DNA of 50,342 nt. It comes from Candidatus Poribacteria bacterium. Lineage in GTDB: Bacteria > Poribacteria > WGA-4E > GCA-2687025. Within the stretch, counting starts at the first letter, position 1. Each line of letters starts with the position of its first letter. Where the stretch lies: NCBI GenBank assembly GCA_016866785.1, contig VGLH01000012.1:1-50342 (forward strand). Direction: 5' to 3'. The position numbers and the translations under genes were made by a program. The notes beneath the pieces are model-generated. The model searched no databases. It was given only the letters and a program-made list of their open reading frames with translations, and was not told the DNA's origin. Below are positions 1-50,342 of the stretch, piece by piece.

Positions 1-532
1 GGTCGCGGAACGGCTCTCCCATGATGTCGTGCGGCGGCACGCAGACAGCGCCTTCGCCTCGTTCATGGACGACCATCAGATGGCGGTATTGGACTCCGGC
101 GTGGAACCCGCGGTCCGGGGTACCGATGGCGGCGCTCACCGCCTCGATCAGCTCGGACGCCTCCTCGGACGTGATGTGCCCCGCCGAGTAGTCCAGCATC
201 AGATCGCCGTCGAGCGTCACCAGGTTGCACCGAAACGCGACGTCTGTTGGCGACAACGGCACGCCCATGCTGGCGGCTTCCAGCGGGGCTCGGCCGGTGA
301 GGTACTCGTCCGGGTCGTACCCCATCACGGACAGGTTGCCAACATCGCTTCCGGGCTTTTGGGTGGCAGGAATCACGTCGACGAGTCCCACGACCCCGGC
401 GGCGGCGATGGCATCCATGTGCGGCGTGTCGGCGGCTTCCAGCGGCGTCTTTCCACCCAGTTCGTCCAGTGGGAAGTCCGCCATTCCGTCTGACAAGATG
501 ACGATGAACTTCGTGTCGGCGAGTGCCCTCAC
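1..532 (-). CDS. 2,3-bisphosphoglycerate-independent phosphoglycerate mutase-like protein, probable homoserine kinase (3' end outside window)
   Basis: Alkaline-phosphatase-superfamily protein of the ApgM type; 177 residues are visible and the gene runs off the left edge. The N-terminus shows the metal/nucleophile-type motif SDGMAD near residues 14-19, followed by GSDVGNLSVMGYDP around residues 70-83, both typical of ApgM and of the related proposed homoserine kinase family (TIGR02535-type). The start is a GTG whose bases overlap the thrC stop (GTGA, 532-529), so the gene is translationally coupled to thrC. Placement directly after hom and thrC, with no GHMP-type thrB in view, suggests that it phosphorylates homoserine to O-phosphohomoserine, the substrate of ThrC, rather than acting in glycolysis. 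The family assignment is secure from the motifs; the substrate is inferred from context. Confidence 0.85.
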   Translation of the reverse strand, partial: MRALADTKFIVILSDGMADFPLDELGGKTPLEAADTPHMDAIAAAGVVGLVDVIPATQKPGSDVGNLSVMGYDPDEYLTGRAPLEAASMGVPLSPTDVAFRCNLVTLDGDLMLDYSAGHITSEEASELIEAVSAAIGTPDRGFHAGVQYRHLMVVHERGEGAVCVPPHDIMGEPFRD

Positions 533-1605
533 CCGAAAACCTCCGCGAGAATACGGTCGGCGTGTGCCGGAACGACGACGGGCTTCTCCGCGACCACGAT
601 GGCGCGGTCCGGGTCCTTCAAGCCGTGCCCCGTCAGAATGCAGACGATGGTGTCGCCCTTTCGGAAGTACCCCTGCTGATGCAGCATGATCGTCCCGGCG
701 AGGGAGATCGCCGACGCGGGTTCCACGAATACGCCCTCCATCGCAGCCAGCATCTTGTAGGCTTTGACGATGTCCTCGTCTCGCACCTTCGCGATGGTTC
801 CATCGGACTCGTCGCGAGCTGCCACGGCGAACTGCCAACTGGCTGGGTTCCCGATCTTGATCGCTGTCGCGATGGTCTGCGGATGGGGCACGGGCGCTCC
901 GTCCACGATGGGCGCGGCTCCCCAAGCTTGAAACCCCAACATGTGGGGGCGCTTCTCGATCCTGCCCAGGTCGCGATACTCCGTGTAGCCTTTCCAATAG
1001 GCGGTGATGTTGCCGGCATTGCCGACCGGCATCGCCTGGAAGTCGGGCACCCGTCCCAGTTGGAGGCAAATCTCGAACGCGCCGGTCTTCTGCCCCTCGA
1101 TCCGGTGAGGGTTGACGGAGTTGACCAGCGCCATCGGATGGTCTGCCGAGATCGCGCGGACGAGCTCGAGGGCGTCGTCGAAGTTGCCGTCGATGGCGAT
1201 GACCTTCGACTGATGCACCATCGCCTGGGCGAGCTTGCCCAGCGCGATCTCGCCGTTGGGAACCAGGACGACGTTCGCGATGCGCGCCTTGGCAGCATAG
1301 GCGGCGGCGGATGCGGACGTGTTGCCGGTCGATGCGCAGATGAGCGCCTTCGCTCCTGCTTCGACCGCCTTCGAGACGGCGACCGTCATGCCGCGATCTT
1401 TGAACGAGCAGGTCGGGTTCAAGCCTTCGAGTTTGAGGTGTATCTCGAGGTCCCCGCCCAACGCTTCGCTGATGTTCCGCGCTGAAACGAGCGGCGTGTT
1501 GCCTTCGAGCAGCGTGATAACGGGGGTGGAATCGTCAACAGGGAGGTGGCTGCGGTAGCCTTCGATGACGCCGCGCCAAGGGAGCATGTCTGGCGGATCC
1601 GCCAT
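529..1605 (-). CDS. thrC: Threonine synthase
   Basis: Pyridoxal-phosphate enzyme converting O-phosphohomoserine to threonine; 358 residues, a normal length for the short bacterial form. The start at 1605 is chosen because GAGGAA lies 9 bases upstream and the protein then opens with the family-typical N-terminus containing LPWRGVIEGYR. An upstream extension to 1686 would overlap hom and has no such support. The PLP lysine is expected at residue 69 in CSFKDRGMT. The segment STGNTSASAAAYAAKA provides the phosphate-binding loop, and a C-terminal LTGHGLKDPD is present. It follows hom after 32 bp and overlaps the next gene by 4 bp, so the three form one operon. Confidence 0.95.
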   Translation of the reverse strand: MADPPDMLPWRGVIEGYRSHLPVDDSTPVITLLEGNTPLVSARNISEALGGDLEIHLKLEGLNPTCSFKDRGMTVAVSKAVEAGAKALICASTGNTSASAAAYAAKARIANVVLVPNGEIALGKLAQAMVHQSKVIAIDGNFDDALELVRAISADHPMALVNSVNPHRIEGQKTGAFEICLQLGRVPDFQAMPVGNAGNITAYWKGYTEYRDLGRIEKRPHMLGFQAWGAAPIVDGAPVPHPQTIATAIKIGNPASWQFAVAARDESDGTIAKVRDEDIVKAYKMLAAMEGVFVEPASAISLAGTIMLHQQGYFRKGDTIVCILTGHGLKDPDRAIVVAEKPVVVPAHADRILAEVFG

Positions 1606-1637
1606 CCGTGGGAGTTCCTCGGTGTCGCGTCGTGAGG

Positions 1638-2948
1638 TCACAGGTCTGCCTCGACGCGGATGCAGGCGGTCGGAGCCTTGACGCACGACAGCCGATCGAT
1701 CTCATCCAGAGCCGACCGCAGGTTCCGCTCGACGGCGCGATGCGTCATCAGGACGATCGGCACCGAATCCTCGCAGTGCGGTTCCTTCTGGATCACCGCC
1801 GAGATGCTGATGTCATGGCGACCTAGAATCGTCGCGATCTCGGCGAACACCCCCGGGCGGTCATCGACCTGCATGCGCAGGTAGTAGCGTGTCACACAGT
1901 CGCCGATGGGGTGGATCGGGACGGTCACGGCGCGTTCGGGATGCCAACATCCAGGTATCGTCGCTGGCGCGCCGGAGGCGACCGTTCGAGCGGCATCCAC
2001 CAGATCGGCGACGACCGCGCTGGCGGTCGGCATTCTGCCCGCCCCTCTGCCGTAGAACAACGTCGGACCCACGGCGTCGCCCACCACGACGACGGCGTTG
2101 AAGGCGTCGTGAACGTTGGCGAGCATGTGGCGTTCTGGGATCATCGCGGGGTGCACGCGCACGTCCACTTTCCCGTCCACGCGACGCGAGATCGCCAGCA
2201 GCTTGATGACGTAGCCGAGCTCCCGCGCGTACTGAATGTCGTCCGGCTCGATCGCTCGGATGCCCTCGATGGAGACCGCGTTCACATTCACGTTGAATCC
2301 GTAGGCGAGTGACGACAGGATCGCGATCTTGTGCGCCGTGTCGAACCCGTCGACATCGAAGCTCGGTTCGGCTTCTGCGTATCCGAGCTCCTGAGCAGCC
2401 GCCAGAGCCGTCGCGAACGACTCACCCCGCTGGGTCATCTGCGTGAGAATGTAGTTGCACGTCCCGTTGACGATCCCGTAGATGCCCTGGATCTCGTTGG
2501 CAGCCAAGCCTTCGTGGAGGGCTTTGATGATGGGGATACCGCCGGCGACACTCGCCTCGAGGTAGACGCCCACGCCCGCCTTGTGAGCCGCTCGGAACAC
2601 CTCATCGCCGTGGAGCGCGATGAGAGCCTTGTTGGCGGTGACGACGTGCTTGCCGTGCGCCAACGCTTCGAGGACGAACCGACGCGCATCGTCGGTTCCG
2701 CCCATCAGCTCGACGACGATGTCGATGTCGGACCGGCGAACGAGCGCCAGGGTGTCCGTGGTGAGGAGCCCGGGTCGCAAGGCGAATCCGCGCTCTTTGG
2801 CGAAGTCGCGCACCGCGACCATCCTCAGGTCGATCTGAGTGCCGACGTGGTTGGCGAGCCAGTCGGCGCGCTGCTCTAGGATTCGGACGACGCCGCCGCC
2901 GACGGTTCCTAGACCGATCAACCCGACGCGGATCGCGCGCGCTGCCAT
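1638..2948 (-). CDS. hom: Homoserine dehydrogenase with C-terminal ACT domain
   Basis: NAD(P)-dependent reduction of aspartate semialdehyde to homoserine, the branch-point step to threonine and methionine. The protein has 436 residues from the ATG at 2948, which sits behind GGGAG; this start places the Rossmann motif GLIGLGTVGGG close to the N-terminus as is usual. The catalytic region includes ANKALIALHGDEV and VNGTCNYILTQM. Residues from about 355 to 430 form an ACT domain (YLRMQVDDRPGVFAEIATIL), the usual site of threonine feedback control in this family. It is a monofunctional enzyme without a fused aspartokinase. First gene of the hom-thrC-kinase operon, with a good promoter just upstream. 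Confidence 0.95.
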   Translation of the reverse strand: MAARAIRVGLIGLGTVGGGVVRILEQRADWLANHVGTQIDLRMVAVRDFAKERGFALRPGLLTTDTLALVRRSDIDIVVELMGGTDDARRFVLEALAHGKHVVTANKALIALHGDEVFRAAHKAGVGVYLEASVAGGIPIIKALHEGLAANEIQGIYGIVNGTCNYILTQMTQRGESFATALAAAQELGYAEAEPSFDVDGFDTAHKIAILSSLAYGFNVNVNAVSIEGIRAIEPDDIQYARELGYVIKLLAISRRVDGKVDVRVHPAMIPERHMLANVHDAFNAVVVVGDAVGPTLFYGRGAGRMPTASAVVADLVDAARTVASGAPATIPGCWHPERAVTVPIHPIGDCVTRYYLRMQVDDRPGVFAEIATILGRHDISISAVIQKEPHCEDSVPIVLMTHRAVERNLRSALDEIDRLSCVKAPTACIRVEADL

Positions 2949-3004
2949 ACCGATACCACTCCCGCCCGAACACGCTCGCTGGGATTTCACGCTGGGACGG
3001 CTGA

Positions 3005-3034
3005 ACTATAGCACGGCAGGAAGCGCTGAGACAA
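3005..3034 (-). promoter_or_regulatory. Sigma-70-type promoter of the hom-thrC operon
   Basis: On the minus strand, a -35 box TTGTCT (3034-3029) and a -10 box TATAGT (3010-3005) are separated by 18 bp. The -10 is preceded by TGC, making an extended -10. Transcription would start near 2998, leaving about 50 nt of leader before the hom ATG. No attenuator hairpin or run of threonine codons is seen in the leader. Read directly from sequence; untested. Confidence 0.6.
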
Positions 3035-3071
3035 CGCGCGACGACTGAGCCTGCGCGCGACAGTCGCCCCC

Positions 3072-3887
3072 CTACGGATGGATGTCCTCGAGAACCTGCC
3101 GGACGAGATCCGGGCGATCCGAGATGATGCCATCGACCCCCAACGCGACGGATCGACGGATCGACGGCTCATCGTCCGCGTCGTACACGTGGACCTCGAC
3201 TCCCCACCGGTGTGCCGCCCAAATGAATCCGTGTGACGCGATCTCACATCTGCGGTGTCGGAGCGGAACCTGCAGGGCGTCGTACGGAACCGACCACAGT
3301 CTCGGTAGCCATCGCAGGACGTAGGCGAACAGGCGCGCCTCGAACGGGGACGCAGACGTGGCGACTCGTCCCGAGCTGATCTCGCGGAACCTCTCCAGCG
3401 CGCCATGGTAGAACGAGGCGACGCAGACGCGATCTCGGGCTTCCTGTCCGTCGATGGCGTCCAAGGTAAGTTGCGCCAGTTCAGGCTCTTGGGATTTGAG
3501 ATCCACGTTCACGCGGGTCTCAGGAAAGGCACTCAAGACGTCCGAAAAGAGCGGAACCACGACGCCGGTTCCACGGTAGGGATAGGATTTCCCGCCGTCA
3601 GGCGTGAACCGGTAGCCGGCGTCGAGCGACGACAGCTCGTCGAACGACATCCCGGCAATCGGTCCAGACCCGTTGGTCGCGCGGTCGACGGTCGCATCGT
3701 GGCTGACGACGACGCGACGGTCCCGGGTCAAGTGGACATCCAGTTCGAGCACGTCTACGCCGATTCGGACAGCGTTTTCGAACGCGACCATCGTGTTTTC
3801 GGGGGCGAGGGCGACGCCGCCACGATGCGCCATGTTGAGGGGCTTGCGTCGGGACTGCGATGAGAGTCCGGGTCCCAAAGCCGACAT
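3072..3887 (-). CDS. Glycerophosphodiester phosphodiesterase
   Basis: Hydrolyses glycerophosphodiesters to glycerol-3-phosphate and an alcohol. The GDPD signature is clear: NMAHRGGVALAPENTMVAF gives the HRG and PEN(T) active-site residues, followed by LELDVHLTRDRRVVVSHD, with the EXD metal ligands and the second histidine. The C-terminus has the typical SDRPDLVRQVLE. Length is 271 residues from the ATG at 3887, which has a GGAG 12 bases upstream. A GTG at 3908 (278 residues) and an ATG at 3833 (directly before AHRGG) are alternatives. No convincing signal peptide, so probably cytoplasmic. It follows xdhC closely and ends the long minus-strand gene run. Confidence 0.88.
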   Translation of the reverse strand: MSALGPGLSSQSRRKPLNMAHRGGVALAPENTMVAFENAVRIGVDVLELDVHLTRDRRVVVSHDATVDRATNGSGPIAGMSFDELSSLDAGYRFTPDGGKSYPYRGTGVVVPLFSDVLSAFPETRVNVDLKSQEPELAQLTLDAIDGQEARDRVCVASFYHGALERFREISSGRVATSASPFEARLFAYVLRWLPRLWSVPYDALQVPLRHRRCEIASHGFIWAAHRWGVEVHVYDADDEPSIRRSVALGVDGIISDRPDLVRQVLEDIHP

Positions 3888-3938
3888 GCCTGGGTGACAC
3901 TCCGTCACGCGCTGGCGCGTGCATTGAGTGGGGCGAGC

Positions 3939-5003
3939 CTACCGGACTTTGCGGGCGTTCCTCGTCTGGATGAGCTCGGCGACGATGCTGATCGCGATCT
4001 CCGGGACCGTCTTGGAGCCGATGTCGATGCCGATTGGCGCGTGGATCTCGGTGAGTCGGTCCTCCCTGGCGCCAAGCGCCCTGAGATCGTCGAAGATCAG
4101 CTTGAGCTTCCGGCGGCTCCCGATCAGCCCTTTGTAGCCAGCGTCCGAGCCCAAGATCGCGTCCAGGCACTCCTCGTCGTTGCGGTGACCGCGCGTGACG
4201 ATGACCACGTACGACTGCGGTCCCAGCACACGCTCGCGAAGTGACTGGGCGATGTCCGCGACGACGATCGCGTGGGCGTCCGGCAGGTTCGTTCGGTTGG
4301 CGTACTCGGGGCGGTCGTCGATGACGGTGACGCGGAAGTCGCAGAGCGCTGCGAACCGGCACACCGCAGCCCCGACGTGTCCGGCTCCGGCGATCAGCAG
4401 ATCGATCTGCGGCAGAAGCGGCTCCGTGTAGACGATGACGCCTCCATCCAGCGCAGTCCAGGTGCAGGCGTCGCGGTCCTCGATGGCATCGATGGCGACG
4501 CCGAGAGCCTGGTCATCGGCGGCATCGGATCCGAGGGAGCCCCACCGCCGACCGTCGGCGCAGACCAGCAGCTTGGACCCAACTGTCCGCCGGTCGTCCG
4601 GATCACGCGCTTCGATGACCGTGGAAAGCGTTACCGGCGATCCCTGTCCGTGGCATTCTTCGATTTGGCGATAGATCGCCGCGTCCTCGTCACGGTCGGT
4701 CAGATCGACGAACACACGCATGGTTCCGCCGCAGATGAGTCCGTCGTCCCAACCGTAGTCGTCGTTCAGGCGAAACGTCAGGAGCTCTCGCGTCCCGGAC
4801 TGCATCGCGCCCGCCGCGCGCTTCCGGGCTTCGGCTTCGACACACCCGCCGCCCAGCGTTCCCATCGACGTGAAGTCGGGCAGAACCAGGAGCTTCGCGC
4901 CGGGTTTCTGCGGCGTCGAGCCCGTCGTCTCGACGACGGTGCAGAACGCTCCCCGGGCTCTCGCGGTCGCGAGATCTGCGGCATGCCGGAACGCTTCGCG
5001 CAT
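3939..5003 (-). CDS. XdhC/CoxI family protein (molybdenum-cofactor maturation factor)
   Basis: XdhC-family proteins bind molybdenum cofactor and promote its sulfuration and insertion into xanthine-dehydrogenase-type enzymes. The protein has 354 residues. The N-terminal CoxI/XdhC domain includes VVETTGSTPQKPGAKLLV and GTLGGGCVEAEA. The C-terminal Rossmann domain starts at LLIAGAGHVGAAV and ends with GHRNDEECL and YKGLIGSRRK, all family hallmarks. The ATG at 5003 is preferred over the in-frame GTG six bases earlier because GAGGA lies 9 bases upstream of the ATG. No xanthine dehydrogenase or other molybdenum hydroxylase gene is in the window; moaA and mobB supply other cofactor steps elsewhere in it. 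Confidence 0.9.
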   Translation of the reverse strand: MREAFRHAADLATARARGAFCTVVETTGSTPQKPGAKLLVLPDFTSMGTLGGGCVEAEARKRAAGAMQSGTRELLTFRLNDDYGWDDGLICGGTMRVFVDLTDRDEDAAIYRQIEECHGQGSPVTLSTVIEARDPDDRRTVGSKLLVCADGRRWGSLGSDAADDQALGVAIDAIEDRDACTWTALDGGVIVYTEPLLPQIDLLIAGAGHVGAAVCRFAALCDFRVTVIDDRPEYANRTNLPDAHAIVVADIAQSLRERVLGPQSYVVIVTRGHRNDEECLDAILGSDAGYKGLIGSRRKLKLIFDDLRALGAREDRLTEIHAPIGIDIGSKTVPEIAISIVAELIQTRNARKVR

Positions 5004-5022
5004 GTCCACCGTTCCTCGGATG

Positions 5023-6558
5023 TCAGTCCGTCCAGTCGCGAGCCAACTGGGTCAGGAGCCGCGTACCGAACCCGCTGGCGCCTTTGACGGAATAGCCTGT
5101 CGTCTTGTCACTGGCGAAGACACCCGCGATGTCGAGGTGCGCCCAGGCGTGATTCCCGACGAACCGCTTGAGGAACGCCGCGCCCGCGATGGTTCCAGCG
5201 GCGCCACTCCCGACGTTCTTGATGTCCGCGACGTCGCTCTTGACGTCCTCATCATAGTCGTCCCACAACGGCAACTGCCACACGCGCTCGTGGGTCGCGG
5301 CGGCGGCGGCACGAACCCGATCCATGAGGGCGGCGGAGGAGTCATCTTCCCTTCCGAGCATGCCGCACGCTTGGTGTCCCAGGGCGGTGACGACGGCTCC
5401 GGTCAGCGTGGCAACGTCCACGACCGCCTTTGGGTTCAGCGACACCGCGTACGCCAGCGCGTCAGCCAGCACGAGGCGACCCTCGGCATCGGTGTTGAGC
5501 ACTTCGATGGTCGTGCCGCCATACGCCCGAACCACGTCGCCCGGACGCTGCGCGGTTCCGCTCGGCATGTTCTCCGCTGCCGCGACGATACCGACGACCC
5601 GTCTCGCGATCCCGAGCTCCGCGGCTGCGAGCACCGCTCCGATGACCGCCGCAGCGCCCGACATGTCGTGCTTCATCTCGACCATGCCGCCCGCCGTCTT
5701 GAGCGACAGTCCCCCGCTATCGAAGCAGATGCCCTTGCCGACGTAAACGAGCGGCGCTTCATCAAGGTTCGCGTTGTGTTCGAGCACGATGAGAGCGGGA
5801 GGGTTGGCGCTTCCCTGACCGACTGCGAGAATTGTGTTGAAGCCCTGCTCTCGGAGCTGCTCGGGCCCCAGAACGGTGCACGCCACGCCAGCCGACTGGG
5901 CGAGCGCCGACACGCGGTCAGCGAGGACAGCCGGCGGGAGGCGGTTCGGTGGCTCGTTGCTCAAGTCCCTGGCGATGATAGTCGCCCGCGCGATCGCCTC
6001 GCCGATGGCGGTCCCGCGCTTCAGCTCCTCCCGGCGTCCTGGGTCCGCATCCAGCAATGACATGGAGGCGAGGCGCTTGGGCGGACGTTTCGGGTCGGGT
6101 GAGCGGTATTCACAGAACTCGTACAGGCCCAGCAGAGCGCCTTCAGCCAGAGCTTGACCAACCGATTCGCCGGTTCCCGGCACGCCTGAGTGGAGAACGC
6201 TCCCGGCGGAGCCGAGCCCGAGTCCGCGCAGATGGCGCAGCGCGTTCCCCGACGCTCGGCGCAAACCTTCAGCCGTGACTTCATCGCGGGGTCCCAGACC
6301 GATGAGCAGCACGCGCGGCGCCGGGATGCGACCGTGGACATAGACCAGCGCGAGCTGATCCTTGCTGCCGTCGATGTCGCCCGACTCCAGCACAGACGTC
6401 AACACGCCTCCGAGCGTGTCGTCCAGTGACCTGCCTGCCGGACTGAGTTCCTTCTCGTGGAACACGCCCACGATGAGCGCATCGCCCTTGTAGAGGACGA
6501 ACTCGTTCCCGACCGTGATCGCCATCGGCTTCGCTTGGTCGTCGTTCGCGGCGGTCAT
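5023..6558 (-). CDS. pepA: Leucyl aminopeptidase (M17 family)
   Basis: Cytosolic di-metal aminopeptidase releasing N-terminal residues. The protein has 511 residues, the usual length. Hallmarks are VGKGICFDSGGLSLK, KHDMSGAAAVIGA and NTDAEGRLVLADAL, which hold the two-zinc ligands and the catalytic lysine and arginine. The last is the M17 signature. The N-terminal half is the regulatory macro-like domain. The ATG at 6558 directly abuts the TAG stop of the aldolase gene (TAGATG), with AAAGGA just upstream inside the preceding gene, so translation is probably coupled. In E. coli PepA also binds DNA; nothing here speaks to that. Confidence 0.95.
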   Translation of the reverse strand: MTAANDDQAKPMAITVGNEFVLYKGDALIVGVFHEKELSPAGRSLDDTLGGVLTSVLESGDIDGSKDQLALVYVHGRIPAPRVLLIGLGPRDEVTAEGLRRASGNALRHLRGLGLGSAGSVLHSGVPGTGESVGQALAEGALLGLYEFCEYRSPDPKRPPKRLASMSLLDADPGRREELKRGTAIGEAIARATIIARDLSNEPPNRLPPAVLADRVSALAQSAGVACTVLGPEQLREQGFNTILAVGQGSANPPALIVLEHNANLDEAPLVYVGKGICFDSGGLSLKTAGGMVEMKHDMSGAAAVIGAVLAAAELGIARRVVGIVAAAENMPSGTAQRPGDVVRAYGGTTIEVLNTDAEGRLVLADALAYAVSLNPKAVVDVATLTGAVVTALGHQACGMLGREDDSSAALMDRVRAAAAATHERVWQLPLWDDYDEDVKSDVADIKNVGSGAAGTIAGAAFLKRFVGNHAWAHLDIAGVFASDKTTGYSVKGASGFGTRLLTQLARDWTD

Positions 6559-7611
6559 CTACTGGCTGAGTCCTTTCAGCACGCTCCGTGTGACGGCTTC
6601 GACCAGTTCCTCAAGGTCCGAACCCGAAAGCCCCGGCGATGCGACGGTCGCCGATCCCGGTTCCTCAGTGTCCGATTGAGGAGCATCCGCGGACCCGATG
6701 GGTCGATTCGGCGGATAGCACACGTCGCACTCGACGCAGATGTCCGGGAACCGGTCGCAGACTCCGGCGCTGCCGAAGACCTGCATCTGCCTTGCGATGG
6801 TCGCGCGGATCGCCTGCCGCACCGTCGTCAGCAGCAGTGGGTAGCTGACAAGGTCCGGGTCGACTGTGAGCGTCTCACGGGCGGATTCGATGGCGGCGAC
6901 ACTCAATTGGGTGTAGTAGTTGATCTTGGCGATTCCGAGCGAGATGGCTCGTTTGAAGTCCCCATCGCTGACGCCGGTTCCACCATGGAGCACGATGGGC
7001 ATCCGTGTCCGACGGGCGATTTCTGCAAGCCGGTCGAAATCCAGCTTCGGCGTGCCCTTGTAGAGACCGTGAGCCGTCCCGAAAGAGATCGCCAGCGCGT
7101 CGATGTGCGTTCGACGCGCGAAGTCCTCTGCCTGGACGGGATCCGTGTAGAGGGACGGGTCCGCCTCGAAACGCTCGCTGGTGCCTTCGCCGCCGAGCAC
7201 CTGTCCGAGTTCGGCTTCGACGGTGACCCCCATCGCATGACAGACCCGGACGATCTCGGACGTCTCCCGGACATTCTCCTCGTACGGCAGGTGAGAGCCG
7301 TCGAACATCACCGACGTGAATCCCGCCCGAATCGCCCGCATGATCGTCTCGAACGTCTCGCCGTGATCCAGGTGGAGCGCGACTGGAACCGGAGCGCGTT
7401 CACCGGCGCGGCGCGCGACATGAGCCACGTCGTCGAGGTCGATGTACTTCAGATGGACCTCCGCGACGTCGATGATGACCGGCGACCGCTGCTCGGTTGC
7501 GACGTCGAGGATCGCCTGAAGCGTCTCGTACTCGGGCACATTGAAAGCGCCGACGCCGTAGCCGTGAGCTCGCGCGTGAGCCAGCAAGCCAGCGAGGTTG
7601 ACCAATGCCAT
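6559..7611 (-). CDS. Class II (GatY/KbaY/Fba-type) ketose-bisphosphate aldolase with C-terminal Cys-motif extension
   Basis: Zinc-dependent aldolase, 350 residues against roughly 280-310 for most relatives. The catalytic core is intact: HLDHGETFE (zinc histidine), SVMFDGSHLPYEENV, VEAELGQVLGGEG, ISFGTAHGLYKG and IVLHGGTGVSD. Whether the substrate is fructose-1,6- or tagatose-1,6-bisphosphate cannot be told by eye. The tail is unusual. Cysteines at 285, 292, 295 and 298 (C-x6-C-x2-C-x2-C) are followed by a linker rich in Ser, Pro, Gly and Glu, then a final amphipathic helix SDLEELVEAVTRSVLKGLSQ. The stop codon abuts the pepA start. No strong Shine-Dalgarno precedes the ATG. Confidence 0.9.
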   Translation of the reverse strand: MALVNLAGLLAHARAHGYGVGAFNVPEYETLQAILDVATEQRSPVIIDVAEVHLKYIDLDDVAHVARRAGERAPVPVALHLDHGETFETIMRAIRAGFTSVMFDGSHLPYEENVRETSEIVRVCHAMGVTVEAELGQVLGGEGTSERFEADPSLYTDPVQAEDFARRTHIDALAISFGTAHGLYKGTPKLDFDRLAEIARRTRMPIVLHGGTGVSDGDFKRAISLGIAKINYYTQLSVAAIESARETLTVDPDLVSYPLLLTTVRQAIRATIARQMQVFGSAGVCDRFPDICVECDVCYPPNRPIGSADAPQSDTEEPGSATVASPGLSGSDLEELVEAVTRSVLKGLSQ

Positions 7612-7636
7612 GGGTATCGTCCGTCGTGCGTGGGGT

Positions 7637-8515
7637 CTAGGCTGGATCGGCGGACTTCGGTTCGTCGCCAGGATCCGCGAGCGACTTCAGAGTAGCCAGA
7701 TTGCGCGCATGGTATTGTAGATCATCCGGCGTCTCGATGAAACACGGCACGTGGCGCAGCCGGGAGTCGTTGACGACCCGGCGGAACGGCTCGATCCCGA
7801 GGCTGCCCTCCCCCGGATGTTCGTGCCGGTCCACTCGCCCTCCGAGGTCGCACTTGGAGTCGTTCAGGTGGATCGCCATCACTCGGTCGATTCCGACGGT
7901 CTGGTCGAACGCCTTCCATGTCGCGTCGTACCCATCGCCGCGAAGGTCGTAACCGGCGGCGAACACGTGACACGTGTCGAAGCACACGCCGAATCGCGCA
8001 GACGGCTCCAGGCGCGCCAACAGTCGTGCCAAGTCCTCAAACCGGTCGCCGACCGAAGCCCCCTGCCCCGCCGACGTTTCGAGAAGCACGACGGCGGTTC
8101 CATCTGCCGCTGCGATGACCTCCTGGAGACCATCGACCACATGGGACATCGATTCCTCGCGCGACCCGTCGAGTCCCGATCCCACATGGAGCACCACGCG
8201 GTCGATGTCGAGCAGTGCACACCGATTCAGTTCCGCTTCGAGCGCCTTCCGTGAGTTGAGGCGGACGTTTTCCTTGGGAGACGCCAAGTTGATCAGGTAG
8301 GATGCGTGAGACATGACGATGGGATTGCCGTGCAGCGCGCGCTCTTCGCGATACTGCGAGAGCTCTTCCTGGGTGAACCGGCGCAGAGCGTGCTGACGCG
8401 GGTTCCCGGTGAACACCTGGATCACTTCGGCTCCGTACTGGTCCGCGCGTTCGAACGCAGTAGCCATGCCGCCGGCTGCGCTGACATGAGCCCCCAAGGG
8501 CGGGCGATTCGGCAT
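7637..8515 (-). CDS. nfo: Deoxyribonuclease IV (AP endonuclease IV)
   Basis: Base-excision-repair enzyme cleaving 5' to abasic sites with three zinc ions. The protein has 292 residues. The TIM-barrel metal motifs are all visible: LGAHVSAAGGM at the N-terminus, IQVFTGNPRQ, LETSAGQGASVGDRFEDL, FDTCHVFAAGYDLRGDGY, HLNDSKCDLGGRVDRHEHPGEGSLG and a C-terminal IETPDDL. Two adjacent ATGs exist; the one at 8515 shares its A with the DUF309 stop (TGATG) and lies behind GGGAGG. The TTG at 8527 is less likely. Co-directional with and coupled to the upstream DUF309 gene. Confidence 0.95.
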   Translation of the reverse strand: MPNRPPLGAHVSAAGGMATAFERADQYGAEVIQVFTGNPRQHALRRFTQEELSQYREERALHGNPIVMSHASYLINLASPKENVRLNSRKALEAELNRCALLDIDRVVLHVGSGLDGSREESMSHVVDGLQEVIAAADGTAVVLLETSAGQGASVGDRFEDLARLLARLEPSARFGVCFDTCHVFAAGYDLRGDGYDATWKAFDQTVGIDRVMAIHLNDSKCDLGGRVDRHEHPGEGSLGIEPFRRVVNDSRLRHVPCFIETPDDLQYHARNLATLKSLADPGDEPKSADPA

Positions 8516-8931
8516 CATTCCTCCCAATCACGCTGCAGCGAACCCAGGTCATCCAGCCCGATCCGTGGGACAAGATGGCGCGCGTACCCGAACTCGCGCC
8601 CGTCCGGGTCCTTCTCAATGCGCTCGGCGCATTCCCGAGCCCTGCTCAACAACGCGGACACGTCGATGCCATGGAACTTCGGCGCGTAGGCTGCCAGATT
8701 GGTCGAGCCCCGTCGCAGCAGGTTGACGGCTCCGCGCCGGTTCCCGTTCCGCCAGTGGTAGAACCCCACAGACAACTGGATGAGTCCCTGGTAGAAGGGA
8801 CGGCGGTTCTGCCGCCATTCAGAGCGCCAGACCTGCTCGAGCGTCTCATGCGCCTCGAAGAAGAGCTCGCGGTTGAACTCGTCGATTCCTCGACGAATCC
8901 ACTCGATCATGCTCACCGGTACATCGGTCAC
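8515..8931 (-). CDS. DUF309 domain protein
   Basis: Small helical protein of the DUF309 family; no biochemical role is established. The family signature is clear: EFNRELFFEAHETLEQVW, then RPFYQGLIQLSVGFYHWRNGNRRGAVNLLRRG. These contain the conserved E, H, W and Y residues suggestive of a helical-bundle ligand site. The start is taken as the GTG at 8931, whose bases overlap the stop of the rhodanese gene (GTGA), giving 138 residues. The ATG at 8910, immediately before IEWIRRG, is a possible shorter start. The stop overlaps the nfo start. Confidence 0.85.
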   Translation of the reverse strand: MTDVPVSMIEWIRRGIDEFNRELFFEAHETLEQVWRSEWRQNRRPFYQGLIQLSVGFYHWRNGNRRGAVNLLRRGSTNLAAYAPKFHGIDVSALLSRARECAERIEKDPDGREFGYARHLVPRIGLDDLGSLQRDWEE

Positions 8932-9734
8932 CGTGACACTTCGACCAGAGTCGACGGGTGGTTGCCCCACTCCGCCCAGGAACCCGCGTAGTTGCGCACA
9001 CGGGGGAACCCGAGCGCGCGCAGCACCCCGTACAACTGCGCCGAACGAAGACCGCGCTGACAGTAGACGACCACGTCCTTGTCCGGCGTGATCCCGCTGG
9101 ATGAAAGCTCAGCCCGCAGTGCGTCTGTCGCGCGAAGGGACGCGATGCCCGATGCATCGACGGCGAGCGTCCGCACCCAATCGAAGTGTACAGCGCCGGG
9201 AATGTGCCCCGCCTTCTGCGACTCGCGCTCCGCGCCGGAGTACTCGCCGGCAGACCGTGCGTCGACGAACACCACGTCCCCGTCGCCGATCCGCTCCATG
9301 ATCCACTCCATCGAAACGACCGAGGCGCGTTCCCCTCGCGGCGCGTAGGCGACGGAGCCCGACGACTGCATGGCGTTCGTCAGCGGCTTCCCTCTCGAAT
9401 GCCATCGACGGATCCCGCCATCAAGCATGGCGACGCCACTGTGGCAGACTCGATCCAGGAGCTGCAGCGCGCATCCGACCTGCATCAGCGATCCGTCGTC
9501 GTAGAGCACGACTCGATCCGTCGAGCGGATCCCTGCTGCGCTCAGCCAATCGCCGATCCGTCGAGTTGCCGCTGGGCTCGCGAGATCAGGCGAGCAGTGT
9601 CTCGTGACATCGAAGGTCAGGGCGCTTGGAAGGTGGGCTCGGGCAAACAAGGCGGAGGGACGCGCGTCGACGACACATGAACCCTGGGTCGGTTCCCAAG
9701 CGCCGGCATCGACGATCTCCACGGCGTCGATCAC
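8928..9734 (-). CDS. Rhodanese-type sulfurtransferase (thiosulfate/3-mercaptopyruvate)
   Basis: Two tandem rhodanese domains in 268 residues. The first is catalytically inactive-looking (VVDARPSALFARAHLPSALTFD ... VVLYDDGSLMQVG). The second holds the persulfide cysteine in VVYCQRGLRSA, with VDARSAGEYSGAERESQKAGHIPGAVHFDW before it. The CQRGLRS loop is closer to thiosulfate sulfurtransferases than to the CG-S/T-G-V loop of mercaptopyruvate enzymes; the donor is uncertain. The GTG start at 9734 overlaps the iscX stop by 4 bp. Adjacency to iscX suggests a sulfur-donor role in Fe-S or cofactor sulfur transfer, which is inference. Confidence 0.9.
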   Translation of the reverse strand: MIDAVEIVDAGAWEPTQGSCVVDARPSALFARAHLPSALTFDVTRHCSPDLASPAATRRIGDWLSAAGIRSTDRVVLYDDGSLMQVGCALQLLDRVCHSGVAMLDGGIRRWHSRGKPLTNAMQSSGSVAYAPRGERASVVSMEWIMERIGDGDVVFVDARSAGEYSGAERESQKAGHIPGAVHFDWVRTLAVDASGIASLRATDALRAELSSSGITPDKDVVVYCQRGLRSAQLYGVLRALGFPRVRNYAGSWAEWGNHPSTLVEVSR

Positions 9735-9970
9735 CGCTCGACGCCTCTGCCGTCGGTCGGCATCGTGTCCTTCACCTCCTCGTACCAGATCATCTGGATG
9801 GCTTCGAGGGTTCGTTCGTTCGACGCCTCGGGGTCGTCATCGAAGCGTTCCAGTTGGCAGATCCAGCGATGGAGAGTGGGGAAACTGATCGAGAGCACAT
9901 CGATGTCTGGATGCGCATCGATCAAGTCGAGGGCGATGTCCTCATGGTCTTCCCAAGTCAGCTTTGCCAT
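9731..9970 (-). CDS. iscX: Fe-S cluster assembly protein IscX
   Basis: Small acidic protein of 79 residues that matches IscX (YfhJ): LTWEDHEDIALDLIDAHPDIDVLSISFPTLH, then RWICQLERFDDDPEASNERTLEAI, ending in an acidic helix. In E. coli IscX binds IscS and iron and tunes Fe-S assembly, and is normally the last gene of the isc operon. No iscS, iscU, hscA or fdx is present here. Instead it sits between nuoI and a sulfurtransferase, in a run of Fe-S protein genes. The C-terminus is about a dozen residues longer than the E. coli protein. No clear Shine-Dalgarno precedes the ATG. Its stop overlaps the rhodanese start. Confidence 0.92.
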   Translation of the reverse strand: MAKLTWEDHEDIALDLIDAHPDIDVLSISFPTLHRWICQLERFDDDPEASNERTLEAIQMIWYEEVKDTMPTDGRGVER

Positions 9971-10064
9971 GGAGTCGCTCGCAAAGGGTTCAGCTCAGAT
10001 AGGGGCGACACGTGGCACGCGCTACGGGCGCGTCTACGGTCAGCCCTGAATCGTCCGTGGCTTG

Positions 10065-10559
10065 TCAGGCGGCGTCGCCCTTGCGGCTGCCCTTGGCGGC
10101 GGAGCCCACGGGCGCGCCCCAGGGCTTGGCGAACTCGTAGATCAGGTCGTTTCGGTCGTAGGTCGCGTACTCGAAGTCCTTGGTCATCTTCAGGCATTCC
10201 GTTGGGCACGCCTCGGTGCAGAGCCCGCAATACATGCACTGGGACATGTCGATGTCGAACCGCGACGCGTTCCGCCGGATGGGCATGCCGCCGGAGGTCG
10301 TCGCGAACTGCATCCCCTTGGGAGCCTCTTCGTACTCGATGTGGATGCAATCGACCGGGCAGTCACGCTGACAGGCGAGGCAGACGACGCAGTCCTCGAA
10401 GTGGTTGTGCAGTCTGCCGCGGTACCCGTCTGGAATCCGTGGTCGCTCTTCCGGGTACTGGAGCGTCACGGCTGGAGTGAAGAACTCCTTGATGGTGATT
10501 CGCATTCCCACCATGGCTGTCCAGACGCCCGCGTAGATGTTCCGGATGTATTGACGCAT
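10065..10559 (-). CDS. nuoI: NADH-quinone oxidoreductase subunit I (NuoI)
   Basis: Complex I peripheral-arm ferredoxin carrying two 4Fe-4S clusters that pass electrons towards NuoB. The protein has 164 residues. The first cluster motif is C57-x2-C60-x2-C63-x3-C67 (CVVCLACQRDCP), the second C108-x2-C111-x2-C114-x3-C118 (CMYCGLCTEACP). The N-terminal amphipathic region with KEFFTPAVTLQYPEERP is typical of NuoI. No other nuo genes adjoin it; thiC precedes it by 18 bp. A second NuoI-like gene lies at 13370-13879. A dedicated ferredoxin role cannot be excluded. Confidence 0.85.
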   Translation of the reverse strand: MRQYIRNIYAGVWTAMVGMRITIKEFFTPAVTLQYPEERPRIPDGYRGRLHNHFEDCVVCLACQRDCPVDCIHIEYEEAPKGMQFATTSGGMPIRRNASRFDIDMSQCMYCGLCTEACPTECLKMTKDFEYATYDRNDLIYEFAKPWGAPVGSAAKGSRKGDAA

Positions 10560-10577
10560 CTCGCGTACGATCTCCTG

Positions 10578-12305
<1,728 letters not shown>

Positions 12306-12345
12306 TCAGCCGTGAGCGAAGCGCCAGCCCCTGCAAAGCTGAATA

Positions 12346-13416
12346 CTAGCCGCCAATCCGCGACATGTTGCGGTCGGGACGAACGAACCCCGCCACGTTG
12401 ATCATGTGTCCCCGCTCCTTGCCGGCGACGGCGTTGACCAGAGCCCGAGCGATCCGGTCGTCATCGGAACCGTCGCGGAGCATCTCGCGGAAATCGGTCT
12501 CCTGGACCGCGAACAGGCAGGTTCGCAGTTTTCCGTCGGCTGTCAATCGGATGCGGTCGCAGCGGTCGCAGAACGGGTCGGTGACCGAGGCGATGATCCC
12601 GATGCGCCCTCTGCCGTCCACAAACGCGAAATCCTCGGAGGGGCTGCTCCCACGTCCATCGACCGGTTCCAGCGGATAGACGGCGTTGATGCGGGAGAGG
12701 ATCTCTTTCCGTGACAGCAGCTTCGTCCGATCCCATGCGCCGTCGCCATCCAGCGGCATGTATTCGATGAAGCGCACGACGATGGGGCGCTCGCGCGCCA
12801 ATCGGGCGAAGTCGATCAGTTCGCGTTCCGAGATTCCCGCCATGGCGACGACGTTCACCTTGAGCGGCGTGAATCCCGCCTCCAGTGCGGCGTCGATGCC
12901 ATCCAGAACCGCATGGAGGGCGTCGCGGCGGGTTAGTTGGGCGAACAGATCGCGGTCCATCGTGTCGAGGCTGACGTTCAGTCGGTGAAGTCCCGCGTCG
13001 CGCAGGGGTCCGGCGAGCTCGTCGAGACGAACGCCGTTCGTCGTAAGGGCGAGGTCCTCGACGCCCTCGATCTCGCCGATGGCTTTCACGAGGCGCGGCA
13101 ACTGACGCCGGACGAGCGGCTCGCCGCCTGTGAGCCGAACCTTGCGGATGCCGAGTCGAACCGCGATTCGAGTGAACCGCTCGATCTCGCCGAACGTGAG
13201 CACCTCGGAGCGGTCGTAGAACGTCATCTCTTCGGGCATGCAGTAGACGCACCGGAAGTTGCAGCGGTCCGTCACGGACACGCGCATGTTCCGAATCACT
13301 CGCCCGAATCCGTCCGAGAGATGGTCGGGAAGCGGGGCGTCCGGGTCCGACGTGGCTACGCCTGGTCTCTCACCGGCGCGCCATGTAGTCGGGATCGAGG
13401 TCCATTCGTGGCTCAT
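12346..13416 (-). CDS. moaA: GTP 3',8-cyclase MoaA
   Basis: First step of molybdenum-cofactor synthesis: radical SAM conversion of GTP to 3',8-cyclo-GTP. The protein has 356 residues. The N-terminal radical-SAM cluster is C52-x3-C56-x2-C59 in TDRCNFRCVYCMP. The C-terminal substrate-binding cluster is CDRCDRIRLTADGKLRTC (C-x2-C-x13-C). The protein ends in Gly-Gly, as required for MoaA activity. RLTGGEPLVRR and KVNVVAMAGISERELIDFA are typical. The ATG start at 13416 lies within the end of the NuoI-like gene, an overlap of 47 bp; no later start retains the RVSVTDRCNF segment with a normal lead-in. mobB is elsewhere in the window. Confidence 0.96.
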   Translation of the reverse strand: MSHEWTSIPTTWRAGERPGVATSDPDAPLPDHLSDGFGRVIRNMRVSVTDRCNFRCVYCMPEEMTFYDRSEVLTFGEIERFTRIAVRLGIRKVRLTGGEPLVRRQLPRLVKAIGEIEGVEDLALTTNGVRLDELAGPLRDAGLHRLNVSLDTMDRDLFAQLTRRDALHAVLDGIDAALEAGFTPLKVNVVAMAGISERELIDFARLARERPIVVRFIEYMPLDGDGAWDRTKLLSRKEILSRINAVYPLEPVDGRGSSPSEDFAFVDGRGRIGIIASVTDPFCDRCDRIRLTADGKLRTCLFAVQETDFREMLRDGSDDDRIARALVNAVAGKERGHMINVAGFVRPDRNMSRIGG

Positions 13417-13879
13417 GGCTCAGGAGCCGTTCTCTGTCGAAGATGAAGTCCTCGCGACGACCGAAGACGGGAACCGTGACGTTCGTGTCCATCCGGATCG
13501 CATCCTCGGGGCACGCCTCGACGCAGTAGCCGCAGAAGATGCACCGGAGCTCGTTGATCTCGAACACGGCGGGCATCTTCTCACGGTCTGCCCACTCCGC
13601 CGGCGTCGGCTGGGCGGCGATCGTGATGCAGTTCGCCGGGCACGCCGTCGCGCACATGAAGCACGCGACGCATTTGACGCGCCCCTGGGAGTCCTTCGTC
13701 AGCCGGTGCATGCCGCGGTAGCGTTCCGGGTTCGGGCGGAGGTGCTCGGGACGCGTCTCAGGGTACTGGATTGTCTCTTTCTTGGCGGGGATGTGGCGCA
13801 GCGTCGTGGCGAGCCCGCGGAACACTGCGGGGACGTACATCCTCTCCCACCAGCCCATTTCGTGCGTCTGTTGCTTCAC
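13370..13879 (-). CDS. NuoI-like 2x[4Fe-4S] protein (second copy)
   Basis: Complex I subunit-I-family ferredoxin of 169 residues. Cluster motifs are C70-x2-C73-x2-C76-x3-C80 (CVACFMCATACP) and C113-x2-C116-x2-C119-x3-C123 (CIFCGYCVEACP). Around them are ETIQYPETRPEHLRPNPERYRGMHRL and KMPAVFEINELRC, which resemble the NuoI of nuo operons in many Acidobacteria and Deltaproteobacteria. The GTG at 13879 is chosen because GAGGAG lies 6 bases upstream; a TTG at 13885 would sit directly on that site. The protein differs clearly from the other NuoI at 10065-10559 and is not a recent duplicate. Whether it serves complex I or another oxidoreductase is unknown. Confidence 0.85.
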   Translation of the reverse strand: MKQQTHEMGWWERMYVPAVFRGLATTLRHIPAKKETIQYPETRPEHLRPNPERYRGMHRLTKDSQGRVKCVACFMCATACPANCITIAAQPTPAEWADREKMPAVFEINELRCIFCGYCVEACPEDAIRMDTNVTVPVFGRREDFIFDRERLLSHEPRMDLDPDYMARR

Positions 13880-13915
13880 CGACAACTCCTCGCGGACGGT
13901 TGGGACACTCCGTCG

Positions 13916-15124
13916 TCAATATATGCCGTATTCGGTCAGCATGTCCAGTGCAGCTGCCATGTTGACGGGCGGGACACTCGCCTCGACGATTGGGCACGGG
14001 CTCCAGATGAGCCCGCCGCCAGGCGCGAATGCGTCGAGCGTACGCTTCACGGCGTCCTGGGCGTTCTCTTCGGTTCCAAGGAGGAACACTTCCGGTTCCG
14101 TGGTCGTCGCGCCAACAAAGGTCAGCGAGTCGCCGTACTCACGCTTCAAGTAACGGTCATCCACCTGGGTGGCGCTCCGAGGCGCGAGTCCGACGACACG
14201 AACCCCTTCGCGGATGAGAAGGGGTAGGACCTCGTGACGGTACGAAGGGCAGAAGAGCGCGATGTGCGCATCTGCCCGGATGCGTCGGATCGCTCCCAAG
14301 ACGTCGCGCCAGAAGGGCACCAGCAGGTCCTCGACCTCGGCGTCGTCGAGCGGAAGTCCCGGAACGATCTCGAGCCGTTCCGATTCGGCAACGATCAGCG
14401 GTTCCAGGTCGCTGAGGAGCGGATCCGCCAGTCGGGTTTCCCAATACCGCGATTTCGTCTCGCTGACGCGCTCGAGGATCGACGCGGTGGGCCCGGAACC
14501 GGTGGCGAGGTCTCGCAGCACGTCCGACGCGCCCCGCAGCCGCAGAGCCGTCTCGAGAACGCCGCCGCCAAGCCCGCGCACGACGGACACTCGCCCGTCC
14601 CGGGTCGGGGTACCCAGCCAGCGCAGCGGATCCTCCGGGTCGGGCAGACGGAACGCCGTGGCGTGATCGACGGACACGGGCCCGGACAGTGGCGAACGCT
14701 CGATGGTGTAGTGGGGCTCGGCGCTTTCCCGTCGCCATACAACGCCCCAGTCGTCCTCGACTCGCTCGAAAGTCTGCGTCCGGGCGTCGGCTCCGCTTGC
14801 CGATGACTGGAAGGACTTCGTGCGCCACTCGTAGCGAGCGTCGCCGTAGTCGTCAGGCGGGATGAACGACCCATCGGATGGTCTGAGGAGCGCGAGAGCG
14901 AGGTCGTATCGCTCGATCAGTGCCTCGTGCGGCGACGCCAGTCGCTGGATGTCGTTCGCGACCGACTGGGTTCGGTCGTCGATCCGAAGGTGATCGAGGA
15001 GTCGATCATGGGCTTCGACACGGAACCCCGTGAATCCGGTCGCGCCCCCGTCGATCGGGACGCGATCGGGCTCGCGGTGGGCGAGCGCACAGTCCACGCG
15101 CGCGCGAGCGTCGAGCTGAGGCAT
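13916..15124 (-). CDS. Uroporphyrinogen decarboxylase-family protein (URO-D superfamily)
   Basis: Protein of 402 residues of the URO-D/corrinoid-methyltransferase superfamily. It opens with RARVDCALAHREPDRVPIDGGATGFTG, the usual lead-in of these TIM-barrel proteins. The middle contains EDDWGVVWRR and LPDPEDPLRWLG. The C-terminal part has PSYRHEVLPLLIREGVRVVGLAPRS and a closing GGGLIWSPCPIVEASVPPVNMAAALD. It lacks the overall look of the haem-pathway HemE and is better called URO-D-like, possibly a methyltransferase; the substrate is unknown. The ATG at 15124 follows the HEAT-repeat gene by 6 bp with AGGG upstream. Confidence 0.75.
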   Translation of the reverse strand: MPQLDARARVDCALAHREPDRVPIDGGATGFTGFRVEAHDRLLDHLRIDDRTQSVANDIQRLASPHEALIERYDLALALLRPSDGSFIPPDDYGDARYEWRTKSFQSSASGADARTQTFERVEDDWGVVWRRESAEPHYTIERSPLSGPVSVDHATAFRLPDPEDPLRWLGTPTRDGRVSVVRGLGGGVLETALRLRGASDVLRDLATGSGPTASILERVSETKSRYWETRLADPLLSDLEPLIVAESERLEIVPGLPLDDAEVEDLLVPFWRDVLGAIRRIRADAHIALFCPSYRHEVLPLLIREGVRVVGLAPRSATQVDDRYLKREYGDSLTFVGATTTEPEVFLLGTEENAQDAVKRTLDAFAPGGGLIWSPCPIVEASVPPVNMAAALDMLTEYGIY

Positions 15125-15130
15125 GTCGCC

Positions 15131-15649
15131 CTAGACTCGCGGTCGTTCGCGCAGCCGGTTCACGGCGAGCTTGGCTTCCCAGCGAACGGCGGGGGTCTCA
15201 TCCATGTCGCGGGCGATCACTTCGAGCGCCTGCCGAGCGGAGACATTCCTCACGGCGGTCAAGGCTTGGATGGCAGCCCGTCGAGCCCCTACCGTGCCCT
15301 CGCGCACGACTGCGAGAAGGGGATCGACAGCGGATTCGCCGATCATGCCCAAGGCGCGCACCGCTTCTTGGCGCACCGCGCCATTGGGGTCGTCCAGCAC
15401 CGTGACGAGGGCTGACACAGCCCTGCTGTCTCGGATCGCGCCGAGGCACTTGGCCGCCTGACCGCGCAGGTAGTGGTCATCCTCTTCGAGTAGAACGATC
15501 AGCGAATCGACCGCCTCCTCGCCGAGCTCGACCAGCGCGCGCGACGCCGTGTACCGGACGTTCCAGTCCGGGTCGCGCAGTCGGACCAACTGAGATTCGA
15601 GGTCCTTCGGCGCCCGATCCGCACCGGATCCAACCTTTGCCTGTCTCAT
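15131..15649 (-). CDS. HEAT-repeat protein
   Basis: Protein of 172 residues made mostly of HEAT/PBS-lyase-type helical repeats of about 31 residues. Successive repeat units are LRDPDWNVRYTASRALVELG, LEEDDHYLRGQAAKCLGAIRD, LDDPNGAVRQEAVRALGMIG and VREGTVGARRAAIQALTAVRN. The charged N-terminus has no signal peptide, so it is probably a cytoplasmic protein-binding scaffold. The ATG at 15649 has GGAG 7 bases upstream. Partner and role are unknown; it lies between the DUF167 and URO-D-like genes in the same transcription unit. Confidence 0.85.
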   Translation of the reverse strand: MRQAKVGSGADRAPKDLESQLVRLRDPDWNVRYTASRALVELGEEAVDSLIVLLEEDDHYLRGQAAKCLGAIRDSRAVSALVTVLDDPNGAVRQEAVRALGMIGESAVDPLLAVVREGTVGARRAAIQALTAVRNVSARQALEVIARDMDETPAVRWEAKLAVNRLRERPRV

Positions 15650-15677
15650 CTTGGTGCTCCACCTCGGGCAGTTCGCC

Positions 15678-15905
15678 CTAACCGTCGTCGACGCAGATCA
15701 GCTTCCTCGGCGACGTCTCGCCCGTCATGATCCGGACCTGCGACGGGCGGACGCTCAGATTGTCGGCAATCACTCGCAGGAGCTCCCGGTTCGCCTTGCC
15801 GCGCTCGCGAGTCGCGTGAACCCAGACCTTCGCATCGCCGTCCGGGAGCCACTCCAACGCTTGTCGCGAGGACTTGGCGACAACGACCACCCAGAACGTG
15901 CGCAT
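15678..15905 (-). CDS. DUF167 (YggU-family) protein
   Basis: Small protein of 75 residues matching the DUF167/YggU family: DAKVWVHATRERGKANRELLRVIADNLSVRPSQVRIMTGETSPRKLICVD. This includes the conserved basic-residue-rich KAN-E-L helix and the GETSR-K-type turn. The molecular role of the family is not established. The ATG at 15905 has AGGAG 7 bases upstream, and a candidate promoter lies about 25 bp further up, so it probably leads the long minus-strand gene run. Confidence 0.88.
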   Translation of the reverse strand: MRTFWVVVVAKSSRQALEWLPDGDAKVWVHATRERGKANRELLRVIADNLSVRPSQVRIMTGETSPRKLICVDDG

Positions 15906-15926
15906 ACGTTCGCTCCTGATGCGCTC

Positions 15927-15955
15927 AGTCTATCACGCGAGACCCGTCGCCACAA
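15927..15955 (-). promoter_or_regulatory. Candidate promoter for the DUF167-to-glycerophosphodiesterase gene run
   Basis: On the minus strand, a -35-like TTGTGG (15955-15950) and a -10-like TAGACT (15932-15927) are spaced by 17 bp, with TGA before the -10 forming an extended -10. It lies in the 84-bp gap between glnD and the DUF167 gene. The -35 match is weak. Read by eye; untested. Confidence 0.4.
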
Positions 15956-15989
15956 CGGGCGGGCGGCGCCGAGTACGCTGAGACGCCGA

Positions 15990-18644
15990 TCAGTCGCTGA
16001 GTGCGTCCGTCACCGCGTCGACGATCTCCTGCAGTCGGTTCGCGTCGCGAACCCGCTTCCTGTCTGCGTCGGTGACGTAGAAGACATCCACGGCGCGGAA
16101 CGCCTCCGTCGATATCTTGGCGAGCGAGATATCCAATCCCAGTTCGCTCAACGCGTGCGCGATTCGGTACAGCAACCCGACGCGGTCGTTCGTACGCACG
16201 TCGATGATCGTGTAGTCCCGGGAATCCTCGTTGTTCGCCCGGACCACCGTCTCGATGGGAACCGTGCGGTGCTGCGGCTTCGATCTGCGACGAGCGTGCG
16301 ACGCCAGCAGCGCCTCGATGTCCAGCTCGCCTGCATCCACGGCGATCAGGCGTTCCTCCAAGTGCTTGACCCGATCCTCATCGATGGACAGACCGGTCGC
16401 CCCGTCCGCCACGTGGAGCGTGTCCACGGCAATGCCGTCCTGCCGCGTGTTCAGGTCCGCGGATAGAATGCTCACGCGATCTGATGCAAGCACGCCTGCG
16501 ATGTCCGCGAACAGACCGTGACGGTCGCGTGCTGCGAACACGATTGATGAGTAGTTGTGCGAACACTCGAACATCTTGATGACGCAGCTTCCGTGAGAGA
16601 GCTCGCTCACGGCGCGGACCTGCGCTTCGATCTCCGCCGGCGTAAAGAACGCCATACGCTCCAGTCCCATCGCGGCGAAGTGGGATTCGAGGGAACCGTG
16701 CCAGTCGGGGCCCATCTGCTCCTTCACGCGCGCGAGCACGACATGCGCCTCGTTCGGGTCGAGGTGAAGCTCGCCGCGATACAGGCGCATCGCTCGATTG
16801 TAGAGCCGCTGTACGAGGGTCGCGGTCCAGTCGGTCCACAGCTCCGGGTTCACGGCGCGTATGTCAGCGTACGTCATGAGATACAGCATCTGGAGACGCT
16901 CTGGCGTTTGGACCACGTCGACGAAACGCTGAATCGTCTCCGGGTCGTCGAGGTTCCGACGCTGCGCCGTGTGGGACATCGTGAGGTGCTCTCGGACTAG
17001 GAACCGGATATCGTCCCGCTGCGTCTCCGATAGCTGAGCCAGGCGACCAACAGCCGACTCGACGAGCGCCCATCCTCGCTCCACATGACCGCCCTCTCCG
17101 TCTACTCCCTTGCCTATATCGTGCAGCAGCAGAGAGATCCTGAGAGCCACTCGCTGAGCGTCGGTTAGTTCTTCGAGCACCTCGCTCAGCGACCGACCAT
17201 GGTGGAGGGGAGCCACGACGCTCGTGTCCAGGTTCTCGATGGCAAGCAGCGAGTGTTCGTCTACGGTGAAACGATGGTAGTAGTCGTACCGCACCAGGGC
17301 TCGGAGCTTCTCGAACTCCGGCATGAGCCAGCCGAGAACGCCGAGATGGTGCATGTCGCGGAGCGTTTCGCCCACATGGTCGCGCTTGGCAAGGAGCCGA
17401 AGCCACCCCGTGACGGCAGGCTCGGTCGGCTCGACCGGCACGGTGAAGGCGTCGACGATCTGCTGCCTCGTCCCGACACTCAGGGGCAGTCCTCGCTCGG
17501 ATCGATGGTTGAGCAAGGAGAGCAACAGAGCGTCGGCTGCCTCGCGGGACGTGCACCTGCCCAACGCGCCGCGTTCGAGCCGCACACGTTGTCGGAGCTC
17601 GATGACGCCAGGCGCGATGCGACGGCTCTGGATGCGATCGACGAGTCGTCGCCAAGAGCTCCACTCCCATCGGCTCTGCATGATGATGATGCGAGCGCAT
17701 TCGTGGAGCCATTGGATGTGGCGGAAGAAGTCGCGCATCAAGCGCTCTTCCGCGAGGCGATCCTCCTCGTCGACGTACCCGAGCGCCTTGGCGACGTGCT
17801 CCTGCATGGCGAACGTCAGGACATCGCTCCTCCGCTTCGCCAGGTAGTGGAGCTCGTTGCGGACGCGCCACACGAAGTCGAGTGCGTCGCCGAACGCGTC
17901 GAACGCCGGTTCCGGCAACACACCATGCGAGACGAGCTCCCGCATATCCCAGATGCCGAAGCGAGCTCGGGCGACCCAGCGCGCCGTGTGCACCTCACGC
18001 AATCCGCCGATGCCGAGTTTGATGTCGGGCTCCAGCACGTACACGGTGGCGGAGGGGTCGCCCATGGTCGTCCGCCAATCGTGCACCTTCTCGTCGATGA
18101 AGCCGCGAACGCCTCGGCGCATGGCTCGGTTTTGGATCTCGCTCTCGTATTCTGCCCAAAGCCGGCGGCTGCCGGTGATATACCGTCCCTCCAGCATCGC
18201 AGTGCGTGCATCGACATCGGCGTACGCCGACTGCTTGCAGTCCCGGATCGTTCGTACGGCGTGACCAACTTCGAATCCGATGTCCCAAAGAGCCGTGATC
18301 AGCAGGCTGGAGAACTCCTCGAGGGACTTCCGAGGGCATCTCTCGGGAGCGTGGAGAATGAGGACGTCCAGATCGGAGTGGGGGTTCAGCTCAGCACGAC
18401 CATACCCACCGAGGGCAATGAGAGTGAGAGACGCTTCGTCGCTGATGACGCCTTGATGGATGGCGCTCGTGTGGAGCCGTCGGATGACGGTGTCGGCGAG
18501 CTCGGTATGCTCCTGGACGATCTCGCTCCCGGTCACGTACACGCCATCGGAATGGTATCGATGGCGCGCCATGATGCGCTCGACACTCGTCTCGACGAAC
18601 GCGCGCAGCGTCGTCACATCGGAGCTCAAAGACGGGGGCATCAT
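15990..18644 (-). CDS. glnD: [Protein-PII] uridylyltransferase/uridylyl-removing enzyme GlnD
   Basis: Nitrogen-status sensor that uridylylates PII proteins when glutamine is low and removes UMP when it is high. The protein has 884 residues, a full-length GlnD. The nucleotidyltransferase domain has GGYGRAELNPHSDLDVL (residues 79-95, with the catalytic SDLD). The PII-UTase helical domain follows. The HD hydrolase domain shows LLHDIGKGVDGEGGHVERG. Two C-terminal ACT domains (SIVFAARDRHGLFADIAGVL and IDVRTNDRVGLLYRIAHAL) sense glutamine. The first ATG at 18644 is chosen for AGGG 7 bases upstream, 10 bp after the preceding stop. No glnB or amtB is in the window. Confidence 0.95.
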   Translation of the reverse strand: MMPPSLSSDVTTLRAFVETSVERIMARHRYHSDGVYVTGSEIVQEHTELADTVIRRLHTSAIHQGVISDEASLTLIALGGYGRAELNPHSDLDVLILHAPERCPRKSLEEFSSLLITALWDIGFEVGHAVRTIRDCKQSAYADVDARTAMLEGRYITGSRRLWAEYESEIQNRAMRRGVRGFIDEKVHDWRTTMGDPSATVYVLEPDIKLGIGGLREVHTARWVARARFGIWDMRELVSHGVLPEPAFDAFGDALDFVWRVRNELHYLAKRRSDVLTFAMQEHVAKALGYVDEEDRLAEERLMRDFFRHIQWLHECARIIIMQSRWEWSSWRRLVDRIQSRRIAPGVIELRQRVRLERGALGRCTSREAADALLLSLLNHRSERGLPLSVGTRQQIVDAFTVPVEPTEPAVTGWLRLLAKRDHVGETLRDMHHLGVLGWLMPEFEKLRALVRYDYYHRFTVDEHSLLAIENLDTSVVAPLHHGRSLSEVLEELTDAQRVALRISLLLHDIGKGVDGEGGHVERGWALVESAVGRLAQLSETQRDDIRFLVREHLTMSHTAQRRNLDDPETIQRFVDVVQTPERLQMLYLMTYADIRAVNPELWTDWTATLVQRLYNRAMRLYRGELHLDPNEAHVVLARVKEQMGPDWHGSLESHFAAMGLERMAFFTPAEIEAQVRAVSELSHGSCVIKMFECSHNYSSIVFAARDRHGLFADIAGVLASDRVSILSADLNTRQDGIAVDTLHVADGATGLSIDEDRVKHLEERLIAVDAGELDIEALLASHARRRSKPQHRTVPIETVVRANNEDSRDYTIIDVRTNDRVGLLYRIAHALSELGLDISLAKISTEAFRAVDVFYVTDADRKRVRDANRLQEIVDAVTDALSD

Positions 18645-18654
18645 CGTGCGTCCC

Positions 18655-20463
18655 TCACCGGGGGGTGCCGTTGTCTGCCTTCTCATCCTGAGAGCGCAGC
18701 TCGATCCTGCGTCGGAGTTCTGCGATCTGGGCGCTTCCAGGGGCTGCCGCGTCGGCGCGCGCGATCATGTCGCCTGCCAGATCCCACTCGCTCCGGTCTG
18801 CGTACAAGGTCGCCAGCGCGTACAAGGCGCCGGCATGGTCGGGCTTCTGCGTGAGGAGTTCTGTGAACTCCGTACGCGCGCTATCCACGCGGTTCGCGTA
18901 CATGCTCGTGAGACCATACAGATAGAGGAGCTCGGCGTCTGAAGGGGCTGCGGCAAGCGCCTGCGCCAACTCCGCCCGCGCGTCCGCATTCAGGTTCGCG
19001 GCTTCTAGGCGAGCCTGCTGCGCATCCGGCGATCCTACGGGCAGCGAATCGATGCGTTCGCGGATCCGCTCGACTTCGGACAGATAGACGATGGCGCGCG
19101 CCTGTCGGAGCTGTGCCTCGGAGCCGAGGATCGCGTCACGTTGGGCGAACATCGTCAGACCGACGATTGGCAGAACCGCCAGGAGCCCGTACGAGACCGG
19201 CAGCATCCTGCGGTACTTCCGAGCCTGCGGGTCGCCCGCGATCACACGCTCGACGAATGAGGTGCGGTCAGCTATCGGCGGGTGCGTTTTGGTCCAGCCC
19301 ACCCATCGACGGATTCGGGTCGGCAGGGCGTGAAGCTCAGCCAGCTTCTGGAGGGCTCGTATGAACGCCTGTGGGTCCGATGCGTTCGTCGCCGCGAAGT
19401 AGTCCGCCTGGCGTTCCAGACGTCGAGACAGGAACCCCAGCAGGACCACGAAGTACGCGTAGAAGAAGACGATGACGATCGCGGCTCTTCCCAAGCCGGT
19501 GTCGGTCACTACCTTGGGAAGAACGGGTACGAGCAAGCCCAAGAGGGTGAAATACACTCCGAAGTAGGCGACTGAAAACGCCATGTAGAGCCACATGTGA
19601 CCGTGCCGCACGTGACCGATCTCATGCGCGACGACGCATTCCGTCTCGTCGGCGTCCATGTTGCGCAACAGCCAGTCGGTCACGAACACCTCGCGAGATC
19701 GCGGCAGAACGCCCGAAACCGCCGCGTTCGCGATCCGCAGACCGCGTGTATACCACACGGAGAAGCGGTCCAGCCGCAGGTCGTGGCGCGCCGTGATCAC
19801 ACGAGCGCGCGCGCGAAGCTCACCGTCCGGCAACGGTTCCACCGGTAGGAGCCACCGGAGGAGCTTGGGCGCGTTCAGGTACGCGGCGACGATCAGGACC
19901 AGCACGATCAGCAACTGGAGCGAGGGATGGGAGGCGGCAAACAGTCGCACTGCCAGCGGCGCGCGCTCAAGGGCAGATGACGACAGCACGAACAGCGCGA
20001 ACGGAACTAGCGGCAGCGCAGCGAGCTTGATCTGCCATCTCACAAACTCGCCGTACGCCTGAGTCTTCCCATGCAGAACGTACCCGGCGAGCCGACATGC
20101 CACAATCCCAATGACCAACGGGACCACAGCGATGGCGCGACGCACATCCGAAACGGGCAGAACCTCGAGCAGGCGATCAGCGATTCCGCCGAGATCGGAC
20201 ATATAGACATGGTAGAGGAACGACGCCAATGTCGCTGCCTCCGAGGCGGCAACCAGTGCGCGGAAGCGGGGTTGTAAACGCTGCCACAGGGAGTCGTGTT
20301 TTCGAGCTGCCCATGTTACGACCCAGAGCAACGCCCCTGGAGCCCACACGGACGCCACAGACGCCAACCCGCGAAAGGCGTCGTCCGGGCGAGGAGCGCT
20401 GTGCGGGTCCATGGTGAACAACGCGATCAGAGCGACGATGATCGGAACGCTGACGAGCGTCAT
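18655..20463 (-). CDS. M48-family membrane metalloprotease with C-terminal TPR region
   Basis: Zinc protease of 602 residues with several hydrophobic membrane segments, starting with MTLVSVPIIVALIALF. The zinc site is VVAHEIGHVRHGH (HEXXH), with the third ligand in the later LERQADYFAAT. This is the M48 (HtpX/Ste24-like) pattern. After a further membrane segment (YGLLAVLPIVGLTMF), about 150 residues form TPR-like helices (AELLYLYGLTSMYANRVDSA, GALYALATLYADRSEWDLA). The ATG at 20463 is preferred over the GTG at 20550 because a promoter-like element lies between them and the shorter protein begins in a membrane helix. glnD follows after 10 bp. Confidence 0.87.
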   Translation of the reverse strand: MTLVSVPIIVALIALFTMDPHSAPRPDDAFRGLASVASVWAPGALLWVVTWAARKHDSLWQRLQPRFRALVAASEAATLASFLYHVYMSDLGGIADRLLEVLPVSDVRRAIAVVPLVIGIVACRLAGYVLHGKTQAYGEFVRWQIKLAALPLVPFALFVLSSSALERAPLAVRLFAASHPSLQLLIVLVLIVAAYLNAPKLLRWLLPVEPLPDGELRARARVITARHDLRLDRFSVWYTRGLRIANAAVSGVLPRSREVFVTDWLLRNMDADETECVVAHEIGHVRHGHMWLYMAFSVAYFGVYFTLLGLLVPVLPKVVTDTGLGRAAIVIVFFYAYFVVLLGFLSRRLERQADYFAATNASDPQAFIRALQKLAELHALPTRIRRWVGWTKTHPPIADRTSFVERVIAGDPQARKYRRMLPVSYGLLAVLPIVGLTMFAQRDAILGSEAQLRQARAIVYLSEVERIRERIDSLPVGSPDAQQARLEAANLNADARAELAQALAAAPSDAELLYLYGLTSMYANRVDSARTEFTELLTQKPDHAGALYALATLYADRSEWDLAGDMIARADAAAPGSAQIAELRRRIELRSQDEKADNGTPR

Positions 20464-20510
20464 CGCGGTTCCCGGGAGGAGCGCAGTTTGTGGCGGCGGC
20501 GTCGCAGGCG

Positions 20511-20540
20511 AGTATCCCACACGCGCGAACGATCTGACAA
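20511..20540 (-). promoter_or_regulatory. Candidate promoter of the M48 protease-glnD unit
   Basis: On the minus strand, a -35 TTGTCA (20540-20535) and a -10 GATACT (20516-20511) are spaced by 18 bp. Transcription would begin near 20504, about 40 nt before the ATG at 20463. Untested. Confidence 0.5.
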
Positions 20541-20668
20541 ACCGTGGCACTGCCGAACGCGCCGGGAAGAAACATCACGACGCAACGATTGCTGAAAACG
20601 CTGTAACGGGTCACCGCCCATGCACGTATGATCCGACGTGGCATTGGAATCATCGCACTCGTAGGATG

Positions 20669-20692
20669 GCCGGCGTGACTCGCCGGCTTTTT
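20669..20692 (+). terminator. Rho-independent terminator (plus strand) with no obvious upstream gene
   Basis: A perfect 7-bp GC stem, GCCGGCG (20669-20675) and CGCCGGC (20681-20687), with loop TGACT, is followed directly by TTTTT and CTCT. The U-tract exists only in the plus-strand sense. All genes to its left are on the minus strand, so it does not end any annotated protein gene. It lies 27 bp upstream of the next rightward promoter. Confidence 0.75.
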
Positions 20693-20718
20693 CTCTGTAC
20701 GTCAGAGACTGTTCATGC

Positions 20719-20747
20719 TTGACGGGCAGGCCCCGCGCTCCTACACT
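20719..20747 (+). promoter_or_regulatory. Candidate promoter of the Yip1-DCC-TPR unit
   Basis: A -35 TTGACG (20719-20724) and a -10 TACACT (20742-20747) are spaced by exactly 17 bp. Transcription would begin near 20754, about 100 nt before the ATG at 20855. Good match read by eye; untested. Confidence 0.6.
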
Positions 20748-20854
20748 GCACTGCACCGAACGCGGGTTGGATTCGGAAGGCGACTGGCAACGACGACGCG
20801 GTCGAGCCCAGAGCCTTGTTGCCCTCCGTACCCACGCTGAGAAGGCGGTCTCTC

Positions 20855-21547
20855 ATGGATAACGACCCGACTCACGGATCGGATACAGGAGCGGACGCGA
20901 GCGCGGAAACAGGACTCGAACGCAGTGGTCCCGTCTGGGAAGACCCTCGGGACGTACCGCTCGTCACGGCTTTCTTCCAAACTGTGGTGGCCGTTCTTGG
21001 CAGACCCAAGGCGGCGTTCGCCACGATGCGCGTTTCACCCTCAATCGGTCGAGCCTATCTGTTCACAGCAGTTCCGGGCATCGTCTCGGCGGTGATTTCA
21101 TCGGCGCTCCAAGGCGCGACCAGCGCCATCTTCTCCAATTTCATGCCCACGGACCAGTACGAGCCGACGCCGCTGGGCACGCAGCTCATGATGGGCGTTG
21201 TGGCAACCGCCGTGCTGCCGTTCGTCTTTGCCGCCGTCCTACATCTGCTGCTCATCGTCGCCGGGGCGGCTAAGAACGGTTACGCCGCGACGTTCCGGGT
21301 CCTGGCGTATGTCGGCGGCAGTTGCTCGCTGTTCGTCTGGGTGCCTTGCGTGGGAGCACTCGTCGCCCTGGTGTGGGGCATCTACTTGTGGACCGTCGGA
21401 GTCCGTGGCGTTCACGAGACGAGCACGGCGCGCGCGGCAACCGCCGTCGGAATCTTCGTCGCGATCCTGCTGACCGTGGCAATCGGCGTCGGTTTGGCAA
21501 TGGCGCTGTCTGCCATGTCCTCGCCTGGTTTCCGCGGCGAGGTGTAA
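20855..21547 (+). CDS. Yip1-family (YIP1 domain) membrane protein
   Basis: Membrane protein of 230 residues. A polar, acidic N-terminus of about 45 residues (GSDTGADASAETG and so on) precedes FFQTVVAVLGRPKAAFATMR. About five hydrophobic segments follow: AYLFTAVPGIVSAVISSAL, GVVATAVLPFVFAAVLHLLL, FRVLAYVGGSCSLFVWVPC, GALVALVWGIYLWTVGVRGV and AVGIFVAILLTVAIGVGL. The P-(K/R)-x-AF-xM-R lead-in and G-(Y/N)-x-A-T-F-R-V-x-AY pattern are those of bacterial Yip1 proteins, whose role is not well defined. The start at 20855 has GAAGG 9 bases upstream. First gene of a three-gene rightward unit. Confidence 0.8.
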   Translation: MDNDPTHGSDTGADASAETGLERSGPVWEDPRDVPLVTAFFQTVVAVLGRPKAAFATMRVSPSIGRAYLFTAVPGIVSAVISSALQGATSAIFSNFMPTDQYEPTPLGTQLMMGVVATAVLPFVFAAVLHLLLIVAGAAKNGYAATFRVLAYVGGSCSLFVWVPCVGALVALVWGIYLWTVGVRGVHETSTARAATAVGIFVAILLTVAIGVGLAMALSAMSSPGFRGEV

Positions 21548-21570
21548 GGTTGCCTGAGCCGACGACCACG

Positions 21571-22017
21571 ATGCGACACGCCGTCCTATACTACGACGCG
21601 GGCTGCCGACTGTGCCGAGCCTGGGCTGAGTGGGTGGTGAACCATCGCGACCCGGCAACGCTCTCCTGCCTGCCCGTGCAGAGCATGGACCGCACCGATT
21701 CTGGAATCGATCCTGGTGACGCTCTCGTCACGCTGCACATGGTCGTACGGGATGGCTCGCGGGAGCATGTGTTGCGGGGCGTCGACGCGGTCCTCTACGC
21801 CCTTCGCGCGTGCCGAGGGTACCAATGGCTAGGCAGGCTCGGAAGCAGGCGCCCGTTCCGTGTCTGTGCGCGTGCGCTCTATTCATGGACGTCGAAGCGA
21901 CGGGCACGGCGGGGCGAACGCCATGATGCCTGCTGTGGCTACCCGTCGGATCGCCTTCCGCACGGGACGGATGACGCGTCTTCTGTGAGCGTTTCGCCAA
22001 TCAGGAAGGGCGTGTGA
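21571..22017 (+). CDS. DCC-family (DUF393) thiol-disulfide-type protein
   Basis: Protein of 148 residues. The N-terminus has the family signature LYYDAGCRLCRAWAEWVV, in which the Asp-x-Gly-Cys-x2-Cys pair resembles a thioredoxin-like redox site. A second region, VLRGVDAVLYALRACRGYQWLGRL, matches the conserved G-x-A-A-L-x-x-hydrophobic block of DCC1-like proteins. The C-terminus after about residue 100 is basic and Cys-containing and looks poorly conserved. The start at 21571 has no good Shine-Dalgarno; a TTG at 21550 is the only alternative after the preceding stop. Its stop overlaps the next gene's GTG start (GTGA). Substrate unknown. Confidence 0.75.
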   Translation: MRHAVLYYDAGCRLCRAWAEWVVNHRDPATLSCLPVQSMDRTDSGIDPGDALVTLHMVVRDGSREHVLRGVDAVLYALRACRGYQWLGRLGSRRPFRVCARALYSWTSKRRARRGERHDACCGYPSDRLPHGTDDASSVSVSPIRKGV

Positions 22018-22427
22018 ACGCGAATCGCATGTGGCACCTGATCGCAGAGATGGTCGCGAACTACGCCGAGGAGGGCGACCTCGACACGGCGATGGAGACC
22101 TTGAAGAAGGCGCTGGCGTTACAGCCACAGTGGGTTCCCAACGCCGTCTTCGACGAACGAACGCGCGCGTTGCGCGGCCGCTCGGACTACGCCGAAGCTG
22201 TGGCGCTGCCCCCCGATGACGCGCCGGCACACTACAACATGGCGCAGGTCGCCGTCGAGTATCAGAACGTCGATGCCGCCTGCGAGTACCTGACGGCGGC
22301 GTTCCAACTGGCACAGGCTGACGGTACGGTCGAATATTTGGTCGAGGCAGTGCGCGAAGACGACACGTTCCGCGCCATTCTCGCCGACGCTCGAGTGTCG
22401 GAGTTGCTGTCCCAGCACGCGTCCTAG
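22014..22427 (+). CDS. TPR-like protein of unknown function
   Basis: Protein of 137 residues with tetratricopeptide-like helices: NYAEEGDLDTAMETLKKALALQPQW near the N-terminus and AHYNMAQVAVEYQNVDAACEYLTAAFQL in the middle. The C-terminal VREDDTFRAILADARVSELL resembles the tail of TPR proteins that end in a partial repeat. No signal peptide. The GTG start at 22014 overlaps the DCC gene stop by 4 bp and has GGAAGGG upstream, so it is coupled. The stop TAG lies in a CTAG palindrome shared with the convergent gene's stop. Confidence 0.72.
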   Translation: MNANRMWHLIAEMVANYAEEGDLDTAMETLKKALALQPQWVPNAVFDERTRALRGRSDYAEAVALPPDDAPAHYNMAQVAVEYQNVDAACEYLTAAFQLAQADGTVEYLVEAVREDDTFRAILADARVSELLSQHAS

Positions 22428-22912
22428 CGCCGCCGCAACGACTTTCGCGTCCTGGTTCCCCGCGTAGCGATCTGCCCCTTGGCTTTCTCCGTCCGCGCTC
22501 GCCGGAGTTCCTCCCGCCTCTGCTGGGTCTTCTGAACCCGATCGCGGTGTCGCCGCTGGATTCTAGACAATGGGCGGCTCTTCGTCCTACTGCTGGTGAA
22601 CCGTGCGGCGATGTACGGCTTGGGCATTGGCAGCCGCCGCAGAAGCGCCAACACCGATTGAACCCAGTGCTGCTTCGATCGTCGCGGCTTCGACCCGTGT
22701 CCGCAGATCTGCGACGGGGCTCGGAAGCGTCTCCCGACGCCGAGGCTGTACTCGCAGGTCGCGCAGTCGGCGGCGTCTCGATTCAGCCCCTCGATCAATG
22801 GGCACCGCACGATGGTGCGCTCGCCGACGCGGTATTGCCGTATACGTCGTGGTCGTGTCCGCACAGGACGCAGCCGGGCGAGCGCACTGTCAATGAGACG
22901 CCGCAACTGCAC
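22424..22912 (-). CDS. Hypothetical basic protein with a Cys cluster
   Basis: Unrecognised protein of 162 residues. It contains CPLIEGLNRDAADCATCEYS, a C-x13-C-x2-C pattern, and a later ICGH, together a possible zinc or Fe-S site near residues 37-72. The last 60 residues are very rich in Arg and Lys (IQRRHRDRVQKTQQRREELRR), suggesting a nucleic-acid-binding or ribosome-associated tail. The GTG at 22912 has GGAG 6 bases upstream; a TTG at 22930 is the alternative. It lies 30 bp after mobB on the same strand and ends in an interlocked CTAG stop with the convergent TPR gene, which supports its being a real gene. Confidence 0.5.
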   Translation of the reverse strand: MQLRRLIDSALARLRPVRTRPRRIRQYRVGERTIVRCPLIEGLNRDAADCATCEYSLGVGRRFRAPSQICGHGSKPRRSKQHWVQSVLALLRRLPMPKPYIAARFTSSRTKSRPLSRIQRRHRDRVQKTQQRREELRRARTEKAKGQIATRGTRTRKSLRRR

Positions 22913-22942
22913 GGTCGGCTCCGCACTCAAGGGCTGTTCCGT

Positions 22943-23452
22943 CTACTTACCGTCGTGTCCCAATGCCGGTTCGTGGATTAGGAGTTTCGCGATCCCGTCA
23001 ACGTCGCCGAACCCGAACACGCGTCCATCCCAGTCGACCGCGTCATCCGTCACCAGAGCCAGCAGATGCGGGTCCTCGAGGCAGATCGGGCTGCTGCTGT
23101 GAGCCCGCCTGAACACCTCGACCTTGGGCAGTGGGCTCCATTTGAACCCCTCGGCGATGACCAGGTCCGCCCCCGCGAAGAGGCGTGATGCAATCTCACC
23201 CGCGCCCGACGGCACCCGGTAGTCCAAGTACATGGTCGCCGTGGGGGTGACGAGAGCGACCTGCTGAGCGCCCGCTCGCGCATGTCGCCAGGTATCCTTC
23301 CCGGGCACGTCGAGGTTCAGTCGGTGGTGCGTGTGCTTCAGCGTTGCCACCGTGACGCCCTTGGACCGAAGCGCCGGGACGACCGCTTCGATCAGAGTCG
23401 TCTTGCCGGATCCGCTGGCTCCCACGATGCAGACGATGCGGGGATTGGTCAT
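22943..23452 (-). CDS. mobB: Molybdopterin-guanine dinucleotide biosynthesis adaptor protein MobB
   Basis: P-loop GTPase that assists MobA in attaching GMP to molybdopterin; 169 residues. The N-terminus has IVGASGSGKTTLIEAVVPALRSKG (Walker A), followed by VATLKHTHHRLNLDVPGKDTWRHARAGAQQVALVTP. Then come GADLVIAEGFKWSPLPKVEVFR and a C-terminal ALVTDDAVDW, all characteristic of MobB. No mobA is beside it. moaA (12346-13416) is the other cofactor-synthesis gene here. The ATG at 23452 has no strong Shine-Dalgarno; a weak leftward promoter lies 60 bp upstream. Confidence 0.93.
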   Translation of the reverse strand: MTNPRIVCIVGASGSGKTTLIEAVVPALRSKGVTVATLKHTHHRLNLDVPGKDTWRHARAGAQQVALVTPTATMYLDYRVPSGAGEIASRLFAGADLVIAEGFKWSPLPKVEVFRRAHSSSPICLEDPHLLALVTDDAVDWDGRVFGFGDVDGIAKLLIHEPALGHDGK

Positions 23453-23512
23453 GTTGCTGCCGATGGGTGCGTGCCGGACGCTCCTCGATGCGGTTCCGCC
23501 AAAACCGTCACT

Positions 23513-23541
23513 AGGCTACGGATGTCGTCACCGAATGGCAA
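23513..23541 (-). promoter_or_regulatory. Weak candidate promoter of mobB
   Basis: On the minus strand, TTGCCA (23541-23536) and TAGCCT (23518-23513) are spaced by 17 bp. The -35 is good, the -10 poor. It sits back to back with the plus-strand element at 23559-23567. Confidence 0.3.
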
Positions 23542-23558
23542 GCGACGCCCGAAGCGCG

Positions 23559-23567
23559 TGCTATACT
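23559..23567 (+). promoter_or_regulatory. Extended -10 promoter element of the PmoA-family gene
   Basis: TGC followed by TATACT (23562-23567) forms an extended -10; no good -35 is seen at 17 bp. Transcription would start near 23574, giving a leader of about 34 nt that contains the GGAGGA Shine-Dalgarno. Confidence 0.45.
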
Positions 23568-23607
23568 CGTCACCCGCAGAGCCCGATGCACCCACACGGA
23601 GGAACCG

Positions 23608-24480
23608 ATGCGCCAACCGAAGAACCCGACTGCCATCTACGATGACCATCGGTGGCTCGTCGTCGAGGGGCATGCGTCCTACGTCGTCTACCTGATGAAC
23701 GGTTGCGCGACGAAGCCATATCTGTCGATGATGACTGCCGCAAGCGGACGCAACCTGATCGCCGATTGCCCGGCAGATCACCTGCACCACCACGGCGTGT
23801 GGTGGGGACATGGAGACGTCGACGGGGTCACGTTCTACCTCGAGCTGCCCTCGGAGAACCCGGGCTGGATCATGCACCGAAGCTGGCTGGAGCACATTCG
23901 GACAGATCGACAGTTGGGCTTCCGCGAGTCGCTCGACTGGGTGGCGCCATCGGGCGAGACCCTGATACGCGAGGAGAGACGTCTCAGCGTCCGGTTCGGT
24001 CTGGCGCAGGGTTACGGGATCGATGTCTCTCTCACGCTCTTTCCGTCACGCGAGTTGCGACTGGGAACGACGAAAGAATCCGGGATGCCCCTCATCCGGC
24101 TCGCGGATTCGTTCAATGGCAGAGCCGGCGGGATCATCGTCGACAGCGAGGGGAGATCCGGGGAGGCGACGACGTTCGGGCAGCGGTCACGCTGGGTGGA
24201 CTACCATGCGCCCGTGCCTCCCGCGTACGGTTCCCATGGTCGAGAGGGGCTCGCCTGTTTCGACCACCCGGCGAACCCCGACTTCCCGAACGCATGGTTC
24301 ACCAGGGAGTATGGTCCGCTCTCGCCGCGGGAGGGGAATCACTTCATCGGAGAGACGATCCTACGTCCGGGCTCGCCGCTTAGACTCCGGCATCTCCTCT
24401 ACTCCCACGTCGGGGATGAAAAAGCCGGCGACGTGGAGTCGGTCTACCAGCGGTTTGCCACGGACTCGTGGGAAGCCTAG
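23608..24480 (+). CDS. PmoA/DUF6807-family protein
   Basis: Protein of 290 residues of the family labelled 'methane oxygenase PmoA' in domain databases; the label is misleading, as these proteins are common in carbohydrate-degrading bacteria and are not membrane monooxygenases. Signature segments are KPYLSMMTAASGRNLIADCP, DHLHHHGVWWGHGDVDGVTFY (dense conserved histidines), SRWVDYHAP and WFTREYGPLSPREGNHF. No signal peptide. The start has an ideal GGAGGAACCG before the ATG. Function is unknown; a role in sugar or glycan metabolism is inferred from family distribution. The stop shares a CTAG palindrome with the convergent gene. Confidence 0.8.
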   Translation: MRQPKNPTAIYDDHRWLVVEGHASYVVYLMNGCATKPYLSMMTAASGRNLIADCPADHLHHHGVWWGHGDVDGVTFYLELPSENPGWIMHRSWLEHIRTDRQLGFRESLDWVAPSGETLIREERRLSVRFGLAQGYGIDVSLTLFPSRELRLGTTKESGMPLIRLADSFNGRAGGIIVDSEGRSGEATTFGQRSRWVDYHAPVPPAYGSHGREGLACFDHPANPDFPNAWFTREYGPLSPREGNHFIGETILRPGSPLRLRHLLYSHVGDEKAGDVESVYQRFATDSWEA

Positions 24481-26291
24481 TTTTCAGGCGTCCCTGCGGG
24501 GAACTCGCTCGGAACGCTCGGGGCGACCAGCGAGGCGGCGCGGCTTCGGACATGGTCGGACGGTTTCTGGGTCACGCCCGCGTCGAAGTACCGTACGATG
24601 CCGGATGCGTCGACGTAGACGCACGTCGGCAGCGACCGAATCTGGTAGCTGCGGAACGCGTCGGATGACGCATAGAGGTGACGGAACGGCGCATGGACGG
24701 ACGCGAAGAGGAGCTCACGAGACGTGTCGCTCGCCCGGTTGACGCCCACGACATCGATGCCCAGGCTGTCTAGCTCCGGCAACGCTTCCGCGATGGCTTT
24801 CAGCAACCGCTCGCTCGATCGCGACTGGGACTCCCAAAACACCAAGATCGCTGGCTGCGTCGCGGGTTCCCAGGCGGCTTCAGCCCCAAGCTGATCGCGT
24901 CCTGCGATGGGTGGCGCTTGTGAATCGATCAGCGCGGTGCCAGGCTCGATCTGCGTGCGAAGCTGTCTGGCGGCATCGGATTGGTCCCGCTGCTCGTAGA
25001 TGGACGCGATCCTGTCGATCATCTGCCGAACCAGCGGGTGGCTCAGCGACGTGCTCGCCGGCATCGCCCTGAGGAGCCACATCGACGAGTCCAGAGCCGC
25101 GTCCAGATCGCCAGCCGCATACGACACGTCGCTCATGGCAACGCGGTAGCCGAAGCTCCTGGGTCTCATCACGGACTGAAGCGCTCCGTAGATCCTTTGC
25201 ACACCTTCTGTGTCGCCCGACTCGGCGTAGATCGCTCCCAGTTCGCGGATGACATCTACCGTATCCGGCTGTAGCTCAAGCCCTCTTGAGAACTGCTTGA
25301 CCGCTTCGTCACGCTGATCGGAAGCCTCCAGCAGCACTCCCGCAAGGAAGTGGACTTCGGCGTCGTCTGGGAGGAGCTGGGATGCCTCTACATAGGCTTC
25401 CCGAGCGCCAGCTTGGTCCTTAGCCGCCCGGCGAAGGGCTCCGACAAGCTTCAGCAATCCGCCGCGAGCTCCGCCGGCACCGAGGGTAAGCGCTGATTCC
25501 GCCTGCTCCAGCAACGCGTCTCGCGCGTCAGAAGACAGCAGGTCAGCCACGCCGAACGAGCTCCGCACGAGCTCGTAGCGGTCTCGGCGGCGAACCGCGG
25601 TCCGGACCTCCCGAAGGATCGTGTCGAGCACTGCCGAGTCCTCGGTCCACTCCGGCAAACTCGTGACGACACGCAGCCCACAGTCGAGCCCCAAGACGGT
25701 CTCATGGGCGAGCCCGTCGGATCCCCTGGCAAGAGCCAAGTGGTGCCAGCACCGGAGCACCGGAGCGTACGCCCCGTATAGCCGCTGAACGCTGCGGGCG
25801 TTCTCGTAGTTGGAGGGGGCGAACTCGTACGCGTAGCTGGTCTTGACTCGCGGCTCGGGGTCGCGACGGAAGACCGGATCGCCACCCTCTTCGTCGGCTG
25901 GGCAGATCAAGACCGTCGAGTCGGCGATGTAGGTGGGAACCATATCGGACAGCAGCTCGGGCCATGCACCATTGTGATCGAGCCGGTAGAGCCGGAAGCC
26001 CTCCCCAACCTGGCTCAACTGCTCGCGGCAGATCGCGGCTGCCTGGGCGTCGAAGCGCGCCGTGACCGGTGCCACGGGCTGTCCATCGGCACCGTCGACG
26101 TCGGGTCCGAACTCGATCACCTCGCCCGATGCCCAAGCATCATCTGGAGCCGGGTCCTGCGCCCACACCGAGGGCGCGGACCGCAGCGACAGCCCGACGA
26201 GCAGCAGGACGTTCAGGCAGCGCCGCAACGTGCGTGCAGTCCGGTCGAGGGTCCCGCTCCGGCGACTACGCCGACAGCGAGACACGCGCAT
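24477..26291 (-). CDS. Exported TPR protein with pseudopilin-like segment and thioredoxin-like C-terminus lacking the CxxC site
   Basis: Protein of about 604 residues. A basic N-terminus and the hydrophobic stretch CLNVLLLVGLSLRSAPSVWAQ look like a signal peptide. Next, GFRLYRLDHNGAWPELLSDM and VPTYIADSTVLICPADEEGG resemble the globular part of type II/IV pseudopilin-like proteins. The middle is TPR (REAYVEASQLLPDDAEVHFL, KQFSRGLELQPDTVDVIREL). The C-terminus is TlpA/thioredoxin-like (PAILVFWESQSRSSERLLKA, then VVGVNRASD and IRSLPTCVYVDASGIVRYF), but the redox CxxC is replaced by ESQSRSS, so it is probably not an oxidoreductase. The exact start is uncertain (26291, 26309 or 26321), overlapping the upstream gene. 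Confidence 0.7.
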   Translation of the reverse strand: MRVSRCRRSRRSGTLDRTARTLRRCLNVLLLVGLSLRSAPSVWAQDPAPDDAWASGEVIEFGPDVDGADGQPVAPVTARFDAQAAAICREQLSQVGEGFRLYRLDHNGAWPELLSDMVPTYIADSTVLICPADEEGGDPVFRRDPEPRVKTSYAYEFAPSNYENARSVQRLYGAYAPVLRCWHHLALARGSDGLAHETVLGLDCGLRVVTSLPEWTEDSAVLDTILREVRTAVRRRDRYELVRSSFGVADLLSSDARDALLEQAESALTLGAGGARGGLLKLVGALRRAAKDQAGAREAYVEASQLLPDDAEVHFLAGVLLEASDQRDEAVKQFSRGLELQPDTVDVIRELGAIYAESGDTEGVQRIYGALQSVMRPRSFGYRVAMSDVSYAAGDLDAALDSSMWLLRAMPASTSLSHPLVRQMIDRIASIYEQRDQSDAARQLRTQIEPGTALIDSQAPPIAGRDQLGAEAAWEPATQPAILVFWESQSRSSERLLKAIAEALPELDSLGIDVVGVNRASDTSRELLFASVHAPFRHLYASSDAFRSYQIRSLPTCVYVDASGIVRYFDAGVTQKPSDHVRSRAASLVAPSVPSEFPAGTPEN

Positions 26292-27555
26292 ACCGCAAGT
26301 CAGTGCCATCACCGGGTCCAAACAGGTCGAGGGTGTAGGACGGCATCGAGCCGCCGCGCTCAGGCGCGGTGAAGAACATCGAGAATGGCTTCGCGAGCGG
26401 AAGCGTGATTGGCTCGCCGTCGCGATCCACGGGCAGCATCCAGTTTCCGGACGTCGCCGAGCCGTTGTTCACCCGCGAGGTGACCTGGCAGACGACCCAG
26501 AGCCCTTCGGGAGTGGCATGGAACCGGGCGTACCCGGGCATGGGGGTTCTCAGGTTCTCACCGCCCGAAAGCAGCTCGCGGCTTTCGACCACAGCGCCAT
26601 CCCGCACGACGACGTAGCACAGATGCGCCGTCAGCGCAGTGTCGAGGAAGAACCGGTCTCGCATCGCTGCTGACTGGACAGGTCGTTTTATGTAGAGCAG
26701 ATGCGCTGAACTGTCCGACCCGATCCACATGTCTAGGTTGAGGATGTGCCCAGCGGTGTCCTCGACGGAATCGATCTCGATGGGAGCCGCGAACCCACGC
26801 GACGTCACGTCGGGCGTCCAAGTGTAGAAGAGACGCCGGAACACATAGTCCCATTGTGACCCGGTCGACTCGAACTTGAACCGTCGCCACGCTTCTACCG
26901 GCTCGACGATGTCGCCAATCGCCATCACGTGCCCTGCGCGGCGGCGCAGCGCCACTTGGGGGTAGCACGAGCGGATCGGGAACGCGATGCGTCCTCGTGC
27001 AGCCCAGTTGCCCTCTGCCCCTCGCCATGACCAGAACTGGTCGCCGGTGGGCGCATCGATGTTGAGCAGCAATAGCTCGCCGCGCTCTCCGTCTGCGGCG
27101 ACACCACGGTATGAGTGGTCTGTGAACCGAGCCCCCGGTTCCCAGATCGGTCGATGGATCACAGGCTGCCGGTACGGGGCGCCGGCTGAGAACTCGAGGA
27201 GTTGGGGCTCACACGCCTCATACTGGGCCCCGGCGGGTCGCGTGGACGGGTTCGCCGAGAGGAACAACCTGCCATCCCGGAAGCCGACCAATGGGCACGG
27301 CTCACGTTGGCGGAACTCGCCATCGGCGTAGGCGAGCTCCCAGGCGGAGCCCTCGCGTCCTGCGAACAGCCGCGCGCGCGTGTTGCACAGTGGCGGGACG
27401 CTCCGCGACGCCTCCATGGCTTGTACCAGCACCATCGAGCCGTGACGGAAGACCAGCGGGGAACCGTAGCACCAATACGGTCCAGCGCCGTTGCCAGGGG
27501 GATCGCACGCCCCGATGACGACATCCTCTTCGACTCGAGGACGAAGACTTACCAC
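26266..27555 (-). CDS. Hypothetical protein, beta-propeller/BNR-like
   Basis: Protein of 429 residues, not recognised with certainty. The regular spacing of Trp/Tyr-Gly-rich strands and phrases such as YWCYGSPLVFRHGSMVLVQA, DGRLFLSAN, YRGVAADGERGELLLLNIDA and GYARFHATPEGLWVVCQV suggests a sialidase/BNR-type beta-propeller as found in putative glycan-active proteins. No catalytic motif can be named. The GTG start at 27555 is strongly supported by GGAGGG 7 bases upstream. No clear signal peptide. It is followed with overlap by the TPR/thioredoxin-like gene. Confidence 0.6.
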   Translation of the reverse strand: MVSLRPRVEEDVVIGACDPPGNGAGPYWCYGSPLVFRHGSMVLVQAMEASRSVPPLCNTRARLFAGREGSAWELAYADGEFRQREPCPLVGFRDGRLFLSANPSTRPAGAQYEACEPQLLEFSAGAPYRQPVIHRPIWEPGARFTDHSYRGVAADGERGELLLLNIDAPTGDQFWSWRGAEGNWAARGRIAFPIRSCYPQVALRRRAGHVMAIGDIVEPVEAWRRFKFESTGSQWDYVFRRLFYTWTPDVTSRGFAAPIEIDSVEDTAGHILNLDMWIGSDSSAHLLYIKRPVQSAAMRDRFFLDTALTAHLCYVVVRDGAVVESRELLSGGENLRTPMPGYARFHATPEGLWVVCQVTSRVNNGSATSGNWMLPVDRDGEPITLPLAKPFSMFFTAPERGGSMPSYTLDLFGPGDGTDLRYARVSLSA

Positions 27556-27633
27556 GTTCCAGCCCTCCCTGCCGCGTCGCGTTCGACACTCGTCCGAGAC
27601 CGATCACAGCGACGTGCGACCCAACCGAGGCGC

Positions 27634-28116
27634 TTAGCCTGCGGATGGCGCGATTGTGTAAGCCTGTATGACGGAGTTGACGAGCAGTCGGGAACAGATC
27701 CGCTCGACGTCGGTTCTGCCCAACGGTCCTGATAGGTAGACCCGCCTGCCCGTCGCCACTCGCTCCACACCCGGAATGCCGATGTCGCGCGCGCCTTTCA
27801 GGGCGCTCTCACCGACGGCGTCTGTGACTCCCGGCTTCAGCCGGACCTCGATCGCCCAGTCCATCCCGGCTGGAACCTGAAGCATCCCGTCATCGATTCG
27901 GACGACGGCTTCCTCGGCGATCCTGTCCGCGAGCAGACGGAACGCCATCGCCTCAACGTCAGCCTCTTGCGCGCCGCCCTCGACCCAGTACGCGCTCGCG
28001 CACCGCGCGTGGACGCCATCGGCGATGCCAAGATCGGCGATGTCGTGCTCCACTTGGCGTGAGGCGGCGTCTGCCAATCCTTCTCGAACGAAGACCTCGA
28101 CAACCCACCGCTGCAT
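27634..28116 (-). CDS. Tandem PurS-like protein (FGAR amidotransferase PurS-type domains)
   Basis: Protein of 160 residues made of two PurS-type domains. The second is clear: WAIEVRLKPGVTDAVGESAL, the helix ALKGARDIGIPGVERVATGRRVYLSG and the closing DVERICSRLLVNSVIQAYTI, matching the C-x-K-L-L-x-N-x-V-I-x-x-Y end of PurS. The first half (VVEVFVREGLADAASRQVEH ... DVEAMAFRLLADRIAEEAVV) repeats the same layout. PurS normally acts as a small dimer bridging PurL and PurQ in purine synthesis. A tandem pair occurs at the N-terminus of some PurSL fusions and of large FGAR amidotransferases. Here it ends in a true TAA, and purL and purQ are not adjacent. GGAGG lies 11 bases before the ATG. Confidence 0.75.
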   Translation of the reverse strand: MQRWVVEVFVREGLADAASRQVEHDIADLGIADGVHARCASAYWVEGGAQEADVEAMAFRLLADRIAEEAVVRIDDGMLQVPAGMDWAIEVRLKPGVTDAVGESALKGARDIGIPGVERVATGRRVYLSGPLGRTDVERICSRLLVNSVIQAYTIAPSAG

Positions 28117-28122
28117 GGCGCG

Positions 28123-28683
28123 CTAGTCCTCCCTCGACGGCGACGATGGTACCACATAGCCGGTTGGATAGACCTGAACGTTCCCGATCGTTGTGCGGAA
28201 CACCCCCTGCTTCGGCGTCACCAGCGCAATGTCCATCTCGCCCAGCACGGAGTCGGCTTCCTGGTCCGCGTTGATGGCATGATAAGGCACGATACCGAGG
28301 AGGGAGCGATACGAATCGACGTAGGCGATGTTCCAGTGCAGGTCTCGAAGCCGTCCGAGGTAGATTTCCTTGTGCCGCTGCCCGCTCTTCAGAGACCAGA
28401 CGCTGACGCGCGTGTCCAGTTCCGAGCTCGGAAGAGGGGACATGCCAACGCTCGAAAGGATGCTGCTCTCCCAGTAGAGGCGGTTGCCCGTGTCGGTGGT
28501 CAGGAAAACCTCGACCCGGATCCCATCCGCGTAGAGCTGCGCGGCAGCCTCGATGCCGCCAAGGTTCTGGATCGTCTGCGAGTCGCACCCAATGCTTGCG
28601 AAAGCGAGTGCCGCGAGCACGACGAGCGCGGCTGCCGCCAACCGGTCTGCCGACGGTAACGTTCGCCGGACTCGATGGTTCAC
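28123..28683 (-). CDS. Putative lipoprotein of unknown function
   Basis: Protein of 186 residues. The N-terminus MNHRVRRTLPSADR, then LAAAALVVLAALAFASIGC, looks like a lipoprotein signal peptide with the cysteine at the end of the hydrophobic stretch; the lipobox SIGC is not ideal. The mature part has mixed beta-type sequence (IRVEVFLTTDTGNRLYW, VSVWSLKSGQRHKEIYLG) and is not recognised. The GTG start at 28683 overlaps the AgaS-type gene's stop (GTGA) and has GGGAG 7 bases upstream, so the two are coupled. The next gene starts 6 bp after its stop. Confidence 0.65.
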   Translation of the reverse strand: MNHRVRRTLPSADRLAAAALVVLAALAFASIGCDSQTIQNLGGIEAAAQLYADGIRVEVFLTTDTGNRLYWESSILSSVGMSPLPSSELDTRVSVWSLKSGQRHKEIYLGRLRDLHWNIAYVDSYRSLLGIVPYHAINADQEADSVLGEMDIALVTPKQGVFRTTIGNVQVYPTGYVVPSSPSRED

Positions 28684-29882
28684 TCGCGATCTCCCGGCAT
28701 CCCGGATCCGTCTGCCTCGACATGGGGATGGATGGTCACGCCCTGCACGACACGGCTGTATGACCCGTTGGGCCCTGCCGGATCATCGGGATCGATCCCG
28801 AGCGCGATGGCGCGAAAGACCCCGAGCATCTGACCCACGACGACGGCGATGGGAGCCCGGAACTCGTCAGGCACGTCCGAGTATCCGTGAGGCGAGACGA
28901 TGGTGTCCGTCGGTACGGAGGGCGCGTCGCAGTCTTCACCGACGAGGATGCGCGGCGTATCCGCCACCTGTGCCAGCAGGTCTCTCTCGTACCTCCGCGC
29001 GTGACTCGTGGACGCCGACAGAAATGCCACAACCAACGCGCGCTCCGAAAGCGCGGCGATGGGCCCGTGACGGAAGCCGAGAAATGTCTCTGACTGCGTC
29101 ATCACGGTTCCGCGCGTCAGCTCCTGCATTTTCAGAGCCGACTCGGTGGCTGCTGCGTGCAGCCCGCCAGTGCCGAGGTAGAAGGCACGTTCGAGGCTTC
29201 CGCCAACCGCATCCGAGATCCGGTCAGACTCCGTGTCGATGAGGTCTTCGGCGCATCGGGCGAGTTTGGCAGTCAGCGACATGAGCCCATCCGGGTCGGC
29301 GAGCCAATACCCCGCCAGCACCATGTTCGTGTATGAACTGGTCATCGCCAATCCCTGATCGTGCGTCTCCGGCGGCAGGACGGTGAGCGAGTAGGACCGG
29401 GGATGCCGTAGCGCCAGTTGAGCGAGCTGTCCGTCGGGATTGCAGGTCACGATCCAGTGGCGAATGGCGTCTGTGTCCTCGCTCAACGCCACTCGCAGCG
29501 TCTCGCAGCTCTCCGGACTGTTCCCAGACCGTGCGAAGTGAACCATCAGCGCCGGGCGACGGATCGGGAGGGCGCGATCGGGCTCTGCGATGATGTCCGT
29601 TGTCGCGCACGCGTACGCTGGAATGCCACGACGATACCGTACAGCGGGGGCGACCGTTCTGCCGACGTAGTCGCTTGTGCCGGCGCCGCAGAAGACGATG
29701 GTCTTCAAACCCGACAGGTCGCGCAGGTCTTCGGGAGCCGCGTCCGAGAGCAGCTCTGCCGTGCGCATCCAGGTCCAGGGCTGCTGGACGATCTCTCTCG
29801 CAGTCACGCATCCGTCCACTCGCCGCGCGATGGCGGTTGTGCGTTCGGCGCGTCGTCGCAGATAGTGTTCGACGGTTGTCAA
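28680..29882 (-). CDS. AgaS-type SIS-domain sugar-phosphate isomerase/deaminase
   Basis: Two SIS domains in 400 residues, resembling AgaS (galactosamine-6-phosphate deaminase/isomerase, formerly tagatose-6-phosphate aldose isomerase) and GlmS-like isomerases. Signature segments are IVFCGAGTSDYVGRTVAP, HFARSGNSPESCETL and YLGTGGLHAAATESALKMQELTRG, followed by ETFLGFRHGPIAAL. The TTG at 29882 is chosen because GGAG lies 7 bases upstream and gives the normal family length; the upstream ATG at 30080 would add 66 non-conserved residues. A GatY/KbaY-like aldolase at 6559-7611 might act on a related sugar phosphate, though it is far away. Precise substrate unknown. Confidence 0.85.
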   Translation of the reverse strand: MTTVEHYLRRRAERTTAIARRVDGCVTAREIVQQPWTWMRTAELLSDAAPEDLRDLSGLKTIVFCGAGTSDYVGRTVAPAVRYRRGIPAYACATTDIIAEPDRALPIRRPALMVHFARSGNSPESCETLRVALSEDTDAIRHWIVTCNPDGQLAQLALRHPRSYSLTVLPPETHDQGLAMTSSYTNMVLAGYWLADPDGLMSLTAKLARCAEDLIDTESDRISDAVGGSLERAFYLGTGGLHAAATESALKMQELTRGTVMTQSETFLGFRHGPIAALSERALVVAFLSASTSHARRYERDLLAQVADTPRILVGEDCDAPSVPTDTIVSPHGYSDVPDEFRAPIAVVVGQMLGVFRAIALGIDPDDPAGPNGSYSRVVQGVTIHPHVEADGSGMPGDRE

Positions 29883-29931
29883 CGGTGTTCTCCGACGGAC
29901 GCATGCGGCGGCTGAGCAAGCCCGCCGAACC

Positions 29932-29960
29932 TTGACTGGCGGATGCGACGATTCTACAAT
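29932..29960 (+). promoter_or_regulatory. Strong sigma-70-type promoter of the dcw cluster
   Basis: A -35 TTGACT (29932-29937) and a -10 TACAAT (29955-29960) are spaced by exactly 17 bp, each one mismatch from consensus. Transcription would start near 29967, leaving a leader of about 245 nt before rsmH. It is the best promoter match noticed in the window. Its -10 overlaps that of a leftward promoter. Confidence 0.7.
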
Positions 29961-29979
29961 AGCCAATGGTCGTTGGCGA
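29951..29979 (-). promoter_or_regulatory. Candidate promoter of the AgaS-type gene unit, overlapping the dcw promoter
   Basis: On the minus strand, TCGCCA (29979-29974) and TAGAAT (29956-29951) are spaced by 17 bp. Transcription would start near 29944, about 62 nt before the TTG start. The two -10 boxes share bases 29955-29956, so the polymerases would exclude each other. Confidence 0.4.
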
Positions 29980-30212
29980 GTCTGGATGGTTGGCTCTGGG
30001 CGGTCCGACCATCGTCTTCGTCGTTCGGGCCCGTCCGTAAGTCCGGCTAACGACCGTCTGTCTGGTACCCAGATGCTCACCGTTCACCACATGCCCAAGG
30101 TAGTCTATTCGTGCTTCACTCGTGAGTGCGAGGCATGCGTGTTGTCTCGCATCGCGGGTTCACGTGTTGCTGCGCAACGGGAATCGCGGGCACCTGAGGC
30201 GGCGTTCAGCCG
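29961..30212 (+). other. Long untranslated leader in front of rsmH; no mraZ
   Basis: About 250 bp between the dcw promoter and the rsmH ATG. No coding sequence resembling MraZ is found and no repeated GTGGG boxes (MraZ sites) are seen. A small hairpin, GTTGC-TGC-GCAAC, lies near 30167-30179, not followed by T residues. Otherwise nothing is recognised. Confidence 0.45.
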
Positions 30213-31130
30213 ATGACCATACCGGAACACCGACCGGTGCTGTTGGGCGAAGTGTTGACGTACCTCTCCCCCATGCCGGGGATGACGGTCGTGGACGCCA
30301 CCGTGGGGTTAGGCGGACACTCGGCGGCTGTCCTCGAAGCGACGGCTCCCGACGGAGTGGTCGTGGCGATGGACCAGGACCCCGACGCGCTGGCAATCGC
30401 ACGGGATCGCCTCGCGTCCTACGGGAACCGCGTCCGGTGGCACTCCGGGTCTTTTGCCATGTTTGGGGCGGCGTTGGACGCCGCAGGAGTCGGCAGCGTC
30501 GACGGAGTCCTCATGGACCTCGGTATGTCCTCATACCAGCTTGAACACTCCAAGCGGGGGTTCTCGTTTCTACGCGATGAACCGCTCGATATGCGGATGA
30601 ATCCCGAAACACGAGAGACCGCAGCCGACGTAGTGAATAGGTGGAGCCGAGACGACTTGGAGTGGATTCTGCGGACGTACGGCGAGGAGCGTTGGTCGAG
30701 GCGCATCGCGACCGGCATCGTCAGCGCCCGCGCGCAGCAGCCTCTGTCTACGACGGCGGACCTCGTTCGCGTGATCGACCGATGCGTGCCGCGACCACGG
30801 GGCAACCCAAGGGCGAGGATCCACCCGGCGACGCGCTCTTTCCAGGCGCTTCGTATCGCGGTGAACGATGAGTTGAGCGCCCTTGAAGCAGGAATCGACG
30901 CCGCGCTTCGTCGGCTGAAGGCAGGCGGTGTGCTGTGCGTCATCGCATTCCACTCCTTGGAGGATCGCGTCGTGAAGCATCGGCTGCGCGGCGCCGCAGG
31001 AGTGGGCGTTGACGCCGCCGAGTTCGAGCTGTTGACCAAGAAGCCCGTCGTCGCATCGGCAGACGAGGTGGCGTCGAACCCTCGGGCGAGGAGCGCCAAG
31101 CTCCGAGCCATTCGACGTCTGGCAGTCTGA
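30213..31130 (+). CDS. rsmH: 16S rRNA (cytosine(1402)-N(4))-methyltransferase RsmH
   Basis: SAM-dependent N4-methylation of C1402 in the 16S rRNA decoding site; 305 residues, normal length. It opens with HRPVLLGEVLTYLSPMPGMTVVDATVGLGGHSAAVLEA, the RsmH N-terminus with the SAM-binding glycine loop. VLMDLGMSSYQLEHSKRGFSF and PLDMRMNPE follow, and near the C-terminus VIAFHSLEDRVVKHRL. First gene of the dcw cluster, as usual, but without mraZ before it. A GAGG 14 bases upstream is the only Shine-Dalgarno candidate for the ATG. Confidence 0.96.
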   Translation: MTIPEHRPVLLGEVLTYLSPMPGMTVVDATVGLGGHSAAVLEATAPDGVVVAMDQDPDALAIARDRLASYGNRVRWHSGSFAMFGAALDAAGVGSVDGVLMDLGMSSYQLEHSKRGFSFLRDEPLDMRMNPETRETAADVVNRWSRDDLEWILRTYGEERWSRRIATGIVSARAQQPLSTTADLVRVIDRCVPRPRGNPRARIHPATRSFQALRIAVNDELSALEAGIDAALRRLKAGGVLCVIAFHSLEDRVVKHRLRGAAGVGVDAAEFELLTKKPVVASADEVASNPRARSAKLRAIRRLAV

Positions 31131-31150
31131 CACGAAGCGCACGGACTCGC

Positions 31151-31199
31151 GGCGCTCCGGCGCCGATCATCGACGTGTTGGACCGGCAGGTGTGCCGGT
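31151..31199 (+). repeat. Two GC-rich inverted repeats between rsmH and ftsL
   Basis: Hairpin 1 has arms GGCGC (31151-31155) and GCGCC (31160-31164) with loop TCCG. Hairpin 2 has arms ACCGGCA (31182-31188) and TGCCGGT (31193-31199) with loop GGTG. Neither is followed by T residues, so they are not intrinsic terminators. The second ends 20 bp before the ftsL ATG and could affect mRNA processing or ftsL translation. Confidence 0.45.
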
Positions 31200-31219
31200 A
31201 TCAGAAGGCATTCCACCCG

Positions 31220-31747
31220 ATGAGACCTGATCGCTCATCCGCCTCAGCCACGCCGAACGAGTCGTTGTCGCCCGCACGACGGTCGGCAGACGACGCGTTG
31301 CGGAAGGCACGAGGACGTTTCGTCCGCTACTACTTCGTCTGGGCCCTGCTGCTGCCTGTCGGGATCGCCCAAGCCTGGTTCGCTCAGGCTCGGCGGCACA
31401 TCGCTTACACGCTGCCCGACGTGGAGAACCAGATATCGCTGGTCCGGTCTCACATCGACCAACTCCACATCGAGAGCGAGTCGCTCAAGGCGCTTGCGAA
31501 CGTCGATGCGATGGCGAGCCGCCTCGGGTTCGTGAGACCGGAGTTGCCACCGATAGTGCTCGCGCCACTGGACCCCAGTCGGGTGCCAGGTCCTAGCGCG
31601 TCCAGCGCCGCCGGTCCCACGGCATCGACGACGGCTTCTGCCGCCCCAACGACGCAAGCCGGGCTGCTCCCGCTGAAGGTCCCTTTCGTTGGGAACCAGA
31701 GCCATAGCGTCGAGCGGGCAGCACCTCAGACGGAGCAACAGCCATGA
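31220..31747 (+). CDS. ftsL: Cell division protein FtsL-like
   Basis: Bitopic membrane protein of 175 residues in the FtsL position between rsmH and ftsI. A basic cytoplasmic part (RKARGRFVRYY) leads into one membrane helix (FVWALLLPVGIAQAWFA). A periplasmic coiled-coil-like stretch follows (DVENQISLVRSHIDQLHIES, then ESLKALANVDAMASRLGFVRP), the usual FtsL layout with the terminal -A-x-x-LGF-P- motif. The last 70 residues are a Pro/Ala/Ser/Thr-rich tail, which is unusual. The ATG at 31220 is preferred; a GTG at 31175 would read through a hairpin. FtsL with FtsB and FtsQ activates FtsW-FtsI. The stop overlaps ftsI (ATGA). Confidence 0.82.
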   Translation: MRPDRSSASATPNESLSPARRSADDALRKARGRFVRYYFVWALLLPVGIAQAWFAQARRHIAYTLPDVENQISLVRSHIDQLHIESESLKALANVDAMASRLGFVRPELPPIVLAPLDPSRVPGPSASSAAGPTASTTASAAPTTQAGLLPLKVPFVGNQSHSVERAAPQTEQQP

Positions 31748-33654
31748 GCCCGGTCCCCTTCGACAAACGGCTCCGCATCCTCCTTGCCGTCTCGCAGGTG
31801 TTGTTCGTGGTGCTGGTGGGGCGTCTGTTCCAGGTCCAATGGGCGCAGAGCGATCGGTTCGACGCGAGAAGCAAGCAGGAGCGCGCGATCGTCACGAGCA
31901 TGGTCAAGCGCGGAGCGGTGTTGGATCGCCGCCACCACGAGCTCGCCGTGACCAAGACGGTCTACTCGATCGGGGCGTATCCTCAGTTCTACCGCGATCT
32001 CATCACTCGCGGCGGGAAGTCTCCCGACGTCGTTTCCGAGCGGGTACAGCGCGTCGCCGAGATCGTCGCTCGTCACACGGACCAAACGGTCGAGTCCGTG
32101 CGCAACGCGCTCGAAAGCCCACGAGGCTTCGAGTGGATCCAGCGAAGGATCGAGTTCGCCAACATCCTCGCCATCGAGGACGAGCTGCGCGCCATCAAGA
32201 TGCTGTGGTTCCCGCGCAGCGCCCTCGTGTATGAGCCAGAGGAACGACGGTTCTACCCACGGGGTTCGCTCGCCGCGCAGACCATCGGGTTCACGAACAT
32301 CGACGGCGAAGGCATGGAGGGCGTCGAGCTCGCGTACGACAGCCGACTGAAGTCGCGACTCGTCGCCACGCGAACGCTGCAGGACGGCAAGGGAAGGTCG
32401 ATTGATCCGGTCGCAGTCGCTGCCGAAATTCCACAGAGCAGCGAGTGCGTCGTCCTGACGATTGACGAGCGGATTCAGTACACACTGCAGACGGAGCTGA
32501 CGAAGCAGATCGCCCAGTTCGAAGCCGCTGGCGGCGTCGGAATCGTCATGGATCCCAGCACCGGCGAAGTGCTCGCGATGGCGAGCATCCCAGACTACGA
32601 CCTGAACCACTACAACGACCCGGATATCGCGCCGGTCGTCCGACGTAACCGCGCGACGTGGTGGCCCTATGAGCCCGGATCCGTGTTCAAGGTCGTGACA
32701 TTGGCAGCGCTGCTCGATTCCGGTCGTATGCCGTTGACCGAAACGATCCACTGCGAGAACGGGAGCTACAAGCCCCACCCCAAGATCAAGACGATCAGAG
32801 ACGCCCACCCATACGGACCTTTGACGTTCGCTGAGGTCATTCAGAAGTCCAGCAACATCGGCACGCTGAAGGCAGCCCAGCGGCTCAGCCAGCAGGAGTA
32901 CGCCGCATACGCCCGGAAACTGGGGCTGATGGCGACAACGGGCATCGACATCCCGTACGAGCGTCGCGGCAACATGGTTCAGCTCACGGATCCGAGCGTC
33001 TACTACGGAATGTACTTCGCACCGTGGGGGCAAGGTGTGTCGGTGACACCGCTCCAGATGCTGAACGCCGTCAACGCGATCGCGAACGGCGGAGTCCTGC
33101 TCAAGCCGCGCATCGTCAAGGAGATCGTCGACGCTGACGGCGTCGTGGTTGAGCAGTCGTCGCGTACTGAGGTCGGGCGAGCGATCAGCGAGTCGGCTGC
33201 GCGAGCTGCGACGGACGTGCTCGTCGGAGCCGTCGAGCGCGGCACAGGAACGGCAGCCAAGCTCGATGGGATCCGCGTCGCGGGAAAGACCGGGACGTCG
33301 CAGAAAGCCAGCGAAAGCCAACGCGGATACGAACACGGGCAGTATATGAGCAGCTTCGTCGGCTACTGGCCCGCTGAGAAGCCGCGCTACTCAATGCTCA
33401 TCGTGATCGACGAGCCGCATGGCCTTCACTACGGTGGGCAGGTGGCAGCGCCGGTCTTCCAGCGTGTGGCGACCCAAATCAACGCTTTCGAGCGGCTTGG
33501 TGACGTGTTCGAGGCGCAGATGCCCCGGATGCCGGAGGGACAGGAGTTCCGACGCAGCCGCAGCGAGGCTCCCAGCCTAGTTCCAGACGCGGTTGCCAGT
33601 CCCGCGATTGCCGCACGCGACTCCTTGCCGTCCACAGGGACCGCAGGCAGATGA
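31744..33654 (+). CDS. ftsI: Peptidoglycan D,D-transpeptidase FtsI (PBP3)
   Basis: Septal class B penicillin-binding protein, 636 residues. The N-terminal membrane anchor is LRILLAVSQVLFVVLVGRLFQVQ. The PBP dimerisation domain contains RGAVLDRRHHELAVT and AQTIGFTNIDGEGMEGVELAYD. The transpeptidase triad is SVFK in YEPGSVFKVVTLAALLDSG (catalytic serine), SSN in IQKSSNIGTLKAAQRL and KTGTS in VAGKTGTSQKAS. There is no PASTA domain. The C-terminal 60 residues are Arg/Ser/Pro-rich. It overlaps ftsL by 4 bp at its start and murE by 4 bp at its end (ATGA), so translation is coupled through the three genes. Confidence 0.95.
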   Translation: MSPVPFDKRLRILLAVSQVLFVVLVGRLFQVQWAQSDRFDARSKQERAIVTSMVKRGAVLDRRHHELAVTKTVYSIGAYPQFYRDLITRGGKSPDVVSERVQRVAEIVARHTDQTVESVRNALESPRGFEWIQRRIEFANILAIEDELRAIKMLWFPRSALVYEPEERRFYPRGSLAAQTIGFTNIDGEGMEGVELAYDSRLKSRLVATRTLQDGKGRSIDPVAVAAEIPQSSECVVLTIDERIQYTLQTELTKQIAQFEAAGGVGIVMDPSTGEVLAMASIPDYDLNHYNDPDIAPVVRRNRATWWPYEPGSVFKVVTLAALLDSGRMPLTETIHCENGSYKPHPKIKTIRDAHPYGPLTFAEVIQKSSNIGTLKAAQRLSQQEYAAYARKLGLMATTGIDIPYERRGNMVQLTDPSVYYGMYFAPWGQGVSVTPLQMLNAVNAIANGGVLLKPRIVKEIVDADGVVVEQSSRTEVGRAISESAARAATDVLVGAVERGTGTAAKLDGIRVAGKTGTSQKASESQRGYEHGQYMSSFVGYWPAEKPRYSMLIVIDEPHGLHYGGQVAAPVFQRVATQINAFERLGDVFEAQMPRMPEGQEFRRSRSEAPSLVPDAVASPAIAARDSLPSTGTAGR

Positions 33655-35114
33655 CAGTCTCCGAGCTCGTCATGGGGGTTCCGGGCGCAGTCGTCACGGG
33701 CGATTCTGCGCGCCTCATCATCGACCTGGTGGCGAACCACACGAAGTGCACGCCGGGGTCGGCGTTCGTCGCGATCCGTGGGGCGAGGTTCGACGGACAC
33801 GCATTCGTCTCGCAGGCGATCGCTTTCGGAGCCACGGCGTTGATCGCCGAAGAAGAACCCATCGCCCATACTGACGCCACATGGATTCGGGTCGGGGACA
33901 CGCGTCGGGCCCTGCCCCGTCTCGCGTCGACCTTCTTCGGGAATCCTGCCAACGGGCTTCGGATGGTCGGTATCACCGGAACCAACGGCAAGACCTCCAC
34001 CGCTCACTTGGTTCAGGAGCTGATCGAAGCAAGCGGAACCCCATGCGCCCGTCTCGGCACCATCGGACACGAGATCGGCGGCGAGCTTGTCGAAGCGCCG
34101 AACACCACGCCGGACGCGTTGGAGCTCAACCGACTGCTGCGCGACGCCCTGATAGCGGGCGACCGTGCCGTCGCGATGGAGGTGTCCTCGCACGCGCTCT
34201 GCACGCACCGCGTCGAGGAGGTCCTCTTCGACGCCGCGATCTGGACGAACCTGACGCAGGATCACCTCGACTTCCACAAGACGATGGAAGCCTATCGAGA
34301 CGCCAAGCTGGTTCTCCTCCGACAACTGAAGCCGGGAGCGGTCATCGCCCTGAACCGAGACGATCCGTCGTTCCCGGACTTCGCCCGGGCAGCCGTGGCA
34401 CAGCGCCACGCAAGACTGTTGTCATTCGGTCTGTCACCTGCTGCCGACGTGCGGGCGACGAACGTCCGGTCGACGCGCGAGGGCTCCCGGTTCGACCTCG
34501 AGTACGAAGAGCGGCGAGTCCCGATCCATCTCCGACTTCTGGGCGACTACAACGTGTCGAACGCCTTGGCGGCTGTCGCGGTGGGCATTGGCTTCGGGCT
34601 CGACGACGATACGTTGGCTGCGGGTGTCGAAGCCCTCGGCGCGGTTCCAGGAAGATTCGAGCCGGTTCCGAGCGAACGCCCCTTCTCAGTCGTCGTCGAC
34701 TACGCCCACACCCCCGATGCGCTGGAACGGCTGCTTCTCGCCGCGCGTTCGCTGAACCCACGCCGGCTGCTCGTGGTGTTCGGATGTGGAGGGGACCGCG
34801 ACGCGACCAAGCGTCCGATCATGGGCGAGATCGCTTCGCGCCTGGCGGACGTCGCGATTGTCACGTCGGACAACCCGAGAACCGAGGACCCGGCGGCGAT
34901 CATCGACCAGATCGTGGCAGGCATCGACGCCGACGCCTCGGCGGTCTCGATCGCAGCCCGCGAAGAAGCCATCGCCCGCGCCATCTCAATGGCACGAGAC
35001 GGCGATATTGTCGTGATTGCGGGCAAGGGACACGAGGACTACCAGATCGTCGGCACGACGAAGACGCACTTCGACGACCGAGAGGTCGCGAGACGCTACC
35101 TCGATCGCGGCTGA
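33651..35114 (+). CDS. murE: UDP-N-acetylmuramoyl-L-alanyl-D-glutamate--2,6-diaminopimelate ligase
   Basis: Cytoplasmic Mur ligase adding the third residue to the peptidoglycan stem peptide; 487 residues. The ATP loop is GITGTNGKTSTAHLVQEL. MEVSSHAL and TNLTQDHLDFHKTMEAY are Mur-ligase hallmarks. The C-terminal domain has VTSDNPRTEDP; the DNPR motif is the marker for meso-diaminopimelate rather than lysine. The N-terminal domain contains CTPGSAFVAIRGARFDGHAF. Start overlaps ftsI by 4 bp; 30 bp separate it from murF. Confidence 0.96.
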   Translation: MTVSELVMGVPGAVVTGDSARLIIDLVANHTKCTPGSAFVAIRGARFDGHAFVSQAIAFGATALIAEEEPIAHTDATWIRVGDTRRALPRLASTFFGNPANGLRMVGITGTNGKTSTAHLVQELIEASGTPCARLGTIGHEIGGELVEAPNTTPDALELNRLLRDALIAGDRAVAMEVSSHALCTHRVEEVLFDAAIWTNLTQDHLDFHKTMEAYRDAKLVLLRQLKPGAVIALNRDDPSFPDFARAAVAQRHARLLSFGLSPAADVRATNVRSTREGSRFDLEYEERRVPIHLRLLGDYNVSNALAAVAVGIGFGLDDDTLAAGVEALGAVPGRFEPVPSERPFSVVVDYAHTPDALERLLLAARSLNPRRLLVVFGCGGDRDATKRPIMGEIASRLADVAIVTSDNPRTEDPAAIIDQIVAGIDADASAVSIAAREEAIARAISMARDGDIVVIAGKGHEDYQIVGTTKTHFDDREVARRYLDRG

Positions 35115-35144
35115 GCCGGTTCGCGGCTCGCACAGGGAATCATC

Positions 35145-36512
35145 GTGAATCTCTCCGCTGAGCGTATCGCTCAAGCCACCCAGGGCGTTGTCCTCCGGGG
35201 TCCTGCGGACACCGCCTTCACGTCCGTTTCGACCGACTCCCGGACTGCCGCGCCCGGAGACCTGTTCGTCGCTCTCGCTGGCGAACGGTTCGACGGGCAC
35301 GACTACGTTGCCGACGCCGTCAGTCGGGGCTGCCGTGGCGCAGTCGTGCGGCGTGATCGTGGCATCGACCTGAACGACAGGGATGTCGTGCTGATCGGCG
35401 TCGATGACACGACCGAGGCGCTGACTCGCTGGGCGCGCGAAACGCGGCACAGCATCGCGGTTCCCGTGGTTGGCATCACCGGCAGCAACGGAAAGACGAC
35501 GACCAAGGAGTTCGCGGCAGCCATCCTGGGAACCGACACGCTCAAGGCGGAGGCGAGCTTCAACAACGTTCTGGGCGTCTCACGCACGTTGTTGAGGTTC
35601 GAGCCGCACCATCGATACGTCGTCCTGGAACTGGGCACGAACCATCCCGGGGAAATCGCGTCGCTCGTCGATCTGGCGACTCCCGACGTCGGAGTTCTTC
35701 TCAACGTCACGGCGTCGCATACGGAGTTCTTCGGCGACGAAAAGGGTGTGCTGCGCGAAAAGAGCGAGCTCCCGCTCGCGACGGATCGATCCATCCTGAA
35801 CGCAGACGACCCGCTCGTCGCCGCGCTCGTTCCACGGTGCAGGCATCCCCTGACGTTCGGCTCGTCCACTGGCGCAGATGTTCGTGGAACCGACATAACT
35901 CTCGACTCCCAGGCGATCCCATCGTTCGAGCTGAGCATCCTGGGCGGCTCGCCGATGCGTGTTCAACTCTCGACGCCCGGTTCCCACAACGTCTCGAATG
36001 CCTTGGCGGCAGCGGCGATCGGCACGCTCATGAACGTCGACGCCGATGCCATCTGCGCTCGTCTCCGCGACGCTCGCCCGCCCAAGATGCGGATGGAGCG
36101 CGTCGAGGTGCGCGGCGTCGTGGTCTACAACGACGCCTACAACGCCAACCCCGCGTCCGTGCGGGCCGCGTGGGCGTTCATGCGGGCTCTCGGCGCGTCC
36201 GGTCGGAAGTGGATCGTGCTCGGCGAAATGCTCGAACTGGGCGAGGAATCGCCCTCGTTGCACGAGCGCGTCGCGTCTGAGTTGACTCCCGATGCCTGCG
36301 ACGTGTTCGTGCCGATGGGTCCCCATGCCGATGCGATGGCACAGGCTGCGCACGGGTCGAGAATACACGCCATTCTGCGCTGCTCTTCGTCGGAAGACGT
36401 TGCCTCCGCCATCCAGGACGGGACGGAACCGGGAGACGTGGTGCTGCTCAAAGCGTCGCGCGGTGTGAAGCTGGAGTCGATTCTGCAGTCGCTGACAGCC
36501 CAGGAGAGATGA
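35145..36512 (+). CDS. murF: UDP-N-acetylmuramoyl-tripeptide--D-alanyl-D-alanine ligase
   Basis: Adds D-Ala-D-Ala to the UDP-MurNAc tripeptide; 455 residues. The nucleotide loop is GITGSNGKTTTKEFAAAIL. Other hallmarks are ELGTNHPGEIASLVDLATPDVGVLLNV, GSHNVSNALAAAAIG and NDAYNANPASVRAAW. The start is a GTG at 35145 with AGGGA 6 bases upstream. The D-Ala-D-Ala ligase gene (ddl), often found in dcw clusters, is not in this window. mraY begins 4 bp after its stop. Confidence 0.95.
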   Translation: MNLSAERIAQATQGVVLRGPADTAFTSVSTDSRTAAPGDLFVALAGERFDGHDYVADAVSRGCRGAVVRRDRGIDLNDRDVVLIGVDDTTEALTRWARETRHSIAVPVVGITGSNGKTTTKEFAAAILGTDTLKAEASFNNVLGVSRTLLRFEPHHRYVVLELGTNHPGEIASLVDLATPDVGVLLNVTASHTEFFGDEKGVLREKSELPLATDRSILNADDPLVAALVPRCRHPLTFGSSTGADVRGTDITLDSQAIPSFELSILGGSPMRVQLSTPGSHNVSNALAAAAIGTLMNVDADAICARLRDARPPKMRMERVEVRGVVVYNDAYNANPASVRAAWAFMRALGASGRKWIVLGEMLELGEESPSLHERVASELTPDACDVFVPMGPHADAMAQAAHGSRIHAILRCSSSEDVASAIQDGTEPGDVVLLKASRGVKLESILQSLTAQER

Positions 36513-36516
36513 TCGC

Positions 36517-37614
36517 GTGCTCTATTTTCTGCTGTACGAGCAACTGCAACCATTCGTGTCTGCGTTCCGCCTGTTCCAGTACATCACGTTTCGGGCTGTC
36601 TATGCGACAATCCTGTCGTTCCTACTGGTGCTGCTGCTGGGACCGGCGACAATCCGCTGGCTGCAGAAGCTCAAATTCGGGCAGTACATCCGGCGCGAGG
36701 GACCCGAGTCGCACTACTCGAAACAGGGCACGCCGACCATGGGCGGCTTGCTCATCGCGGGAGCCTGGTTGGCGAGCACGGTTCTGTGGGCCCGATTGAG
36801 CAATCCATTCATCCACATGGCGCTGTTCGCTGTCGTCTGGTTTGGGACGATTGGGTTCCTTGACGACTGGTCGAAGATCAAGAAGAAGCAATCGCTCGGA
36901 CTGACCGGGAAAGCGAAGCTGGCTCTACAGTTCGTCGGGGCAGCCGTAATCGCCATCTACATGACTGAGGTGGGCTCAGGCACGATGTCGTCGCCGACGA
37001 CGCTGGCGGTGCCGTTCTTCAAGACGGTCCATCCAGAACTGCCCGTCTGGATCTATGTGCCGTTCGCGATGATCGCCATCGTCGGGTCGGCGAACGCGGT
37101 CAATCTGACGGACGGACTCGACGGTCTTGCCATCACGTGCTCCATATTCGTGGTCGGGACGTTGGCGATCCTCGCCTACCTCACGAGTCACCTCGACGTC
37201 GCGACCTACCTGGCGATTCCTCACAACGCGGACTCCGGGGAGTTGGTCATCTTCGGGACGGCGCTTGTAGGAGCCGGGCTCGGGTTCCTCTGGTGGAACT
37301 GCTACCCAGCCCAGGTCTTCATGGGAGACACGGGTTCCATGGCGATCGGCGGGGCGATCGGCACGATGGCGGTGGCGATCAAGCAAGAGCTGCTGCTCGT
37401 CATCATGGGCGGCATCTTCGTCGCCGAAGCCGTCTCCGTGATCGCGCAAGTCCTCTACTTCAAGCGCACGGGCGGCAAACGCCTGCTCCGCATGTCGCCG
37501 CTGCATCACCACTTCGAAAAGGGCGGTATGCCCGAACCCAAGGTGACGGTCCGGTTTTGGATCGTCGCAGCGCTGTTGCTCCTGGTCGCCGTCAGCACGC
37601 TCAAACTGCGCTAG
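36517..37614 (+). CDS. mraY: Phospho-N-acetylmuramoyl-pentapeptide-transferase
   Basis: Integral membrane enzyme transferring phospho-MurNAc-pentapeptide to undecaprenyl phosphate, making lipid I; 365 residues with about ten hydrophobic segments. Diagnostic motifs are GTPTMGGLLI, FLDDWSKIKKK, AVNLTDGLDGLAI (catalytic aspartates), FMGDTGSMAIGGAIG and the periplasm-facing HHHFEKGGMPE. The GTG start at 36517 has AGGAG 10 bases upstream inside the murF end. Canonical position between murF and murD. Confidence 0.96.
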   Translation: MLYFLLYEQLQPFVSAFRLFQYITFRAVYATILSFLLVLLLGPATIRWLQKLKFGQYIRREGPESHYSKQGTPTMGGLLIAGAWLASTVLWARLSNPFIHMALFAVVWFGTIGFLDDWSKIKKKQSLGLTGKAKLALQFVGAAVIAIYMTEVGSGTMSSPTTLAVPFFKTVHPELPVWIYVPFAMIAIVGSANAVNLTDGLDGLAITCSIFVVGTLAILAYLTSHLDVATYLAIPHNADSGELVIFGTALVGAGLGFLWWNCYPAQVFMGDTGSMAIGGAIGTMAVAIKQELLLVIMGGIFVAEAVSVIAQVLYFKRTGGKRLLRMSPLHHHFEKGGMPEPKVTVRFWIVAALLLLVAVSTLKLR

Positions 37615-37631
37615 CCCAGGTCATCGCACCC

Positions 37632-39050
37632 ATGCCACTGCACGTCCTGAAGCCGCACGACATGTCGGATCGCTCGCGGTTCGCCGGGCTCCGGGTTCTC
37701 GTCGTCGGGCTCGGGCGGGTGAGTGGCGTCGCGGCGGTTCAGGTGTTGTCGCGTCTGGGAGCAGCCGTCGTCGCGAACGATGTCCGCCCCGAAGTCGAGC
37801 TGGGAACCGAGCTCCAGTTGTTGTCCGATGATCCCGCCACTCGCGGCGTTCGCGGAGTGTACGGAAGCCATCCTCTCGAGTTGGTGGAGAACACGCAGCT
37901 CGTCGTCATGTCACCAGGCGTGCCGTACGACCTGCCCATGCTGCGGGCGGCTCGCGACGCGGGAATCCCGACGATCGGCGAGCTCGAACTGGCGTACCGG
38001 CTCACATCGGCTCCATTTGTCGCGATCACGGGAACCAAGGGGAAATCCACGACGACGACTCTCATCGGACACGCGCTCAGCGACGGTTTGAGCTCTCAGG
38101 TGCGCGTCGCGGGGAACATCGGCATCGCTCTGTGCGCCGAAGCGATGGAAAGCCGCGCGGACGACACAATCGTCGCCGAAGTGAGCAGCTTCCAGCTCGA
38201 GAGCATCGAGACGTTCCGACCGTCCGTCGCCGTCGTGTTGAACATCAGCGCAGACCACTTGGATCGCCACGCATCGATGGGCGAATACGTCGCTGCGAAG
38301 GCGCGGATCACGGAGAACCAGCGCCCAGACGATCTGATCGTCGCGAATGCCGACGATCCCGTGGCGATGCGTATCGCGGCATCCAGCGCCGGACGCCGCA
38401 TCGCGTTCGGCGTGAAACACGGCGAACCGACTTGCGCGACACTCGACGGTCACTTGCTGATATGGCGAGAGGGCGGGACGGAAACCGTCGTGGCTTCAGT
38501 GGCTGACATCGGCGTTCCCGGCAAGCACAACGTGCTGAACGCGTTGGCGACGATTGCCACGACGATGCCGCTGGGCGTCGATTCCGAGGCAGTTCGCGGC
38601 GTGCTACGCCGGTTCCGAGGCATCCCTCACGCCTACGCGTTGGTGGGCGAGATACACGGCGTCCGCTACATCAACGATTCGAAGGCGACGAATATCGCAG
38701 CGGTTCGCGCCGCGTTCGATGCGACAGACTGCGAAAATGGGCGTATCGTCGCGATCATGGGCGGCGTAGACAAAGGCAACGACTATGGTCTCCTGTTGCA
38801 GCCCGTCAAAGACCGAGCGCGCCATCTAGTTCTTCTGGGCAAGGACACGTCTCGGCTGGCAGAGTCGTTCTCGGGAGTCGTTCCACTCAGCACAGCTTCG
38901 ACGATGCACGAGGCGGTTCAGATCGCATCGCGCGTCGCTCTCGCCGGGGACACGGTCCTCATGTCTCCCGGACACGCGAGCTTCGACTTGTTCGCGAACT
39001 GGAAGGAACGCGGGGATGCGTTTGAGCAAGCCGTCCGAGAACTGGGTTGA
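37632..39050 (+). CDS. murD: UDP-N-acetylmuramoyl-L-alanine--D-glutamate ligase
   Basis: Adds D-glutamate to UDP-MurNAc-L-alanine; 472 residues from the ATG at 37632. An ATG at 37662 is possible and begins closer to the conserved FAGLRVLVVGLGRVSG. The ATP loop is ITGTKGKSTTTTLIGHAL. VAEVSSFQLESIETFRP, NISADHLDRHASMGEYVAAK and YINDSKATNIAAVRAAF are MurD-specific. The first glycine-rich loop reads GLGRVSG rather than the common GLG-x-SG. The reading frame is open far upstream through mraY, but that part is not coding. Its last 35 bp overlap ftsW. Confidence 0.95.
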   Translation: MPLHVLKPHDMSDRSRFAGLRVLVVGLGRVSGVAAVQVLSRLGAAVVANDVRPEVELGTELQLLSDDPATRGVRGVYGSHPLELVENTQLVVMSPGVPYDLPMLRAARDAGIPTIGELELAYRLTSAPFVAITGTKGKSTTTTLIGHALSDGLSSQVRVAGNIGIALCAEAMESRADDTIVAEVSSFQLESIETFRPSVAVVLNISADHLDRHASMGEYVAAKARITENQRPDDLIVANADDPVAMRIAASSAGRRIAFGVKHGEPTCATLDGHLLIWREGGTETVVASVADIGVPGKHNVLNALATIATTMPLGVDSEAVRGVLRRFRGIPHAYALVGEIHGVRYINDSKATNIAAVRAAFDATDCENGRIVAIMGGVDKGNDYGLLLQPVKDRARHLVLLGKDTSRLAESFSGVVPLSTASTMHEAVQIASRVALAGDTVLMSPGHASFDLFANWKERGDAFEQAVRELG

Positions 39051-40254
39051 CGAAGGCGCGCGGCAGTCGTTCCGGGCTGCCAGGGAGACGCTGGCGGAAG
39101 AGCGCGCGCCGCGTCTTCGCCAGGCGCGTCTGCCGCTCTGGCTGCAGGTGGACCCGTTCCTCGCGTTTTGTATCGTCAGTTTGACGGCAATCGGCTTGGT
39201 CATGGTGTACAGCTCGAGCGCCGCCATGTCCGCGGATCGTGCTGGGTCCACCATCAACTACTTCCGCATCCAACTGATCGCCGCAGCGCTCGGCGCAATC
39301 GGCGGCGTCGTGGCGATGCGCGTGCCGATGACCTTCTTCTCCCGAAACGCCAAGCCGATCCTCCTGGCGTCCCTCATCGGCTTGATCCTGGTGTTTGTGC
39401 CGGGCATCTCGTCAAGCAAAGGAGGTTTCCATCGGTGGATACGGCTGTTCATCTTCCCGTTCCAGCCGGTCGAGATCGCCAAGATCGCGCTCATCATCTA
39501 TGTGGCGCGGTTCCTGAGCTCCGGCAACAAGAGCGTGCGGAGCCTTTTCCAAGGCGTGTTGCCGAACGTGATCGTCATGCTCGTCGTCGTGGGGCTCCTG
39601 ATCCTCCAGCCGGACTTCGGATCGGCGGTGCTCATCTGCGCTGTGGTCTTCACGATGCTGCTCGCGGGTGGCGCTCGCGTGTCGCACGTCGTTCTGCTGG
39701 GCATTCTGGCGGCGATACCGGCGTACCTGCTCATCGTTTCGGACAGCTACCGGTTCCAGCGCGTCACGTCGTTCGTGAAGTGGATCGGGGGAACCGCTCC
39801 GACGCCAGACGACAAGGGCTATCAGATTTGGCAGTCGTATAACGCACTGAGCGCCGGTGGTCTGTGGGGAACCGGTCTGGGCGAAGGCATCTACAAGCTG
39901 TTCTACCTGCCTGCGCCCCATACGGACTTCATCTTCGCGGTCATCGGCGAAGAGCTCGGGTTCATCGGCGGAGCGGCGGTCATTGCGCTCTTCGCAGCGC
40001 TCGCGACGCGCGGTGTCATGATCTCGTACCGGGTCCGCGATCCGTTCATGCAGATGCTCGCGTTCGGCGTGACGATCCTGCTGTGCCTTCAGGCGATTGT
40101 GAACATCGGCATGGTGCTGGGTCTCCTGCCGACGAAGGGCTTCACGCTGCCGTTCATCAGCTATGGCGGGTCGTCGCTCATGATGACGCTCATCGCAGCC
40201 GGCATGCTGCTCAATGTGTCGCGCTACGCCCAACCCGACGAGGCGGAACGATGA
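39016..40254 (+). CDS. ftsW: Peptidoglycan glycosyltransferase FtsW
   Basis: SEDS-family septal glycan polymerase, 412 residues with about ten membrane segments after a 45-residue basic cytoplasmic N-terminus. Diagnostic segments are GLVMVYSSSAAM, KGGFHRWIRLFIFPFQPVEIAKIALI, LLILQPDFGSAVLI, LGEGIYKLFYLPAPHTDFIFAVIGEELGF and GFTLPFISYGGSSLMM. The start ATG at 39016 has AAGGA 8 bases upstream inside murD, which it overlaps by 35 bp. It ends with an ATGA overlap with murG. Partner of FtsI, activated by FtsQLB. Confidence 0.96.
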   Translation: MRLSKPSENWVDEGARQSFRAARETLAEERAPRLRQARLPLWLQVDPFLAFCIVSLTAIGLVMVYSSSAAMSADRAGSTINYFRIQLIAAALGAIGGVVAMRVPMTFFSRNAKPILLASLIGLILVFVPGISSSKGGFHRWIRLFIFPFQPVEIAKIALIIYVARFLSSGNKSVRSLFQGVLPNVIVMLVVVGLLILQPDFGSAVLICAVVFTMLLAGGARVSHVVLLGILAAIPAYLLIVSDSYRFQRVTSFVKWIGGTAPTPDDKGYQIWQSYNALSAGGLWGTGLGEGIYKLFYLPAPHTDFIFAVIGEELGFIGGAAVIALFAALATRGVMISYRVRDPFMQMLAFGVTILLCLQAIVNIGMVLGLLPTKGFTLPFISYGGSSLMMTLIAAGMLLNVSRYAQPDEAER

Positions 40255-41369
40255 AGCGCGTCTTGTTCGCGGCTGGAGGAACGGGGGGTCACGTGCTCCC
40301 TGCTATCACGGTCGCCAATGAACTCCGATCCCGGGACCTGGGCATCGACATCGCCTTCGTCGGGAGCAGATCGCGGATCGAGGCTCAGATGGTGCCGGAT
40401 GCCGGATATCGATTCATTTCGGTTGCCGCCGCCGGTTTCCCCGGTCGTCTCAGCGTGCGATGGATTCCTGCGCTCGCGACCCTGGGTCGCTCGTTGGTGC
40501 AGGTCCGAAGCGTCCTGCGGCGTGAGAACCCCGCAGCGGTCTTCGGCACGGGAGGCTTCGTCTGCGGACCGCTCCTGGCGATGGCGGCGCGACAGGGCAT
40601 ACCCACGATCATCCACGAATCGAACACATTGGCTGGGAAGACCAACCGCTGGCTGGGAAAGTCGATGACGGAGGTCCACGTCGGTTTCCCAGATGCGGTC
40701 GCCGGATTCGGATCGTCGAAGGCGCGCGTGAGCGGGAACCCGATCCGTCCCGATATCCTCGGCGTTGCTCACCGAAGGCGTGAGCGGCAAGGACGGAACG
40801 AAGTGCGCACACTCGTCGTCCTCGGCGGCAGCCAGGGTTCTCGACAGATCAATGACGCGATCGTGTCCTCGCTGCCTGAACTGCGGCGGATGTCGGTGCG
40901 GATCGTCCATCAGACCGGACACGGCGACCATTCGGCGATTCAGGAAGCCTACAAGCAGTCGCTGAATGACGACCCCGTTTCCGAAGACGTGGGCGCGCTC
41001 TGCGCGACGCACGATGTCCGTGTCGAAGCCTTCATCACGGACATGGCGGCGGTCTACGCCGAAGCCGATTTGGTCGTGTGCCGCGCGGGGGCGATGACGG
41101 TATCTGAGCTGGCTGTGTGCGGCGTCCCGGCTGTCTTCGTGCCGCTGCCCGGTTCCCAGGATCAGCCCAGGAACGCGGCAGCGGCAGCCAGAGCGGGAGC
41201 CGGGGTCGTCATGGAGTCATCGCCGCTGGATGCGCAGGCGCTCGCGCGGACGATCACGTCGCTCCTGACGGACGACGCGAGGTTGGGTGCGATGTCCGCG
41301 GCATGGGGTTCCATTGCCAGACCCGATGCAACGCGAGTCCTGGCGGACGCCATCGAGAGATACCTGTAG
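40251..41369 (+). CDS. murG: UDP-GlcNAc:undecaprenyl-PP-MurNAc-pentapeptide GlcNAc transferase
   Basis: Inner-leaflet membrane-associated GT-B glycosyltransferase making lipid II; 372 residues. The protein opens MKRVLFAAGGTGGHVLPAIT, the MurG glycine loop. GTGGFVCGPLLAMAA, HESNTLAGKTNRWLGK, VLGGSQGSRQINDAI and CRAGAMTVSELAVCGVPAVFVPLPGSQDQPRNA follow. The ATG at 40251 overlaps the ftsW stop by 4 bp and has GAGG 7 bases upstream. The frame is open further upstream within ftsW, but this is not coding. murC begins 26 bp downstream. Confidence 0.96.
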   Translation: MKRVLFAAGGTGGHVLPAITVANELRSRDLGIDIAFVGSRSRIEAQMVPDAGYRFISVAAAGFPGRLSVRWIPALATLGRSLVQVRSVLRRENPAAVFGTGGFVCGPLLAMAARQGIPTIIHESNTLAGKTNRWLGKSMTEVHVGFPDAVAGFGSSKARVSGNPIRPDILGVAHRRRERQGRNEVRTLVVLGGSQGSRQINDAIVSSLPELRRMSVRIVHQTGHGDHSAIQEAYKQSLNDDPVSEDVGALCATHDVRVEAFITDMAAVYAEADLVVCRAGAMTVSELAVCGVPAVFVPLPGSQDQPRNAAAAARAGAGVVMESSPLDAQALARTITSLLTDDARLGAMSAAWGSIARPDATRVLADAIERYL

Positions 41370-41395
41370 CGCTGACCGCGAGTTGGGGGGCTGAG

Positions 41396-42787
41396 ATGTT
41401 CGGCAAGACGCGCACCATCCACTTCATCGGCATCGGCGGCTCCGGCATGTGCGGCATCGCTGAAATACTCATGACGCACGGCATGGCGGTCAGCGGATCC
41501 GATCTCGCCGACGGCGAGAACACGAGTCGATTGCGCAGCCTGGGAGCGGCTGTGGCAATCGGGCATCGCGCCGAGAACCTGGGCAGCGCGGACGTCGTCG
41601 TCGTCTCCTCAGCGGTGCCCGAATCCAACCCGGAGATCGTCGAAGCTCGTCGGCGGAAGATACCCGTGATCGCCCGCGCCGAGATGCTGGCTGAGCTGAT
41701 GAAGCTCAAGTATTCGATCGCTGTCGGAGGAACCCACGGCAAGACAACGACGACTGCCCTCGTCGGCACGGTTCTCGAGCATGCAGGGCTAGACCCGACG
41801 GTGATCGACGGCGGACGGCTTGTGCACCTCGACTCCGGCGCGCGAGCCGGAAAGAGCGAACTGATGGTCGTCGAAGCTGACGAAGCCTATGGCAGCATCA
41901 AGCGCTTCGACCCCACAATCGCGGTCGTTACCTCGGTCGACGCGGACCACCTCGACTACTACAGGAACATCGACGAAATCCGCCAAGTGTTCCTCGACTT
42001 CGTGAACCGGGTGCCGTTCTATGGGATGTCGGTCCTGTGCCTCGACCAGGAGAACATCCAGGCGCTGATCCCCCAGGTTCAACGGCGCTTCATGACCTAC
42101 GGCATCGCGACCAACGCCGATGTGACCGCGTCGGACCTCATGTTCAACGGCGTCAACACCCAGTTCATCGCCCGCTACCGGGACAACGTGTTGGGCAAGG
42201 TGAGGACGCACCTGCCCGGTGAGCACAACGTGCTGAACTCGCTCGCAGCGATCAGCGTTGGGCTCGAAATGGGAGTGCCGTTCACGACGATGGCGGACGC
42301 GTTGGGCGCGTTCCAGGGAGTGCGCCGTCGCTTCGAGGTGGTCGGCGAAGCGCAAGGCGTTCTGATCGTCGACGACTACGCCCACAACCCCGCGAAGCTT
42401 CGCGCGGCGTTTGCAGCGGCGCGAGCCGGCTACCCGGAGCGTCGGCTGGTGGTCGTCTTTCAACCGCATCGTTACCATCGCGTTCACCATCTGTCCGCTG
42501 AGTTCGCGCGTTCGTTCTATCAGGCGGACGTCGTCTACGTCACCGAAATCTACGGAGCTGGCGAGGAACCCATCGAGGGCGTCAGCGGAGAAGGACTGGT
42601 GGCGGCGATCCGTGAACACGGTCATCGTTGCGTCATTTCAGCATCGTCAAGGCCGCAACTAATCGAAGACCTCAAGCGCGAGGTCGCTCCGGGCGACACG
42701 GTCATGACGGTCGGAGCAGGCGATGTGTGGAAGGTAGGCGCCGAGTTCTTGCAGTGGTTGAACGCCGAGGAAACCGCCCTTGAGTGA
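41396..42787 (+). CDS. murC: UDP-N-acetylmuramate--L-alanine ligase
   Basis: First Mur ligase, joining L-alanine to UDP-MurNAc; 463 residues. The N-terminus TIHFIGIGGSGMCGIAEILMTHG is the UDP-binding loop. The ATP loop is VGGTHGKTTTTALVGTVLEH. EADEAYGSIKRFDPTIAVVTSVDADHLDYY, PGEHNVLNSLAAISVG and VDDYAHNPAKLRAAF with VFQPHRYHRV are MurC markers. The ATG at 41396 has GGGGGG 5 bases upstream. The end overlaps the murB start by 8 bp. Confidence 0.96.
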   Translation: MFGKTRTIHFIGIGGSGMCGIAEILMTHGMAVSGSDLADGENTSRLRSLGAAVAIGHRAENLGSADVVVVSSAVPESNPEIVEARRRKIPVIARAEMLAELMKLKYSIAVGGTHGKTTTTALVGTVLEHAGLDPTVIDGGRLVHLDSGARAGKSELMVVEADEAYGSIKRFDPTIAVVTSVDADHLDYYRNIDEIRQVFLDFVNRVPFYGMSVLCLDQENIQALIPQVQRRFMTYGIATNADVTASDLMFNGVNTQFIARYRDNVLGKVRTHLPGEHNVLNSLAAISVGLEMGVPFTTMADALGAFQGVRRRFEVVGEAQGVLIVDDYAHNPAKLRAAFAAARAGYPERRLVVVFQPHRYHRVHHLSAEFARSFYQADVVYVTEIYGAGEEPIEGVSGEGLVAAIREHGHRCVISASSRPQLIEDLKREVAPGDTVMTVGAGDVWKVGAEFLQWLNAEETALE

Positions 42788-43706
42788 GGTGCGCGCGGCT
42801 TGGATGCGCCGACTGGAAAGCATCGCCGGACTCCGCATCAGTTGGGATGAGCCGCTGTCGCGGCACACGTCCTTCAAGATCGGAGGACCCGCCGATGCTT
42901 TCGTCTGGGCGGACACGCGGGACCAGCTCGAAGCGGTCGCTCGGATCGTTCGAGAAGAGAGCGTGCCGCTGCTGGCGATTGGGCGTGGCACAAACCTGCT
43001 GGTGGATGACGATGGCTTCCGCGGCATCGTTCTCCGCCTGGGCAAAAGGTTCGAATCCGTCTCAATCGAGGGCAGCAGGCTCCGTGCTGGAGCGAGCGTG
43101 CCGATGAGCGTGCTCAGCAAAGAGGCTGCGAAGCACGGGTTGGCGGGCGTCGAGTTCGCCTTCGGCATTCCGGGGAGCGTCGGCGGAGGCGTCCGAATGA
43201 ACGCCGGCGCCCACGGCCGCTGCATGGCTGACGTGGTTGTGGACGCTGAGGCGCTAGATTGGGAATACCGCCTCCGCGTGCTGACAGCGTCCGAGCTCAA
43301 GTTCGCGTATAGGACATCGTCGCTGGGAGACTACGTGTGCGCCACGGAAGCGCTCTTCGCGTTGGAGCCGGATGACCCCAACGAAGTCGAACGCCGCACG
43401 AAGTCATACTACAACCAGCGCCGAGCGACGCAACCGCTGTCGATGCCGAGCGCGGGCTGTGTGTTCAGGAACCCGGACGTCGGAGCTGCGGGAAAGCTGA
43501 TCGATGAATGCGGTCTCAAGGGATTCGCCATCGGCGGGGCGAGGGTCTCGGAGATCCACGCGAACTACATCGTCGCCGAAGAGGGTGCTACTGCAAGAGA
43601 CGTTCATGCGCTGATCGACGAGGTTCGGCGGCGCGTGCGGGAGAGTACTGGAGCTGACCTTGAACTCGAAGTCAAGATCATCGGTCCGCAGGGCCCGACG
43701 CGGTAA
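42780..43706 (+). CDS. murB: UDP-N-acetylmuramate dehydrogenase (UDP-N-acetylenolpyruvoylglucosamine reductase)
   Basis: FAD enzyme reducing UDP-GlcNAc-enolpyruvate to UDP-MurNAc; 308 residues. The flavin-binding segment has HTSFKIGGPADAFVWADT and LAIGRGTNLLVDDDGFRGIVL. GIPGSVGGGVRMNAGAHGRCMADVV and AGCVFRNPDVGAAGKLIDECGLKGFAIGGARVSEIHANYIV follow. The likely start is TTG at 42780, overlapping murC by 8 bp, because GAGGA lies 8 bases upstream; GTG 42789 and ATG 42804 lack a site. MurB acts before MurC, so the two reactions are consecutive. Confidence 0.95.
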   Translation: MSEVRAAWMRRLESIAGLRISWDEPLSRHTSFKIGGPADAFVWADTRDQLEAVARIVREESVPLLAIGRGTNLLVDDDGFRGIVLRLGKRFESVSIEGSRLRAGASVPMSVLSKEAAKHGLAGVEFAFGIPGSVGGGVRMNAGAHGRCMADVVVDAEALDWEYRLRVLTASELKFAYRTSSLGDYVCATEALFALEPDDPNEVERRTKSYYNQRRATQPLSMPSAGCVFRNPDVGAAGKLIDECGLKGFAIGGARVSEIHANYIVAEEGATARDVHALIDEVRRRVRESTGADLELEVKIIGPQGPTR

Positions 43707-43713
43707 GGGGTCG

Positions 43714-45231
43714 GTGGCGGAGGCGTGGGAGAAGGGGTTCGGACGCGACAAGCGCTCGTCCCTGGGCATGGATCGCGCTCCAGTGCCGCGGCCGAAGCGC
43801 CGACGCGGAGCGTTGCCGCCGCCACAGGCGGTTGTCGCAGGCGACCGGACGGAGCGCGCGTCGAGACGTGCGACCCGTCCTGACGCTCAGCCGGCGTTGC
43901 CGCGACGCTCCAGATTGTCTCGCAGAACCGTGCAACGGCGTGCCAAACGATATCGTTGGTACTTCGTGATCCTACTCGCCATGGCGGCTGTCGGTGTTGC
44001 GGGCTTTGAGGCGTACCAGTATCGGTCGTCCAAGACGTGGGGATCGGAGCTGTTCCTCCTGGAACAGGTCGCCGTCGAAGGAGCCCAGCGCATCTCGGAA
44101 TCCGAGTTGATCGATTCCGCTGGGCTGGTTATCAACACGACGACGATGCAGGAGGTGGTTCCCAAGAGGATCGAGGAGACGCTGAGCACGGCGTACCCCG
44201 ATCTGAAGAGCGTCGAGGTCGCCCGCGAAATGCCGGGCAGGGCGGTCATTCGCGTCGTCGAGCGCGTGCCAGTCGCTCGCGTACGGATCGGCTCCGAGAC
44301 GCACATCGTCGATGAAGAAGGCGTTGTGTTGGTGCGACCATTCGTGATACGGTCTGAGTCGCATCTCCGAGCTGAACCGCAGACGCACACACCCGCCCAT
44401 AGAAACCCGATGGCCCCGGCGCCAATGGATGCCGTCCTGCTTGCACGTGAGAGCGGTCGGCTACCGTGGGTCGAGGGGCCCCTAGCTATCGTCGGCGAAC
44501 CGGTGGCGCATGTCGAAGGGACGAGCCTCGCATCGGCGCTGGACCTAGTCGCGATGAATGCTCGAATGTCGCTGTCGGATTTCGTGCCGAACCCTCTGCC
44601 GCCGGTGCGTGCGGTTGTCGCTGACGAGGGCGGCAGCGGGACCGTGCGAGTCGAGCGCGATCCTGCGGAGCGTGTGCTGCGGCGTGACGAGATCGAACGG
44701 CGTCCATTGTCGATTGAGCGTGTCCGAGCGCTGGGGAACGGTCAGTTGGTCGTCACGTTCCGCCAGCATGCTCGGCGTGGAGTTACCGCGTGGTTCTCCG
44801 AGGGTTACCTGAGTTCCGGCCTGAGTAACCTGTACCGTGTCTATGTCCATCGCCTCCTTACCGTCCCGACGCGATACTCGGGACTTGAGGACGCTGACGG
44901 CGTCGCGTCGAGCGTCGCTGACTCATCGTCATCCCTGCCCCCATCGTCTCCGCACGTGGATGTCAGCAGGGAATCATCGCCGTCTCCGGCGTCTGGGGCA
45001 GGTTCCCGGGTCGAGGAACCCGTCGCCTCCGCTGGAGCCGATCAGGAACAGGAATCGCACGTCCGGCGAGCGAACGTTGCCGCAGACTCGCAATCCGCAG
45101 ACGCGCGCAAGCAACGACCGTGGATTGAGGAGCGGTACGACGCTCGTTACGAAAGCACTCTATACATATCATCCATAGCGCAAATGAGCGGAGGACAGAA
45201 TGGCGCGGGAGGACATCGTAGTCGGTCTTGA
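43714..45231 (+). CDS. ftsQ: Cell division protein FtsQ-like, with extended N- and C-terminal regions
   Basis: Bitopic division protein in the ftsQ position; 505 residues, about twice the usual length. A basic, Pro/Arg-rich cytoplasmic region of about 80 residues precedes one membrane helix (WYFVILLAMAAVGVAGFEAYQ, about 82-102). The POTRA domain follows (FLLEQVAVEGAQRISESELI ... SVEVAREMPGRAVIRVVERVPVARV), then a beta region with VDEEGVVLV and a large insertion. From about residue 385 to the end the chain is Ser/Pro/Glu-rich and probably disordered. The GTG at 43714 is 7 bp after the murB stop with AAGG 5 bases upstream; a TTG at 43660 is less likely. It overlaps ftsA by 32 bp. Identity rests on position, helix and POTRA. 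Confidence 0.8.
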   Translation: MAEAWEKGFGRDKRSSLGMDRAPVPRPKRRRGALPPPQAVVAGDRTERASRRATRPDAQPALPRRSRLSRRTVQRRAKRYRWYFVILLAMAAVGVAGFEAYQYRSSKTWGSELFLLEQVAVEGAQRISESELIDSAGLVINTTTMQEVVPKRIEETLSTAYPDLKSVEVAREMPGRAVIRVVERVPVARVRIGSETHIVDEEGVVLVRPFVIRSESHLRAEPQTHTPAHRNPMAPAPMDAVLLARESGRLPWVEGPLAIVGEPVAHVEGTSLASALDLVAMNARMSLSDFVPNPLPPVRAVVADEGGSGTVRVERDPAERVLRRDEIERRPLSIERVRALGNGQLVVTFRQHARRGVTAWFSEGYLSSGLSNLYRVYVHRLLTVPTRYSGLEDADGVASSVADSSSSLPPSSPHVDVSRESSPSPASGAGSRVEEPVASAGADQEQESHVRRANVAADSQSADARKQRPWIEERYDARYESTLYISSIAQMSGGQNGAGGHRSRS

Positions 45232-46450
45232 CATCGGCACGAGCAAGATCGCCGCAATCATCGGGGACGTCAGCCGCGGCGTCATGGACGCCATCGAGAT
45301 CATCGGCGTCGGAGTCTGCGAGTCCACGGGTCTCCGCAAAGGCGTGGTGGTCGACATAGAGAAGACCGCCGCGTCGATCCGCCAAGCCGTCGAACAGGCG
45401 GAGATAATGGCGGGCGTACAGATCGGCTCTGTCTACACCGGGATCGCCGGCGGACATGTGATGGGACAGAACGTCACGGGTCTCGTCGCGGTCTCAGGCG
45501 ACAAGCACGTCATCGGTCGCGAGGATGTCGAACGGTGCATCAACGCCGCCAAGGCGGTGGCGATTCCCGTCGAGCGCGAGGTGCTGCACATCTTGCCCCA
45601 GGGCTTCATCGTCGATGGCGAGGAGGGCATTCGCGACCCGATCGGCATGACCGGTGTGCGGCTCGAAGGATCGGTTCACATCGTGACGGGAGCGGTTACG
45701 TCGGCAGCGAACCTGGTTCGTTGCGCTCACCTCGCGGGCTTGTCCGTCGAGGACGTGGTACTGGAGCCCCTGGCGTCGGCTGAAGCCGTGCTGACGGAAG
45801 ACGAGATGCAGATCGGCACGGCCCTGATCGACATGGGCAGCGGCACGACCGACATCGTCGTCTACAAGAACGGGTCGCTGATGTACACCGCCTCGCTGTC
45901 GATAGGCGGGTGGCACATCACCAACGACCTGGCGATGGGTCTGCGCATGACCCCCATCGAAGCCGAAGCGCTGAAGCGCAACAGCGGCGCAGCGTTGGTC
46001 GACGCGGTAGACGAACGCGAAACCGTCACGCTCACGACGCTCGGGTCGAGCAAGCCCAAGGTGGCGCTGCGGCGACACGTGGCAGAAATCATCCAGCCTC
46101 GCGTCATCGAGATCATGGATCTCGTCCTGCAGGAGCTAGGGCGCAGCAAGCTGATGCTGCCCGGTGGCATCGTCATCACCGGCGGGTGCGCTCTGCTGGA
46201 AGGCATCCAGGAGCTCAGCGAGCAGATGTTCAACATGCCGGTCCGGATCGGCTACCCGCGACAGCTCAAAGGGCTGTCCGACCGAGTCCACTCGCCGATC
46301 CACGCCACGGGCGTCGGGCTCCTGCTTCACGGCACGCGCGAACGATGGAGCGGCAAGGGGAGCCAGCGGTTCATCAAGGGGAACCTGTTCGACAATATCC
46401 TTAAGAGGATGAAGAGCTGGTACTCCTACCTGAAGGAGGACTACTTCTAG
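45200..46450 (+). CDS. ftsA: Cell division protein FtsA
   Basis: Actin-like ATPase anchoring FtsZ filaments to the membrane; 416 residues. The ATP-binding phosphate loops are VGLDIGTSKIAAIIGDV and ALIDMGSGTTDIVVYKNGSL, with the adenosine motif GGIVITGGCALLEGI. The FtsA-specific 1C domain is in the N-terminal half (ISRQ-type region around GSVYTGIAGGHVMGQNVTG). The C-terminus FDNILKRMKSWYSYLKEDYF is the conserved amphipathic membrane-targeting helix. The ATG at 45200 lies inside the ftsQ end with GGAGGA 5 bases upstream. Confidence 0.96.
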   Translation: MAREDIVVGLDIGTSKIAAIIGDVSRGVMDAIEIIGVGVCESTGLRKGVVVDIEKTAASIRQAVEQAEIMAGVQIGSVYTGIAGGHVMGQNVTGLVAVSGDKHVIGREDVERCINAAKAVAIPVEREVLHILPQGFIVDGEEGIRDPIGMTGVRLEGSVHIVTGAVTSAANLVRCAHLAGLSVEDVVLEPLASAEAVLTEDEMQIGTALIDMGSGTTDIVVYKNGSLMYTASLSIGGWHITNDLAMGLRMTPIEAEALKRNSGAALVDAVDERETVTLTTLGSSKPKVALRRHVAEIIQPRVIEIMDLVLQELGRSKLMLPGGIVITGGCALLEGIQELSEQMFNMPVRIGYPRQLKGLSDRVHSPIHATGVGLLLHGTRERWSGKGSQRFIKGNLFDNILKRMKSWYSYLKEDYF

Positions 46451-46484
46451 TCCAGACACCCATCCAGGGTCGAGATCGAATCAC

Positions 46485-46519
46485 AGGAGGGGAAGGCGGA
46501 TATCCGCCTTCCGCCTCCT
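46485..46519 (+). terminator. Large hairpin between ftsA and ftsZ, probable terminator or processing site
   Basis: A perfect 22-bp palindrome (46491-46512, centre TATA/ATAT within GGATATCC) extends outwards, after a single bulged G at 46513, by six more pairs (AGGAGG 46485-46490 with CCTCCT 46514-46519). It begins 34 bp after the ftsA stop and is followed by TTTCCCTGTTTGG, a broken T-run, so termination may be partial. No other gene lies before ftsZ. Confidence 0.55.
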
Positions 46520-46600
46520 TTCCCTGTTTGGTGCGGTTTGGCGTGCTGCGATCCGCATCGGGAAGCTGAACCGGGAACGGCATTTCGAGGGTGCGCCCCA

Positions 46601-46619
46601 TGGGCGCCCATGTTACACT
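46601..46619 (+). promoter_or_regulatory. Candidate ftsZ promoter with adjoining palindrome
   Basis: An extended -10, TG-T-TACACT (-10 box 46614-46619), is preceded directly by the 10-bp palindrome TGGGCGCCCA (46601-46610), which lies where a repressor could act. No clear -35 is seen. The leader to the ftsZ ATG would be about 75 nt. Confidence 0.4.
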
Positions 46620-46698
46620 GGCGGTCGGGTCGCGTGTGGAGCCGATCTCGTTTTGGTAGACGAGAGCGGCTGGGGTTCGTCGGGAGTAGGGGCTTTCG

Positions 46699-47877
46699 AT
46701 GCTGGAGTTTGAACAGGAACAGCAGTACGCCGCCACGATCAAGGTGATCGGTGTCGGCGGGGGTGGCAGCAACGCAGTCAAGCGGATGATCGAGTCGGAC
46801 CTGGACGGCGTGAGCTTCTATGTCGTGAACACGGACGTCCAGGCTCTCCAAATGTGTCACCATGCCGAGAAGGTCCAGATCGGCGCGGAACTGACTCGTG
46901 GGCTCGGCGCGGGAGCCGATCCGGAGATCGGTCGCAAGGCAGCGCAGGAGGATAACGAAGTCCTGCAGAAGATGGTCGCGGGAGCCGACATGGTGTTCGT
47001 CACCGCAGGAATGGGCGGGGGAACCGGCACCGGTGCCGCCCCGATCATCGCGCAGATGGCGCGAGAAGCCGGCGCGTTGACCATCGCCGTGGTGACGCGT
47101 CCGTTCAACTTCGAGGGCAAGAAGCGGAAGATGGTCGCCGAGGAGGGTCTCGACGCCCTCAAGTCCGGCGCCGATGCACTCATTATCATCCCGAACCAGA
47201 AGCTGCTCGAGAACCTGGACCGGTCGACGCCCCTGATGCAGGCATTCCGCCGGGCTGACGATGTACTGTCGCAGGGCGTCCAGAGCATCTCCGACCTCAT
47301 CACGAAGAGCGGCGAGATCAATCTCGACTTCGCCGACGTGAAGACCATCATGGCGGGGTCGGGTTCCGCTCTGATGGGCATCGGCACCGCCCAGGGCGAG
47401 AACCGGGCTGCCATCGCCGCCGAGAAGGCGATCACGTCGCCGTTCCTCGAAGAACAGTCGATCCGTGGCGCGACGGGCATTCTCGTGAACGTGACGGCGG
47501 GACTGGACTTCACGCTCCACGAGCTCGACCAGGCGATGCAGATCATCCACAACGAGGCATCCGAAGACGCCGAGATCATCTTCGGCCTCGTCCCCGACGT
47601 GGAGATGGAGGGTCACGTCAGCGTGACCGTCATCGCCACCGGGTTCGACCATCGCGCGGGTCATCGCGCCACGCCGCGCTCCAGCGCCGGCGACGTCGTC
47701 GACCTGAACCGCATCCTCAAGAAGGATTTCGACACGGATGAGGACGACCGCGACACGGTGGGTCGGCCCTCGGCGACGCCGACGGCTCGACCGCGACCGG
47801 TCGCGCCACATGAGGGCGACGATTCGCTGGATATCCCCGCATTCCTTAGGGTGAACCCGAAGGCGACCAAGAAGTAG
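46699..47877 (+). CDS. ftsZ: Cell division protein FtsZ
   Basis: Tubulin-like GTPase forming the division ring; 392 residues. The GTP-binding core shows [38 protein letters not shown] (tubulin signature), [11 protein letters not shown] and [22 protein letters not shown] (T7 loop). The linker is short and charged. The C-terminal peptide is [17 protein letters not shown], matching the conserved tail that binds FtsA. The ATG at 46699 has AGGGG 6 bases upstream. It is the last canonical gene of the cluster and has its own promoter-like region. Confidence 0.98.
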
Positions 47878-47900
47878 GTCGCCATGCGCAAGCGATGTCT

Positions 47901-47940
47901 GGGGCGTTGCGGTTCGGGTGCCGTCTGAGCCGCACGCCCC
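47901..47940 (+). terminator. Stem-loop after ftsZ, possible terminator
   Basis: GGGGCG (47901-47906), a bulged T and TGCGG (47908-47912) pair with CCGCA (47930-47934) and CGCCCC (47935-47940), leaving a 17-nt loop, 23 bp after the ftsZ stop. It is followed by TTCGTTCT, a poor U-tract, so termination may be weak. Confidence 0.4.
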
Positions 47941-47968
47941 TTCGTTCTGCCGACTCCCAGAGGGCTAC

Positions 47969-48847
47969 ATGCCGCATCGCTTCCTCGATCCGACGGCGCT
48001 GGTTCGCCTTGGAGGGATGGAGTTCGTCGCACGTCTGGTCGTCGAGGGCTTCATCACCGGCATGCATCGGAGCCCCTACCAGGGCTTCAACGTCGAGTTC
48101 GCGGAGCACCGGCAGTACATGCCTGGGGACGACCTTCGACGCGTCGACTGGAGGGTCTACGGCAAGTCCGACCGGTTCTACATCAAGCGCTACGAGGAGG
48201 AGACCAACCTCCGAGCCTACCTCGTCGTCGACGCCAGTCGTTCGATGACCTATTCCCGGGACCGGGGCAGCAAGCTGGAGTATACCTGCTACGTCGCGGC
48301 GTCGCTCGCATATCTGATGCTGCGACAGCGGGACTCCGTGGGTATTGCGACCGTCGACGACCGCGTCCGGGTCTACATCCCGCCTCGAGCGACACCAGCC
48401 CACATGAGCGCGATGCTTTCCGCCCTCGAGTCGATAGACCCAGGCGCCGACACGGATCTCGGACTGGCACTTCACGAGCTCTCCGCGCGACTCGTGAAGC
48501 GTGGACTCATCGTGCTCCTGTCCGATCTCCTGACCGATCCGGATTCGACGCTCAAGGCGCTCCGCCTGCTTCGGCACATGAAGCACGAGGTGGTCGTCTT
48601 CCATATCCTGGACGAGTCGGAGCGGACGTTTCCCTTCACGCAGCCAACAATCTTCCGAGACGTCGAATCCGGCGAAACGCTCGCGACCAACCCGCGTGTC
48701 CTCAAGGCGAGCTACCTGGAAGCTTTGAACCAGTTCGTCGCGACCTACCGAGACGGATGCCGGGCGCACGGGATCGACTACGTCCTGATGGACACGTCCA
48801 CGCCATTCGACTTCGCGCTGTCCACGTACCTCTCACATCGCAAGTGA
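47969..48847 (+). CDS. DUF58 domain protein (vWA-like)
   Basis: Protein of 292 residues of the DUF58 family, usually found with MoxR ATPases and vWA-domain proteins. The hallmark is FNVEFAEHRQYMPGDDLRRVDWRVYGKSDRFYIKRYEEET, followed by a von Willebrand A-like fold beginning AYLVVDASRSM (DxSxS MIDAS-type) and RGLIVLLSDLLTD. No membrane helices, unlike longer DUF58 proteins. The ATG at 47969 is preferred because GAGGG is just upstream; a GTG at 47918 lies in the hairpin after ftsZ. No moxR, batA or batB is next to it. Role unknown; possibly protein-complex maturation. Confidence 0.88.
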   Translation: MPHRFLDPTALVRLGGMEFVARLVVEGFITGMHRSPYQGFNVEFAEHRQYMPGDDLRRVDWRVYGKSDRFYIKRYEEETNLRAYLVVDASRSMTYSRDRGSKLEYTCYVAASLAYLMLRQRDSVGIATVDDRVRVYIPPRATPAHMSAMLSALESIDPGADTDLGLALHELSARLVKRGLIVLLSDLLTDPDSTLKALRLLRHMKHEVVVFHILDESERTFPFTQPTIFRDVESGETLATNPRVLKASYLEALNQFVATYRDGCRAHGIDYVLMDTSTPFDFALSTYLSHRK

Positions 48848-48885
48848 GCGGGTCTGCCGTGCACTGGTTGAGGCAAGGAAGAACC

Positions 48886-49842
48886 ATGTTTGGGAACGCT
48901 GGCGTGTTCCGACACACGATTCGGCTGGTCTGTCTGTTGGCGGCAGCGATGGCGCTGATCCCAGGATGTCGCAAGGGCGATGTCACGGATTCGACGTCAG
49001 GGGCGAGGAACCCGGAGCTCTTCGCCCCGGGAGCCTGGGTGACGCGCGGCGCGGCTTCCGTGACCGTGCGAGACGCCGCCGGCACGGAGTTCGAGGCGAT
49101 GCCGGACAGCAGGATCGTTTCCGTGGCGCCCAGCGCGACCGAGGTCGTGTTCGCGTTGGGATTGGGCGATCAAGTCGTCGGAGTCACGACCAACTGCAAT
49201 TACCCGCCCGAAGCCGGTCTGAAAGACAAGGTCGGCGACTACAACCTGAGCTTTGAGAAGATCATGGCACTGAAGCCGAACCTCGTGATCGGCGCCTCCA
49301 GCTTCACCGACGCCGCCGCAGAGCCGCTGCGCCGCGCCGGGATTCCGTACTTCGCCATCGCGCAAGCCAGCTTCTCCGATCTGCTGGAGTCCGTGTACGC
49401 CCTCGGTGTCCTGTTCGACAAGGAGCCAGAGGCGGAAGCGATCGTCGCGAGTTTCAACGCCGCGGTCCAGGAAGCGAAAGCCCGCTCCGGCGGCTCGCGA
49501 ACGCGTGTGTTCTGGGCGCAGTGGAACGAGCCGCTCTCGACCGTGGGCCCGGGGAACTTCCACCACGACCTGATGCAGCTCGCCGGGGGCGACAATATCG
49601 CGGCAGACATCGGCGTGCCGTACGGTCAGTTCAGCGAGGAAGTGCTGGCGGAACGACAGCCGGACGTCATCCTGGTTCCCAACACGGACATAGCGCAGTG
49701 GATCGAGAGACGGTTTCCGGCGCTGCCGGCGGTGCGAAACCACCGCGTGCACGTGTTCTCCTCGGACGAATCCGCCAGACCCGGGCCCCGGCTCCCGGTC
49801 GCGCTGACTGCCCTGGCAGCACTGCTCCACCCGAGCCAATGA
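48886..49842 (+). CDS. ABC transporter substrate-binding lipoprotein (BtuF/FhuD-type)
   Basis: Periplasmic binding protein of 318 residues with a helical backbone, class III. The signal peptide IRLVCLLAAAMALIPGC ends in a lipobox-like cysteine. RIVSVAPSATEVVFALGLGDQVVGVTTNCNYPPEA is the typical opening of BtuF-like proteins. KIMALKPNLVIGASSF, GPGNFHHDLMQLAGGDNIAAD and SEEVLAERQPDVILV follow. The ligand could be cobalamin or an iron chelate; residue-level evidence is insufficient to decide. The ATG at 48886 has AAGGA 6 bases upstream. The stop overlaps the permease start by 4 bp (ATGA). Confidence 0.88.
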   Translation: MFGNAGVFRHTIRLVCLLAAAMALIPGCRKGDVTDSTSGARNPELFAPGAWVTRGAASVTVRDAAGTEFEAMPDSRIVSVAPSATEVVFALGLGDQVVGVTTNCNYPPEAGLKDKVGDYNLSFEKIMALKPNLVIGASSFTDAAAEPLRRAGIPYFAIAQASFSDLLESVYALGVLFDKEPEAEAIVASFNAAVQEAKARSGGSRTRVFWAQWNEPLSTVGPGNFHHDLMQLAGGDNIAADIGVPYGQFSEEVLAERQPDVILVPNTDIAQWIERRFPALPAVRNHRVHVFSSDESARPGPRLPVALTALAALLHPSQ

Positions 49843-50342
49843 GTCGCCTACGATTGCCCCTGCGCGTACACACCGCCTGGGTGTTGGCAGCCTTGGGAGC
49901 CGGCAGCCTCATCGCCGTTCTGTCGGCGTGCGCCGTCGGAGCTGTGTCCATCTCCTTCGCCGACCAGTTCTCGATCCTGGCGCGATGGGCGACGGGACAG
50001 TCCGGCGGCGGCGAGTTCGACTACATCTACCTGTCCATCCGGCTTCCCCGCGTCATGACGGCGTATCTCGTCGGCATGTCGCTCGCCTGCGTCGGGGCGT
50101 TGTTCCAGTCGCTGCTGCGGAACCCGTTGGCGGAGCCCTACATCGTCGGCGTGTCGCCAGGCGCATCGTTGGGAGCCACGGTGTTCCTGGGCATGACAGC
50201 GAGTGGCGGCACGGCCGCGGTGTCTGGCAGCGGGCTGGGAGGTATGCTCGCCTTCGCGTTTGTCGGAGGGATCGTGGCAGTCGGGGCTGCCTACATCTTG
50301 GCGAGCCAGGGCAAGTTCCTGAGCCTGGCGGACATACTGCTC
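49839..50342 (+). CDS. FecCD-family ABC transporter permease (3' end outside window)
   Basis: First 168 residues of a BtuC/FecC/FecD-type inner-membrane permease; the gene continues past the right edge. Hydrophobic helices begin at AWVLAALGAGSLIAVLSAC. The family signature is IRLPRVMTAYLVGMSLACVG, then ALFQSLLRNPLAEPYIVGVSPGASLGATV. The ATG at 49839 overlaps the binding-protein stop, so the two are co-translated. An ATPase gene would be expected downstream outside the window. The substrate is that of the neighbouring binding protein, cobalamin or a siderophore. Confidence 0.92.
   Translation, partial: MSRLRLPLRVHTAWVLAALGAGSLIAVLSACAVGAVSISFADQFSILARWATGQSGGGEFDYIYLSIRLPRVMTAYLVGMSLACVGALFQSLLRNPLAEPYIVGVSPGASLGATVFLGMTASGGTAAVSGSGLGGMLAFAFVGGIVAVGAAYILASQGKFLSLADILL

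Follow-up and report, generated by a model that had tools for sequence, protein, structure and literature searches.

A tailed class II aldolase of a Candidatus Poribacteria bacterium as probable microcompartment cargo

The aldolase gene, its barrel and its tail

The window, by which we mean the whole stretch of 50,342 nucleotides that was analysed, is an entire contig (C12) of a 4.35 Mb Candidatus Poribacteria genome in 291 contigs. On its minus strand, at positions 6559 to 7611, lies an open reading frame with an ATG start that encodes a class II (PF01116) aldolase of 350 amino acids, assigned from the ORF itself, Pfam, NCBIfam and an AlphaFold2 model, and in our view a probable microcompartment cargo. 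The catalytic barrel (positions 6763 to 7599, minus strand) spans residues 5-283 according to Pfam (PF01116, E 2.1e-96), an alignment with 20 homologues and Foldseek. Past the barrel the protein continues for 67 residues (284-350). This tail begins with a Cys4 motif, C285-x6-C292-x2-C295-x2-C298 (positions 6718 to 6759, minus strand), evident in the sequence and in the alignment of orthologues. It is followed by a disordered and poorly conserved linker of 32 residues (299-330; positions 6622 to 6717, minus strand), delimited by the AlphaFold2 model and by identity computed segment by segment. The protein ends in an amphipathic helix resembling an encapsulation peptide, SDLEELVEAVTRSVLKGLSQ (residues 331-350; positions 6562 to 6621, minus strand), for which the model, a tag profile and segment identity provide the evidence. 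A sequence-only reading of this DNA had described an intact aldolase core followed by about 65 extra residues, and that description stands; its linker of about 25 residues proved a little too short. In the AlphaFold2 model the barrel is well predicted, pLDDT falls below 50 at residues 292-327 and a helix is recovered at 330-349 (mean pLDDT by block 79 and 72).

Residues D82, H83, H181, H209 and N231 are invariant among the 20 homologues in the barrel alignment, and H83, H181 and H209 are taken to be metal ligands, as in GatY/KbaY. The general ketose-bisphosphate aldolase model of NCBIfam, TIGR00167, is passed with 279 bits (cut-off 215.6), and none of the narrow NCBIfam aldolase models reaches its cut-off, the best being PRK06801.1 (357 against 406) and TIGR01859 (302 against 343). 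Foldseek matches the barrel about equally well to fructose-bisphosphate, tagatose-bisphosphate and sulfofructose-phosphate aldolases. The GatY/KbaY, fructose-bisphosphate and sulfofructose-phosphate class II enzymes (1GVF, 7NCC, 8Q59) share the barrel and metal site, with 37-44% identity to the nearest solved structures; however, solved aldolases of the GatY/KbaY type stop at about residue 283 in the numbering used here and have no Cys4-linker-helix tail. Reading the substrate from the active-site residues was considered and rejected, as the fructose-bisphosphate, tagatose-bisphosphate and sulfofructose-phosphate aldolase structures are similarly distant. A second PF01116 paralogue, on contig C78 of the same genome, lacks the long tail.

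The neighbours of the aldolase gene encode a DUF309 protein, an AP-endonuclease and an M17 peptidase. In two related genomes, G001 and G005, DUF309 and the AP-endonuclease-type barrel apparently precede the tailed aldolase in the order seen here (window positions 5023-8970), and the M17 peptidase, which comes next in the window, apparently also follows in G005. This common gene order places the aldolase in a stable neighbourhood without a BMC gene. The earlier statement that the window holds no shell-protein gene is borne out, C12 being free of PF00936 and PF03319 domains, and none of the window's other predicted ORFs has a tag-like score against the profile described below.

Conservation of the tail and its likeness to encapsulation peptides

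All 12 orthologues of the tailed clade that were examined, from four phyla, have retained the tail. Seven of these are poribacterial (G000, G001, G003, G004 and G005 of family f1; G007 and G011 of f3), and in the alignment all seven have the four cysteines invariant, a variable linker and a terminal helix. The same Cys4-linker-helix layout occurs in the Clostridia DTU080 (locus L070), the Firmicutes UBA5435 (L072) and an Omnitrophota genome (L073). Two Actinomycetota aldolases, in L074 and L075, have the terminal helix with a three-cysteine variant from which C285 has been lost, so that dependence of the helix on the full Cys4 motif is not supported. In these two proteins (L074 10001-11014; L075 8894-9904) the cysteines are arranged C-x2-C-x4-C, and BMC genes are found elsewhere in both genomes, with none in the loci examined. 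Aligning the tail with those of related aldolases, as had been suggested, thus shows helix and cysteines kept down to about 43% identity, though two Actinomycetota are without C285. Compared with its poribacterial orthologues, the window protein is 57-80% identical in the core, 25-55% in the helix and 0-23% in the linker. That the helix and cysteines are conserved while the intervening linker drifts speaks for selection on the tail.

Among 90 homologues sampled, only 11 have tails of at least 50 residues, and the next longest tail has 24; the others stop near residue 283. A quick tree computed on the barrel alone groups the tailed proteins in one set of 13 rows with 98% support, two members of which are tail-less.

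Encapsulation peptides have been described as amphipathic helices of about 15-20 residues joined to the enzyme by a flexible, poorly conserved linker (PMC8217296, PMC12339742). The window tail corresponds to this description, with its predicted helix at 330-349, linker pLDDT below 50 at 292-327 and linker identity of 0-23%. To compare the helix with tags of unrelated enzymes we used a profile made from 30 cargo tags, taken from PF00596 and PF00701 aldolases, aldehyde dehydrogenase and PduL, with no PF01116 aldolase tail among them. The background was 3,347 peptides from predicted ORFs of the examined loci, known cargo and one suspected cargo (L201 6677-7438) being left out. All 11 PF01116 aldolase tails tested scored 9.6-23.0 bits, above every background peptide (best 9.0), and the window tail scored 14.8. 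The hydrophobic pattern taken by itself is less distinctive: the helix moment of 0.56 lies at about the 96th percentile and 3.6% of background C-termini equal or exceed it, so that the helix is amphipathic but not extremely so. The suspected cargo that was set aside, an unassigned protein encoded on the minus strand downstream of PduL in genome G042, has an encapsulation-like N-terminal helix (18.2 bits) and a weak match to TIGR02536 (eut_hyp).

Microcompartment genes in the same genome and in other genomes

A search of the rest of the genome for BMC shell domains, which the sequence-only reading had proposed, recovered nine PF00936 domains on contigs C27, C20 and C155 and three PF03319 (EutN_CcmL, BMC-P) domains, of which C71 has two and C3 the third. 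Shell domains therefore occur at five separate places, and the possibility that this genome is without a microcompartment is rejected. The window aldolase and these shell genes are on different contigs; in Poribacteria generally the aldolase gene is not near shell genes. Core enzymes are present as well. On C27 a PF00596 aldolase with a C-terminal helix, DAELTALITRVATEVLKERG, is followed by BMC-H and by an aldehyde dehydrogenase of the PduP/EutE type with an N-terminal helix, DEARVREIVAQVVGKLAG, which passes PRK15398 with 548 bits against a cut-off of 403. This trio is kept in the family members G005 and G002, with 69-75% identity in the aldolase, and is thus not a binning error. PduL, with an N-terminal helix, is encoded on C68, and on C20 PduS precedes BMC-T.

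Contig C155 encodes a PF00701 aldolase, a BMC-T and a protein in which the BMC domain occurs four times. The last of these is a single open frame (L012 1332-2483, minus strand) with four PF00936 domains, double the two of BMC-T, and a normal BMC-T adjoins it; no full-length relative was found in the 11 other genomes searched, and the frame may be due to contamination or assembly error. The PF00701 (DHDPS/NAL-family) aldolase beside it (L012 118-1281, minus strand, in G000) has an N-terminal extension. In G008 an aldolase of this family, which adjoins a BMC protein gene, bears a C-terminal encapsulation-like helix, SPQISRIVAEVLKQLKTDGIV (L194 9313-9999, minus strand).

The compartment link, originally a conjecture from the tail, is direct in two Firmicutes, where the tailed aldolase gene lies immediately upstream of BMC-H genes in a complete metabolosome operon. 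The genes of L070 run BMC-P, acetate kinase, tailed aldolase, BMC-H, BMC-H, PduL, PduS, BMC-T, aldehyde dehydrogenase, Etf subunits and a GlcD-type oxidase. Those of L072 run DeoR regulator, tailed aldolase, BMC-H, BMC-H, PduL, aldehyde dehydrogenase, PduS, BMC-T and PfkB kinase. Neither of these main loci has an aldolase besides the tailed PF01116 one.

Shell genes are present in all 12 genomes with a tailed aldolase. With the tail retained as well, neither outcome that would have told against the sequence-only reading was observed, and its compartment inference is supported. BMC domains occur in each of the five non-poribacterial tail carriers, and PF03319 shell genes in every poribacterial carrier, including the incomplete assemblies G001, G003, G004 and G011. 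We rejected genome-level co-occurrence as proof of a cargo role, because all 50 high-quality poribacterial genomes sampled have shell genes and six of ten tail-less control genomes have BMC genes, which makes it weak evidence. Genome G002 has the compartment and no tailed PF01116 aldolase, as do most Poribacteria, the bulk of the phylum (families f2, f6, f7 and f8) having shells with neither a tailed PF01116 nor a tagged PF00596 aldolase. The tailed PF01116 enzyme is therefore not a universal signature enzyme.

A tagged PF00596 aldolase was found in the window's own genome and in other members of f1, f3, f4 and f5. The Clostridia genome of L070 likewise holds both the PF01116 and the PF00596 kind, the latter at a second locus (L179) comprising two tagged PF00596 aldolases, BMC-P, BMC-T and acetate kinase genes. 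Given that these two genomes combine both kinds and that G008 has a tagged PF00701 enzyme, one shell may serve several aldolases.

Cysteines are concentrated near the tags of more than one cargo family. In the tailed PF01116 family they make up 5.3% of the last 80 residues and 0.8% of the remainder, and in PduL 3.8% of the first 60 residues and 1.0% of the remainder; in several PF00596 aldolases a CxxC precedes the linker. C-x2-C clusters such as CISCGFCATRSC directly follow the N-terminal helix in PduL of G007 (L173 504-1448), G008 (L192 1209-1922) and G042 (L201 7404-8165). Enrichment near the tag was rejected as a rule for all cargo, as aldehyde dehydrogenases have 0.45% against 1.35% cysteine, with that of L072 as an exception. 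Judging from these sequences, the junction of enzyme and tag could bind a metal or act as a redox switch. As for electron transfer, in G007 PduS is followed by a GGDEF/GAF protein and heterodisulfide-reductase-like genes (L173 3089-10019; HdrA-like by NCBIfam), which are a possible electron route from the microcompartment.

Proposed role and its place among known microcompartments

Our preferred explanation, which we hold with considerable confidence, is that the window aldolase is encapsulated microcompartment cargo. It is operon adjacency and the likeness of the helix to other tags, and not co-occurrence, that carry this argument. In the working model the terminal helix on its disordered linker would bring the aldolase into one shell with PduL and the tagged aldehyde dehydrogenase, the shell genes being located elsewhere in the genome. 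Regarding what the enzyme does there, we lean modestly towards ketose-1-phosphate cleavage as the compartment's aldehyde source. The zinc-type class II barrel would cleave a ketose-1-phosphate to DHAP and an aldehyde, this aldehyde half being unphosphorylated; the co-packaged dehydrogenase would oxidise the aldehyde to an acyl-CoA, PduL would convert this to an acyl-phosphate, PduS would handle the electrons and the Cys4 site may bind a metal, zinc or an Fe-S cluster having been suggested by the sequence-only reading. GlcD-type hydroxyacid oxidase genes lie beside BMC genes in L070, L187 and L190. They fit a hydroxy-aldehyde intermediate and suggest a hydroxyacid product such as glycolate or lactate.

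The reaction may also be read differently. The enzyme could be packaged and yet be an ordinary fructose- or tagatose-bisphosphate aldolase, one that acts on triose phosphates within the compartment by condensing or splitting DHAP/G3P and is not the source of the aldehyde, which the tagged PF00596 aldolase of the same genome could supply. The TIGR00167 match and a barrel equally like those of fructose-bisphosphate, tagatose-bisphosphate and sulfofructose-phosphate aldolases are what one would expect under such a scenario. Nevertheless we consider it the less likely of the two assignments, since every narrow aldolase model falls below its cut-off, the tailed enzyme is the only aldolase beside the aldehyde dehydrogenase in the main loci of L070 and L072, and the C78 paralogue could do the work of ordinary glycolysis.

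Two other explanations would dispense with packaging in this lineage. Conceivably the tail has nothing to do with microcompartments and serves oligomerisation or regulation in the cytosol, as a Cys4 hook that senses metal or redox state and is joined to a helix; conservation is indeed stricter in the Cys4 motif than in the helix, no packaging role is known for the motif, and in Poribacteria the gene is found outside shell loci. We regard this as improbable, since in two Firmicutes the gene directly adjoins BMC-H genes within an operon, the helix specifically resembles the tags that unrelated cargo enzymes carry, and a variable linker plus terminal helix agrees with the layout published for encapsulation peptides (PMC8217296, PMC12339742). 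The same location outside shell loci, and the patchy presence of the gene in Poribacteria, might instead mean that the tail was inherited from an ancestor with its aldolase in a shell operon and is now a relic that packages nothing. This strikes us as the least probable account of all, because helix identity of 25-55% against 0-23% in the linker, along with the retained cysteines, indicates selection, and the shell and core enzymes are still in the same genome.

If the window aldolase is indeed cargo, there is precedent for its presumed task. The PVM, GRM5 and ACI microcompartments use a PF00596 class II aldolase, that of ACI with a C-terminal encapsulation peptide (PMC8217296, PMC4207490). 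As proposed here, the aldolase supplies an acylating aldehyde dehydrogenase with its substrate within the shell, and the tag is a C-terminal helix; the DeoR regulator in L072 and the acetate kinase in L070 further recall PVM loci. The window enzyme differs in belonging to the unrelated PF01116 zinc-aldolase fold, in having the Cys4 motif and in being encoded far from shell genes in Poribacteria, and its genome also has a tagged PF00596 aldolase (C27), so that two folds may share one compartment. SPU (sugar phosphate utilizing) compartments likewise have a sugar-phosphate aldolase making aldehyde for a dehydrogenase, but they are defined by PF01791 (DeoC) and PF02502 (RpiB) (PMC8217296), whereas the window aldolase is PF01116. 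The main text of the 2021 catalogue (PMC8217296) makes no mention of PF01116, although its supplement may list PF01116 aldolases.

Poribacterial microcompartments were already known (PMC3909097). Degradation of 1,2-propanediol has been proposed for them (PMC5087111), and their loci have been filed as satellite-like, without a signature enzyme (PMC4207490). The FRAG types of the 2021 catalogue are described as combining a BMC-P triplet with shell genes scattered over the genome and as lacking a signature enzyme (PMC8217296), and the present genome resembles them in its shell genes at five places (C27, C20, C155, C71 and C3), its three BMC-P domains and its aldehyde dehydrogenase. In the descriptions of FRAG and scattered poribacterial loci, shell genes lie in up to six places with no recognised signature enzyme (PMC8217296, PMC3909097, PMC5087111, PMC4207490). 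What sets this genome apart from those descriptions is its two tagged aldolases, which are candidate signature enzymes.

More tentatively, the scattered, FRAG-like metabolosome might be fed by several unrelated aldolases, each with a tag of its own (PF01116, PF00596 and perhaps PF00701), and so be a general organelle for splitting sugar phosphates, in which the junction cysteine clusters of several unrelated cargo would bind metal or sense redox state and help to control cargo condensation. That several unrelated cargo enzymes have cysteines clustered beside the tag is in any case a feature in want of an explanation, and one open to direct testing. Tag searches can find cargo beyond locus-based catalogues, which stop 12 genes from a shell gene, and encapsulation tags on enzymes far from shell genes give a testable substrate class. 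For the poribacterial and FRAG types, whose aldehyde-producing enzyme has so far gone unrecognised in published accounts (PMC4207490, PMC8217296), the two tagged aldolases are concrete candidates.
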